Below, in pieces: positions 1 to 64,000 of a DNA stretch of 64,000 bases (its first letter is position 1; each line of letters starts with the position of its first letter). The notes beneath the pieces were generated by a model. The model was not told where the DNA came from and did not search any database. It was given only the letters and a program-made list of their open reading frames with translations. Origin of the DNA: Coptis chinensis (Eukaryota; Streptophyta; Magnoliopsida; Ranunculales; Ranunculaceae); contig CM027378.1 of assembly GCA_015680905.1 (NCBI GenBank), forward strand, positions 102,879,501-102,943,500, read 5' to 3'. The translations under genes were made by a program, and so were the position numbers.

Positions 1-2340
1 AATCACAATTTCTCAGGCTATGGTCCAAGTTTGAAGGTCAGTTGCCTCTTTTTGACCCGTTATTGAGAACTATCTGATTTGGCTTGGCTCATCTCTGGAT
101 CTAGGCTACAACATTTTACATTGTTAGTTTGACTCATCATTTAATACATAGTTACATTCTTGAGGCAGGACTGGTATGTTGCTTGAGAGGAGGCTTTTGA
201 AAGTTGTAGTCGTACTTTTTGACTGCTTTATGGGTTTTCTCCTCCCCATTAATGTGGCATTATCAAAGTGTTTCCAGCGTTCAACTTAGGTTGCACACTG
301 CACACTGCACACAAAAGCGTCCGAGAAGTGCTCATATCCCATAGATGATATAGAGTGATATCTTGGTTTTTGGCAAGTATGATCTCGATCGTGTCCAAAT
401 TTCTTTGCCATAATCATCTCTTAAGTCAGAAAATGGGTGGAAAGCTGAAAGTCAGAAAAGGAATTGTTGCCGTGGAAATATCGGCGAAATCTTAGTGGGT
501 GAAGAATGGGCGATATGTATTAGGTTGCAACTTGCAACACGTGTTATTTGAACAACTCCAGGGGTAATTAGGTCATTTCCTACGCGCATAAAAGCTAAGA
601 CAACCCAACCTATAAATACCGAACTGAAGCTTGGATAAAATAATGTATTTCCTTCCCACATTCAGAATTTTCGTTGGAGAAAATTATATTTTTGATTTGG
701 CTGCTTGCAAATCGAACCAGTAGTAAGCTTTTCCTATTTCACGATATATATTTATGTGCTACAAACTGAGATTTTTTACCACAAAACTTTGGTTTTTAAA
801 TTTTTGATAGTTTTTTTTTTCAGTTGTGTTGTGTGTGTACAAAATTTCTTATCGCTATATCTCTTATACAACTCTCTCTCTCTCTCTGTAAATCGAAACC
901 GACAAATTCTGAAGCAATTCTCAGTCAACATTGACACTGATGTTGACCAGTTTCAGGTGTGTATATTGATTCATACTTAAATATTACCTTTTGGATTAAC
1001 ATTAACAGCTACAATTTTGTTTTACTTTTTATCCACAGTAATCTACCTTTCCCACTCTGTTTCTTCTCAACTCAAATCCCTTTTTTCTAAAACAATTCAT
1101 CCTAAAACTTCACCACTTAGCCTGTGCTTCTTTATCCTCTAAAATTTTGAACTTTTCCATAACGGAGTTTGTAATCAAGGGCTTCGGCAGGTGATGATAG
1201 GATATAGGATGAAAAAAATGTTTGGTAGGTGGGGTTTTACTACCAAAATCCGGACTGATTTAACTCCTGTTCATACAATTGTTGAGTGGTAAATGTTCAC
1301 AACTTTGCAGAGATAATAAACACGGCCTTAAAAATAAAAATTCCCCCTTTTAAAAGTCAGTGCCATGTGCTTCTGTATTCTTGAAAAATGTTTGCTTGTG
1401 TTTGTGAAATACTTCTTATACAAGAATTCATGTTTTTTAATTCTTTTAAAATTGCAATTCGTATCTCATTTTCAAAAAATAGTTATACGTGTCTCCATTA
1501 TTTTATTGATTTACTTGCAAATTATGCATTCTACTCATACATCTCTCTCTCTCCCCAAATTATATGGACTCGGACCCTAAGCAGTTTTCAGTAAAACTAT
1601 GTTTGTCCCATCACACCCTGAGGTTAACCAGTTTCAGGTTTGTAACTTTGTATATTATGATTACGTCAGTATCTTTGGTAGTGTTTATATTTTATTTAAA
1701 CAATACTACTTGTTGTGACCATGTCTTTTCTTTGTCAATTTTGTGATACATTGTATTCAATGTACTAATGGGTGTTCCCATTATCTACTGCTCCCATGGA
1801 CATATTATGATAACCTTTTGAATAGACAAATTGGTAACCCCTTTGAATTAAACGTCAACAACTTCATCATATTATATTAATCAACTGTGTTATCCATATT
1901 TTCTGCTCATTCTTATGAATATTAAAATAGTGTTTTTGTACCTGAATATCCGAGGAAAATAATTTTCGTACAGCAGCTATAGAAAGTAAACTTTGCTGAG
2001 AGATTTTTCTTTAAATTTGCATTCGTTGTTTTGTTTTAAAATCAGCAGAATTAACTAGATGTTTGTTGTTTATCCTGGAATACACAATTTTATCTTGTTT
2101 TGTTTGTGTAGTTAGGTGTTATGTTTGTTGTTTCTCACTCTGTTTCTTATTAATGTTCTTCTAAAATCTTTTACATGTTTCCTAAATGTTTTTGAGACAA
2201 ACGATGCTGTCACTAGTGGTTTTTCTCAAGCCAAATATATTTTTCTAGTTTTTGAGACAAAAACTTATAGTAAGAATTCACCTAGGCTGTGCTTGTTTAC
2301 CCTGTAAATTTTTAACTTTTCCATGACGGAATTTGTATTG
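1..2340. repeat. Copy 1 of a tandem duplication (offset 7294 bp)
   Basis: Positions 1 to about 2340 recur from 7295 to about 9169 with near identity in the first 600 bases and in the last kilobase. Copy 1 keeps two stretches missing from copy 2 (about 790-1412 and 1512-1568). The segment starts at the window edge, so its true left border is unseen. It contains a plus-strand TATA box at 611 and exon-like ends that both read ACCAGTTTCAG followed by a GT donor (about 955 and 1638). No long open frame is present, so any gene here is degenerate or non-coding. Confidence 0.9.
611..618 (+). promoter_or_regulatory. TATA box of the duplicated plus-strand promoter, copy 1
   Basis: TATAAATA follows a GC-richer stretch and precedes a conserved leader with GAACTGAAGCTTGG. 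The same box and leader recur at 8142 in copy 2. Which transcript it drives is unknown; the first exon-like end downstream lies near 955. Confidence 0.55.
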
Positions 2341-5300
2341 AAAAATGTGTGAACAATTTCATCTCTTCCAGTTTGGGGGAAAAAAAAACACTTATCTAAA
2401 GGTTTACGTATTATGAGAAAAATAATCAATGTTTATGCTTCTGTTATACCAAAAACTTTTCTCCCTTTTGCACATCTTTTTTTGAAAAAGCTCCTCACAC
2501 CCCTTTTTTCCCCCCAAATTATGGGTTTTAAAATTATTATTCATGTTCTATCGTTCTCTTGCTTTTTCGGTGTGTTTAAAATTAGGAGCTTCTTTGTTAC
2601 TAGATTAGATGATATTATCCCTTGTTCAAAGTGTTCACTTTTTTCTTTCAAAAAAGATGTGTTGTTGTATGTGTAATGTGTCCTTTTCTGTAAACTCTCA
2701 CGCCTTTCCTAAATATTTTATTTTGCCAAAAGTAGTTATTGTTGTTTCCTCTTCAATTTTCTATACATGTCCCTTCTGTTTTAAGAAGTAACAGCGTTTC
2801 TTTTTTAAAGTACATCTCTTCGTTGTTTGAAAAGAAATATATTTACTACCTTGTCTTGTCTTTTGTTGGAAGTCAACGTTTGGTTGTAACTTGTAAGTAC
2901 TTCAAAGGGATAGTGGGGACCAAGTGGGAGGCTGAAATTTACATAGTGGCATGTGATTCCTGGCCAATATGCAGATGCTGAAAAGTGGAACTTGCTTGCC
3001 TTGATTGTGGAATGTGGTAGTGTGGTGTTAGTAGAACACTCATTTGTACGATACAAGTTTGGGCAACTTTAAAATAATGCAGGCGTTCTGGAGGGGATAC
3101 GAATCAAACATAAAAGATAGTCTTGAAGCTGAGTTGTTTGGCGGGAAGCTGCTGATATGGAGGAGCACCTTTACAGTAAGTTGTGGCTCTTTAATTTGTT
3201 TTTTTCCTGGCGGGGTGTGTTAGATGCTGTTACGTAGTTACTGTAAGCTCATACTACAGAGGTAATTCTCTTTCTCCTGTGCTATGCGGGTTGTCAGGGA
3301 CAAAGGGCAAGGCGTTAGGCTTCCAGAGAAACGCCTTGGGACGCCATGGACAACAATAGCTACATTTTGTAAGTACGCATGTCTACAGAAGTTTTAAATT
3401 CATTAAACCAACGGATGAAGACAATGAATTGCTTTTGGAGTTCTATAACATATAATGCAAAGTTTTGCAGGTTCACATGACTTAATTTTTTGCATCTGAA
3501 AATGTAAAAACATGATACAGAAAGTGCGCTGTTCAAAAACATCTTGTCATATGGTACACCTGAACGTTTGCCGCTGATATATTAAGCACATGGGAGGGAT
3601 GATTTGGCACTGTTTTTTTTTTAAATATTTATTGTAGGAGGTTGAAATGGAGGATATATCTGCACAGACGTCATAAGTACATTGAAGAGATTTACTACTC
3701 CTATAGGAAAACTGAGGTAACCTTAAACTGTATTATTATGTTGCTTGTTTCATTGGAAAATGGAAACACATCCTATATCAATCTCACACACGTGAACAGT
3801 TCTGCTTTGTTACATTAAGTTTTTATCCCATCTAAATCTGTATGCCCACTTTAGTACAAGTCCCACTACTATTAAAAAAGATGATAACAATGTAACCAGA
3901 AATAAAATAGGACAAATGTAGGAAAAAAAATGAGAAAAGCAAACCAAGATTTCTAGTCACACTGTTAAGCTTTAAAGGTCTTTCGTCTAATAATGGTGTT
4001 GAAAGTTCAAATTCTAACTTTGTGATGGCTGTGATGTTTGTATCATCCTAGATGTTGTCTTGTTCGTATGATCAGTACAAAGAGCATTTGTACTTAATTG
4101 TTGGTTCAGTAATAGGATATTTGTTACTCATAATGTGAAACTTACTAAATTATATGATATCTTTGTAATACTCCAGCATAGTGTGTTGGGGCTCAAAATC
4201 CTGTCATGTTGTGTCTTGTTTGCAGCTTTTCCTAAATGCTACTTGACCATATGGTGTACCTGATTTTTTTTTTTTTTCCGACCTTGCATTAGTGCATGCC
4301 AAAGGCCAAAATAGATTGCCATATTGTACTCAGTTCTTATATTCCATTTATGCCTTGCTCTGATGCACACAATAAATGGTTTTGTGATACTCCCAATAGT
4401 GGTTCCAGACTGTTGGGTTACAACTTTCATGTGTTGAGAAAAGTACGAAATTCATTCTGGAGGTTCATTAGAGGAGGCCCTAACATTGATACAAAGAAAC
4501 TGTTGTCTGTATGAGGTAAGTTGTTCACACCCTTATCTGTTTTTGCTTAGTTGGCATTGTCGGTTTCTGCATAGGTGGGAACTTACAAAACTTTCAACTT
4601 TCACCTTGTGGGTTTTTTGTGCTTTAGTTGTTTGGTTGGAGACACCTCTCTATAAAGTTGAATAATGTTACTTGGAACCCACAAAGTTATTATATTTTAT
4701 AGACTTACAATTGTGCTTTTATAAAGTGGTAGCTCCGTAGCATTACTTACTACCTGAAATCTTATATTACAAGAACATACAATTGTCTGCTAGGACATGC
4801 GATGATATTGATTCTCTGCTGAATGAATCAACTTTAGAAATAGAATGTGAAACAGTGGGTTGTCATTTTTCAATACTTATATTTAGGTTAGGTACATCTT
4901 AATGCAATTTAGAAACGACAAATGTGAGAAATGCTGAGGAATTGTCCCTTTAAGGACCTCCTAGAAACTACCCACCCTTAAAAATAAATATATTAATGGA
5001 TAAGCAAATGCCTTGGAATCCACAAATTTCACGTATTATAGAATGGTAGAAACTCGTGAGTTTTTTGCTCAAGTTTTATGACTGAGTTTTGACTTGCAAT
5101 GGTCGTCTTCTAGCAAACATCTATAACTCCTCCTCCCCCTGTCCTCTCTTTTCCTTTTCCTGTTAGTTTTGCTTTTAACAAATGATCTAGGTTGCACCCC
5201 ATTATACTATGTGAGAGACACGACCATAGAAGAGATGTCCATCAATAGCTCAGTTGTTCTTGAACGGTTCTTAAGGGGCAATAGCTCCGTTCTTGAACGG

Positions 5301-6374
5301 TTCTTAAGGAGGCAACCCCGCCAACGTAACATGCAGTCTGGTTTTTCCCGAGATATTGTGCATGGTTGCTCAAGACTAAGGTAATTTGTTGATATTTATT
5401 AGTGAGTAACTGATTATCGAGTCTAATAGATATGTTGTATGATGTTATATTAGCCCTTGCTGTCTTCTAAATAATGTTATGCTGTAATTGATGTTTAAGT
5501 TGGGATTAGTGATGATGTGTCTTATTAATTGACTAGAATTGAAATTCATCTTTAGTATGCTGTAAATATTGAATTTGACATTACAAGAAATTTGGTTTTT
5601 GCGTGAACAGTTTATATTTCGCTACTCTAGGTTGGTTAATTTGATAGAATTGTTTGCAAGTCAAATGGTGAGTAACTAGTACTTCAGTATAGAAACTTCA
5701 AAAATTAATAAAGTCACTAGTTTGGGTATAATTTTGGAGGAGGTATTGCAGTGTTTCTGGTCAAAAGATTATTTATGAGAACTCTACTAGAACGTTTGGA
5801 ACTTTCAGATACTAGGAAGCCCGGTCTCTTCAGACAGAATCTACAGTTAATTATGTCCAAATAAGTACTAGCTTTTCAAGCTGATCAGATTTTCTTTATC
5901 TTATCTAGATGGAACTAGGGCGGGTGTGGCGGCGTCATGCTTGCTTCTTGAGTTAGATTATATAATATTTGACTACCAAATTTGTACACAAATTTATACA
6001 ACGAACTTTATACCATAGGTATTCATGCATCTATTGATATTTCATGGGTTATCCAACGTACGTGCTGCACTTTGGTTTGCGAGTGAGTGAAAAATAAACT
6101 TGCCGTCATTGGTTGAAGCAATATGTCACCCGTCTATTCTTGATGCCATTTGAACCATTGCAGTTCAAGACAATATTGAAATATTTGAACACTATAATAA
6201 TATTTCACATTTTTATTCCGTTTGAACCTTCATACAAATTGAATGAAATAATTGCATCAAACCCAATTGTTTTGATGAAATTGTAGGCAGATAGATATAT
6301 CGCCAAGAAAAATGAAAAAGAGCCAATGAATAAACAAATAGGTGAATAACTAAAGAATTCCTATAAATTAGTCC
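2341..6374. other. Gene-like but degenerate block A, identity unknown
   Basis: No intact gene is visible. The stretch 2870-5400 shows exon-like pieces bordered by good donors: 4380-4515 ends ATGAG|GTAAGTTG, and an open frame from 5169 to about 5380 ends in a GTAATT donor and carries an internal duplication (two VLERFLR copies). Segments such as GACCAAGTGGGAGGCTG (about 2916) recur diverged at 15890 and inverted at 52605. I read it as a decayed multi-exon gene or a transcribed repeat; no protein family was recognised. 5400-6374 is AT-rich with nothing supported. Confidence 0.45.
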
Positions 6375-6384
6375 TTATGTATCG

Positions 6385-7059
6385 TCAATGCTGCATGTTT
6401 GTAACAAATCTGTGGCCATTTCCTGGGCTAGGACCAGCATCCTTAACCCCGCCGAGAGTTTGAGCCAGCTTGTTGAACTTATGACCACCACCGGGGCTAG
6501 ATACCTTAGCCCCTCCCATAGTGTCAAATTCGACAAACTTATGACCATTGCCGGGGCTAGGGCCAGAGTCCTTGATACCACGAAGACCTAGAGCATTTAC
6601 AGATTTGCGGTGTCCACCTCCTGGGCTAGGGTCAGAGTCCATAATACTGCCAAGCACTTGACTGTGGTGTCTATCACCAGGGCTAGGGCCAGAGTCCTTT
6701 ATACCACCAAGAGCTTGAACATTCACAGATTTGTGGTGTCCACCTCCTGGGCTAGGGACCGAGTCCTTAATATCACCAATAGCTTGAACATCAGATTTGT
6801 GGTGTCCACCTCCTGGGCTAGGACCAGAGTCCTTAATACCGCCAAGAACTTGAACACTACTTACGTAGTTATGGTGTCCCTCTCCTGGACTAGTTCCCGA
6901 ATTCTTGATTGCTCCAAGGGACAAACCATCAACAAAACTCTCAATCGCATTTGATGAGCTGAACACACTCAACACGCGAGCATCAGCTGCAAAGAAAAAA
7001 TAGTTTGCCCAGGGAAGTAGATGAATGAACAATGTAAATGACTTGATTACTTGAGCCAT
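6385..7059 (-). CDS. Secreted multi-peptide precursor, PIP/CEP-like, eight repeats
   Basis: Intronless, 224 residues. The ATG at 7059 begins MAQVIKSF; an upstream extension in this frame has only a TTG. Residues 1-27 form a hydrophobic signal peptide ending in an AxA-type site (FFAADA). After a short variable region come eight tandem units of about 20 residues, each with a core like IKDSGPSPGGGHHK; unit 3 has SVPSP, unit 4 GDRHH, and unit 7 is shortened to SSPGGGH. The SGPSP and GxGH signature matches PAMP-induced peptides (PIP/PIPL), secreted signals cleaved and hydroxylated on proline and sensed by receptor kinases such as RLK7; SPGxGH also resembles CEP hormones. Typical PIP precursors carry one or two units, so eight is unusual. 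A role in defence or root signalling is inference. The frame is intact although surrounding sequence is decayed, suggesting selection or recent origin. Confidence 0.85.
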   Translation of the reverse strand: MAQVIKSFTLFIHLLPWANYFFFAADARVLSVFSSSNAIESFVDGLSLGAIKNSGTSPGEGHHNYVSSVQVLGGIKDSGPSPGGGHHKSDVQAIGDIKDSVPSPGGGHHKSVNVQALGGIKDSGPSPGDRHHSQVLGSIMDSDPSPGGGHRKSVNALGLRGIKDSGPSPGNGHKFVEFDTMGGAKVSSPGGGHKFNKLAQTLGGVKDAGPSPGNGHRFVTNMQH

Positions 7060-7144
7060 GGAGTATAGCAATGTGGCGTATGTCTTAGCTTACAGTTATG
7101 TTCTGAATCACAAGTTTGATTCTTATACAGAATGGGGTTGGGTT

Positions 7145-7154
7145 CTATTTATAG
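7145..7154 (-). promoter_or_regulatory. TATA box of the peptide precursor gene
   Basis: Read on the minus strand this is CTATAAATAG, about 90 bases upstream of the ATG at 7059, the usual plant spacing with a short leader. Confidence 0.65.
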
Positions 7155-7906
7155 GTTTGGACGTTTGGTGATGGAATCAAGGAGTACACTAGTGTGGTCA
7201 TGATACTTGGTCTGCTGCCGCCACCTTCCATTCATTTCGGGAACCATCCTCCGAGGTTCAAATCAAATATTGAGGAAGAAATTCATGCCTTGTTAATCAC
7301 AATTTCTCAGGCTATGGTCCAAGTTTGAAGGTCAGTTGCCTCTTTTTGACCCGTTATTGAGAACTATCTGATTTGGCTTGGCTCATCTCTGGATCTAGGC
7401 TACAACATTTTACATTGTTAGTTTGACTCATCATTTAATACATAATTACATTCTTGAGGCAGGACTGGTATGTTGCTTGAGAGGAGGCTTTTGAAAGTTG
7501 TAGTCGTACTTTTTGACTGCTTTATGGGTTTTCTCCTCCCCATTAATGTGGCATTATCAAAGTGTTTCCAGCGTTCAACTTAGGTTGCACACTGCACACT
7601 GCACACAAAAGCGTCCGAGAAGTGCTCATATCCCATAGATGATATAGAGTGATATCTTGGTTTTTGGCAAGTATGATCTCGATCGTGTCCAAATTTCTTT
7701 GCCATAATCATCTCTTAAGTCAGAAATGGGTGGAAAGCTGAAAGTCAGAAAAGGAATTGTTGCCGTGGAAATATCGGCGAAATCTTAGTGGGTGAAGAAT
7801 GGGCGATATATATTAGGTTGCAACTTGCAACACGTGTTATTTGAACAACTCCAGGGGTAATTAGGTCATTTCCTACGCGCGTAAAAGCTAAGCCAACACA
7901 ACCTAT

Positions 7907-8141
7907 CTAACTTAGAAAACGAGGGCTTCAACAGTGAATTCATCACGTCATTAATTTTTTTTCCAATTTTATCCTTTTCCAAATACAAATATTACAGCTC
8001 ATGCCATTTGTTTGTTTTATTTTTTTATTTTGTCTTTTGCAGGGGTAAAATGGTAGTTTCACGTCCAGAAATTAATGAAAAATAAAATAAAATCAGAAAT
8101 TGTTAACGTGGCGAAGACACGTACAAAAGAGACTAGTAAAA
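7907..8141. mobile_element. 235 bp insertion in the TATA box of copy 2
   Basis: Copy 1 reads ACCTATAAATACC; copy 2 reads ACCTAT, then 235 bases of AT-rich unique sequence, then TATAAATACC. A TAT triplet flanks both sides, compatible with a 3-base target duplication that rebuilds the TATA box. The ends (CTAACTTAG and AGTAAAA) show no clear terminal inverted repeats, so the class is unknown and a simple deletion in copy 1 is an alternative. Confidence 0.6.
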
Positions 8142-8149
8142 TATAAATA
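8142..8149 (+). promoter_or_regulatory. TATA box of the duplicated promoter, copy 2
   Basis: TATAAATA rebuilt at the right edge of the 235 bp insertion, followed by the same leader as at 619 in copy 1. Confidence 0.5.
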
Positions 8150-9169
8150 CCGAACTGAAGCTTGGATAAAATAATGTATTTCCTTCCCACATTCAGAATT
8201 TTCATGGGAGAAAATTATATTTTTGATTTGGCTGCTTGCAAATCAAACCAGTAGTAAGCTTTCCTATTTCACGATATATATTTATCTGCTACAAACTGAG
8301 ATTTTTTACCACAAAACTTCTTATACAAGAATTTGTGTTTTTTAATTCTTTTAAAATCGCAATTCGTATCTCATTTTCAAAAAATAATTATACGTGTCTC
8401 CATTATTTTATTGATTTCTCGGACCCTAAGCAATTTTCAGTAAACTATGTTTGTCCCATCACACCCTGAGGTTAGCCAGTTTCAGGTTTGTAACTTTGTA
8501 TATTATGATTACGTCAGTATCTTTGGTAGTGTTTATATTTTATTTAAACAATACTACTTGTTGTGACCATGTCTTTTCTTTGTCAATTTTGTGATACATT
8601 GTATTCAATGTACTTCTGTAAGCTAATGGGTGTTCCCATTATCTACTGCTCCCATGGACATATTATGATAACCTTTGGAATAGACAAATTGGTAACCCCT
8701 TTGAATTAAACGTCAACAACTTCATCATATTATATTAATCAACTGTGTTATCCATATTTTCTGCTCATTCTTATGAATATTAAAATAGTGTTTTCGTACA
8801 GCAGCTATACAAAATAAACTTTGCTGAGAGAATTTTTTTTAAATTTGCATTCATTGTTTTGTTTTAAAATCGGCAGAATTACCTAGATGTTTGTTGTTTA
8901 TCCAGGAATACACAATTTTATCTTGTTTTGTTTGTGTAGTTAGGTGTTATGTTTGTTGTTTCTCACTCTGTTTCTTATTAATGTTCTTCTAAAATCTTTT
9001 ACATGTTTCCTAAATGTTTTTGAGACAAACGATGCTGTCGCTAGTGGTTTTTCTCAAGCCAAATATATTTTTCTAGTTTTTGAGACAAAACTTATAGTAA
9101 GAATTCACCTAGGCTGTGCTTGTTTACCCTGTAAATTTTTACTTTTCCATGACGGAATTTGTATTGAAC

Positions 9170-12100
9170 AGAGGATGTACATCAAGGGATTGGGCAGGTG
9201 AGCATGGGTGTGAAAATATGGTTTGGTAGATGGGGTTCTACTACCAAAACCCCTATTAAAGGAGATGCAAACTTGGTGAAAAATTGGCCGCCGTATTAGA
9301 ACTGCCAAGGTTTTGCCTCTCTTTGCATAGTTCGATTGGATTTGGGTGGTGGTTCTGCCTACCATGTCCCTGATTTAACTTCTGTTCCAGTTCAGTTTTT
9401 GAGTGGTAAAAGTTCAGAAATTTGCAATAGTAATATGCACAGCCTCAAAACAAAAAGATTTTTTTCATTTTTTTTTTCAAATTTTTACAGTAAAAAGTCA
9501 ATTTTTGTGCTTCTGTTTTTGGAAAAATGTCTACTTGTGTTTGCGAAATATGGGTGGTTTGATGTGAAGTTCAAGAGGAAGCTTAGGGTGCGGAGAAGAG
9601 GAGTCACCTGTCTTGGTCGTAACATGCCTCAAATGGTGTTGTACGCTGGTACCTACTTGTAATTCTCTCTTCAATTTATAATATACATTTCCTGTTTCTA
9701 CTAATATGTAAATTGGTTGCACATCTATATTAAGATGGTTGGCACATCTTAATGTAATTCAGAAACATTCAAATACAAGAAATCTTAAGGAGCACTGTTA
9801 AGGAGGTAGGCCAGAGTTATCTAACCCCCTGTGAAGGGAGAATTTGTGGGCGTGCCTTGAATATTTAGTAGGTGTCTTTCTTGGACTCCCAAAAAATCCT
9901 GTGATTTAGAAGGGTGGCTCTAGCATTTTTCGTAGAGTATATGTATGAACCTTTTGAATTTGAAGGCTTCAGGTTTTTGTGTGCTAGGACTTGTAAAGAT
10001 CTTTTTCCTTGGCCAAAAAAACCTGCTCCCCAAACATCCGTAGAACATAATAAATAATGGAAATTCTGTATGTACTGTGAACTTTTCTTTTCCCTCTTTT
10101 TTAGCTTATTGACCGTGAAAATGAAGTTCTGTTATGTCACCAGCTCACCACACAGGAGTCAGTACACGGTGATAGCAATTTCACGCCATTATTAACAATA
10201 AATCTATCACCGGTAACGTCTGTGGTCATATTTTCCTTTGAATGAATCTCTCATTTGTATGAATTGACATGTTACTTTTGCCTATTTGAGTTTGGAAATG
10301 AAGTAAAATATATGTTTGTAGTTTTTTTCAAATCTGTTTAGCGAGGGGCAGATCTAGTATTATGGTGTGTGCATTTTGGATTGAAAGGAAAGCGATAAGG
10401 TTTAGAGGGGAAACTAAATCTGCTTTTATGGTGAAACATAAGATACTGCTGGACATGGAAGAGCACTGCTTGGCCTTGTTTGGTTTAGAGAAGGTAGATA
10501 CAGATTCTTTTCTTTGGGATACAGATTCTTGTTTGAATGTTTGTTATGCAAGCTAATAGAACACTCACTTGTATGAAACAATTTCAGGCAACCGTAAAGC
10601 AAGGGAGGCGTTCTAGAGGAGATAAGACATAAAAGGTACTGTCTAGAAAATTGAAGCTTAGTCTGTCAGTATGTTACTGATATGGAAGAGCACCTTCTGG
10701 CAAAGTGTAGGGAAATAAAGTCACAGTTGGCTTTTATTGTTTGTTTTATTTTTTGGCTTGAACTCCCTCTTTGAAACAGTTACAACTTCTTTTAGAGAAT
10801 CTTATGAAATTCGGTTTCCTGGCAGGATGCGCTAGATGCTGCTGTGTAGTTATTGTTGTGTTACCTCTTGTTTTATTTAGTATTTTGACTATTTTCTCTT
10901 GATTCTTGGTTGGGATTATTGTTTCATATTTCAGATAATATATATGCTTCCGTCATTTTTGGTCCTCTTTCTTGGTCTTTTCAATTCAATATGTGCAACT
11001 GACTTGGTTTTATTAATTTGTTTTCCATCACTTTGGTTTTCAAGTTTTTCATTTCCTAAACCACTGTTCTGCGTTAACAACTTAACATGGTGAAAAGGCA
11101 AAGATACGAGGAGATAAATTTGAGCTGGAAGACATTCGGAAATGTTTGGGATGTTTCTCTGTGAGCTGCTTAAATATTTTTTTGCATAAAAGAATGATTT
11201 AAATTTAAGGTATACTTAGTCAGCTGGGTGAGGCTATTTTTATGACGTAACAAGGACCTTTGATTTTCCAACTGAAGTGAGTGTATGTGTCACTTTACCT
11301 TAATATTATTTGAGAAGTTAAACCTTAATCACCTGATGAACCCTTCCTAATTAATTTGTTTAGTGAGCCATTTTTTATATCCATTCATTGGAGCTGTGGA
11401 GATTAACTACCTGATATCTGCAGGTACATTTGGAAAGGGCTGTGTTAGCTTCATGTATGATGTATCTCTTCTTGGACAAGGTTGTGGCCTGATCATTATA
11501 GCAGGAAAAAAGACAACTAAGATTCCACACAGAAGATCTTGCATTTTCATGCTAGAAAGAGCAAACTCAATAGGTGCCAGAGGTTACTTCAGTGGGAGCT
11601 GCTAGCTGCTGTAGGTAATGTTTTCATTCTTAGTTCCTCAATCAATCTATTACATGACACTGTTAGAACTTATTCTAGGAATTTGGGGATAAAAAAGTCT
11701 CCTAGAGTTTGCAAATTTCATTAAGTTCACACTTGCCCATTTTGGTTAAGTACTAGCTCTGCTAGAGATATGTCCAACAAGTGAGCTTTATCCTCTAGTG
11801 ACTGCAATCTCATTACATACTCTCCTTCATAGATCCCGTAACTATTTTGTATAGGAGCACATCTCAGTACATCCCAAGATGTGTTATCTTTGGGGTATAT
11901 CTTTATTGTTTTCTATAATTAAAATAAAAACATGATCGACGAGACTCTTGAGTACGGTATGGTAAAATTGTACAATTAAAATATTTGTGTGGTTTGCCAT
12001 AGACCTATGAGTAGTATCATCAGTTTGGTCAGAATTTTTAGTTATTGGCTCAAGTTCTGTGAGTTAGTGGTCTTTAGTCTTTACCCATGGGGCATCGCCT

Positions 12101-12424
12101 GAAATGGGCTTGAATTCTCGAATAATTATCACCAATTTTATGTGGGCCTTGGATCCAGAATGAAATTACTAATTGTGGACCTTCGATTTCGATAATCCGC
12201 TTAAATTTAATTTGTATTAGGCCTTAGTAGTTGTAGTTTAGAATCCACAATTTATTGAATCTAACAAACCTTCAGTATGGCTTTAAAAAGTTAAAATAAA
12301 ATTTAGGCCCAACTTTGGGTTTTTTTTTTTGCGGATCCAGTTGTAATATGACAGCTGTTAAAATTTAGTTAGCTTCGCTGAAAGGATGGAGTAGCAAAAA
12401 TGCTATCAACAATCTATCTATAAA
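9170..12424. pseudogene. Gene-like block B, degenerate, identity unknown
   Basis: Contains exon-like pieces that recur elsewhere: a basic stretch at 9550-9660 coding WFDVKFKRKLRVRRRG, a segment near 10590 with GGCGTTCTAGAGGAGAT similar to 3083, and 11420-11620 starting GCAGGTACATTTGGAAAGG and ending GTGGGAGCTGCTAGCTGCTG. The last piece recurs at 15545-15755, partly at 17094, and inverted at 54165-54350. Frames are broken by stops and no family was recognised. 11650-12420 is AT-rich with nothing supported. Confidence 0.5.
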
Positions 12425-12642
12425 AGCATCTTTAGGAGAGAAACCAAGAAAACACGATATTTGAACCAAACCAAAAAAACACCAACCAACTTCAGGAGTG
12501 ATGACATCAAATGTTGCGGTTTTGGATAAACTGTGCCCACACAGCTTTCGCAAAATCGCGCCACAGAAACCCAAGCCCAAGCCCACACTCTTGAAAATTA
12601 AATTTGGTGTTTGATGTTAGGATAGTCTCACCTAAATATGCT
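12425..12642. mobile_element. MITE, AGCATCTTTAGG family, copy 1
   Basis: Imperfect terminal inverted repeats: left AGCATCTTTAGGAGAGA, right CCTAAATATGCT as its near complement. The interior has A-rich CCAAACCAAAAAAACACC, a GCGGTTTTGGATAAA segment and AAGCCCAAGCCCA. Two longer relatives lie at 19342 and 26292. No coding capacity, so a non-autonomous DNA transposon. Confidence 0.65.
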
Positions 12643-12889
12643 CTAAATACTGACTTGTTTCCCTCGCACGAGTCATCAGGTGACTTTTTCTCTTTCCTTG
12701 GATTCAATAAGAACCAGTAGTGAACCATGAAACGCGTAGGGTTTTGTTTCTTTTTTATCTAATTAAATTTAAAACTCATCGTTTTGTTATTAAAATTATC
12801 TATAACCAAATATTATTTTTGAGAGAAAATGTGCTGTCAACTATTGTTTATGGTATTTCTCATTGTAAAAATTCACCACTTGTAAACAG
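12643..12889. other. Short AT-rich spacer
   Basis: Between the MITE and gene-like block C. Nothing supported was seen. Confidence 0.5.
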
Positions 12890-15760
12890 AGGATGAATCA
12901 AGGGCTTGGGAATGTGAGCTGGTTCAGTAGATTGCCAAAATCCATTGGTGAATGTTTGCTGCTGGAAACGCTGATTCAACCGATCATAGTTCAATTTTTT
13001 TTTAAAATGATTTTGTTTTCAGGTAAAATGCTTGCTTGTGTTTGCCAAGTATTTTTACTTCTCCAACTATATAATGCATGATTTGTTGTTGTTTTTTAAT
13101 TTATTTGAAAAGCTCATCTCTATCTATCTTTACCAAAACATCTTCTTGTTTGAAACCCTTCCCCACGTATATACTGTATTTCCCAAATATTGTGGAGAGA
13201 GAATTAACAGAGTAATGAAGTTCCTCAACCGAAAACCATCTTCTTTTCCATCAGTAATCACAGTTTTCTTTTTTTTTAAAAGTTGTGTGAAAAATTTCAC
13301 TTCTTCCTTTCTGGAAAAGAACTACATTTCCCCAATATTGAAAATTTTACTTATTTGGAGAAAAATGGTCAATGTTTTCTGCTTCTGTTTTAGCAAAAAG
13401 TATCCCGTCATTTTATAATATTTGTTTGTTTGTTTTAGTTTCTTCAGTTTTAAAACACACATTTCATCTTTTTTGAGACTAGAATATTTTTTTTCTACTG
13501 ATTGAAGGTGGATAAATTGTAAAACACATGGTGGGTTGGGGGTAGATGATTGAATGAGAACATGTGTGAAAAAGAAAAAGATTCCAAAGAAAGGATTGGG
13601 ACCCTAAAGAGGAATGGAGCTACGAATCAGTTTTGAGACCTAATGAAGGACTCTTTGGGTCCTGATCTCTAGGGAAGGTTACTCTTTGGTTTCTTTTGCA
13701 CCTCCGGACAATGGGATCTAGCATGACTCCTGTACCGTGTTCTTAAAATCTCACCTATCTGATATCTTTTGCACTTCCAATTTTGATTTTTGATACCCCT
13801 CTGTTTTTCTTGTTCTATCTATTTCTTTCATTCTTTTCATGGAGTATATGCCACTGATTTTCAGTCAGGACTGTGCATCATGTGTTTATATTACTGGCAT
13901 TGTATTTTATATATCTGTTTTTGTGATTTTTGTTTCCTTTTCCTTGGTCTCTTGATTTTTCATCTGCGCAAGTGACTTGCTTTCATTAATTTGTTTTCCT
14001 TCTCTTTGGTTTTCAAGTTTTCATTTTCAGAACCTCCGTTCTACGTTAACATGGTATATAGGCAAATGTACGAGGAGATGATGGAATTGGGAAGAAATTT
14101 AGAAATGTTTAGTTAACTATGGTTTCTGTGATGTGATGTCTTCATGTTTTGTAGCATATTGTTCAGTACCATATGTACTTCATAATGCAGCTAGAGCTCT
14201 TGCAAAGCACTAAAGGTATATACCGGGTCAACAATGGAGTCACCAGATCTCCTCCTTTGATATTAACTGTAGTTATGGTACTTGCGTTGAGGTTTTGCCA
14301 TGGCCATCAAACGTCGGTTCTCATGCTGAACCTGAAGGTGATTCGCTCTCCCTTGCAGGCCTTTTGATATAGTTAGGTATTACATTTCTTCAGCCATCTT
14401 AATTTATTAGGTATTCGTCAAGGGTATCCTTTACGAATAGACAAAATGGTGCAAATATATCTCACTATGTTTTAAGAATTTAATCATTTTAAAATTGGAT
14501 GAACCCCTTGAACATATTGGTTGGGTGAACCATTTTGGTATCATCGTGTCTGTTTCCACTTGAGTTGAGAAGGTAACTATTTAATTTAAACAAGTTTACA
14601 AAACCGCTAGGCAGGTGCAAACTAAAAGATTTGTTGTGGCATTACATTCCTGAGATTGTGGACGAGTTAGTCACCCACACTGTAGATATATGGCCTAGGT
14701 TAGTGGGGTCCAAGAGGAAGGCGTGAGGACACGTCTGTTTCATGGCCACTATGGTTATAGGTACGAGGAGAGCATCCGACTGGGAGGTGATTGACACAGG
14801 ATGTCCTATAACATTAACATTTTGAGGTATTTACAGAATGTTCAACTTATTTGTAGATAGATGAAGACTCATTTAGGTTTTACCTTTAGTTTTCTGTGAT
14901 TTCTTCATATTTTATTACATTTTTCAATACTGAATCAATTTATTTTATGATCAGGTGAAGTATGAGCTTAATCTCTTTCAAACACCAAGGTCTATAATGG
15001 GATGATAATTTGACTAGCCAGATCCTCCCCGCATTGAGATGTTGTTATGCCTATGAAATACGTTAAATTAACGATTGTGGTGCCAACATCATTTGTCCCC
15101 TTATGAATCTTTTTATATGGAACTTATATTTAGTCAGCAGTTTGACTTAGTATTTGGAAAGGTTACTCTTACTAAGTAATATGGACCTTTGAATTTCCAA
15201 CTGAATTGAGTGTACAACTCATTTTACCCTAATAGTTTTGGTCTGGAACTTACTAACAGTACTAAGTAATTTCAATTTGGACTCCCTTATGGACCTTTTG
15301 ATCAGGAACTTATATTTACTCAGCTGTTTGACTTAGTATTTGGCAAGGTTACTCTTACTAAGTAGTAAGTACTATGGACCTTGGATCCAACTGAAGTGAG
15401 TGTACATGTCACTTTACCTTAGTGTATTTTGAGAATTAAAATTTTCTGGTGAACCCCATCTAGCTAAATTTACATTGTTATCTTTATTCATTGGAGCTGT
15501 GGAAGGTAACTTACCTTATATAAATAGTTTATGATACCTCATTGCTGGTACAGACAGAAAGAGTCGTATATCTGTTCTTTGACTAGGTAGTGGCGGAGTG
15601 GCCCAATAGTTATAGCAGAAAAGAAAAAGATAAATAAGATTCCTTCTCAGGCACAGCAGATTTTGCAGTTTCATGCTTGAAAGACCAATCTCAATATGTG
15701 CCGGAGCTACTGCAAATTAACAATTGCTTCAGTGGGAGCTGATAGCTGCTGGAGGTATCG
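12890..15760. pseudogene. Gene-like block C, degenerate
   Basis: Starts with CAGAGGATGAATCAAGGGC, which recurs inverted near 53500 and diverged at 9170. Near its end, 15545-15755 aligns with 11420-11620 (shared TATAGCAG, TTTCATGCTTGAAAGA and CTTCAGTGGGAGCTG). 15110-15200 and 15290-15400 hold a local repeat (AACTTATATTTA, AAGGTTACTCTTACTAAGTA). Stops interrupt all frames. Confidence 0.5.
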
Positions 15761-18200
15761 TTTCCGTTCTTAGTTCCTTGATTGATCTATTCCGCATCGC
15801 TGTCAGATGCTTTTGATTGTAAGAAAAGGAAGAGTAGTCAGCGAAAAAGATAAGTTAAGACATGAACGAATTTTATCTCTTGCAACGACCAAGTGGAAGG
15901 CAAAACCATGGCCCACTATGCAGATGAAGAGGTGACAGCTTGCTTCTCTATAGTTCTGGGAATGTTCCAATGGTGCTAATGGATTATCATTAGTGGGAAA
16001 CATGAGCAGCTATTAAAATAGGGAAGATTCTACAGAAAATATGAGTATAACATAGAAGATACTGAGGTCCGTCGATACTGAGGAGTTCTTTTGGATGCTC
16101 TGCTGAAATGGTAGCAAATAACACTAGGCAAGAGATCGAGGAGCAATGGGTCTGGATGATGGGGTTGATGTAAAGGTTGGTGGTATGTACATTCAGTTTT
16201 ACTTGTAATTTACTTTTCCCCATTTTCTTGATATATTTATTTGCTAGTTAGTTGGCACAGCCGCCACAGCGGAATGTTCACTTTTTAGAAACAATCAAAT
16301 GTGGCGCATGACGATTAGAAGCTGCCCCTTTAAGGAGGTGGCCTAGAGTTACTCCTCCAAAGGATCAGGTTTTTGTGGCCTGTGCTCTAGTAATCTACAA
16401 AGTCAAATATTCTTGGTACCCACAATTCTTGTATTTTAGAGGTTAGATTCATGCCTTCTACCTAGGATTAAAGGGATACCTCCTCGGCGTTACTTAAATG
16501 TAAAATCTTATATCACAAGAATTTGCAATTGTATGCTAGGACTTGCAATGATCTTGATTCTTGCTTTGAAAAGAATCAAAGCAGTTGTTTGCTAGGACTT
16601 GATTCTTGCAATTCATTTTTTTAATTTTTTCTCAAAATAATAAATTGTTTTAGAAAAAAGCTGTTAGAGTACTTTCCTAGTTATAGTAAACATATGACTT
16701 CCGTGATGTCATCTTATTTTCTAGCATATGTTTCAGTGCCATATTTACTTCAGTGATGACTAACCAACGTATGAGCATAGAGTTTTTGTGAGCACCAAGG
16801 TGTTACTGGGTTTACATTGGACAGGCAAGATCTCCTCCCCAGATGTTGACTTAGCTATGGTGCTTGCATTGGGATTTTGCCTTAGTACTTAACACCTGAT
16901 GAAGCCATGATGAATCCATCTTGAGATTTGCATTGGGATTTTGCCTTAGTCAAGTGAGAGTGTATTTGTCACTTTGCCTTAGTATTTAACACCTGATGAA
17001 TCCCTCTTGACTTGATTTGTTTAGTGAACCTCTTTGTATCACTAGAGTTGTGGAAGGTACTACCTGATGTATGCAGTTTGCCAAACTGCACTGCAGGTAC
17101 ATAAGGAAAGAGTTGTTGCGGCTTCATATACCTGACTACCTGAATTCTTGGACAAGGTAGTGGACCAACCCTGTAAATATTAGGATCAAGAGGCAAGGTG
17201 AAAACTCAGATGATGTTTGGTGCTTCTGTCCTGATGAGGGGTGGGCTTGCTTCCCTAGTTCATAAAATGTTCCAATTGTATGCTAAAGTTCAAGGAGCTA
17301 ATAATATGGCAGAGGGTTTCAACGAAAATCCAAGTACAACATACAAAACAATGAGGTAAATTAATGCTGAGGAGTTTTGCTGGATGCTGCTGGGATGGTC
17401 ATGATGACTAGAACTAGGCAAGAGATAGAGGAGCAATGGTAGCGGTTCTGGATGATGGGTTTGATGGAAAGCTTGGGAGGAAGCTTAAGGTGAGTTTCTA
17501 TTTGAAATATGATCTTTCTTCCGCATGTCTCAACATTTTGTTTTTGCTGATTTTGTGTTTGAAATATGAAATATTGTCCATGAACTGTATGCTGTAGATT
17601 GTACAATTTTACACAAATCATCACAAGCCCTTTTAAGGAGGTCGAACAGAGTTACCTTCGTAAAGAAGATTTTTAGGGGTACTCGTGCCTTCGAAATTTT
17701 CATATTTCTCTTTCTTGGAATCCACAAAGATTTTGTATTTATGAAGGGTAGCTGCTTAGCATTCCTCACGTAATATATGTGAACCTCTGGATTTCGAAAG
17801 GCTTTAAATTTTATGAATTTTTGGTTGTATGCTAGGACTAGGAAATACATATATTCTTGGCCTACAAAACCTGCTCCATCGAACATTTATAAATGATAAT
17901 AGAATATTGGAAATTTTGTATTTATTGTAGACTTGTTTTTTCTGACTTAATTAGATGATCTAGCCTGGAGGACTTCTGTGTTTCGAAATTAAATTTATTA
18001 GTATCTGCCAACCAAGGAATCTATGTTTACCTCTTTAGTATTGATTTATTCTAATCTGAGATGTATACATCTGTATAGGTTTCTGCTCATGGTATAAATA
18101 ATGTTGCAACAGAAAACGGAGAGCCTGTGGTTATCTACGAGGCAAGTTTTTTCACTGTTAGGCTCATGATATGTTGGTTTGACTAACTTCGTCTTCTCTG
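15761..18200. pseudogene. Gene-like blocks D and E, degenerate
   Basis: Two further diverged copies. CACTAGGCAAGAGATCGAGG at about 16122 is matched by ACTAGGCAAGAGATAGAGG at about 17413; 16430-16570 and 17690-17900 align with 9880-10040. A short exon-like reading VSAHGINN to VVIYE occurs at about 18078-18141. The best local exon (17430-17490) ends GGAAGCTTAAG|GTGAG, but a TAG lies within it. Protein family unknown. Confidence 0.45.
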
Positions 18201-18639
18201 ACTAGCATGTGAGACTGTGAGCTGGTCATAAGCTTGAATTTAGGGATAACAACAACATCAGACGGACAATAGGTTCAGAACATAGATCTGGTTTTCCTCA
18301 TAGGCAGGTCAAATTTGGTTGAATTTTGTTCCGATCATAAAGGACCATTGGCAGCTAAACTGATTTTGATATACTCAGATGGTTTCGGATTTGGAATGTA
18401 GAGGCACCTTTAGATTTCAGATCAATTTGCAACCATTATACTTACGGTATCTCATACTACTCCTTGAAAAGTTGTTTCTCACTTACAATTCACTAATTTA
18501 GTGTACTTAGTCAACTCACTAATTCCTAGTGGTTCACCCTTATTGCATTGCAACTTCAAAACTGTTACATGATTCTTTGATGGTGATTCATGGTTTCACA
18601 CTCTGAAGTTGGAACAATTTACATATTTGCTTATCCCTT

Positions 18640-18963
18640 GTACAGAACTCCAAGCTGATCATAAAGAAAAACTTCAACGAAAGATACCAATAAAGGTCGA
18701 TGGAAGGGAAGAAGGATGTGTATGGCAGCAACTTGTGCTGCAAGGATCCGTTCAGTTAACATGAGAACTTGGTCATAAATCTGATGGAGAAACAGTTAGA
18801 TGATAACTTAAACAAGTTGAACCAGCTCTTTTCGCAGCAACAGTAACTGGTACTCTGACTTCTATAGCGGTGTCCGTTGGAGGAACTTTTAAAGACGCAT
18901 ATCCAAATTCAAAAGCTGCAGAAACAACCAATAAGAAGAGGAAACGACCTTGTGATGAGTGAT
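18640..18963 (+). pseudogene. Possible terminal exon remnant with basic C-terminus
   Basis: One frame reads ELGHKSDGETVR, then TGA TAA, then about 48 open residues (EPALFAATVTGTLTSIAVSV near the start) ending KKRKRPCDE and a TGA at 18961. The basic end resembles a nuclear localisation signal. The tandem stops suggest decay of the last exon of the gene-like blocks to the left. Not recognised. Confidence 0.3.
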
Positions 18964-19341
18964 TTTCTTTTTGCTGGAGGAACTTTTTGGATGATTCCAC
19001 CTACAACAGCCATTGTTCTATGCGGTTTTCAGATGATCATACAAGCTTACCCTTAACAGTGTATACGACTCGAGGGATATGGACATATGGCACCTCCAGA
19101 TAAAAACATAATTTGCTGATCAAAAAAGAAAAATAGAATCATAATATTGCATCTTTGTCATGCTTATTGGTCGGAATTCAGAGTTATTCTTCTTTAGTGG
19201 CTGTGTTTACTTCCGGTCCTGATGTCATGTCTTCCGCTTTTGGTAAAAAGGACTATACTACTAGTCTACTACTACCCAAAAAAACACGAGCTTAAAATTG
19301 TAAGAATCTATTCAAAAAAATATTGGCCTTAGGTTGTTCAT
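18964..19341. other. AT-rich spacer
   Basis: Between the exon remnant and the next MITE; nothing supported. Confidence 0.5.
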
Positions 19342-19775
19342 AGCATTTTTAGGAGAGAAATCAAGAAAACACTAACTTTTTTAACCAAACACCAAATAAA
19401 AAAAAACCAACCAAAATATCAAATATTCGACATCAAATGACGCGGTTTTGGATAAATTGTGTTATATAATCCACGCGGTTTTTTCAAAATTGCACTACTG
19501 AAGTCCATTTTAAAAGCCCAAGTCCACGCTGCGGCCATATCAACTTTCTTCTTTCTTTTCTTTTCTTTTCCAATTTCTTGGGCAAAACCGCATGATTGAA
19601 GCCCACTGTTTAGCCCAAACCCAAAGAGATTTATTGAGGACAAAGTTGAAACCAAATTTTGGCCCATTTAGTGTTTGATTTGGTACTTTTTTTGTGTTCT
19701 CATCAACATGTGTCTCTTCTGAAAATGTAATAATTTGGTGTTTGATGCTAGGATAGTTCTCACCTAAATATACTC
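19342..19775. mobile_element. MITE, AGCATCTTTAGG family, copy 2
   Basis: Left end AGCATTTTTAGGAGAGAAA, right end CTCACCTAAATATACTCT, as in copy 1. The interior repeats the ACGCGGTTTTGGATAAATTG and AAGCCCAAGTCCACG segments but is about 215 bases longer. Confidence 0.6.
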
Positions 19776-20114
19776 TTATCATACACGTAAAATACAATGC
19801 TGCACTTTTGAGTTGACTTTTCAAAACTGGGTTTGTGTTTGTCTGTTTATGCTCTCTGGTTTATGAAGAGGGAAAGAAGGAAACTGGTTTCTTTTGAGTC
19901 GGGCATTTTTTGGTGGAGGTGTATTGGGCTCATGTAGTAGTGCCCAAAACAATTGCAGACCCCGTTTATTTTGGGGTCTGCCCAACACAATATAGGGTCG
20001 GTCAATAACTCCGAAATCCCAGGAAATATCTGACGATTTTCAGAAAAAAACGAAATCTAAACAAAATCAAGTGCCATTAAATTTCAATATTTGGAATTGA
20101 GTTATTCAGGTCGA

Positions 20115-20123
20115 AAACCCTAA
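20115..20123 (+). promoter_or_regulatory. Telo-box in the PPR gene leader
   Basis: AAACCCTAA lies 44 bases upstream of the ATG at 20167. Telo-boxes near the transcription start are typical of plant genes for growth and translation. Confidence 0.5.
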
Positions 20124-20166
20124 CAAAACTAAAGAGGTTTCAGTCTTCACCTCAAAATTCCAGGTA

Positions 20167-21570
20167 ATGTCGATAAACTCAATCTGCAGACATTTCCCAC
20201 TTAATTATTCAATAAAGCGTTCATTCAGTAGCAGTTCAATTGACGAAACCAATTACTTAAGATTATTACAAACAAATTATAATTTAGAGAAAACACTAAC
20301 AAAAAATAGAGGAAAGCTGAATTCGTCCATTGTGGAAGACGTTTTAAGAAAATGTTCATCAGATAAACCTATTTTAGGACTTAGGTTTTTTATATGGGCT
20401 GGTTTACAGTCTGATTATAGACACAGTAAATTTATTTATAATAAAGCTTGTAACTTTTTCGAGATTGAGCGAATTAGTGATGTATTGGAGATTTATAGGA
20501 AAGAGGGTTGTTTGGTTTGTGTTAAGATGTTTAAGGTTATATTGAATTTGTGTAGAGAAGCTAAACTTGCTAATGAAGCTTTGGGTGTGTTTAGAAAGAT
20601 GAGGGAGTTTGGTTGTCGACCGGATACTACTAGTTTTAATATTGTTATACGGATGTTTTGCGAGAAAGGTGATATGGACGTGGTTTTGGTATTGATCAAG
20701 GAAATGGCTTTGATTGGTATATATCCTGATATGATTACTTATATTGTGTCGATTAAGGGGTTTTGTGAAGTGGGGCGTTTGGAGGATGCTTCTGGACTGG
20801 TTAAAGTTATGCGGGATCAAGGCTGTGTTCCGAATGTTGTGGCCTATTCTGCGTTGCTTGATGGGTTTTGTAAGATTGGGGATTTCGATAAGGCATTGGA
20901 ATTGTTGGGTGAGATGGAGAAGGAGGAGAATGGTGGAATGCCGAATGTTGTTACTTACACTTCCCTGATTCAGAACTTTTGTGATAATGGTAGAACTGTG
21001 GAGGCGTTGGCGGTTTTAGATCGAATGGGGTCACGAGGGTGTTTCCCTAATCGAGTCGCAATTTGTACTTTGATTAAGCGTCTTTGCAGTGATGACAATA
21101 TTGAGGAGGCTCATAAACTGATTGTGAAAGTGGTTGCTAATGGCAGTGTTTCAAGAAATGAATGCTACAGTTGCCTTGTTGTGTCTTTACTGCGCAATAA
21201 GAACATGAATGAAGCAAATGAACTTTTTAGGTGGATGTTGAAAAATCAGATTAAGCCTGATGGATTGGCATCTAGCATTTTGATTAAACAACTCTGCTTA
21301 GATGGCCAGATTCTCGAGGGATTTGAGTATTACGATGAAATGGAGAAGATAGACTGCTTACCGTCTATAGATTCTAATATCTATTCCATTCTTTTGGTTG
21401 GACTCTGTCAACACGGTTATTCAGTTGAAGCAGTGAGGCTGATTAATGCAATGGTCAAGAGAAAGATCAAAGTGAAAGCTTCTTATACCGACAGCCTAAT
21501 TAAATCTCTACAAAATTCTGGTGAGAAAGAACTTGCTTTGCATCTCAAGAGTGCAGGAATCATGTTGTAA
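20167..21570 (+). CDS. P-class pentatricopeptide repeat (PPR) protein, likely mitochondrial
   Basis: Intronless, 467 residues, as usual for plant PPR genes. The first about 25 residues are basic and serine-rich (IKRSFSSSS), fitting a mitochondrial presequence. From about residue 118 to 460 there are about ten 35-residue P-type repeats with the usual pattern, e.g. NVVAYSALLDGFCKIGDFDK and NVVTYTSLIQNFCDNGRTVE. No E, DYW or SMR domain follows, so it belongs to the P class, whose members bind organellar RNA to stabilise, cleave, splice or help translate it. The RNA target cannot be read from here. The ATG at 20167 is the first in frame. It may correspond to the At5g47360 type by general appearance, but this is only a guess. 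Confidence 0.93.
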   Translation: MSINSICRHFPLNYSIKRSFSSSSIDETNYLRLLQTNYNLEKTLTKNRGKLNSSIVEDVLRKCSSDKPILGLRFFIWAGLQSDYRHSKFIYNKACNFFEIERISDVLEIYRKEGCLVCVKMFKVILNLCREAKLANEALGVFRKMREFGCRPDTTSFNIVIRMFCEKGDMDVVLVLIKEMALIGIYPDMITYIVSIKGFCEVGRLEDASGLVKVMRDQGCVPNVVAYSALLDGFCKIGDFDKALELLGEMEKEENGGMPNVVTYTSLIQNFCDNGRTVEALAVLDRMGSRGCFPNRVAICTLIKRLCSDDNIEEAHKLIVKVVANGSVSRNECYSCLVVSLLRNKNMNEANELFRWMLKNQIKPDGLASSILIKQLCLDGQILEGFEYYDEMEKIDCLPSIDSNIYSILLVGLCQHGYSVEAVRLINAMVKRKIKVKASYTDSLIKSLQNSGEKELALHLKSAGIML

Positions 21571-23555
21571 TTAAGAGACGGCTTATGATTTTTTGTGAGG
21601 TTCATTCGCGTTTAAGTTAGTGCGACTGGTTCTTAATGAGCAGACTGAAGTTTTGTACTGTATTTATTTGCTTTATCAAAGACAACCAAGAAGAGGGTAT
21701 TTATCTGATTATCAATTTGTACGCCCCTGCTAATATAACATATGTTATTTGTAGAAAGTCGGGGTAGAAATTATTGAACTGATGCAGTTTTAACTACAAA
21801 TGAAGAGGTTGTTTTCATTCTTGGGTTACCAGAGCAAAGGATGTGCACGCCTGTTTGTTGTTACTTCTTGTTTTGTGTAGCATTACAGGAGCTATCTAAT
21901 TGATTTCTATCAGCAAGGCTGCTCAGTCATTGTGAGAGAGTGGTTGCTCCAAGAAGGGTTGGACACTATACGCCACAAATGAGGATGTCATCCTTACGAA
22001 TGCCATTAGAAGCTTGATGAAGGTGGTCTCCTGCAGGTTTAACTGGTATACTCTGTTCCTTGGAAGAAGAATGTGGTTATGTTGTACTTCACTAGTACTA
22101 CTTTAAAGAAGATGAGTACGTTCGTGTAGATGGAATTATTATATTGAGGATCACATGTGCGATCTGGAAATCTCTTGCAAGTATCTGTAGGCTGTAGCTT
22201 GTATTAGATCAAAGACAAATAAAGAAACTGGATAATGTTTATCAAAGAAAATTTGTTCTTCTTTAGATCAGTTCTTCTCGTCTTCTTGTTTGGTAGCTGA
22301 TGTTCATATATCTTGTACAGACCATAGAATGTGGCTTGGCTGATCGAAGTTGCTTTCTTCTTGTGAGTCTTTTACATTAATCTTTTAAAAAAAATTTGGT
22401 TTTACTTTTACATCGAGTCTTTTACTTTTCCTGCCACAAACGCATTTAATCCTACAATGGTAGAAAAAAATAATAGGTTGTATTTGTGAGGCATATGCCT
22501 CAATATTCATGAGAAATCCTACAAATGATCTGATCACACTACTTGCACACAATATTTTCTTCTAAACGAATTAGCTATGTGAATTGCTGGACTTGTGATT
22601 TTTTTGTTAGTCCCTTGTAATTAGTTCTAAGTTGGGTGGTGAGCTACCTGTTTGTTGTTTCACACTTACACGTGTTTGATATGCAATACTATAGAAAAGG
22701 AATTATCAAATAACTTTTTACTTGGTGTCCGAAAGAATGAGCCAAAGCTGGGTGGCTACTGCTCTAATATCGTACAGAAGTAGAAATGTCCGAGGGACGT
22801 TGGTTGCCCACTGTTGAGGTCATGCTACAATATTGCCGTTGGGGATCATGTTATACTATACTTTGGTCAGTTGGTGACTTGGTGGACGATTGTATACACA
22901 AAACAGTGTATACTTTAGAGTTCAGATTATTGTCACTTGAGATCATGCTAGGAGCACCAAGAAAACATTTCTTCCTTTCTAAAGGGTAGAGACAACGATA
23001 AGTACAGGTGAGAAATTTGGTAATGTGGGCCGGTGGGAGTGTGTTTGTTGACATCACTACTGCAACAAATTGCATTGGTTTGATCCGAAAAGAATATAAC
23101 AAATACAACAGTTACAAGAAAGATCTCAAGACATGTAAGGCCTTTAGATTATCGGAAAAAAAAAGACATGTAAGGCATCTTATTAGTTTGGAACTTTGAG
23201 GTAATATAATATTACATACATGAGTATGAACGAAATAAGGAATAAAAAAGGAAAATCGCAAAATATGAAATGGACAAGAGGCGAGTAGGGTAATATTGTG
23301 TGAGCTAATCTACAATTGTGTTTTTAAAATAGATTTAATTCACATATGTTAACCATTTTGAGATCAACCCATGCCCTCAGTTTGGACGACACTGGGTTTA
23401 TGATAGCCTTTGGTTCCCAGGTTCAATCCCAGCTTTAACCAAGAATACAGAAATTTCATCACTTTTACATGATCAAGTAGAGCATGTAAGAGTGGCGGGC
23501 TGCTTCATTGAAAAAATATTAAGCACGCCTCTGCCGACTTAAGATCTCCAGTGAG
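21571..23555. other. PPR 3' region and intergenic spacer
   Basis: An AATAAAG polyadenylation-like motif lies near 22217. Short open frames at 22786-23200 show no family features. At about 23395-23440 the text CCAGGTTCAATCCCAGC matches a Pol III B-box, so a tRNA-derived SINE fragment is possible, but no convincing A-box was found. Confidence 0.4.
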
Positions 23556-24500
23556 CTAAAATTGCACCCGACTAGAGAAGGTCTGACCAAATTGCCAACC
23601 AGATGGAACAATGTTAGGGAAGAATCGAGTCTCTCCGTCAGTAGTAATGACCTTGAAGGAGAGTGATTGATCATTGAGATAGGAATTTGACTGCCAATTA
23701 GCTCCCCAATTCCTTGACATTGTCAGCCATCCAGTTTTTGAACCTTTGATTGACACAGACTGAATTGATCCACTTCCTCCCACATTGCTTACCAATACAA
23801 GTTCAAAGTAGTCTCTCCCATTAATTGTGAACCTTACACCTCCATGTTTCTTGCATGGCACCCTGCAGTGTCACACGCAAAATTACGAGTTACATGGTAG
23901 GCGAATACAAGAGAAGAAACAGTGTAGGAAAGATCAAAAGTAGCCAACCTTTGGAACAGTACAGGCACGATTCCGCCTCTGTAAATACCAATCTTTTCCC
24001 ATGCAGGCTGAGCCATATCGAAATGCTGGAGCGGTGGATTGCACCATCCACCGTTATCGCTTGCTTGGGCAAAATTTGGAGGACAGAAGTTGGTGGCAGT
24101 GACAGTTACAGACTTTCCTCTCAAACACCACCTTGAATCCGCGTTATAGTCACATATGATCCTATAGCATTGCCCACAAGAAGCCCCATCGTTGAACAGA
24201 GCAGTACTTAATGCTGCTGTCCTGGTCCCATATCCAGTAGAATATAGATTACCATACCCACAAGCTCCCCTGTAAACAACCGAGAATTGAGCTACATGTC
24301 TTTCTGACTTTAAATAAGGAAAGGAAAAAACTTAACCGTATATATAAAGAGTGAAATTTTTCCTTACCCATTGTTCCTGAGGCATCACTGCCACCATAAA
24401 AGGTAGCATGGGCTTTTGTCCATCCAGAAGCAGAAAAGGCATCAACAATGGATATCAAGCCATACACTACTATCAATGCCAGAACGATCTTCATTGCCAT
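23556..24500 (-). CDS. EXPA: Alpha-expansin, three exons, EXPA11-like
   Basis: Secreted cell-wall loosening protein acting without hydrolysis on cellulose-xyloglucan contacts during growth. Exon 1 (24500-24368) encodes a signal peptide and [14 protein letters not shown]. Exon 2 (about 24269-23949) begins GACGYGNLY and carries the alpha-expansin insertion (WCNPP) and the HFD motif ([14 protein letters not shown]). Exon 3 (23862-23556) completes the CBM63 domain with conserved tryptophans ([18 protein letters not shown]) and ends [11 protein letters not shown]. Intron 2 (23863-23948) is clean. Intron 1 is odd: donor G|GTAAGG with the good acceptor TTTACAG at 24270 leaves the frame one base short at a GGGG run. 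The weaker upstream acceptor TGTAG (exon starting 24291) restores frame but inserts seven residues (260 in all). Either that site is used, a base is missing, or the gene is mutated. Confidence 0.9.
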
Positions 24501-24570
24501 TTCTCTGACTCAAATGTAATGGTAGACGATAGAAGATGGCTTATGTTAAGTTTGTAACACTTTCTTCCTC

Positions 24571-24578
24571 TATAAATA
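24571..24578 (-). promoter_or_regulatory. TATA-like box of the expansin gene
   Basis: Minus strand reads TATTTATA about 70 bases upstream of the ATG at 24500. It is a variant TATA, chosen because position and context fit. Confidence 0.45.
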
Positions 24579-26291
24579 GGAAATTCACATTTGATAGTTG
24601 ATACATTAACTCACATGTGACAACTGCAACTAGAGAAAGTTATATTTGTTTTTGTTTTTGTTTTTTTTTAATATAAATGTATTCTTCAAGCATCTCTATT
24701 ATCTCTGCAGCTTTGAAGATTTCTGGAGCTAATTCAATTATTCCCACGTTCTCCTCTCCTTACACCCCACACCCACATGCTTGCCCAAACAGAAGAGCCG
24801 TGAATATATGAAAAACCACATCCATCTATTTTTCAAATAATAGGACGACCCTCAAAGCCGTATATTCATTTATAATTTAATATGTTGAGTACTCTTTATA
24901 TGTTAGTTTCTGCTTCACTGTTTGTATACTTTTCTTTTGTAAGCATACACCATGTTGCTATCAGATGAAAATTATGCTACTTAATATGGATTGATCGAGG
25001 TGATAGAAAATGTTTGCTTAAATCATTTGATCTGAATCACATTGCATATTTGCATGCTATCTGTTTTTGACCCATATGATACACATTAATTGTCTTGCAC
25101 ATGCTCCATTTTGACAATTGCCCACCATGAGATGGTGATAGAGCTGTTGTCATCGTACTAGTCTCTCTTATTCTGTACACAGTATATTGTTATATTGGAT
25201 ATAATCTTCTGGTGCAATGAGTGCATACAATCCTCAGTAATTTTCTTTTTTTTAAGGTAATTTTATTATTATACAATACATCTCTGGTTACAAACTCCTT
25301 GCATATCTTTATTTACAATACTGGCTACAAAACTAGGAGGTCTTCCACGCCAAAATGATGCTAAGTATTAGCTACTAACAAATGCCCAGGTTATCAGAAT
25401 TCACATTGATGATCTCATATATCAAATTCTGCAAAAAGGCAACTCGCACACACCGACTACACAGACACACGGTGGAGCTTATCTAAACATATGAAACGTA
25501 GATTTGTGAATTGTGAGCTAAGATATAAACATAGGTATTGATTAAATAGCTTCATGAACTTGGAGATGGAATGACTGACAACTAGCTTTATTTAATGGTC
25601 CAAGGTTCCCCGTACGGCCATACTTAGATCCAGGCAATTCTTGTTTTGGAATTTGGCAATTGACTAATACACTTTCGATGCTTATAGTGGTTATTTACTT
25701 TAAAATGCAAAGATCTGAAGTTGAAAACATAACAAGTATATATCATTAGTGTAAGTGCGATTCAGAAAGCCGAGCCATCGAAGGCCATGCCAGCGTCTAG
25801 TATGGTAAACACAGAATAGCAAATTTAGCCAGTATCAGTGCATATTATATATTAGATAAGACGTTAGTGCATATAAATCGTAAGAGACGTGTCTCTGCTT
25901 CTATTCCTATAATCAGATGGGTTATAAAGATAATCAATCGACATTTTTTTTTGCAGGCATTTGCACCCTTTAGTCACAGTCCGACACATGCTGTCTGCAT
26001 AATATGGCAGTGTCACATTGAGCCAAAATATTACAGAAGCTGATTAAATGTGTGAAGTACGGAGAAATCAGAAATGGCCTTTAGCGAGTTTAGCCTATAC
26101 ACTAAACCAGTGGAAGGCGACTTCTTATTAATAGCTAATATATGGATTTACCCCCTATAAAATTAGATTAGCGGCAAAGTTTAGATCTAAACATAGTTAA
26201 GCTATCAAAATTAAAGCGATTTAAGATCAGTGTTAACTTCCATACGTGATACATGTAACCACACGCCATATGTGACAATACCACCTATGTT
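24579..26291. other. Intergenic region upstream of the expansin
   Basis: AT-rich promoter side of the expansin. At 25240-25400 a T-run followed by AAGGTAATTTTATTATTATA and a cysteine-poor, stop-rich stretch resembles the antisense 3' tail of a plant LINE, with low support. No gene seen. Confidence 0.4.
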
Positions 26292-26731
26292 AGAGCGTCT
26301 TTAGTAGAGCAACAAAAAAAACAATAAAATTTTGAACCCAAAAAACACCAAACCAAAAAAACACTTAAGCAATTTTAGGAGCAACATCAAAAAAACACCA
26401 AGCAACTACGCGGTTTTGCCAAAAATCGCTTATATATAAATTTCACGCGGTTTTGGCAAAAAACCACTAAACCACTAAAAGCCCAACTAACGGCCTAAAA
26501 AACCGCGGTTTTGAAAAACCGCCATGTGTATGCACATAAACTTTTTTTTTTTTTTTTTCTTTCCCAATCTCGGCCATATAAGCACAATTAGAAGCCCAAG
26601 CCCACACGTGTTGGCAAAACCGCGGTGATTTTACAAAGACCAAAAAACCAAATATTGAGTGATTTGATATTTAGTTTGGTGTTTTCATCAAATTTGGAAC
26701 CAAAAATGTTTGGTCGATTTAAAGATGTTAG
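26292..26731. mobile_element. MITE-like element, copy 3 of the GCGGTTTT family
   Basis: Left end AGAGCGTCTTTAGTAGAGCA; interior with CCAAACCAAAAAAACAC and three CGCGGTTTTG-type segments; right side GGTGTTTTCATCAAATTTGG as in copies 1 and 2. The right terminus (about TTTAAAGATG) is poorly conserved, so that border is approximate. Confidence 0.5.
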
Positions 26732-28383
26732 TTTCAGATTGTTATTTTTTCAAAATGATTTGGCACCAATCATTATAAGTGATAGAACTTTATCGTTTAA
26801 CACACTTAGCTTCAATGAATGGACAACCTATTTTTTTTCAAGACGTTTTGGGAAAAAGTTGTTGAGTTGCAGGATCTTTGTATTAACTATTAAGAGCTGC
26901 ACGTTACAAGAGTTCCCAATTATGCGTACGCGTACAAAAAGAAGTGGATATAAAATGTAAGGTTGTGTTAGTTTTGTTTTGTTTTTTTTATGACTGTTCC
27001 TACTTCCCAGCCATTCAACTAGTAGCAAAATAACCTAGTCGGCGGTGCGACTATCCAAAAATGCTGCTCAGTTGTCTATACACACTAAAACACCATAAGC
27101 TAAGTCTAGTCTTAGCTACATTCAGTGTATATTTCTTCTGTGGCACCTCTTTTTAAATGCTTTTGCCCGAGTCTTCAAAGACAGTCTGTACATGAATTCT
27201 TAACATGTGTATTGATGATTTGAGGATCACATCCTTAAGTTAGGCCATCTTATTGAAACGTATCATATCTCACTCATGAGTTTAACTTACTAGCTAGCAC
27301 TAAGCATCAATGCCCAATCAAATCAAGAAGCTCCATGGATTTGTGTCTCTTCCTCAAGTAACTCAATTAAGATTCTTCAGCATTGTGAATATGTTCCGGA
27401 ATTAGGTGGTTCATTAACTTATCTGATGGTTGCAATTCACCAATCAATCTAAGAAGGACGACTTTAGATTAATCAAATCATTCTCCATTAACACAAAGAC
27501 ATTGTACTGGACGGAATCAACAATAATCCTCATTAAGCCCCAGTTCTTTATGCTATGTCACACATTTGACTGCCTATCGGTATGACCATATGTGCTTGAA
27601 ATCTAATATAACTTCTTATGTCAGACTGCAAAAGCACTATGTCAACACCAATGTTCCCTGGTTAATCTTAAAACATCATGGATGTGTTCGCACTCAGCTC
27701 TACTGATACCACATTTCCTGCCTACCGCATCCCACAACACACCTTCAGGCTCCAGCCTCCAGCCTCCAGCCTCCAGCCAGTCTGTTTTACTTTGGAGTCC
27801 ACTCTGAAGTGTGGTCTGTAGAGAATTCAAACTATAAAAATATACGTATAAAATGATACATAATTACCCCTATCGGAATGATGCTTTCTAGTTTCTACTT
27901 TCTACCCAGTACCACCATAAATTATCAATCTTCAAAAAGTTTCCTGTTTCCTACAATCCCATTCCTAGCCAAGTGTTAGGCAACATCGTTGTAATTGTTT
28001 ACGAAAAATGGTTTACATAAATGCTGTGGAGAATATGAAATTGTGGAAGTCATTTGCCGTCCCCGTATGTATGACCACCAATACCGCAGAACTTTAAAAT
28101 TGCATCAATAAATACATTCACAACCAAAAGAAGCAGACTTAGGAGAGGAATGAAACACCACCAATTTGACAAATTTTAGAAAATCAAGTTGAAACCTTAC
28201 AAAATGTTTAGTGCCTAATCCTAAATAATACAGTAACAATATTAGACCAACATAAAAACAGCAAAAGGGTAATTCCACCATAGTAATTAATCCAAGGAAA
28301 CAGTACATCCTCACCACAAATTAAGCTGGTACAAATTAAATGGCTAAAGGAAACATCAAGGTGATGGCAAAGGCCAAGCCCCA
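26732..28383. other. Intergenic region, RPN3 3' side
   Basis: No gene supported. Contains a short microsatellite at 27749-27779 and, from about 28100, the presumed 3' untranslated region of the RPN3 gene. Confidence 0.4.
27749..27779. repeat. CTCCAGC heptamer microsatellite
   Basis: Four consecutive CTCCAGC units inside intergenic DNA. Confidence 0.85.
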
Positions 28384-31300
28384 CTAAAAATCGTCATCAT
28401 CCTCCTCGGCAATATGCTTTGCAAGTTCCTGTTCCTGTTGTTGTCTCTCTCTCCTCTTCTCAGCACTTTCCTTCTCCTTCTTTTGGTTGTTCGGCGGGAA
28501 CCTCAGGGCACGCACTGCCTCATTGTGCATGTTGAGGCAGAAGGCAATCCTCGAGTTGAATGCTAACTGAGGCTCATTTGTAGAGTATACATCTCCAGTT
28601 TCCTTGGATACCATCCACCCATTTGCATGATCTATTGTAGCATCAATTGCACCATCTCGAATAGCCTTAGCCACAATGCTCTCGGCATCGGCTACAGGAT
28701 TTTCAGAATTCAACCTCAATTTTTCAGCAACATCTTTTAGTGAGATACGCGAATAAGAGATGCTGATGTTACGTAACCCTGTCCTTATGACATTATGTCG
28801 CAGCCTAACAATCAAGTTGTGGGTTCGATCTGAATTGAAAGTGCTTGCAAACTTGTCTGCAACATTTCTGAACAGCTCCAAGTCTCCCACACGAACAGCC
28901 TGAAAAACACATTCCACATCGGTTAGGTCCACAAGAATCACACAGATATAAAGGTAAGGGATATATAACCAATGACTCCTCAGCAGACACACCAAACTTT
29001 TACAAACAATTGAAGGGTTCAGATCCAGGGTATAATATGTCAAGATCCTAACTAAGACTGTACATGTCATCCATTTGCCAATATGGATATGTTCTTTTAA
29101 ATTTTAGAAAAGTTTGAAGAAAATGAAAAGGCAAACACATCCCATCGACCAGAAGGAATCAATGTATGCCAGGACTTGAAGTTACTCTTTTGGAAGGGGA
29201 GTCCCCTGACCTCTCCAAACTCCAATATCATAAGGCAAAAAGTTTTTTAGAATACAAAATAAAATAAAATAATAAGCCTTTAGACCACTCAAGTGACTTC
29301 ATGCTTAGAAATACAGAATAGAATTAAGCATGTCTGTGTTTAAGAGGAAAGAATATCTTAAATGACTCCCGACTTACATTTGTAAGCTCAAAGTATGGCC
29401 TCAAAGCCTTCCTCATTCCTTTCTGCATGAACACAGTCCTCTCAGGAATTTCCCCCAGCAGTAGCCGAACAATCACAGCCCATTTGTTGCACTGGACTCG
29501 GAAGCCAAGTGCTGAGGCAGGTGCTTTGCGAGCTGCTTGCAGAAGACTCTCTTTTGCATCTGTGTACTCTAACTGAATGGTGCGAATCTTCCCCAGATAG
29601 AACAGGTACCGGCAGAACTGCAAAAGGAAAATTAGGTGGGGGGTATTAACACACTCCACAGAAATGAAACCAGTTATCGCAAGTCACATAAATGATATAA
29701 CACTACCAATTCAACCATAACATTAATGGAAATAAACGTAGCTCAATAAGAATCTCAACGAAAATGACATCCTATACATGGTTCATAGTGTCCACAACAG
29801 CAAATCAGCCATATCGGTTGTAGTATCCTTCAACTCGCAAACTTCATTTTCATTATATTTCTAACAAACAGATCAAGTAACGCACACGAAACAAAAAGTA
29901 AATCCCAGACAACTTGTAACACAAAGACCATATTGCATGACCACCATCTCAGGAATCTCAAAAGGAATATACGGGTTGAGGAAATAGAAATTACCTGCTG
30001 ATTTGAGTGTGCTTCAAAACGCGGTGCCTTTGACCTAAGCTTTTCTGCCTGATCATATAGATTGTAATGGAGGTAATTGCGAAGTAGCAGGTTCAAAAGT
30101 GTTTCCTGCATCACCACCAAAATCTTAGTGATATACTCTAAGGTGCTTCACCAAAATAGCAGCTATTACTAATATACACACCTGACCCAACTCATCATGG
30201 CGCAATGTAGCAATCCGATGCAAGGCAAGAAGGTTTCTGGTGAGAAAAAAGTAACCAAGTTAGAGGAGATGGGGGAAAACATCAACAATTGTGGATCATG
30301 TATGCTACAGCAATTAAAAATTCAATATAAAGGCTCACTTGTAATAGTGTACAACTTACCCTCGAATTTCAGCAAGGTCACCCGTTAATTCGTAACTGAG
30401 TGAGTAATAGAAGAACAGTCTCGATGCTAAAACATCAACTGTTCTCCTGCTCATATTCCTTAAGCGAGCAATGCTTGCTGAAGAACAAGCTTTAGCCTGA
30501 AAGAAAACAAAACCACCCACGAAAAAATAAGATAGTTGGGCAAAACTAAAACACAAGAAACAAACTGAAATAATTTCAGGAAACAAAAACAGAAGAGAAA
30601 TGAAACATAATGAGTTTAGCTAAAAAAATTGGAAGAGTTGCAGCTTTTCACCTCACTCAACCTCTTCTGATCAATTAGAAAAATCAATACAAGCAAGTAG
30701 CAATAAATCTCAAGCTCAGGCAAGGATTGCTTCACTGAAGTTGCAGATGTTGCAGTATCGACTTCCATATCCTGCTCATCATCCTGCAACACAACAGTAT
30801 ATATTAAACTAAAAATTCGAGCTTAACAGTTAGCAGAGGGCCTGCAACAAAATTCCAAGGCCTATTTATAACAGTTTTGTCTAAGGTCACTTGGAAATAC
30901 CAGTTCAATCAAAGTAGTTATGAGAAATGATCTTGCGAATGTAAACTATTAGGTATTATATATTTCCCTTTCCCAAAATGAAATTCCAAATATATATACC
31001 GATAATTTGAAGCGCCTCATTCTTTATTGGTCAAGAAAGAAGTTTTTCTGAAGCCTTCCTAGTCAGAAGAAATGTGGGCACCCACTTAGTTACCCCTCTT
31101 GTACTCTTAAAAATCCAAGCTGGTCTATGCATCATTGATAAGCACAAACGGATAATCGTCTAGACACAAGCCTTATGTGTTCTTCTAAAATATTAATAAT
31201 CTTCTCAATCTCCGTGGAGTTTTTTTACTTGACATTGCATAACAATAATTAAGCAGCGAAGAAATAAAGATACCTTTGGAAGATAAGCTGACAAACGAGT

Positions 31301-31615
31301 ATGGGCTTCAGAACCGGGAATCAAAGCATAATTAAGGAATGCATGAAGAAGAGACGGTTTCAACTTCTTTCTCAAAACAATGGTGAAACGAATTGCACGA
31401 ACAATTTTGCGAACCTCCTTCTCGTAAGTTCCATTTTCAATTAAAGATGCTATCTCCTTCAATTCTATTTTAATAATCAAAATAAATTAAATTAAATTTG
31501 CAGGAATACAAATATAAATAAATAAAAAAGGGGACTCACGCTGCAAAGTTGATGGGACATTGGATGAAACAGAATTCGAAGTTGCAACTTCTTTCATCTC
31601 CACATCCTGAGTCAT
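28384..31615 (-). CDS. RPN3: 26S proteasome regulatory (lid) subunit RPN3 / PSMD3
   Basis: Eight exons: 31615-31540, 31464-31274, 30783-30652, 30496-30360, 30236-30182, 30105-29995, 29617-29378, 28899-28384, all with GT-AG borders and matching phases, giving 485 residues, close to the usual length of plant RPN3. The start is [12 protein letters not shown] helical repeat region ([20 protein letters not shown], then [19 protein letters not shown]) leads to the PCI domain near the C-terminal third ([36 protein letters not shown]). The end is acidic (AEEDDDDF). RPN3 is a scaffold of the 19S lid that helps deliver ubiquitinated proteins for degradation in cytosol and nucleus; loss is embryo-lethal in Arabidopsis. 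No break was found. It lies tail-to-head with SmD1 on the same strand. Confidence 0.97.
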
Positions 31616-31716
31616 CTTTTCTTTTAGCTTCAATTAATAATCTCTGAAAATAATAAAATTTTGAAATCGCATGGATCTGAACTGATCCGGGGGTGTGGAA
31701 ACTGGAAAGGAAAGAC

Positions 31717-31724
31717 TAGGGTTT
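31717..31724 (-). promoter_or_regulatory. Telo-box upstream of RPN3
   Basis: Minus strand AAACCCTA, about 100 bases before the RPN3 ATG. Confidence 0.5.
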
Positions 31725-32514
31725 TGTTTTTTAAGTATTCTTTTCTTTCTTTGCAAGATCAATTCAACTGGATTTTGTATGTGACCCCTATGGGAATTAC
31801 TTTATTTCTCGGACGCCCCCTGCTTTTTTAAGTTTTTGGTGTTTGTCCTTTGACCGACTTACCGTCTTTGAAGGTCAAATTATTTATTGATGATAAGGAG
31901 TTACGATCTAATTATGTCGACAACAAAAAATTAGTTGATAATTAATTATGTCAAAACTTTGTTGCGTCTATGTTGCTGGCAGCAATATTTTCATCCAACT
32001 CTCAGGATCTAATTGTTCTACGGTTCTACCTACCTAAGACAATTTAAATCACCCCCATCTCAATATGTCAAAATTTTCAACCTTTTATATGCCAAGTCGA
32101 GCTGGGCATTGGCATAATGTATTACAGTTTACAAAGTTTGGGAACTGTAAGAACTGGTAATGTCTTCCCAAACAATCCGCTAGACTGCTACCATACTTGG
32201 ATATAAATAACCAATGAAAAATGAAACTCCATGGCCACCTATTTTCTTCAAATCTGAATTTTACTGTGTCATTAAACAAAGAAAGGGCCCATTCTATGAA
32301 CCTTCCCTCCAAAAGAGAAATGTACCCATCTGTCAATTCTAATTGTTATAATCCTCAAATACCAAAAGATAAACAGTACTGAACCACATTGTACTATGCA
32401 TTCACATGAAATGAGTTCAAACAATTCTACAATTCTACTAAGCATCCATCCAAGTAGGCTTAAGCTAAAAACATTTCAACAAAGTAAGAATGGTAAACGA
32501 AAATCTGGCTATCC
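31725..32514. other. RPN3 promoter and SmD1 3' region
   Basis: Between the RPN3 leader and the SmD1 stop. AT-rich; no further gene seen. The last few hundred bases are probably SmD1 3' untranslated sequence. Confidence 0.4.
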
Positions 32515-35220
32515 TTAACATCCACCAAATCTCTCCATATGCCCACTCTTGTACATAAGCAAATCCTGCAAAAATTTGCAGAAGTCCAACATTTCTAGCG
32601 ACCACCGCCACGTCCAGCGTCCTCGCCCACGGCCACGGCCGCGACCACGTCCCATAGGCCTCCCTGCAAATAAACCAGAATACACAGCTTAAAAAAGGGA
32701 TGTTTAAATTGAGAGCCACATAGTAAACCCTAGTAACAAAATAAGAAAAGTCCAGTTACAAATGTACAGTACCAGCGGTTGGTTTCTTTGGCTTGACCCT
32801 AGGTGTCTCCTCAACCAGTAAAGTCTCAAGGTTTATGCTGTCAGGGAGAATGTAATAGCGAATATTGTTGCCCCTCACACTCAGATGATCAAGAGTCACT
32901 GGATTCTTTCCTTTCAGCGTCAGTTTAACCGTCTTCAAATGAGTATTCATACTGATATCTACCCCTGCGATCAAGTAAATGTTGCATAAAACTTTAGCGG
33001 TGTAACATGAGTATAAACAAATATGTCAAATATCAGGGGCTAAATGGTACAAAAAGAAAAGTGACTATTGGCTACTAAAGTGCTCTTTTCCTCCATTCCA
33101 AATGAACAAACGGAGAGAACCAGTTAACCGCACCAATTACTAGAGGAAAAGTGAGTATAAGTATCTCCAAGAAGTTTCACGTGAGGAAAACTGGAAAACT
33201 GACTGTAATCTAAGACATGTGAGTTCACACTGATAACAATGTTTTCACTTTTCTAGACTTTTTCCACACATAACAAACTATAAAATAACACCAAAAAAAA
33301 CACCATTTTATACCTTCTAACTGTTAAAAAAAAGGCTTATTGGAAGTCCTAAATTCATCAAAAGGAGGGACAAAGGCAAACTAAGGTATTCAGTACTGCA
33401 CTAAAATCCAAGAGCTTACTCAAAACTCGACGATATAGCAATCCAGTTGCTTCCTTCACCCCTTTTTTAATGTAAAAGGAGAGATATTTGACATACAATC
33501 AATTAATAGAGAGAAGTAGAATTATGAATCCAACACTAGAAGGAAAGAAAGATATAAAAAAAAGCGAACACGAAAAAAGTCAACGTACTAAGTACTCCAA
33601 AAGATCACACCACATAGTGCCCATCAAGAAAATCCACCTGCAGACGAGATGCAAAGTTTGAAAGTTTTGGATTCTCAATCAAAGACTACATTAGATGGTA
33701 ATTTCTAGATTTATACATCTAATGATGTTTAGTTTTTCTGTTAATGATGATTAAAACCGGTACGAGGGATACAGATCCAAGTTGCAACATTTAAATCAAG
33801 AGAAACACACTATTAACCCATGCACTTTTAATCCAAGGGAAACCATCACCTTGCTTATGAGCATTTTGGATGACAAAAAAAAATCAAAACAAGAACCGGA
33901 TAAAAATTAAATTAAATAAAAGAGGATGACTTCTCTGATTTGATAGAAATGGATGACAAAATGGAGACAGAGGAAGTTGGAGGAATGGTATTGCTACTTG
34001 TATGAAAAGGGGAAAAGCAATATTAGTACACAGTTAACACCAGATTTCTAATAGAAGACAACGAGGACAGAAGGTAAATGTAGGCATTTGTCATTTTGCA
34101 AATGCTTTGCCATTCAACTTTTGATTCCATTATTTTGCTTCCATAGGTGACTTACTTAGTGATTACAGAAAGGGCTGAAAATCGAAATTATATCAAAACA
34201 CAAGATCAGAAAACAATTCTACAAAAAGAGATTCATATTACAAAGGAATAATACAAATAACAGTGAAAGTATATGGGATGCACTATTAGATTTGACGGAT
34301 TGACAGATGAAAAGGGCCGATCAATCACTAATCCATGGTTAACAGTTGTAGTGATAGTTAGTTCAGACATTGAGAAGTGTAAGATTCAGCATTGCGAGTC
34401 AAGACTTTAGAGTGATCTGAATTGTTTGTAAGTTATATAGGTGAAGAATATTTTCAGTCCAGACAGTCGAAAAAAATATGTATTCTAGTGCTTCTACTTC
34501 AAGTTAACAGAGGCAACACTAGGGTCCATACTTCACACTGTAGCTCTTCAAATAATTCCTTATTAACTTATAATCTCTATGTGTGAAGCTAAAAGAACAG
34601 CAAAGCTTATTACATATGACAATGTTATTTTTGCCCGCTTGGCACGAGTAATATTTCACATCTAAGCACTTGGTGTTCCATATATTTGTGCACAGCTCCT
34701 TCAAATTAAAGTTCGAAATATTTCAGACGTGCTTCAAACGAAATCTTAAGTTCCAACATCTTAAGTTCGTTTACGAGAGGCAAAATTGAAACTTAAAATC
34801 AACATTTAAACTGTTAGAAAGCCCCATTTCGAAGTACTTTTCACTGGTTTTTTTTTATAATTAATTAGTACAAAAACAAGCACCACATTACGTATAAACT
34901 ATAACAAACACAAATTTAACGTAATTATTAAGTAACCAGAAGTGGAGAACTAAAACCCTAATATTAACAGATGCAAACATATAAATGTTTAGAAGTGAGA
35001 GAGAAAGAGAATATATAAGAAAAAGAGAACATACCAGTGATGGTGCCATGAACAATAGTGCCGTTCTTAAGCTCGATCGACACTGTCTCGTTGTTTAACT
35101 TCATCAAAAACCTGTTTTTTTTTTTAAATTGTTTAATACAAGAAACAGATCAGGTCACTAGCAATGTCGAAAATGAAAAAGAGGGAGGGAGGGAGAATCT
35201 GTTTACCTGACGAGCTTCAT
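32515..35220 (-). CDS. SMD1: Small nuclear ribonucleoprotein SmD1, with shifted C-terminal frame
   Basis: Core Sm-ring protein of U1, U2, U4 and U5 snRNPs. Exons: 35220-35207 (only 14 bases: MKLVR), 35111-35035, 32964-32773, and 32663 onward; all GT-AG with matching phases. Sm1 lies in [20 protein letters not shown] to about [11 protein letters not shown], Sm2 around [13 protein letters not shown]. The tail begins [16 protein letters not shown] as expected for the methylated RG tail, but a single extra C (plus-strand G at 32617) shifts the frame: instead of finishing RGGGR-stop (TAG at 32597-32595), translation continues [12 protein letters not shown] and stops at 32515, giving 143 residues instead of about 115. 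Intron 2 is 2.07 kb. Either a sequencing indel or a genuine tail replacement. Confidence 0.95.
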
Positions 35221-35260
35221 TGTCGTCGCGTTGTTTGAGGCGAGGGAAGAAACCAAAAAC

Positions 35261-35268
35261 TAGGGTTT
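35261..35268 (-). promoter_or_regulatory. Telo-box in the SmD1 leader
   Basis: Minus strand AAACCCTA, 41 bases upstream of the SmD1 ATG. Confidence 0.55.
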
Positions 35269-35627
35269 AAGTCGAGAGGAGTAAAAGAAACCCTTTTTCT
35301 TTTTCTTTTACTAAAAAGACAAACAAGGTTAATTTTGACTTTCCGCGTTTTTATAATCCATGTACCATGACGCATTCACGCAATGTACAAAATGCAACAA
35401 ATTTGGTTGAAATCAGACAAAACAAGTTCCACTGCGACACAATACTACTGCCAACATTTTTTCACACAATGCTTTGCTTTGGCAAAAGATGTACCAACTA
35501 CTCTTACTTTAACTTGGAATGGAATGAGCATCTGATGCATTCAACCCCATTAAACACTGAATGCAAATATATGGATCCAGAGTAAAACACTATTGGAGTT
35601 GGTTTGAGATCCTTCGCACGCCATTTA

Positions 35628-36882
35628 GAGCAAGTCCAATAGAGGGCTGCTAAACCCTTGCCACATAAGATTTTTTGGGTTTTTACCTTGCCCACCCAAA
35701 TATGACCGACCAAAAATTGAATTTCATTCCAATCGCTCTTTTGTGTTTTGAAACGCTAAATGAATACAGACGGTACAGTTTTTGTTGTTGTCAGTGCGGC
35801 AAAAATTGTGTCGTCCGTCTTCCAAAACTTATTATAACAGCTGTTAGTAGGGGTGGGCAATGGAGCGGGTCGGGCTAGCCCGGCCCTAAACATTTAAAGC
35901 CTTTCAGTTATTAGGGCCGGGCCAACCCGGCCTTAAAGTCCCCATAGGGCCAGGTCGGGCCAGGTCATAAGTCTAAATTTCAAGCCCTGCCCCTACCCTA
36001 AGCCCTCTTTAACAGTTTAGGGCCGGGCCTATATATTTTCTTTTTTTTACTGGATCAATTTTAAAACTCATTTATATTACAAAAAAATTTCAAAGATTTG
36101 CAAACTCAAAGTCCCACCACTTTGAAATTTGAATAACAACCAATCTAGTAATAATTCTTGATAAATCCAACAATTTAAATGCATATCCACAATCTAATAA
36201 ACTGAAGTACATAGAGACTCATATTTATATTTCAAAATTACAACTAAAATGCACAAGACACATTTTGGAATGAGCTTTCACTAATATAAATCCGTTATTT
36301 CTTGTACTTTAATCTCACCAAAATTACATTTAGCATTGAAGAACACAAAGACAAATAAGAGTATGGAATGAGTTTTTACTGACGTCAACCTATTTTTCAT
36401 TAGGCTAGTGCCTAGTGCTCATTATTGTTCTTGGCCGACTAGGTTAGCCGGAGAGTTGTGAGGTGTACGTGAGTTGTGAGATAGAAACAATTAGGTTTAC
36501 AAGTTTTTATGATATAAGACAAGTTATTAGAAGTACCCATACGGTAAGTGAAAAATTACAAAGGACAGTGTTATTTTAATTGAAAATATGTAACAAGGAG
36601 TTGGATAGTTTTAGTTGTGTATTTTATAGTGAAATTATAATTAGGGCTTGGTTAGGGTCGGGCCTATGTTTCAGAACATTAGCCCTGACCCTGCCTTAGA
36701 AGGCATTAGGGGTCGCCCTCACCGCCCCTCGTAAACTTTAGTGTGAGGGCTTTATAGGGATTAGGGTCGGGTCGGTCAGGGCCGGATTAGGGTCGTTAGG
36801 GCCAAATTCCCACCCCTAGCTGCTAGACAAAGCCACAAAATTGGTTGGGTTTGGCCCCTATAGCACCCCATTGGACTTGCTC
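35628..36882. mobile_element. Harbinger/Tourist-type MITE split by a hAT element
   Basis: Terminal inverted repeats GAGCAAGTCCAAT (35628-35640) and ATTGGACTTGCTC (36870-36882), flanked on both sides by TTA, the target duplication typical of PIF/Harbinger elements. Without the nested hAT element and one copy of its 8-base duplication, the MITE would be about 276 bp. No coding sequence. Confidence 0.75.
35848..36818. mobile_element. Non-autonomous hAT element nested in a MITE
   Basis: Ends TAGGGGTGGGCAA and CCCACCCCTA, the common plant hAT terminus, with 8-base flanks GCTGTTAG (35840-35847) and GCTGCTAG (36819-36826), one mismatch. Subterminal regions are dense in GGGCCGGGCC-type motifs on both sides; the middle is AT-rich and non-coding. 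Length 971 bp. Confidence 0.85.
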
Positions 36883-36889
36883 TTACAAA

Positions 36890-37000
36890 CACATGTGCCA
36901 ACCTCAAGAATCATTTACCACAAATGGTTCAACTATGCAGTTTTGAAAAAAATCATCTTGTTCGAGACTTTGAGTTACTATTGGTAAGCAAACACCAGTT
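36890..37000. other. Unassigned spacer between transposon remnants
   Basis: Nothing supported. Confidence 0.4.
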
Positions 37001-37009
37001 TTGAGCGGA

Positions 37010-37310
37010 GGGCTCGGAGCTCGGCGTGGACTTGGCTCATTTAAGCTCGGCTTGAGCTCGCTCGTTTAACTATATGAGCCGAGCTCGAGCTCAAATTAAA
37101 GCTCGTGTAACAAATGAACTTGATAAAGCTAGACTCATTTAGCTCAAATAGCATATTTATAGTGTAAAATAACCGAGCGGCTCGGGCTCGGCTCAAGCTC
37201 GCTCGTTTACTATATGAGCCAAGCTCAAGCTCAATTTAAAACTCGTGTAATTAATGAGCCGAGCTTGAGCATGGTAAAGCTCAGCTTGTTTAGCTCAAAT
37301 TCCACCCTTA
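37010..37310. mobile_element. Degraded hAT-type repeat rich in GAGCTCG
   Basis: Dense GAGCCGAGCTCGAGCTC and GCTCGGCTTGAGCTCGCTCG motifs with TTTAACTATATGAGCC occurring twice, about 140 bases apart (37064 and 37205). Such motifs mark a widespread plant hAT-derived repeat; right end CAAATTCCACCCTTA resembles its terminus. Left end not found. Confidence 0.5.
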
Positions 37311-37953
37311 AACACCACGCCATATATCACGGCCTCATTCTGGTGTGGACTTTTCTCGTTGCTAAATGCCGCTAAGATTATGGGGCAGCAAAAGCAGGGT
37401 TGCAGAGCGAAGAGGAATGCCCAGAGTAGCATGAAAAAATGGCTAAATTAATAATTAAGTACAGACGTACATTATGCAGACCAAATCCAACAGCGCCCCT
37501 CACAAATGCTTAAATAGATTCTATGAAATTACTCATCAATGGTGCCACTATTATATGGGTCTCCAACAATTCATCCCACCTCCGGTCCACTCTGTCAAAA
37601 TGTTTCTCTTAACATAAAGATACAAATATTCAAAAACCATCTTATTAGCAAACTAGCTTCATTTATATACCGCTCTAGAACAAACGTGTAATCACCATAA
37701 AGGTTAAAAATAAAAAATCAACAAATAAAAGAATGTACTGCTCGGTTAGGAAAATAATACTACAGTCAGTCAACCAGCTAAGTAACTAACTAACACCTAG
37801 AAAAGTAAAACAGCGGGTAACACAAGTTTACACCAGTTTCTGGTCAATGATTTCTACAGTCAACATAATAAAGATCTTGAAATAAAAATGAAAGGACGAG
37901 CAGGCATCCAACACAAACAAGGAGAGACTTTGGCATAACATGAGATTGGTAGA
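37311..37953. other. Spacer and Alba gene 3' region
   Basis: AT-rich; the right part is probably the 3' untranslated region of the Alba gene. No other gene seen. Confidence 0.4.
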
Positions 37954-40900
37954 TTACGCGCCTCCTTCTGGTGCATGGATTGGCCCATTTGATCTGTAAT
38001 TGCGGCCCCTTCCACGTCCCCTGCCACGGCCACGGCCTGCAAAAACAAGCCCAAAGTATCACTATATCAGTTACCATATAAATACACAAACTCCAATACG
38101 AAATATGTTTGTGGACAAGCAACTATTTGCTGTCCACAAAACAGCAGCTGGTGATTGGTGGAGTGCTGCCCGAAAAAACTATTAAACTGACCAAAAAATC
38201 TGTTAAAAGTGACCATAAAAACTGTTAACCAATAAGAAACTGATGTTTGTGGACAGACTTGTCCACAAATTCGGACTCAACTCCAATATTACTTGAGACC
38301 ATACTTTTCTCGTATGATTTGTAACTAACATATAGTTGCAACTGTTTCTCACAAAATCGAAGTATATGCAGAAGTATGAAAAGGAGTAATACCACGGCCA
38401 GGAGCAGGTCCTTCATTATATCCCCCAACGTCTTGCTGTGTATCTGTCACAGGACCACCATACCCTCCACCCCTTCCCCGGCCACGATAACCACGGCCCC
38501 TTCCACGACCCCAACCCCTAGCATACCCACGGCCCCTGTCCCAGCCTCCATCCCCATACTCACCAGATACAAAGCCATTCCCTAAAATACGATAAATGTT
38601 AAATTTCAAAGAAATTCAGTGTTGCAATCAAATGATATTCAACTAATCTTTTCCAAGAAGTTTGATTCGACAAAATAAGATATGAAACCCGATAATAGAG
38701 ATGTTAAAACCAGTACCGATGAAAACCAGACAACCACACATGCACAATCTCAAATTTCAATTTGTAGGACACTCAACTACAGCTTCTCCAATGTTTAATA
38801 GCATATGATGCAATAAGTGGTATTTACGTTTGTTAAGATGCAATTTAGAGAATTCGGAAAAACTGACACTAACTCTAGATGTTTTCAAACATCCAAGCAA
38901 CTACACTGTTGGTAAGTAGTCTCCAACTCCATCCACCTAAAACAAAATCTTCACACCAACAAATTCTCTCTTTTTTTTTTTGGTTCGGTAAAGATGAAAT
39001 CTCATTAAAAGTGAAAAGAAAGTAGGCGGAAAGCCTACTATTACAAAGAAACAAAATAAAACTAAAAACATAGCAACAGGAGGCTAACCCGAGAACTACA
39101 AATTATTCTACTTCTAAATACAAAAGCACATACCTCTAGCCCTACCGCGGCCTCGACCACCACGACCCCTGCCTTGACCACGAGGAGAACCTTCTGCATT
39201 TAAAAAGCTTTAGTGAGACAAGGAACAAATAACTTGAGAAGTTGAGAAAAACTCATAAAATGGGTATATATCTCACCACCATCATAATCATGTTCAGGCC
39301 ACGTCTTCACCTGATCAGCAGGAATTGGAGGCTGATACCTGCAGAAGGTAGCAGTCATGAGCTCTGGTGCTTAACCTTTACATGCATTCACTATCAGGGG
39401 AAAATAAAATAAAAGAGACAGATAGGGTAACAAAATTCTTTACAATCTGAAGAATAATCGTTTGTGTTTTTTTTTTTATCAGTGTGAATACTCATTTGGT
39501 GAGCATGATAATATCAATAGAATGTTGAAGGAAACAAAAAGAATACTCACCCAATTGAAGACGCATCCAGCTCATTCTTTGAGAGAGTTATTGTGATCAT
39601 TGACACATGCCTAGTGGTTTCCAAACTGTACATGTTCCAAAAATACTTGTCAAAATTACATTAAAATGCAAGATTACACAACCTCCCTGGTTCGTAACAA
39701 GGTTTGAAGAAAACTTACGGAAGGAGGCCTTCTTCCAAGGGCTCCCATGTATCAGTTATATCAGTGGATCCAATTGATGTAATCTGATGAAGACCAACGA
39801 TCCTTCTCTGCATTACAAATACTATACTTATTTCTCCAAAAACACAATAAACACAGTAAAGTTATTAGAGTATTGGGTTAAGAGTAAAGGAACTATCCTA
39901 ACTGGAAAAATGATATGAAACTTTAAGAAACTACCTTGATTAACTCCACGATCATTATAGTCTTGTTGATAGCTCTTCCCATGGCCTTGAAGACAATCTC
40001 ATTTGAACCTTTTTCCTTTTCAAAAATAAGAACCATGTGTTAAAGATAAGAATCATGTGCTGAAATGTCCCTCTACTTCTAGCGACGAGAAGGAATAGGA
40101 ATATGAAAACATGTCCCGAGAAAAGTGGCAGGCACAGACATTACTCAAGCAAATTCCAAATTGGTAGACAAATTGAAGCCCAGATATACAACAACAAAAA
40201 AAAAAGTTGGTATATATAATCTCCCTAAGAGCATCTTCAATCTTTCAACGATCTATAAGTGAAGTATGTTTACATAATGTATACAATTTGGGCCGTTGCA
40301 GATACCAACTTTAGTGGCGAAACGATAGACCAACAAACTGACCCAACAGGGTGGGGGTTTAACAAACACAGCCCAACTATAGTCAAACTGCGTGTCTAGT
40401 ATGATTTCAAGCGGCTGTAAATAGACCACGAGATGTTGATTTACTAATACCACACAATGTAATTCTCAGTTCTGCATTTTCTCAAAGACCTCGTGGCCCC
40501 CGTGGACTTGCTGATCAACAAGTTTGCTTCCAAGTTCAATATAAGTTTTAGACTACTGGTTGTTTGCTTTACGGCAGAAGTTGGTTTTAGACTAAAAAAT
40601 GAACAAATTCTATTAGAATGGTACTCCAATAACATAACTACCTGGTGACTAACCAGCTGTATTAGTACAATTTTTAAGACACACTACATATTGCATAGGC
40701 AAATATATTGCTGTGTCCTCACATTTTTCTCCCAACTATCCACATAATCTCGAGTAGCCACTAATTACACTACCAATCTAACCAACAAGAACCATAGTAT
40801 TTGCATGGCAATTAAACGGGAGTAAATATGTATACCTGAAGCAGGGTGGTTGCGTAAGTAATATAGTTGCGCATCCTGCCCTGGGTGGTTATCCTGATTT

Positions 40901-40958
40901 CATTCTCATTGATAGGTGTTTCTGCTCTTGGCTTCTCCACTCTTTGATATCGATCCAT
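37954..40958 (-). CDS. ALBA: Alba-domain RNA/DNA-binding protein with RGG tail
   Basis: Eight exons: 40958-40836, 40015-39935, 39807-39719, 39625-39551, 39338-39277, 39193-39134, 38581-38393, 38036-37954; all splice sites are GT-AG and phases match, giving 185 residues. Residues about 18-110 form the Alba (Rpp25-like) fold: NENEIRITTQGRMRNYITYA, then KGSNEIVFKAMGRAINKT and LHQITSIGSTDITDTWEP. The rest is glycine-arginine rich (WGRGRGRGYRGRGRGGGYGG), a target for arginine methylation and RNA contact. Plant Alba proteins of this type bind mRNA and R-loops and join stress granules; other relatives act in RNase P/MRP. The start MDRYQRVEKP is the conserved one. The length is shorter than the long Arabidopsis members, the difference being in the RGG tail. 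Confidence 0.95.
38972..39095 (-). mobile_element. LINE 3'-tail fragment in an Alba intron
   Basis: A T-run, then GGTTCGGTAAAGATGAAATC and TCATTAAAAGTGAAAAGAAA, the usual antisense appearance of a plant L1 3' end with its poly(A). Lies in intron 6 of the Alba gene. Confidence 0.5.
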
Positions 40959-41092
40959 CTTTTTCCACCAAAACAAGTAAATAAATAAATATTTCAGCAA
41001 ATAAATCTAAATAAATATCTATTCACTATTCTTCAATAACTTTTTTTTTTATGGGTACCTTCTTTTATTTTTGGCTCTCTTCCCCGGCTTCG

Positions 41093-41123
<31 letters not shown>

Positions 41124-41430
41124 CAGCCCTAGAAACAAAGGTTTTGGATACGCGATACGGCTCCTTTTTTATATGTGGTGTGGTGTGGTGTGGTGCGGTT
41201 CGGTTAGCAAAAAACTGCCCTAACCAACCACACCGTTTACTCGGTCTCCACAAACTAGCTATTCTTAACCTTCTTCTCCTCACGCGCTTATTATTAGGTT
41301 CGTTGGGTTCACGCCCAATCAAGTCCAGAGTCCAGACCATATATGTCTCGCATATTCGGTGATATGTGGCGATATTTCGCCCATGATAAACTGCCTGTTA
41401 ACTATGCGTAGTACACACCCAGCACCTCCA
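40959..41430. other. Alba gene promoter side
   Basis: Includes a long T-run near 41095-41117 and a GGTGTGGTGTGGTGTGGTG stretch near 41175. No gene supported. Confidence 0.4.
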
Positions 41431-41820
41431 AATCCTATATTCGCAAGAGTTGTTCCATCCAAAGACCAAAATGTCACCGATATATCCGATATATTATCGA
41501 TATATATTGGTATTTTGGTACACCGGTATCGATATTTTCGATATATATCCACTGAATATATAATTTTTTTCCAATATATATCGGAATTTCCGATATAAAA
41601 TTTTATATCGCCGATATAATCGATATATCTAGTATTTACGATATATATCGGTTGCCTTTTTTACTATTTTTTAATATAAATCCGATATTTCCGATATTAT
41701 GTTTTTGATATTTCCGATATTTTAAATAGTTTGGACTGGTCACAAAAAATATATATATATCTGATATATCCGATATATATCGATTTTTTTGTACACCGAT
41801 ATATTCATTGATGTCGATAT
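41431..41820. repeat. CGATAT-rich low-complexity repeat
   Basis: Dense, irregular CGATATATATC and CCGATATTTCCGATA motifs, many self-complementary. Probably part of a decayed transposon; no unit length could be fixed. Confidence 0.7.
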
Positions 41821-41829
41821 TTTGAGCCT

Positions 41830-43440
41830 TGGTTCCATCTGTATTGAGTTTTGCCCATCCTTTAATAAGTGGATGCCATTTAATGTATAATATCGATGAA
41901 CTCTTTTTGTACTTTTTCGTACAAAAAAGTGGATGCCATTTAATGTATAATATCGATGCCCATCCTTTATTATATCAATGAACTCTTTTTGTACTTTTTC
42001 GTCTGAGATGTTTTTCAAAATTTGCAACAGTCCATGAATCTTTATGATATAATAAATAGGATTTGGAGCTTTTGTGGTTGAAGTGTGAATTATTTCTTGC
42101 AAGCCAAATGAACCACAACCCAAGTCCTAGCAAGCAAATTTGAATATCCCCTTCAGGTTGTTTCCTGACTGCATTGAACATTTGGAAAACTCTTTGTTGG
42201 AAATCATGTACAGAAGAGCAGTTGATGTCTTCAATAATTGAAATGCAATTTGTACCACATCATACATCTTTTGCAAAACTGCACTCGAAGAAAACATATA
42301 ATGGAGTCTCGGGAGTAATCTCACATAAGGTACACTGATCATAGACATGAAAATGATGAGATGCCAAATGATATACTGTTGGGATAACACCCTGCAAGCA
42401 TTGCCACAAGAAAAATCTTATTCAGAAAGGTAACTCGAGTCTCCACACAAACTTTAACAAAAAACTCTGTTTTCGCACTACGCTACTCCCGGTATTCACC
42501 AATTGTAGGCATCAATTATATGCTGACTTAACATAATAACACCCCGAACTGGTCCACTGTCATTCCAGTTTATCACTGTCAGTCATGGGAAACAAAGGAG
42601 TGGAGGCAAATTTATTAACAAAATCAGCAGGGCAAAATTGACGCAGCAACTCCAAAATCCATGTGTTGTTAGTATGGTTAATAAAATCAGCAACTAACTC
42701 CAAATCACATGCATGTGGTTTTAATGGCATCGACATATGTTCATTGTCATTTAAGATCCAAACATCCTCCCATGCATTAATAGATGAACCATTTGATATG
42801 TTCTAGATACCTCCAACTCTGATCACCATTCTCAAAACACATATAGTAGCTTCCACATGATGGAATCATTACTTTTTATTTTTGCATTTAGAAAACTTGT
42901 TGAATAAAAATACTTACCCTTCATCTGTATCACCCACATGGAATTATGCTGTAACAAATCCCAAACTTTTTTTGCAAATATAACATAATTTTGAAGTTGG
43001 AGGTCTTTGATTCCAAGCCCTCCATTGCACTTGGCAATACATGCCATCCTCTAAGAAAAATAATGCAACTTGCGTTCAGATGGAGAGTGCCCCCAGAGAA
43101 AAGATATTCTTATTACATCCAACTATCTTTGTTGGTAGCAGTGTGCAAGACATGATTGCTATGAGTCAGTATTGAAGATATAACTAAGTTGACCAAGGTC
43201 AGACGACCAAATTTTGATAGAATCTTCGACTTCCAACCAACAAGCTTATTTTGGAATCTTTGAAGTAACGGAGCAAATTTATGAATGGGCCCCCCCAGTA
43301 AGATTGGGTATTCATTCCCAAATAGATCGGCATACAACTGGTAGATGGGATTTTCTAATAAAGTAAACAAGTATCCTGTGAAGTTTGGGATGATGAAGAA
43401 TTTGAGATTTTTCTCTGTTAATTGTTTGGCCATATACTCT
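41830..43440 (-). pseudogene. Truncated L1-type LINE, reverse transcriptase C-terminal part
   Basis: Several broken minus-strand frames give, in order, LLQRFQNKLVGWKSKILSKF then GRLTLVNLVISSI (43430-43110), KCNGGLGIKDLQLQN (near 43030), a zinc-knuckle-like CTLCEITPETPLYVFFECS piece (about 42340-42240) and GLWFIWLARNNSHF (about 42100). This is the C-terminal half of a plant non-LTR retrotransposon ORF2 (RT thumb, zf-RVT, start of RNase H-like region). Frameshifts and stops make it dead. A local direct repeat of GTGGATGCCATTTAATGTAT occurs at about 41870 and 41931. Confidence 0.85.
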
Positions 43441-43526
43441 GCAATATTTTGTTAGCGAGTTGTTCAAGAGATATTGCTCCTACAGACTACATTTCCCGAA
43501 CACAAAGAGATTGTCGGCATCTATGT

Positions 43527-43945
43527 TGTGTGGACACGGACGGACACTGACGCGATGACTCGATTATATTTAAAAAATGTAGGACACGGACGTGGCAAAG
43601 GACACATAAATTAGTTAATATTTATAATTTTATTTTATATAAATTAAACATTAAAAACTAAATTAAATGTATCAACATTCATAAATTCAAAACTATTAAA
43701 GATAAATAGCTACAAAATTAAGTTTAATATTTTTTAATCAAATTTTAAAAACATATCATAAGTTTTAACAAAACAAAAAATGAAAAAAATGAGTTTTTTA
43801 ATATTATTTTGATTTTTTTTGATCAAATCTACGTCCTCACCATGTTGACCGCGTCTTGACCTGCATCCGATTTAATTGACCGCATCTTGACCATGTTGAC
43901 CTCATCTGATGCGAGTCCATATCGGTCCGCACCAGCGTCCACACA
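43527..43945. mobile_element. Small element with GTGTGGAC inverted termini
   Basis: Left TGTGTGGACACGGACGGAC, right GCGTCCACACA, with AT-rich middle. The end sequences pair imperfectly; no clear target duplication was found, so class is unknown. Confidence 0.5.
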
Positions 43946-44202
43946 TCCCATTAGTAGGTGGGTTCATGCTTTAGAGGTCGCATAGATAAGGTGGGAAACA
44001 ACAACACAATATCTTGCAAGTCAGCATCTTTAGAAAATTTAATAACAAAATCTCCATGAAAAAGAATAAAAAGATATGGAGATAATTGTCTCTTTTGTTG
44101 GCTTAAAGAAACCACGAGGTAAGAGGCAGCTCCATTTAAAAAAGAATAGAATACGATACCTTCACCACACAAAACATTATGCGGTTAATAAAAATATATT
44201 AA

Positions 44203-44230
44203 TGGGCTGAGGTTGGGTTAGCCGGCCCAA
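44203..44230 (+). promoter_or_regulatory. Paired site II motifs before ESF1
   Basis: TGGGCT (44203) and GGCCCAA (44224) lie 64-91 bases upstream of the ESF1 ATG. TGGGCC/T site II elements are typical of plant ribosome-biogenesis genes bound by TCP factors. Confidence 0.5.
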
Positions 44231-44293
44231 AGTTGCAATCGAAAAACCTACACACCTGCCTCTCTTTCTCCCGCAGCAGTGAAGAAAAAAAAA

Positions 44294-47200
44294 ATGGCGA
44301 AGAAAAACAAAAACAAGTTTAACACAGAGGCCAAAACCAGTTTGCAGGATAACAATATTAAAAACGATGGAAGGAAAATCATCGAAGACCCACGTTTCTC
44401 AACTGTACATTTCGACCCCGATTCCAGAATGTACCAAAACACCAATCCAAAGTCCCAATCGACTCGCGATTCAATAGAATGTTCTCTGATAAGAATTTCG
44501 CCACGTCATCTTCACATATTGATAAAAGAGGTAAACGTAAGGACAAGAACGCAGTTAATCCTCTCCGTCATTATTATAAAATCGACCAACAGAAACTTCA
44601 AAGTCACAGTGACAGTGAAGAAGAAAAGGATTTGCAAAAGAAGAAGAAGAAGGATGAAGTTGAAAGCGAGAGTGAAGAAGATGAAGAAGGGGAGAGTGAA
44701 TCTTCTGATGCTGAGGAGGAGTTGGACGATGTTTCTACTGCTAGTTCTGATTCGGACGATGTTTATTCCGATGAAGAAGAAGAGGAACAGGTGAGTGGTG
44801 CGAGCTATGTCAACAATTTAAATGAATTAGAGGTTAATGCTAATTGAATTTTATGGAAACAGATACCGGAAATTCAGCAGGAAACTCACAGGCTCGCTAT
44901 TGTTAATATGGATTGGAGTCAAGTCAGGGTACATCTTTTTATCTATCGTATTTAACACTATTGTTTACTTTATGCTCAAAGAACGTATCTTTAATACAAC
45001 TAAAGTTTGGTTGTTGACGTTTTCCTGCCATCCTCTACTCAAAAGTCACAGCACAGATATATAAACAGTAAGATTTTGTGATACTATGTTGTCAAACAAC
45101 AAATATTTTTAACTATGTCTTTTCAATTCAACTTGTACAGGCACAAAAGAACTACAGGGTCCACAAATGAATTATTTTGTTTTGTGTCTAATTTTGCTTA
45201 ATATTGTATTTGGTATCTCCATCTCTCTTTCTCTTCTGGATGTACAAATTATCCGTACCATAATTAAGGCGTGTGATGCTTTATTGGGCACATATATTTT
45301 CTGCTTGTACAACTGTACAAGTAGGTTTTCGTTTATTAAATATCAGATGTCAATATGTCATTATGCTGTAGTTACTGCTACTCTTATCAAGTTATGGCTG
45401 GCGTTTATTGGCTGACAATTGCTGTTATTATATATTGTCTAGGCGGTCGACTTGTATGTAGTGCTCAGCTCGTTTCTTCCTAAAGGTGGACAATTATTGT
45501 CTGTCACTGTCTATCCATCTGAGTTTGGACTTAAACGTATGGAAGAGGAAGCCGTAAAAGGTCCTGTTGGATTGTTTGATAGTGACGATGAGAAGAGCGA
45601 CGATGGGGACAACGGCGAAATTGACAAAGAAAAGTTGCGTGCTTATGAGTTGAGCCGCCTCAGGTGGTTGCTTCCGTTCCTTTTGTTTTTTCTTTCCATT
45701 CGTGAGTATCATGAATAGGTTCACTTCTGGTCATGTAGGGAGCTTTTCCTTTTCCTCAGTATTATTATATACAGTGCATTTTCAGACCCTGAAATGGGAG
45801 CCTGATCCTTTGCGGTAATGAACTATCAATATTGTAAAATAGACACCATAAACAGTGATTAATAGTACATGGGATATGTTAACTTGGATCTCCAAGTAAG
45901 GAAATTTTCTGTAATTGTTTCCTTTTTCTACAGTGAAACCTATATGAAAAAGCACCATTATGTTTTAATATGTTTCCAAAATTCTTTCCAAATGCTGAGT
46001 ACATTGTTCATATTGTCTTCTCTTCCGTGTCAGATATTACCATGCTGTTGCAGAGTGCGATTCAAGCGCTACGGCAGATCACATCTATAAAGCTTGTGAT
46101 GGTCTGGAATTCGAAAGATCATCAAATGTACTGGATTTGCGGTTTGTTCCTGATACCATGCAATTTGAACGTTCTCCTCGAGATGTCGCAACAGAGGTAT
46201 TTTCTCCAATTCCTTTTAACACTGACCTGGTCATTTTCCTTGAGGTTATTTGAACTGACTTGAACATTATAAACAAACTACTTAAGTCTACGAGTGGAAG
46301 TTATTGATGTACAATGAGGTGGTTTTGGGACTGATAGAGTTGTTTATAAGGTGAGGATCCTCAAGGCAGATAATTCTCACCGAATGGGAAAAACAAATTC
46401 TTATATATGAAATATGTATTTCCTTCCTTATTTCAAGCACCTTAACCCGTCTTCAACCAGACAAACTCTTGTAGCCTTACAGGATTTGTAACTTATTGCA
46501 ATTTGATAGCATGTAGGGCTGGAAATGGTGCGGGTTTTTTCCGACCCGATCCAAACCCATTAACGGGTTTGGACCTTAATAATGAGTCGAATAAGAAAAT
46601 GGGTCGGATATGGATTATCCATTTTAATTCGGATTCAAATATGGTTTTACTCGGGTTGTGGGTCTGTTCATCTGAGCAAATCGTTTGTAAATGTCTAGCT
46701 TGAAAGTACCAGTGACGGGTTGTGGGTCTGTTCATCTGAGCAAATCGTTTGTAAAATAATGCTTCTGTTTTGTCATGGACATCTTCTTGTCAAAGTAATA
46801 ACTTGTTTAGGGTTTTCGTAGGACTTGCTGTTTGGGGTAAGATATTTTTTTTTTGCCGTATTTCTCTGTTTTCTGTTTAGAATGCCATGTGAAGCTGTGT
46901 TCTTGATTTAGAAAACAAGAAATGTAGGAGTTCAATTTTAGTCTCCTGGCAATTGGATGGCAAAAACAGGGTGATTTCCCAATAAAGATAACAAGGAAAA
47001 GTGAACGTAGTGCACAGATAACTGCCCCTAGGACATTATATTCTAACCCCCCTTGATCTCTATTCTGTGTTGTTGCAAACTTGCAATTCTTAAACAGTTT
47101 TGTTCCGCGGAGATCTTCTTTTCATGTCTGTTTTGGCATGCTACTCTTGCTGGTGTTAAAATACTCAATTAGTTGATGAGCTGGTTGTATAACAAATTCT

Positions 47201-49694
47201 CACCCCTTGTTTATTGGTGGCAGGTACCAGAAAATTATAATGTCGTTGATTTTAAAACTCAAGCACTACAACAAAGCAATATACGTCTTACTTGGGATGA
47301 GGATGAGCCTAATCGAAAGGCCCTGAGGCGGAACTTCACTGATAAGCAGGTTGGTCAGCTAATTAGTAGCTTTGGCTTTAAGGTATATCGTCTAGCTAAT
47401 TCTACAATCATAGGCGGAACTAAAAATTCGTTCTCTATTCAGTAAGACTAAAAGAATGGAAGGAAATCAAGGAATGCATGTAACCTATCCTCAAATTCAT
47501 GAGACTTTGGGTATCTTCCACTTTGTTTCATCTAAAGCCGCGTCCGATTTAATGGGATTTTTACTTTCTTCTTTTTACTGTTTTTGTATTTGTATTTGTT
47601 TTTTTGGTTGACTTTTTTTTTTCAAAGGATTTTTTTTTCTTGAGTCGGACTATGTAGGGAAGTGGTTTGATCTAGTTAGACATCATTTTAGCTTGATTAA
47701 ATGGAGAGACCTGGTTTAAAATTTTTGGTGTTCTACTGCAACGATAATTCAAAAAGCCGACAAGAATTACTACTATTATTGTTATTAATATCATTGTTTT
47801 ATTTTAGTTAATTTATTTTTGTTATTTTTTCGGGGGAGAGGGGCTGTTAAATCCTACAGCAGTAGTCATTCCCCCAGCGGTCTCTGATGTAATTCACCTT
47901 TTCATATTCTAACTCCTTTAATTGGAACCATCAAACTGTTCTGATAATTGTGGCATTCATATATATTTTCTACAGCTGGATGAGTTGGACATCAACAATT
48001 TTATAGCCACTGACGAAAGTGGCAGTGACGATGACGATGACGATAATGATGATAATAACGAGCATGATGTGGCTGGGGAGGGACAATCTGGTGAAAATCT
48101 TGGTAAACTTGAGAAGTACCGAGCCCTCATACAAGCTGGTGATGGTTCAGATGGAGATGGCAGTGAGGACGACAAGGACATGGAGGTAACATTCAATACT
48201 GGCTTAGAGGATATTAGCAAACACATTCTTGAAAAGAAAAAAGATAAGAAGTCTGAAACAGTTTGGGAGGCGGTACTTAGAAAAAGAAAGGAAAAGAAGA
48301 TAGCAAGGAAGAACAGGTATTTGTCAGATGATGAGAGTGATGATGGTGAGCTAGAATCACCTGAACAGCCTGATGATTTTTTTGTTGAAGAACCTTCAGT
48401 CAAAAAGGGTAAAGTGGGTAAGAGTAGTCTTAGAAAAAAGGAGGAAGAGGACATGGACAAGGAACAAGAAGCAAGTACAGCAGAACTTGAATTACTGCTT
48501 GCTGACGACCAAGGGGCCGCGCCCACTATGAGGGGATACAAGTTGAAGCGTAAAATGAGGAAGGAAATGGTGAAGAAGAAGAAGAAGGGAAAGGGGAAGG
48601 AAGACCCAGCTGAAGACAAGCTACCTTCTGTTGCTTGTGATGATCCACGGTTTTCAGCTTTGTTTTCTTCTCCTCTCTTTGCACTGGACCCCACAGATGC
48701 ACAGTATAAGAGGTATGGAACAAACTGCTTGTTTGCAAGACTTCTTCTCCAGTTTTGTTATTTTATTCTAATTGTCTATTATTATTCATTATTATAGTTT
48801 CTATTGGTTATTTTATGTACTTCGTTGGTAACGTACATAACTGCTCAGATCAGGAAAACCTAATTGTAAATACCTAGCCCGGACTCTTGTCTGCAAATGA
48901 GATCCACTAGTTAAAATGAGCCACTTTAATGACCTTCCATCAGTATGAACAGGTATCTCATCTCCATCTTTTACCATATTATTTTCTATCCTAAACAAAA
49001 TTACTTGCCTAGTGGCATGGATGATCATTAGATGATCCTAAACAAAATTACTTGCCTACCTTGAGTTGTTTTTGGGCACATTGAATGTGGTCCATTTTTG
49101 CTTAGGATGCACAGTCACACAGAGACCATGTCATTATTGATTCGTAAAAAAAGCTTCATGGTTTACCCACAAAAGAGAACTTGCAATAGGTTCTCATATG
49201 TTGTTCTATAGAATTGGAGTCGGAAGTTTTTTCATCAAGTTTTTTTAGGGTGTATGCAGTTAATCTGGTCAATACCTCGAATCTCTATTAATGTGATTAG
49301 CTGTGGACATGTCTTGTCAGATAACTTTTCTTAGTGTTTTGAGACGCCCAATTACGGTTGTTGCAGGAGTGCAGCTTATGCTCGGCAATTAGCACAACAG
49401 AAAGGTGTCGGGGAAGAAATCTTGGACAAAGAGCAGAAGAAAACGCCAAAGGAAATCTTATTGCAATCGGATGACACCTCAAAAAGAGATGAACAGAAGC
49501 AATCTGACAGTATGTCTAGAGAGAAAGTGAATCCTGAGCTCTCATCCATGATCCGATCATTAAAGAGAAAAACACAACAGTATCAAGCTACAGCCAGTGG
49601 TACAGCATCAAAGAAAGCCGTTTCCATTCAGTCTAATGGTCTGTTGCCAAAGCTTTCATCGAGTAAAAAGAAAGCTAAAGTTTCTAAGAGCTGA
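44294..49694 (+). CDS. ESF1: Pre-rRNA processing protein ESF1, frame break in exon 1
   Basis: Nucleolar factor for 18S rRNA maturation. Seven exons: 44294-44790, 44863-44928, 45443-45663, 46034-46196, 47224-47349, 47976-48712, 49367-49694; GT-AG borders with consistent phases, about 712 residues in all. The start is MAKKNKNKF. Exons 2-5 hold the conserved ESF1 core (RLAIVNMDWSQVR, then LYVVLSSFLPKGGQLLSVTV, and EVPENYNVVDFKTQALQQSN). Long acidic and lysine-rich tracts follow. The NUC153 motif (DDPRFSALFSSPLFALDPTD) lies near residues 580-604 and the end is basic. Oddity: in exon 1 the first frame (to about DPDSRM) does not join the second (NRMFSDKNFA). One base is missing at a C run (44416-44419). 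Without it, translation would start only at the internal ATG 44479. Confidence 0.95.
46515..46760. repeat. MITE-like fragment and 63 bp-spaced repeat in ESF1 intron 4
   Basis: AGGGCTGGAAATGG with ACCCGATCC and AACGGGTTTGGAC resembles a plant hAT terminus. A 40-base text beginning CGGGTTGTGGGTCTGTTCAT occurs at 46652 and again at 46715, identical as read. Confidence 0.7.
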
Positions 49695-50190
49695 ATTACT
49701 GCTCCTGCAATTCTTCAATAGAAGAGGATGATGCTTTTTCTGGCCGTCTGTCTTTTCCTTTGCCTAGTGAGAGGAAGATTGCATCGGAAGTAATAAAGTA
49801 GATATTTGTATTTTCTTGTGGTCAAGTTATATTGTTATTGGTGCCAGATATGATGCCCAGGACTTGGGGATAAATTAAAGGGAAATATTAGTTTTGCGTG
49901 GTTGAACTTGCTGCGCATGTGTAGGCACAACGGTGGCAGGTGAAAAGTTAGGATAAAGTTGTCATCTTGTGCTGCAATAGGCTTAGATTTATAGCGGTTT
50001 TACCCTATGATGTTTGCACAGGTCAAACCAATCTCCTGAAGATTTTGAGGTTTTTCTTCCCGAAGAGATTTAGTCGCATCGTTTAGATTATTTCTCTAAA
50101 TTGTTTCATCCTTGTCTTTAATGCACGTTAAAGTTAAGGTTTCACTCCCCAACATGATAGCCCTATATATAAAAAAATAAAAATAAACAT
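49695..50190. other. ESF1 3' region
   Basis: Probable 3' untranslated region followed by AT-rich spacer. No further gene. Confidence 0.4.
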
Positions 50191-50375
50191 GATAGCCGAA
50201 TGTACGTAGGTTGTTGGTGTCTACCTACGCTAAGAGGTCTCGAGTTCGAGTCTCTTATGTGGTATCATGCCGGGTCTAGGTGGTGCCACCAGGCTAGTTC
50301 TGGTTCCAACTTCCAACAACCCAAGATCAAATTCCTCCTTGGCGGGTCTGCGTCTTCACTTGAAAAAAAATAAAA
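50191..50375 (+). mobile_element. tRNA-derived SINE
   Basis: A-box-like TAGCCGAATG near 50193 and B-box GAGTTCGAGTC near 50242, about 50 bases apart, then a body with GGTGCCACCAGGCTAGTTC and a terminal A-rich tail GAAAAAAAATAAAA. Typical plant SINE layout. Confidence 0.65.
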
Positions 50376-52480
50376 TTTCATATACATCGCTACTTTCAAC
50401 TGGTATACCCGCATCTTCACTTGAACAACGATGTAACTTGTAAGATCCCCATTCTACTGACTCTTGTTGTTACATAGCTTACAAATTCTATTTCTTTATT
50501 TGATTGAGCAGGTTTTCACGGCAAGGATCGAGATACATTGCAAGAATCCAAAACACTACAAGTCCCAGCAAACATTTGAATATTCTTGTGATATACGATT
50601 TTTTACCTAATATGTAATGCTAAGGAGCTACACATTTATAAAGCATGAATTTAGGCCCCTAACATTCAAGAGCATTCGACCTTTACGAGAGCAAAAGCCA
50701 CAATAACCTCGTCTTTTGGAGGGTTACCTCCTCTATGCTACATCCCTTAAGGGGTAGCTTGTTATCATCATTTCCCACATTTCATTGTTTCTGCCAGGTG
50801 TCCATAATTACAAGGTCTCAAATGTCCATAATCAGAACTTGACTTAATTCCTGGAAAGAAGAAAAAGAAAAATTATCCAAAATCTACGACACACACACAT
50901 ATAAAGTATCAGAAAATTAGTGATGGAAGAAAGTTATAAAACCGCAGTATAGAAGAAGAGATGGTAAATTTGTTTCGAATTTATGTACCCCAATTTGAAA
51001 TATAGAATTCCGCTGGTTATCAAAAAATTTCCCATGCTCCGTAAAAAATCAGAACAAGATCAACAAACATAAGAAGTGCTAATATCTTGGGATACAAAAT
51101 AAAAAAAAAGGATCAAAAAAATTACTTATAACTTACAACCATTTTAAAACCAAATAATGAAAACACGCCCACAAGTGCCAGTGTATGAGTCATTAGGAAT
51201 GAGAGCCCTTGGACAATACTTCTTTCTTTGCAATACACCAAGACTTGTGCCTATATGAGTGGCCCAGATGCTATAATTCTGACGCCTCCGGAAGTACACC
51301 CAGCATGAATGTTGCACTATCTTTTATGTTAATGAAAAAAACTTAAAAATATTATGTCTCCAATATTTTGTGGAGGCATTTGACATTCGTCGTTAAGTCT
51401 AAATTCCAAACCACTAGACATTAAACCGCAAAATCTTTATAAACTAGACCCTAAGCTAAATTAAACCAGCAAGACACTAAATCTAACCATGAAGTTTTCG
51501 GCCTCCCTAAGCCTAAACCCTAAACCTTAAGACACTAAACCCTAATCCCTATATTCTAAATTTATAAACAATAAACTCTAAAAACCGTTTCATTTTAGTT
51601 AATCAAACCCACAAAATAAAAATCAAATGAATTTTGAACGATTTTAAAATCGTGGTGTGTATTCATTTTAAAATATATAGGTTTAAACGTGGTGCAAACA
51701 TTTTAAAATATATAAGTTTATAACGTGGTGCAGATTTTTAAAATATATAAGTTTATAACATGGTGCATCTGCATTTTAAAATGTATAAGTTTATAACGCC
51801 CACATTCGGATGAAAACAAAGTAGAAGTTTTAAAATTTAATTTTTGGAGTAATAAAACAAATTTTGCTAAATTCTATTGAAACCCAAAAAATATATTCTT
51901 TTTGTTTTTAAAGTTTAGAAAAGTAGTTATCTTATTCAAAAACACTAGTTATCTTATCTTTAGTTATTTTGGAAGGGTGAAAAAGAGAATAATTTATATT
52001 AAAAATAACAGTGGACTAAAGGGATCAAAAGCATAAAGTTTTTCTATAAAAACACAAGAAAGAAATAAAAAATTGTAGGGGTATTGAAAAAACCCAAAAA
52101 ATTATGGATAGGGTTTTAATCCAGTTTTTTTTTTTTTTAAATGAGAAAAGCCCAATTTCTTGTATAAAGTATGATGGAAGAAAGATATCAAACCGCACTA
52201 TAGAAGAAGAGATGGTGAAGCATCGCTTTATGTACTTCAACTTGAAACCCTGGATTCCGCTGGTTCTCAAAAATTTCCCATGCTCCGTAAAAATCAGAAC
52301 AAGATCAACAAACATGAGAAGTGCTTCTCTCTTGAAATACTATTAACAAAAGGATCGAATTAATCTTACAACCATTTGTTGACCAAACAAGAACACGCCC
52401 ACAAGTCCATGTCATTAGTTTGGACGCCTCCGGAATCTCAGTGCAGCATGAATGTTGCACCATCACTATGTTGCCCAAAC
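50376..52480. repeat. AT-rich repeats and a direct duplication
   Basis: The stretch 50910-51320 recurs at about 52170-52475: both hold AAGAAGAGATGGT, ATTTCCCATGCTCCGTAAAA, AGAACAAGATCAACAAACAT, ACACGCCCACAAGT and GACGCCTCCGGAA, then GCATGAATGTTGCAC. Spacing is about 1.25 kb. 51640-51810 has a short repeat of TTTAAAATATATAAGTTTAT. No gene. Confidence 0.7.
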
Positions 52481-54626
52481 TTGTTTCCTACAAATCAGTG
52501 TTCACTTAGCACCATTCGTAAGATTCCATAAAAAAGACAAGAAAGTCGCCACATTTTAGCAGCTGCATATTGGCCAGCAATCACATATCACCATGAAGTT
52601 TTCGGCCTCCCACTTGGTCCCCTCTCTCCCTTTGCCGTACTTACAATCAAAACTGTTTTTGTAAATAAAATCAGAAAACGATTTGACCCTAACAAAAGAA
52701 AACCTAAGCTACAGGAAATGTGTTTCTTCTTTGAAAACAAAGTGATGAACTTTTAAAAACAGATTTCAGTGGAGAAAACAAATATATGAATACTTTTGAC
52801 AAACTTTTAAAGTTTAGAAAAGATGCCGAAAACACTAGATCTTTTTGAAAGTAAAGGGTGGGTACTTCGACTAAAGGGATGCCTGTTATCTACCAAGAAA
52901 GAAACTCTGAATTTAGAACACATTGAAAAAAAGCCTGAATAAGGTTTTTAATCCAGATTTTGAAAAGCCAGGAGGGCAGTTTACCACATTCGTTATATAC
53001 AGGTGACGATGTGGAGCTTTTCCAAGAAAGATGCGCAAAAACTTTGTTTCAAAAACAAGTGCAACTTATGAAATAACGGAAAAACATTTAACCTTTAAAA
53101 AGAAAGTGTATTTTCAAATGGATGAACCATGATCACTTTTTCCGAAACAAAAAATATTCGAAAAGAACGGATGCATAAAACCTTTCATTATTAGGGTAAT
53201 ACATTACTTCTGAACTTGTAATTGTGAACATTCGAAAAAAGGAAATTTCTAATATCTAAGGCTGTGCTTATTACCTTGGCAAATTTCTGAACTTTTAACA
53301 CTCGAAAATTGAACGAACAGAAGTTAAATCAGGGACTTTGTAGGCAATTCCACCACCCAAATCCATCCGAATTATTCAAAGAAAGGCAAACTTTGGCAAA
53401 TGGCAGCAAATTCTGACCAAGTTTGCATCACCTTTAAAAGGGGTTTTGGTAGTAGAACCCCACCTACCAAACCATTCTTTTCACACCTTTGCCAAAGCCC
53501 TTGATTCATCCTCTGTTCAATAAAATTTTATCATGGAAAAGTTTCAAATCTACAGCGTAAACAAGCACAACCCAAGTGGTGAGAAGAAAATTAAAGTTGG
53601 TCGTCTCAAATTCGATTTTAGAAAAGCACAACCGATTTTGAGTTGTTGTCTCAAATCCAGAAAATTAGAATTTTGTTGGTATATTTACATGTAAAAGTTT
53701 TCGTATATACTGAAATAAAACAAAGGACAAAAAATGAAATTAATACGACAAAGAAGGATAGAAAAAGTTTTACTGATTGAATTGAGGAGAGTGAAAAGTT
53801 TACCTTACGTCTATTATGTCTTTATTTGATGATAGAACACAATACAGATATTAAGAACGTATGCCCCAAAGATAGCAAGTCTAAGGATGTACCGAGATCC
53901 TTATACAAAATAGTTACAGGAACCAATGAGATTGCAGCACTTGTTGAGAGTAGAATGGCCTGCAAAATTACATAGTTTGTCAATAACAACTCACGGAAAA
54001 ACAACAATTTAAGGAAAGACAATCCTCCTGGGACCTAGCACTTGAAATTTGCCAACTCTAGGAGATTTTTGCTCGCCCCAAAATCCTAAAATAAATTGCA
54101 TCTACTAGCGTCACGGAACAGATAAATTGAGGAGCTAAGAATGAAAACATTACCTACACAGCAGCTAGAAGCTCCCACTGAAGCAATTGCTATAGCTCTG
54201 GCACCTATTGAGTTAGCTCTTTCTAGCATGAAAATGCAAGATCTTCTGTGCCTCAGACGGAATATTATTTATCTTTTTTCCTGCTATAACAATTGGGCCA
54301 CAACCTCGTCCATGAAGCTAATACGACTCTTTCTGAATGTACCTGCAGAGCGGTTTGGTAAACAACTATGTCAGTTTACATCAGGTGATTAAGGTTTAAC
54401 TTCTCAAATAATATCAACGTAAAGTGATACACACACTTCAGTTGGAAAATAAAAGGTCCTTATTACTTCATATAAGAGTAGCCTCACCAAATATTAAGTC
54501 CCAAAGTCAACCAGCTGACTAAGTATACCTGAAATAATTTTATTATGCAAAAAATATTAAAACAGCTCATAGAGAAACCTCCCAAACGTTTCTGTATCGC
54601 TTCCAGTTCACATTTATCAAGTGAGC
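52481..54626 (-). pseudogene. Inverted copy of the gene-like blocks of 3-18 kb
   Basis: On the minus strand this matches pieces of blocks A to C in their order: TTCGGCCTCCCACTTGGTCC at 52600 is the complement of 2917-2935; TTGATTCATCCTCTG at 53500 complements 12890; 54150-54390 complements 11380-11620, including GCTCCCACTGAAG and TTTCTAGCATGAAAATGCAA. Open pieces (54141-54392) are antisense and short. The degenerate gene therefore has an inverted relative 40 kb away. Confidence 0.65.
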
Positions 54627-57018
54627 TATAACACCCCGTTTATTTTTATTTTATTTTTCATATTTATTAAGATTTAAAAAGTAATAATAATATTAAAAAA
54701 AGATAAAGATAAAGATAAAGATAAAATAAGACAAGATAAAAATGTGGGAGAGTTAGAGGGGTTTGGTTACAACCGAACTCTCTTCTTTTTTTTTGTTAGT
54801 TTTTTTGGGGGTTTTGAAATAGAAGAGAAAAACAAAGAGAAGAAAAAAAAAAAAAGACAGAGAGGGAGAGATAGCTATTGCTTGAGAGTATTTGAAAGAG
54901 AAAGGGGCGGAGGAAGACAACACCTTACCGTTGGTTTTCGAGTTCGGCGGTTATTTCGCTTTCACTAAAGTTTTCGTTTACGATTAATTCTGGTGAGTGG
55001 GCTAATCTTTCTTTCTTTTAAGAAAACTATTTGATTTAATTATATATGTGTTCTACTTGAAATTTTAGTTCTTTGATTTATTGGAACCTTAAGATGAAAT
55101 CAAGTATGGTTAGTTTGATCGATCATGCTGTGTTACTGCTACTGCGAAATTATCCTTATTGTCTATATACCTATGTATTTCGTGTGGTATATAACTATAT
55201 ATATTTAGATGCTAACTGTTGGTCATTTATTAGAAGTGCTCTAGAAACTTAGACGTGTCATAACTTACTACACGTGAGATAGCTTCGGGTAACATCTTCG
55301 GGTATTCGTTTTTATTTTTGGTGAATGGTTTCCGGGTGGCTATCTAAAGTACTTGTTTACTGTTGAGGTAATAAAGCAAGATGGGGACCCTGTTGATGTT
55401 GTCAGATCATATTAGATAGGTTAACTTTGGAAATGGCTTTGGGTAACTTTATTGTTTTTATATATGTGGTCATGTAATCATGTTTGTTTTATGATATTAG
55501 TTTCGAACCATAGATATGCTACTATTGGGAAATGTTTGGTTTTTATACATGATATAGCTACGAGGTAAAGCAAATTAATATACAATTGAATGATCTGTGG
55601 TCAAAAGTGGAAAGGTTTGACTCAGATACATGAATATATTTTATCTGTTCTATGATTAAATACAATGTGGTCTTAGTTGAATTGAAAAAAAAAAAGATGG
55701 TGCTAGTGAAGGGTGATAACGTGTGATTGGAATACTCTATGGAGGATTTATTTGGCTGTGATATTCATTCATACCTATTTATTTCTCCGTGTACATATTT
55801 GTGGACAATGGAACGTGTTATATCTTATTAGCTAAAAAAAATTCTATTGTCGTTTGGGTTTATAAAAATTAATCGGTTTAGTTGATATAAGAACTACAAA
55901 GGCTTGATTCCACTTTTAAAAGATTTGGATACGTAGGCAGCTTTAAACAAAAGTGTAGACACTACACCATATTATATATTATATATTAGTTTTAGTGATA
56001 ACTATATGTGTATAATGTTAGTATTACATTGGGTACGTGATAATGGTTGTTTAAAACGGTATTCATTGAATGTGCCATGAATGACCCGGGTATTCATTGA
56101 ATGTGTCATGAATGACCAGATTCTTTGGACTGCCCTAGAGAGGAACTAAGATATTAAGCCCATGGTTAGTTGTATTATTTGATTATCGCGAAAGTGTTTG
56201 AGTTTACTTTTGAATACCTAATATAATATCTACATATGTTATATAGAAGTTATAACTTTCTTGCGGGGAGGGTAGGACTTAATAATATTTTGTGCAGGAG
56301 GGGCCGGTCCCTACCCTTATAAAGAAATGGATATCGGTAAGTTTTAATTCAATGGTTTAGATATTAAAACGAAGTTATTAGAATGAGTTATATAATGGAA
56401 GTTTTGCTTTGGGAAGAAATTATGCCGGTTAAAATGACGGAACTACATTGCCTTCCAAGCCGTGAATGATTAAGTTATGGGATAATATAAAGTGATTGTT
56501 TGAATAATTAAAGTATGATAATGGTTTTATGTGGTTAGTCTACTCATACCAAAGAAATTCCATTTTGTCAATCTATGTTTGCTTTGTTTTTTTAACGCCG
56601 GTGTGTTCTTGAGAACATAGGTGGAAAGCGCAATGAAACCGCGGTGTTTGATTTGGATTTGATCCGAGAGCGGTCAGGGAGTTTATTTTATTATGTCCGA
56701 TCTTTTGGAAGTATGTAATAACGTAGTTTTCTTTTCATATGACATGAAAATACGATGTTGAAGACCTGTTATTCTTAGAATGGTTTGATGTTTTATTGGG
56801 ACGGAAGATAGATTTTTTTTAATAAAGTAATAAAGAGAATTTTGAAGATTGAATTTGTGGTTAAGATTCTTTATGATGTGGGTTTTAGGTTTTGACATGT
56901 GTCAGATCCACCCTTCCGCCATACCGAAGTTTTTAGACAAGTGAACCAAGTGATGTTTGAAATATTTATATTTCAAATATTCATTTTTTTTAATTGTTTA
57001 GAAATTCGGGCTGTGACA
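54627..57018 (+). mobile_element. Gypsy-like LTR, about 2.4 kb
   Basis: Starts TATAACACCCCG, a variant of the usual TGTAACACCCCG, and ends GGGCTGTGACA. The next bases TTGGTATCATGAGCC (57019-57033) resemble a primer-binding site for initiator tRNA-Met (TGGTATCAGAGCC) with one extra T. A purine-rich leader with GAGAGAGA tracts lies at 54820-54920. No gag or pol follows, so this is a solo LTR or 5' remnant. Confidence 0.7.
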
Positions 57019-57033
57019 TTGGTATCATGAGCC

Positions 57034-57548
57034 GGCATGATTAAAGATCGTTTCTTTGTCATTATATGATGTACTTCGTACTATTTGCATGGACCAGTTC
57101 TCTTTAACATATGAGAAATATATCAATACCAGTTAGATTTGGTATTGATATTCAGTTCACGCTGATAAATTAGAATCACATGTTAAGGGTTGGTAGCTTA
57201 AGTATCTACTGTAAATGGATGTTTTTCATGTAATAGCATTGAGACTTTAATTAGATGCTCAGCATATGATCTGCTTGAATTTCAAAAGTGATACTAATAG
57301 TTAACAGTACATGATATTAAAAAGCATGTGACCTGCTGCCTAAGTTTCTTTTGGTTCAGTTATGCGCTCTTAAAATAAGGTTTTGCTTTATATCATATGG
57401 TTTTGACAAAAGAAAAGGTGATTCCATTGGGCACTCATCAAATTGGATTGGGCAACCCCTAAAAAAAAAAGAAATTTTACAAATTTGCCATATTACAAAT
57501 TTGCCATAAAGCCCAAGCCCAGTAACCAATTCAACCGGTATTGCCAAA
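57034..57548. other. Spacer between LTR and palindrome array
   Basis: Presumed remnant of retrotransposon internal sequence; no open frame of note. Confidence 0.4.
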
Positions 57549-58437
57549 ACGAACCCTCCGTCGTTTGCTTACACTCAAACGACACGACCAGTATGTCGTC
57601 TCGAGTGTACACTCAAACGACTTTGGCGAAGTCTTTCGTTTACACTCAAACGAGACCATGTCGTTTCGTTTACACTCAAATGACATGGTCGCGGTCGTTT
57701 GTGTAAACGTAAAAACCATGACCATGTCGTTTAAGTGAAAAACAAACGACTTCGTAAAGTCGTTTGAGTGTACACTCGCATCGATTATTTGACCAAGTCG
57801 CTTGAGTGTTACTCACACTAACACCGAAACTACGCCGCCATGTAGTTTGAGTGTACACTAAAACTACGCTGCCATGTCGTTTGAGTGTACACTCAAACTA
57901 CGCTGGCGGCCATGTAGTTTGAGTGTATACTGAAACTACGCGGCAATGTCGTTTGAGTGTGCACTCAAACTACATGACCAAGTCGTTTGAGTGTACACTC
58001 AAACTACATGGCAGCGTAGTTTCGCAGTTACTCACACTAACACTCAAACCGCGCTGGCCATGTCGTTTGAGTGTACACTCAAACTACACGGTCATGTCGT
58101 TTGAGTGTACACTCAAACTACATGATCGGCAGTAGTTTGAGTGTACACTCAAACTACATGGCCGCCAGAAGTTTCAGTGTTAGTGTGAGTAACACTCAAA
58201 CGACTTGTCCATATCGTTTGAGTATACACTCAAACGACTTGGCCATCTAGTTTGAGTGTAACTCAAACTCAAAATAACACTCAAACGACATGGTCATGTC
58301 GCCCGAAAGTGTACACTCAAACGACTTGGACATGTAATTTGAGTTTACACTCAAACGACTTGGTCACGCGTGTTTGAGTGTACACTCAAACGACGTGGAC
58401 ACGACTCAAACGATTCCAAATGCACTCAAACGATTTC
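57549..58437. repeat. Palindrome array, cluster 1
   Basis: About 0.9 kb of alternating self-complementary units. The perfect palindrome GTTTGAGTGTACACTCAAAC occurs exactly at 57879, 57985, 58065, 58099, 58135 and 58372, with many one- or two-base variants. Linkers such as GACATGGCCATGTCG and TACATGGCCATGTAG are also self-complementary. The recurring core is GTCGTTTG/CAAACGAC. Unit spacing is irregular (34-106 bases). No gene; short frames here are repeat translation. Confidence 0.9.
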
Positions 58438-58559
58438 AATTGAATTAGAAAAATTGAAACCGATTTAAAAATTGGGTTACATCAATAAAACTACATGCAC
58501 TCTACACTCTACTTTATTTATGTTATGACATAGTATCTTTATAACCAAGTTAAAACATG

Positions 58560-59225
58560 TAATCAAACATGCTATAAAATCTAAAATAATAATTTGTTTT
58601 ATATCTAAACTTGTTATTATTATTATTTTTTCAATTGTGAATCATAAACTAGTTTGGGGTTTAGAGTTTAGAGTTCAAGGTTTAGAAATTTCGTACCAAT
58701 ATATTTCACTTAATTATTTGAAATAATAATTTGTTTTATATCTAAACTTGTTATTTTTTATTTTATTTTTAAAATTGTGAATCATAAAACTAGGTTGAGA
58801 TTTAGGGTTTAGGGTTTAGAGTTATTTACAAATTTCGTGCTAACAAATTTTACTTAATTATTCAAAATAATAATTTGTTTTATTTATAAACTTATTATTT
58901 TTTATTTTCTTTTTCAAATTTTGAATCATAATCTAGTTTGGGGGTTTGGGGTTTGGGTTTAGGGTTTAGGGTTTACAAATTTTTCATCATGACATAAAAA
59001 AAAAAAATTTAATTTCAAACATATTTCACTAAATTATCCAAATCTAAAATAATAACTGTTTTTTATATCTAAACTTGTTATTTTCCATTTTTTATTCAAT
59101 TGTAAATAATAAACTAGTTTGGGGTGTTTACAAATATATTTCACTCAATTATTCAAATATATCAAAATTTCAAATATATATAGAATACTCATTCATTTCC
59201 AGTTTAGAGTTTAGGGTTTACATAG
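58560..59225. repeat. 140-180 bp tandem repeat with telomere-like TTTAGGG
   Basis: AAATAATAATTTGTTTTATA recurs at 58583, 58721, 58864 and diverged at 59046. Units also share AACTTGTTATT, AATTGTGAATCATAAACTAG and GGTTTAGGGTTTAGGG. These are internal repeats, not a telomere. Confidence 0.75.
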
Positions 59226-59227
59226 AA

Positions 59228-59297
59228 TACTCAAGTTTCTCTACATACTCAAGTTTCTCTACACACTCAAGTTTTCTACACACTCAAGTTTCTCTAA
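59228..59297 (+). repeat. 18 bp tandem repeat before a small ORF
   Basis: Four near copies of ACTCAAGTTTCTCTACA end just before the ATG at 59298. Confidence 0.8.
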
Positions 59298-59516
59298 ATG
59301 GAACATGAAGATGAAGAAGAAGTATTTGAGGTAATGTTTGATGTACAACAACAAATTAGAGAAGAACAACAAATTAGAGAAGAGAAAATAGAAGATATGT
59401 TGAAAGTGAAGAAGTGGAACAAAATGTTGAAGGTCAAGGTGAAGAATTTGAAGATCGACAAGTCGAAAGCAAATGAAATTTCGAAATCATCGACGACAAA
59501 ATGCAAACCTAAATAA
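59298..59516 (+). CDS. Small charged coiled-coil ORF inside the repeat complex
   Basis: 72 residues, ATG to TAA. The first 30 are acidic with a QQIREEQQIREE direct repeat; the rest is lysine-rich (KVKKWNKMLKVKVKNLKIDK). A coiled coil is likely. Not recognised; it may be an N-terminal exon or accessory ORF of the neighbouring Mutator-like element, or chance. Confidence 0.4.
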   Translation: MEHEDEEEVFEVMFDVQQQIREEQQIREEKIEDMLKVKKWNKMLKVKVKNLKIDKSKANEISKSSTTKCKPK

Positions 59517-59604
59517 TGAGGTAACACTTGATTAAAATGAATACAAAACACTTGATTGATTGAATGAATGAATGAATGGATGCAAAATGAATGAATGCAA
59601 AACC

Positions 59605-59845
59605 CGAGCCCAAACGACATGGTCGGGTCGTTTGGTAACACTATCAAACGACATGGGCCTGTAGTTTTAGAACACTACGAACGACATGGCGGTGTAGTTT
59701 GAGAACACTACGAACGACATGGTGGGTCGTTTCATTACACTACTGAGAACTACATGGCGTGTCGTTTCATTACACTATAGAACTACATGGCGTCGTTTGG
59801 ACTCTTGATGAAACTACATGGTCGGGTCGTTTGAAACTAAATGCA
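59605..59845. repeat. Palindrome array, cluster 2
   Basis: Shares the core of cluster 1 (GTCGTTTGGTAACACTATC followed by AAACGACATGG; AACTACATGGCGTGTCGTTT). The loops differ from the GAGTGTACACTC of cluster 1. Lies directly before the transposase remnant. Confidence 0.8.
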
Positions 59846-59849
59846 TTGT

Positions 59850-62800
59850 TTGAGACTCTTGTTTTTTATTCTTCTATATGTAGAATTCTTTGCCGCTTAT
59901 CCGAACCGATCTTCGCAAACTCGAATGATGTGGATTGTCAACCGATTTTAAGTGATACAACAGAAATTTTACTACGTAAGAGGTATGATTGAGTAGGCAT
60001 TGATTTCATTTTTTTTTTAATTTTCTAAATATAATTTTATTAGTGTATTAATAATAGTTGTTGTTTTTATGTGTTTAGGTCTTTCATACACGAATGGAGG
60101 CAATCGATTGGGCAACCGCTAGAGGAAGACAAGTTAATGTTGTTGTGGTCATTGAAAAGTCGGAGTGTGCCAAAGGAAACCGAGTAGCAAGATTGAATTT
60201 GGCTTTGCGAGTGCTCGGGTGTGTATCGGTCACACAAGAAGGAAGGCTTAAGAGAAGGCTAATAAGAGAAGGTCGGGAACCAAGAAATCGGGATGTCCAT
60301 TTAAGTTAAAAGGTATTTTCCAACGCCTGCACTGCCGATAGTTGGAAAATTGTCGCTCTTAATGGTGTTCACAACCATCCATTGGCGAAGACCCTTGAAG
60401 GACATGCATTTGCTACTCGACTAACCGCTCCGAGTTCGAAAGTATTTGTCGAGATGAGTAAGTGTGGAATAAAACCTAAACAAATATTGGATTCCATCAA
60501 GAATAGGTATCATGATAACATCTCTAGTATATCCTAAGTCTATACCGCAAAGCGCGAAGGTGAGGAAATCGATATGAAGCGGTCTCACACAATTAATGAG
60601 ATTGGCGGAGTTGTTAGCAAAAGAACATTATTTTGAGGAGTTGAGACAGGATGAGAATACCGAGGAGATAACGGATTGTTATGGGCCCATCCGTAAGGTG
60701 TTAAGTTGGCTCGGACTTTTCCAACAGGTTTTTCATGTTAGACGCTACCTACAAAACTAACAGTATCGGTGGGCCTTTCGCACAGCTTTGTTGGGGTGAC
60801 TTCAACATGGAAATCTTTCACCGCGGTGTCGTGCCGCTTCACCAAACAACAAACGACTATGACTATGAGTGGGCCCCTACATCATTTTAGTGGCTTGCTT
60901 GGTGACATAAGTCCATCCGCGGATCGGGTCCGATGTGGGGATTAGCCCCGATGAGTGCTTGCCGACGAGAGTTTTTCCTAACGCACACAAGCATCTATGT
61001 AGATGGCATATCGCTATGCGCGCCCTTTCAAAATGTTACGATATTTTTCCAACTACGTAACTTGTAGAGAAGGCCCAGTTCGTGGAACACTCAGAGTCAA
61101 ATCGAAGATGAGGTTATTTTCCGGCGTAGATGGGATGCTTTGGAAAAATATTACGGGGTTGAGTACTCCAATTTTGTTTGTTATTTCGCGAGACTTGGTT
61201 TGGTTTCCTCAAGGGATCGATTCGTATGTTGTTGGACTGACCAACACATTCACTTTGGGAGTACAACGACCAATAGAGTTGAAGCGGTCTCATGCTCGGT
61301 GAAGCGTGTACTAGGAAATGCAACCGTCATGATTTTTGAGTATGTTTAGCTTAATCCACCCGATTCTAGAGATCCGGATGTCCGAGATTAGAGCTACCTT
61401 CCGAGAAGTATGATTGTAACTCAAGCACCACCACCGGATTCCTTTGTTTCGTGAACTCGTGAGGCCTTTGTCTCACGCAAGTGTTTAGACTTGTTATTTG
61501 AAGAAATAGATACCCGCGTAAAGCGTGTTAAAGATGGAGAGATAAGGTGTTGGTGCTATTTTGCGACGAGTCATGGACCGCCATGTGCTCATGAATTAAT
61601 TGAGTTTGAAGAGCAAGAGCGGTCCATCCCTTTGTCCGCTATCGACCCTTTTGGAAAACATTGTCCGCTTCTCCCTCCCAATGTGTCGGGTGTTGGTCCC
61701 GATGTTGCACCTTCGATGGACTTGTTCATGAATATGTTTGCAATGGTTTTCGAAGAAGAAAGAGGGTTATGATTAGGAAGCTTATGGAGATTGCCGTACC
61801 GTAAAGTACATGGCTAGTACCGCCTTGTGAGGAAGCAAAACCAAAGGTCGGCCGAAAGGTAGCAGCAGCGTAAAGCTTCAAACCGAGATGATAACTCTTC
61901 AAAGCGAGATCCATCTCATTTTGAACATTCTCAACGCGGACCATGAAGAGTGGGTCTCCACAACCAAACACTACGCCCCACCCAAAACAACCACACTACA
62001 CCAAGAAAGAAGTCTTCTCCAAAACTACCAACCCAAAACATCCACACCACACCAACAAAATAAGCCTTCTCCAAAACACCAAAACAACCACACCAAGAAA
62101 TAAACCTTCTCCCAAAACACCAAAAACAACCACACCACGAAATAAGCCTTCTCCAAAAAACAGTCACACCACGAAAATGTGAGAGATGGCTTAGACTTTG
62201 GAAAGACGAGGGTCCTAAGGATTACGGGTTGGATATTCCCGGAAGAAATGCATAAATACATTGTTAGAGTCCATGACCCCACACTGTTGGCGATGACAAC
62301 TGCGGTTATAGAGCTTTTCTCGCATTGCATTAGGAAGAAGTCAAGAAGAATGGCCACAGATGAGAAGGGAGTTGTACGAAGAGTTTATCGATAACCTCCC
62401 CTTTATTGTACTTTGTACAATCAAAGTGAGGTTTTGTATTCGATGAAGGAAATCCTACATGAAGAAGGTTACGCGACCCTTAAATAAGTGGATGAGCATG
62501 CCTTTTGGTGGATACTTATTTGCTTCAAGATTTAATGTTGTCCTTATGCATTTAGGAGCTCGCCGCTGCTTCCTTCTCATGCCGAGAACCCAAGCAAATC
62601 CTCGAGAGAGTGACCCAAGTGTTGGGTAGCATTATGTTGGTGGAAATCATTTTGTCAATGTTGAACTTGTTGAAGATTGTCCGGTTCCTCCAGTAATGCT
62701 GCCAATGGCTTAGAGCTCGATATGATATTGCTGAAAGTTGGAATTTGGCCTTGACAGTAAGGCAATTGCAATTTATGGCATTGAACATTCCCAATTTAAT

Positions 62801-62850
62801 ATGGGAAAATGAGCTCGTTGAAGACCCAACAGTACATGTTATCGACTAAG
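59850..62850 (+). pseudogene. Mutator-like (MULE) transposase with SWIM and OTU-like domains
   Basis: Broken into many frames, but conserved pieces appear in order. FAR1-type N-terminal region: ATARGRQVNVVVVIEKSE (60110), RKSGCPFKLKG (60283), VHNHPLAKTLEGHAF (60368). MULE core: LDATYKTNSIGG (60740), HLCRWHIAMRALSKC (60992), then FGSTTTNRVEAV (61250). SWIM finger: CWCYFATSHGPPCAHEL (61540). A Thr/Lys/Pro-rich linker (61950-62180). OTU-protease-like motifs DDNCGYRAF (about 62294) and GGNHFVNVELVEDCPVPP (62640). A possible intron lies at 59983-60078. Frameshifts and stops indicate no intact protein. Family: MULE transposase fused to an OTU cysteine-protease domain, known in several plant genomes. 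Confidence 0.85.
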
Positions 62851-62979
62851 TTGTTTGTATGTTGTCGATATGATATTTTGATGTAATTTGTATTTTGATG
62901 TAATTTGGAACAAGTGTAATTTGATTTGATTTTTATGTTATCAATGTTAGGGCTTTTATTTGATTTGATTTGGAAATCG

Positions 62980-63340
62980 AGTAATCGACTAAGTTGATTC
63001 GGACGGCAAATTTTGAAATCGAGCGATCGACTAAGTGATATATTGATGTAATTTGATATTTTGATGTAATTTGGAACAAATGTAATTTTATTTTATTTTT
63101 TTGTTATTTGGAAATAATGTTAGGGCTTTTATTTGATTTGATTTGGAAATCGAGTGATCGATTAAGTTGATTCGGATGGCAATCGAAAGTGATTTGGAAA
63201 TAGAGCGATCGATTAAGTTGATTCGGACGTCAATCGAAAGTGATTTTGAAATCGAATGATCGACTAAGTTGATTCGAAGGCAATCGAAAGGATCGACTAG
63301 TTGATTCGGACCGCAATCGAAAGTGATTTGAAATAACGTT
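62980..63340. repeat. 51 bp tandem repeat
   Basis: About five diverged units of the form GATTTGGAAATCGAGTGATC, GATTAAGTTGATTCGGA and GGCAATCGAAAGT, best ordered at 63140-63340. Preceded by a looser pair of ATTTGATGTAATTTGG stretches (62880-63120). Confidence 0.75.
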
Positions 63341-63359
63341 CAGTATGTTGTCAATAATG

Positions 63360-63640
63360 ACCGAAACTACACGGTGAGGTCGTTTGGTTTTAATACAAAA
63401 CGACCGGCCGCCATCGTTTGGTCTAAAGGGAAAACGATGTGGCCATGTCGTTTGGCCTTTAGACCAAACGATGGCCATGTCGTTTGGCCTTTAGACCAAA
63501 CGATCCGGGCCGGGTCGATTTGGGATTAAAAGCAAACGATCCGCCGTGGTCGCGTTTTCAGATAAAGGAAAAACGATTCTGGCCGAGGTCGTTTGGCCTT
63601 TATGCCAAACGATCGCACGGGTCGTTTGGAAGAAAAATTT
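63360..63640. repeat. Palindrome array, cluster 3
   Basis: Alternating GTCGTTTGGCCTTTAGACC and AAACGATGGCCATGTCG, each self-complementary or nearly so, with the same TCGTTTG/CAAACGA core as clusters 1 and 2 but GGCCTTTAGACC loops. Confidence 0.85.
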
Positions 63641-63674
63641 TTCAAAATTCGTTTTTGTTTTACAACACTTTCAT

Positions 63675-63900
63675 ATTCATCAAATTCCACTTTTCCATTC
63701 AAACATCAAATATCAAACACTCTCATTCATCAAATTCCACTTTTTCATTCAAACATTAGATATCAAACACTCTCATTCATCAAATTCATCCATACATAAA
63801 ATTCCATTCAAACATTAAACCCTAAACTTAAACAAATTACATTCAAACATTAAACCCTAAACCCTAAACATTAAATTCCATTCAAACATTAAATTCCATT
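63675..63900. repeat. 50 bp tandem repeat with AAACCCTAAA
   Basis: ATTCATCAAATTCCAC begins at 63675 and 63725, exactly 50 bases apart, with a third partial unit at 63775. It continues into ATTCAAACATTAAACCCTAA repeats. The telomere-like strand is opposite to that at 58.8 kb. Confidence 0.75.
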
Positions 63901-64000
63901 ACATCCATCAAACTAAATTACAAAGTTACAAATCCTAAACTGAAACAAATCAACTATAGTGCCCACCAATGTACTTGCACCTAGTCAAGTTGTACGCCTG
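63901..64000. other. Window end
   Basis: AT-rich text ending in unique sequence; nothing supported. Confidence 0.4.

Follow-up and report, generated by a model that had tools for sequence, protein, structure and literature searches.

The window examined here, a stretch of 64,000 nucleotides of the Coptis chinensis genome, holds a dense array of short palindromes beside a degenerate transposase gene. What is the working unit of such an array, and what, if anything, reads it? The original prediction saw palindromes joined by palindromic linkers and able to form hairpins or cruciforms, and it suggested a multiplied protein-binding site, perhaps for the nearby transposase.

Half-sites and spacing in the three arrays

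Array A1 (57546..58434, no strand assigned) contains 45 half-sites, mostly alternating in orientation, and is located upstream of the transposase gene. The predicted palindrome, GTTTGAGTGTACACTCAAAC, was indeed counted six times, starting at 57879, 57985, 58065, 58099, 58135 and 58372 (the last copy ends at 58391), and the copy at 58135 is contained in a 26-bp palindrome at 58132-58157. A1 has six perfect palindromes of at least 20 bp; 500 dinucleotide shuffles averaged 0.002 of these and never gave more than 1. The constant core was confirmed as GTCGTTTG, and its multiplication in alternating orientation is borne out by same-orientation neighbours in just 8 of 44 cases. The linkers, which had been called palindromic themselves, are palindromic to a weak degree (36% of the opposed linker bases in A1 are complementary). 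The earlier observation is partly confirmed; it had overlooked A2 and A3, two more arrays built on this core.

All three arrays are built on one 8-bp half-site, GTCGTTTG, with the variant GTAGTTTG; the two site types occur side by side in A1-A3 and are a C/A transversion apart. A2 (59600..59870) is located within the predicted first intron of the transposase gene, and A3 (63355..63640) lies between the transposase and an antisense gene for a plant-mobile-domain (PMD) protein; neither is assigned to a strand. Counted as matches with at most two mismatches from GTCGTTTG, the half-sites number 45 in A1, 13 in A2 and 15 in A3. In an unbiased 8-mer count, GTCGTTTG was the top word common to the three arrays (17, 5 and 5 copies), and ten canonical 8-mers were common to all of them, compared with a shuffle average of 0.2. 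The exact word occurs 29 times in the window: 17 copies in A1 (57540-58450), five each in A2 and A3, a single copy in coding sequence and another at position 55849. The arrays therefore hold 27 exact cores, whereas the 2.8-kb coding region and the 57.5 kb on the left hold one each. No half-site within one mismatch was found in 58451-59297. A1 is the sole one of the three arrays with perfect palindromes of at least 10 bp inside its own bounds, and scans of A2 and A3 within their bounds gave none; the right border of A3 is crossed by a 12-bp palindrome that lacks the core, GAAAAATTTTTC (63632-63643). Long perfect palindromes thus mark A1 alone, and the feature common to the three arrays is the paired half-site.

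The arrangement of the pairs was also similar. Same-orientation neighbours made up 3 of 12 in A2 and 1 of 14 in A3. The tail-to-tail pair, GTCGTTTG-N10-CAAACGAC, had a gap of exactly 10 bp in 10/18 (A1), 2/4 (A2, the others being 9 bp) and 5/6 (A3) cases, and the head-to-head gap was exactly 8 bp in 10/18, 4/5 and 3/7 cases, respectively. With offsets scored from exact sites alone, which leaves the partner unselected, the inverted partner at +18 (the 10-bp gap) scored 4.3, 5.0 and 6.0 of 8 in A1, A2 and A3 (background 1.8-2.0), ranking second, second and first among the inverted offsets. The inverted offset -16 (the 8-bp gap) was the best in A1 (5.0) and A2 (6.4) and weak in A3 (3.6 of 8). The tail linkers are AGTGTACACT in A1, GTAACACTAT or AGAACACTA in A2, and of the GCCTTTAGAC type in A3. 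The A2 linkers are unlike those of A1; as ACACT is common to both, the clear linker contrast is that of A1/A2 versus A3. Because the half-sites were picked by similarity to the core, their conservation is inflated; beside exact sites, the cross-array identity of the unselected partner is modest (0.40, 0.44 and 0.49), versus 0.25, 0.22 and 0.34 for the linkers.

The core CpG is mostly intact. Among the 73 half-sites, the CpG position reads CG in 50, AG in 18, TG in one, CA in one and something else in three. Within the arrays the CpG observed/expected ratio lies at 1.33-1.62; the window to their left has 0.55. The arrays are not alone in their high values, since the ratio is also raised in the short stretch 62851-63354 (2.67) and in exon 1 and the remaining intron (1.06-1.30). 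The intact core CpG fits low methylation, recent copying or selection alike, without choosing among them.

The Mutator-like element and its copies in the genome

The arrays are part of a degenerate Mutator-like (MULE) element that begins at 57417. Its left end (57417..57460, + strand) reads GGTGATTCCATTGGGCACTCATCAAATTGGATTGGGC..., and related sequence is found inverted at both ends of non-autonomous relatives of about 1 kb. The element starts with GGTGATTCC; alignments of its copies begin between 57404 and 57429, several of them at 57417, and GGTGATT ends were seen when the ends of 19 loci were set side by side. Inverted ends were found in the non-autonomous relative loci. In six two-ended loci, with offsets searched, the target duplication scored 9/9 (L012), 8/9 (L023), 8/9 (L026), 7/9 (L018), 6/9 (L020) and 5/9 (L017). 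The right end of the window copy was sought in two ways: paired duplications and inverted ends scored no higher than in shuffles, and inverted similarity reached the level of the best shuffle without passing it. The homology between the window copy and L024, a less broken copy, ends at 66873, with no inverted ends there. Of the features that mark a MULE, the transposase domain was found in L024, and inverted ends with a duplication of about 9 bp were found in the relatives only. CACTA elements have CACTA ends, a 3-bp duplication and a Tnp2-type transposase; a CACTA assignment was rejected on the GGTGATT ends, the 9-bp duplication (L012) and the MULE domain.

Between A1 and the gene, an AT-rich 144-bp unit is repeated in tandem and includes telomere-like runs of GGGTTTA (58583..58966, + strand); this repeat also aligns in other element copies. 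From reading frames and splice sites, a degenerate first transposase exon is predicted at 59298..59520 (+ strand), followed by a predicted GT...AG intron 1 at 59521..60078 (+ strand) that holds A2; one frame spans this intron as NLNNE|VFHTR. The transposase pseudogene continues at 60079..62850 (+ strand), with an AFT/FAR1-type DNA-binding domain, a MULE domain and a CxCx9CxH motif, which is SWIM-like and was seen by eye. Single reading frames of the window gave no Pfam match above cut-off. With the pieces joined by hand, AFT scored 22.3 bits (cut-off 21.6), and FAR1 (17.3) and MULE (19.8) were below their cut-offs. In L024, the FAR1 (1.8e-7), MULE (3.4e-19; 69.5 bits, cut-off 27.6) and ZSWIM RNaseH-like (2.6e-9) domains were all above cut-off. 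The C-terminal part presumably resembles plant OTU-like proteins; Pfam gave no convincing match for it in the window copy or L024.

The second gene is antisense and encodes the PMD protein past the window edge; its possible 3' tail, inferred from the frame, enters the window at 63950..64000 (- strand). The PMD domain was located at L009:845-1855, which corresponds to 64845-65855 on the window scale. In the window's own copy (L009), the match was 3.2e-16 at L009:1334-1855 and 1.7e-4, below cut-off, at L009:845-1150; the copy formed by L024 and L049 gave 2.6e-32. The element belongs to a family, here called MULE-PMD, whose noncoding DNA holds the paired half-sites in three arrays. About 24-28 kb to the right of the window, a site pair (C2:102967712) and a transposase match (C2:102971111) probably mark a second copy. 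Elsewhere in the window, a 234-aa open frame (6385-7089, - strand) has a hydrophobic stretch near the N-terminus and several DSGPSPGxGHH repeats, and resembles a multi-copy CEP-type peptide hormone precursor. A direct duplication is also present at 1-2342 and 7295-9168 (99% for 1-613 versus 7295-7906; 93% for 1569-2342 versus 8418-9168).

The genome (935.6 Mb, 116 contigs) was searched with the 23-mer GTCGTTTGAGTGTACACTCAAAC, which gave 626 matches (296 on the + and 330 on the - strand, a fully mirror-image site being counted twice), compared with none for the reversed control. The exact pair with a 10-bp gap was found 559 times (reversed control 0), a number inflated by the shared descent of family copies, which makes these pairs less than 559 independent events. 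With any gap of 0-30 bp there were 653 pairs (control 3); about 86% of the pairs are therefore at one of 31 spacings, provided that the variable-gap and fixed searches count alike. The head-to-head search gave 676 pairs (control 1), with a gap of exactly 8 bp in 41 of the 50 matches listed. Several unlike linkers were found between the pairs among the matches listed, and the number of exact sites per array varies between loci. In another repeat, L051 (C1:40260900-40262000), half-site and spacing are unchanged and the linkers are of the GGACTTAGTC type. A scan of viral contigs for one site pair gave no match.

The sampled clusters are linked to the MULE. The first 100 listed of the 626 places form 58 small clusters (63 places were entered, and the rest fall in the same clusters), of which 23 are spread along C1 from 0.17 to 83.6 Mb. 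The element end sequence was present in 19 of 19 sampled clusters (the first 19 consecutive ones on C1) and transposase homology in 10 of 19, which agrees with the MULE association suggested originally. Of the 58 listed clusters, sixteen lie upstream of a listed transposase match (150 of 1076 candidates are listed), at a distance of 2.0-3.9 kb, and one more is 7.8 kb away on the transposase's other side; these are 17 clusters within 8 kb, compared with 0.19 by chance. Moreover, 60 of 150 listed PMD matches (of 2128 candidates) are at most 15 kb from a listed transposase, all of them downstream and convergent (chance 1.5); the other 90 are without a listed transposase nearby. A MULE-free centromeric satellite, which would have spoken against the original prediction, was rejected for the listed and sampled places, as the listed GTCGTTTGAGTGTACACTCAAAC places are dispersed in small clusters and the 19 sampled ones carry the element end. 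No A1-type 23-mer cluster is among the matches listed for C1 at 40.1-63.5 Mb; other site-pair forms and transposase matches do occur at about 40-63 Mb of C1.

Candidate readers of the half-sites

With some reservation, we favour the reading that the arrays are cis-acting, putative sites for a dimeric DNA-binding protein tied to the MULE-PMD element. Such a protein would read the mirror-image pairs, and the many site copies would give avidity and family specificity; the element might thereby be bound, kept accessible or transposed, its coding sequence being left nearly site-free. Copying of a mirror-image unit would have produced the perfect palindromes of A1 as a side effect. With their fixed spacing, the mirror-image pairs look more like a protein landing strip than working hairpins, and the interpretation given in the original prediction is partly supported. 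The transposase and the PMD protein as readers are two versions of this dimeric-protein reading and do not exclude it.

It is possible, though we hold it tentatively, that the reader is the transposase, whose FAR1/AFT-type domain would bind the half-sites to assemble the transposition complex. The domain is present in the transposase of the window copy and of L024, and the non-autonomous copies of about 1 kb retain the element ends together with half-sites. CACTA elements with subterminal repeats offer an analogue of such transposase-assembly sites. A THAP domain is likewise described as binding the repeats of the long ends of Galileo in the available part of PMC3688188. However, A2 is in a predicted intron and A3 between two genes, not at the element ends, and such intronic and intergenic positions resemble the binding places of VANC more than a transposition end. 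As A2 and A3 are inside the element and a PMD gene is present, a regulator is a serious alternative to the transposase as the reader.

This regulator might be the PMD protein encoded by the element, which would act on element silencing either by itself or as part of a complex; we regard this version as unlikely. The PMD gene was found in both copies examined, and the downstream, convergent placement of the 60 listed PMD matches far exceeds chance. The accessible text of PMC5418596 speculates that PMDs captured by MULEs serve in anti-silencing of transposable elements. The PMD version was suggested because the half-site resembles CATGCAGTTT (DOWN), a promoter motif of MAIN/MAIL1-dependent Arabidopsis genes. 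Against a half-site matrix that reads ..CCATGTCGTTTG.. and was compiled from 595 sites in the tail of the window, the 19 loci and L049, CATGCAGTTT has its best fit with CAT in front of the core. Before correction, this fit is equalled by 0.39% of random 10-mers and likewise by 0.39% of the permutations of CATGCAGTTT. Four VANC motifs (VANC21, VANC6) did no better than 16-69% of random words. However, the DOWN comparison rests on one instance, and with five motifs compared the corrected value is about 0.02; the sole mismatch of CATGCAGTTT to the GTAGTTTG variant hits a nearly invariant T, and CAT, the commonest prefix, precedes just 68 of 257 exact half-sites. The likeness to DOWN is therefore a lead. 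The boldest reading, which we consider rather improbable, is that the captured PMD protein reads paired CATGT(C/A)GTTTG half-sites on its own element and that the host MAIN/MAIL1 DOWN motif is the same code.

The PMD version matters since plant MULEs can carry captured PMD genes of unexplained purpose, and the route of the host PMD proteins MAIN/MAIL1 to their targets is an open question. The MULE-PMD family offers a defined, repeated and closely spaced DNA target beside a PMD gene in many natural copies, and a single binding assay on this target could settle whether PMD proteins read DNA. If the PMD protein is the reader, the arrays would expose how PMD proteins find DNA and, to our knowledge, would be the first target of a PMD encoded by a transposable element.

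The favoured dimeric-protein reading must also be weighed against a neutral minisatellite, in which a mirror-image 34-bp unit has spread in the element family by slippage and unequal exchange, with no protein reader; we consider this improbable. A2 evolves faster than its flanking intron. In intron 1 of 11 aligned copies, the identity was 0.878 for core columns, 0.846 for control words, part of which share bases with the core, 0.811 for other array columns and 0.933 for the flanking intron; misaligned repeats may in themselves depress the identity of the array. Since the core columns are less alike than the flanking intron, single sites are not frozen; the word, orientation and spacing persist. 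Such turnover in A2 resembles that of VANC targets, yet it also fits a neutral minisatellite. The number of exact sites per array also differs between loci, and the pairs share descent. However, descent alone does not readily explain that the core and spacing persist while the linkers differ (A1/A2, A3 and the L051 family), nor that the coding sequence, with one exact core, is nearly site-free.

A host transcription factor recruited by the element, with the arrays used as promoter or enhancer sites, is less probable still: A1 precedes the predicted transposase start by about 0.9-1.8 kb, whereas A3 lies between two 3' ends. This core is not known as the site of a host factor, FAR1, WRKY and AFT included. 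The least probable reading is that hairpin or cruciform DNA, or double-stranded RNA from the array, is the working part: all arrays fold better than shuffles (z -30.9 for A1 with 20 shuffles, -4.4 for A2 and -12.0 for A3), and with the cores kept no linker shuffle matched the native fold in A1 (0/25) or A3 (0/200), but 115 of 200 folded as well in A2, whose linkers thus contribute no pairing, and neither A2 nor A3 has a perfect palindrome of at least 10 bp inside its bounds. Extra linker pairing is therefore not common to all arrays, and hairpins or cruciforms, raised in the original prediction, are not supported as a feature of all three.

Comparison with known systems

A close likeness to the putative sites is in the Arabidopsis VANDAL elements, also MULEs, in which the available parts of PMC5735166 and PMC10398659 describe short tandem motifs of VANC in introns, intergenic and upstream noncoding DNA. 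In the same part of PMC5735166, the VANC6 motif types AGTTGTCC and AGTTGTAC coexist one base apart, and VANC target arrays turn over fast. The arrays reported here share the noncoding location, two types one base apart (GTCGTTTG/GTAGTTTG) and the rapid turnover. They differ in the motif, and the accessory gene found is a PMD, not VANC: in the reading frames of the second gene of two copies, PMD (PF10536) was the sole match, and no VANC-type protein (DUF1985/DUF287) was found. Mirror-image pairs at a fixed 8/10-bp spacing are absent from the available VANDAL description (PMC5735166). The element ends are recognisable, whereas those of VANDALs are degenerate. The VANDAL/VANC system is also marked by a loss of DNA methylation that the protein induces.

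Muta1 and other foldback-type MULEs share the superfamily, a target duplication of 8-9 bp and short-spaced repeats near the ends (PMC5225508, in part). However, Muta1 is described there with 12-bp tandem copies inside the TIR, whereas the present pairs are inverted and also intronic and intergenic. Foldback transposons have long inverted ends made of subrepeats on either side; here A1 is near the left end, A2 and A3 are internal, and a right end was not found in the searches of the window copy. Galileo likewise has many short sites in its repeats, with specificity proposed to come from their number; in the available text it is a P-superfamily element with another DNA-binding domain and demonstrated binding, whereas the present sites are putative (PMC3688188). 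The MULE-Solanaceae_1 type is also a SWIM-type MULE with an antisense PMD; the available portion of PMC6446971 gives it no TIRs and leaves arrays unmentioned.

The DOWN motif marks genes dependent on MAIN/MAIL1/PP7L, according to the accessible parts of PMC9899485 and PMC7156037. DOWN (CATGCAGTTT) may be compared with the half-site in the forms CATGTAGTTTG and CATGTCGTTTG, and PMD proteins occur in both settings; in these sources, DOWN sites are in promoters, and neither paired arrays nor direct PMD binding is described. Whether the complex makes contact with chromatin is given as not known in the available text of PMC9899485.

A literature search, judged mostly by title, gave no description of a mirror-image 8/10-bp array with a PMD partner, and one on the motif strings gave, by title, no paper on transposon arrays. 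Should the half-sites have a reader, the control that noncoding motif arrays exert in the VANDALs of Arabidopsis would extend to another MULE lineage and another accessory gene. VANDALs and MULEs with repeat-built ends already provide examples of motif arrays in MULEs, and the mirror-image 8/10-bp layout with a PMD gene is a variant of them.
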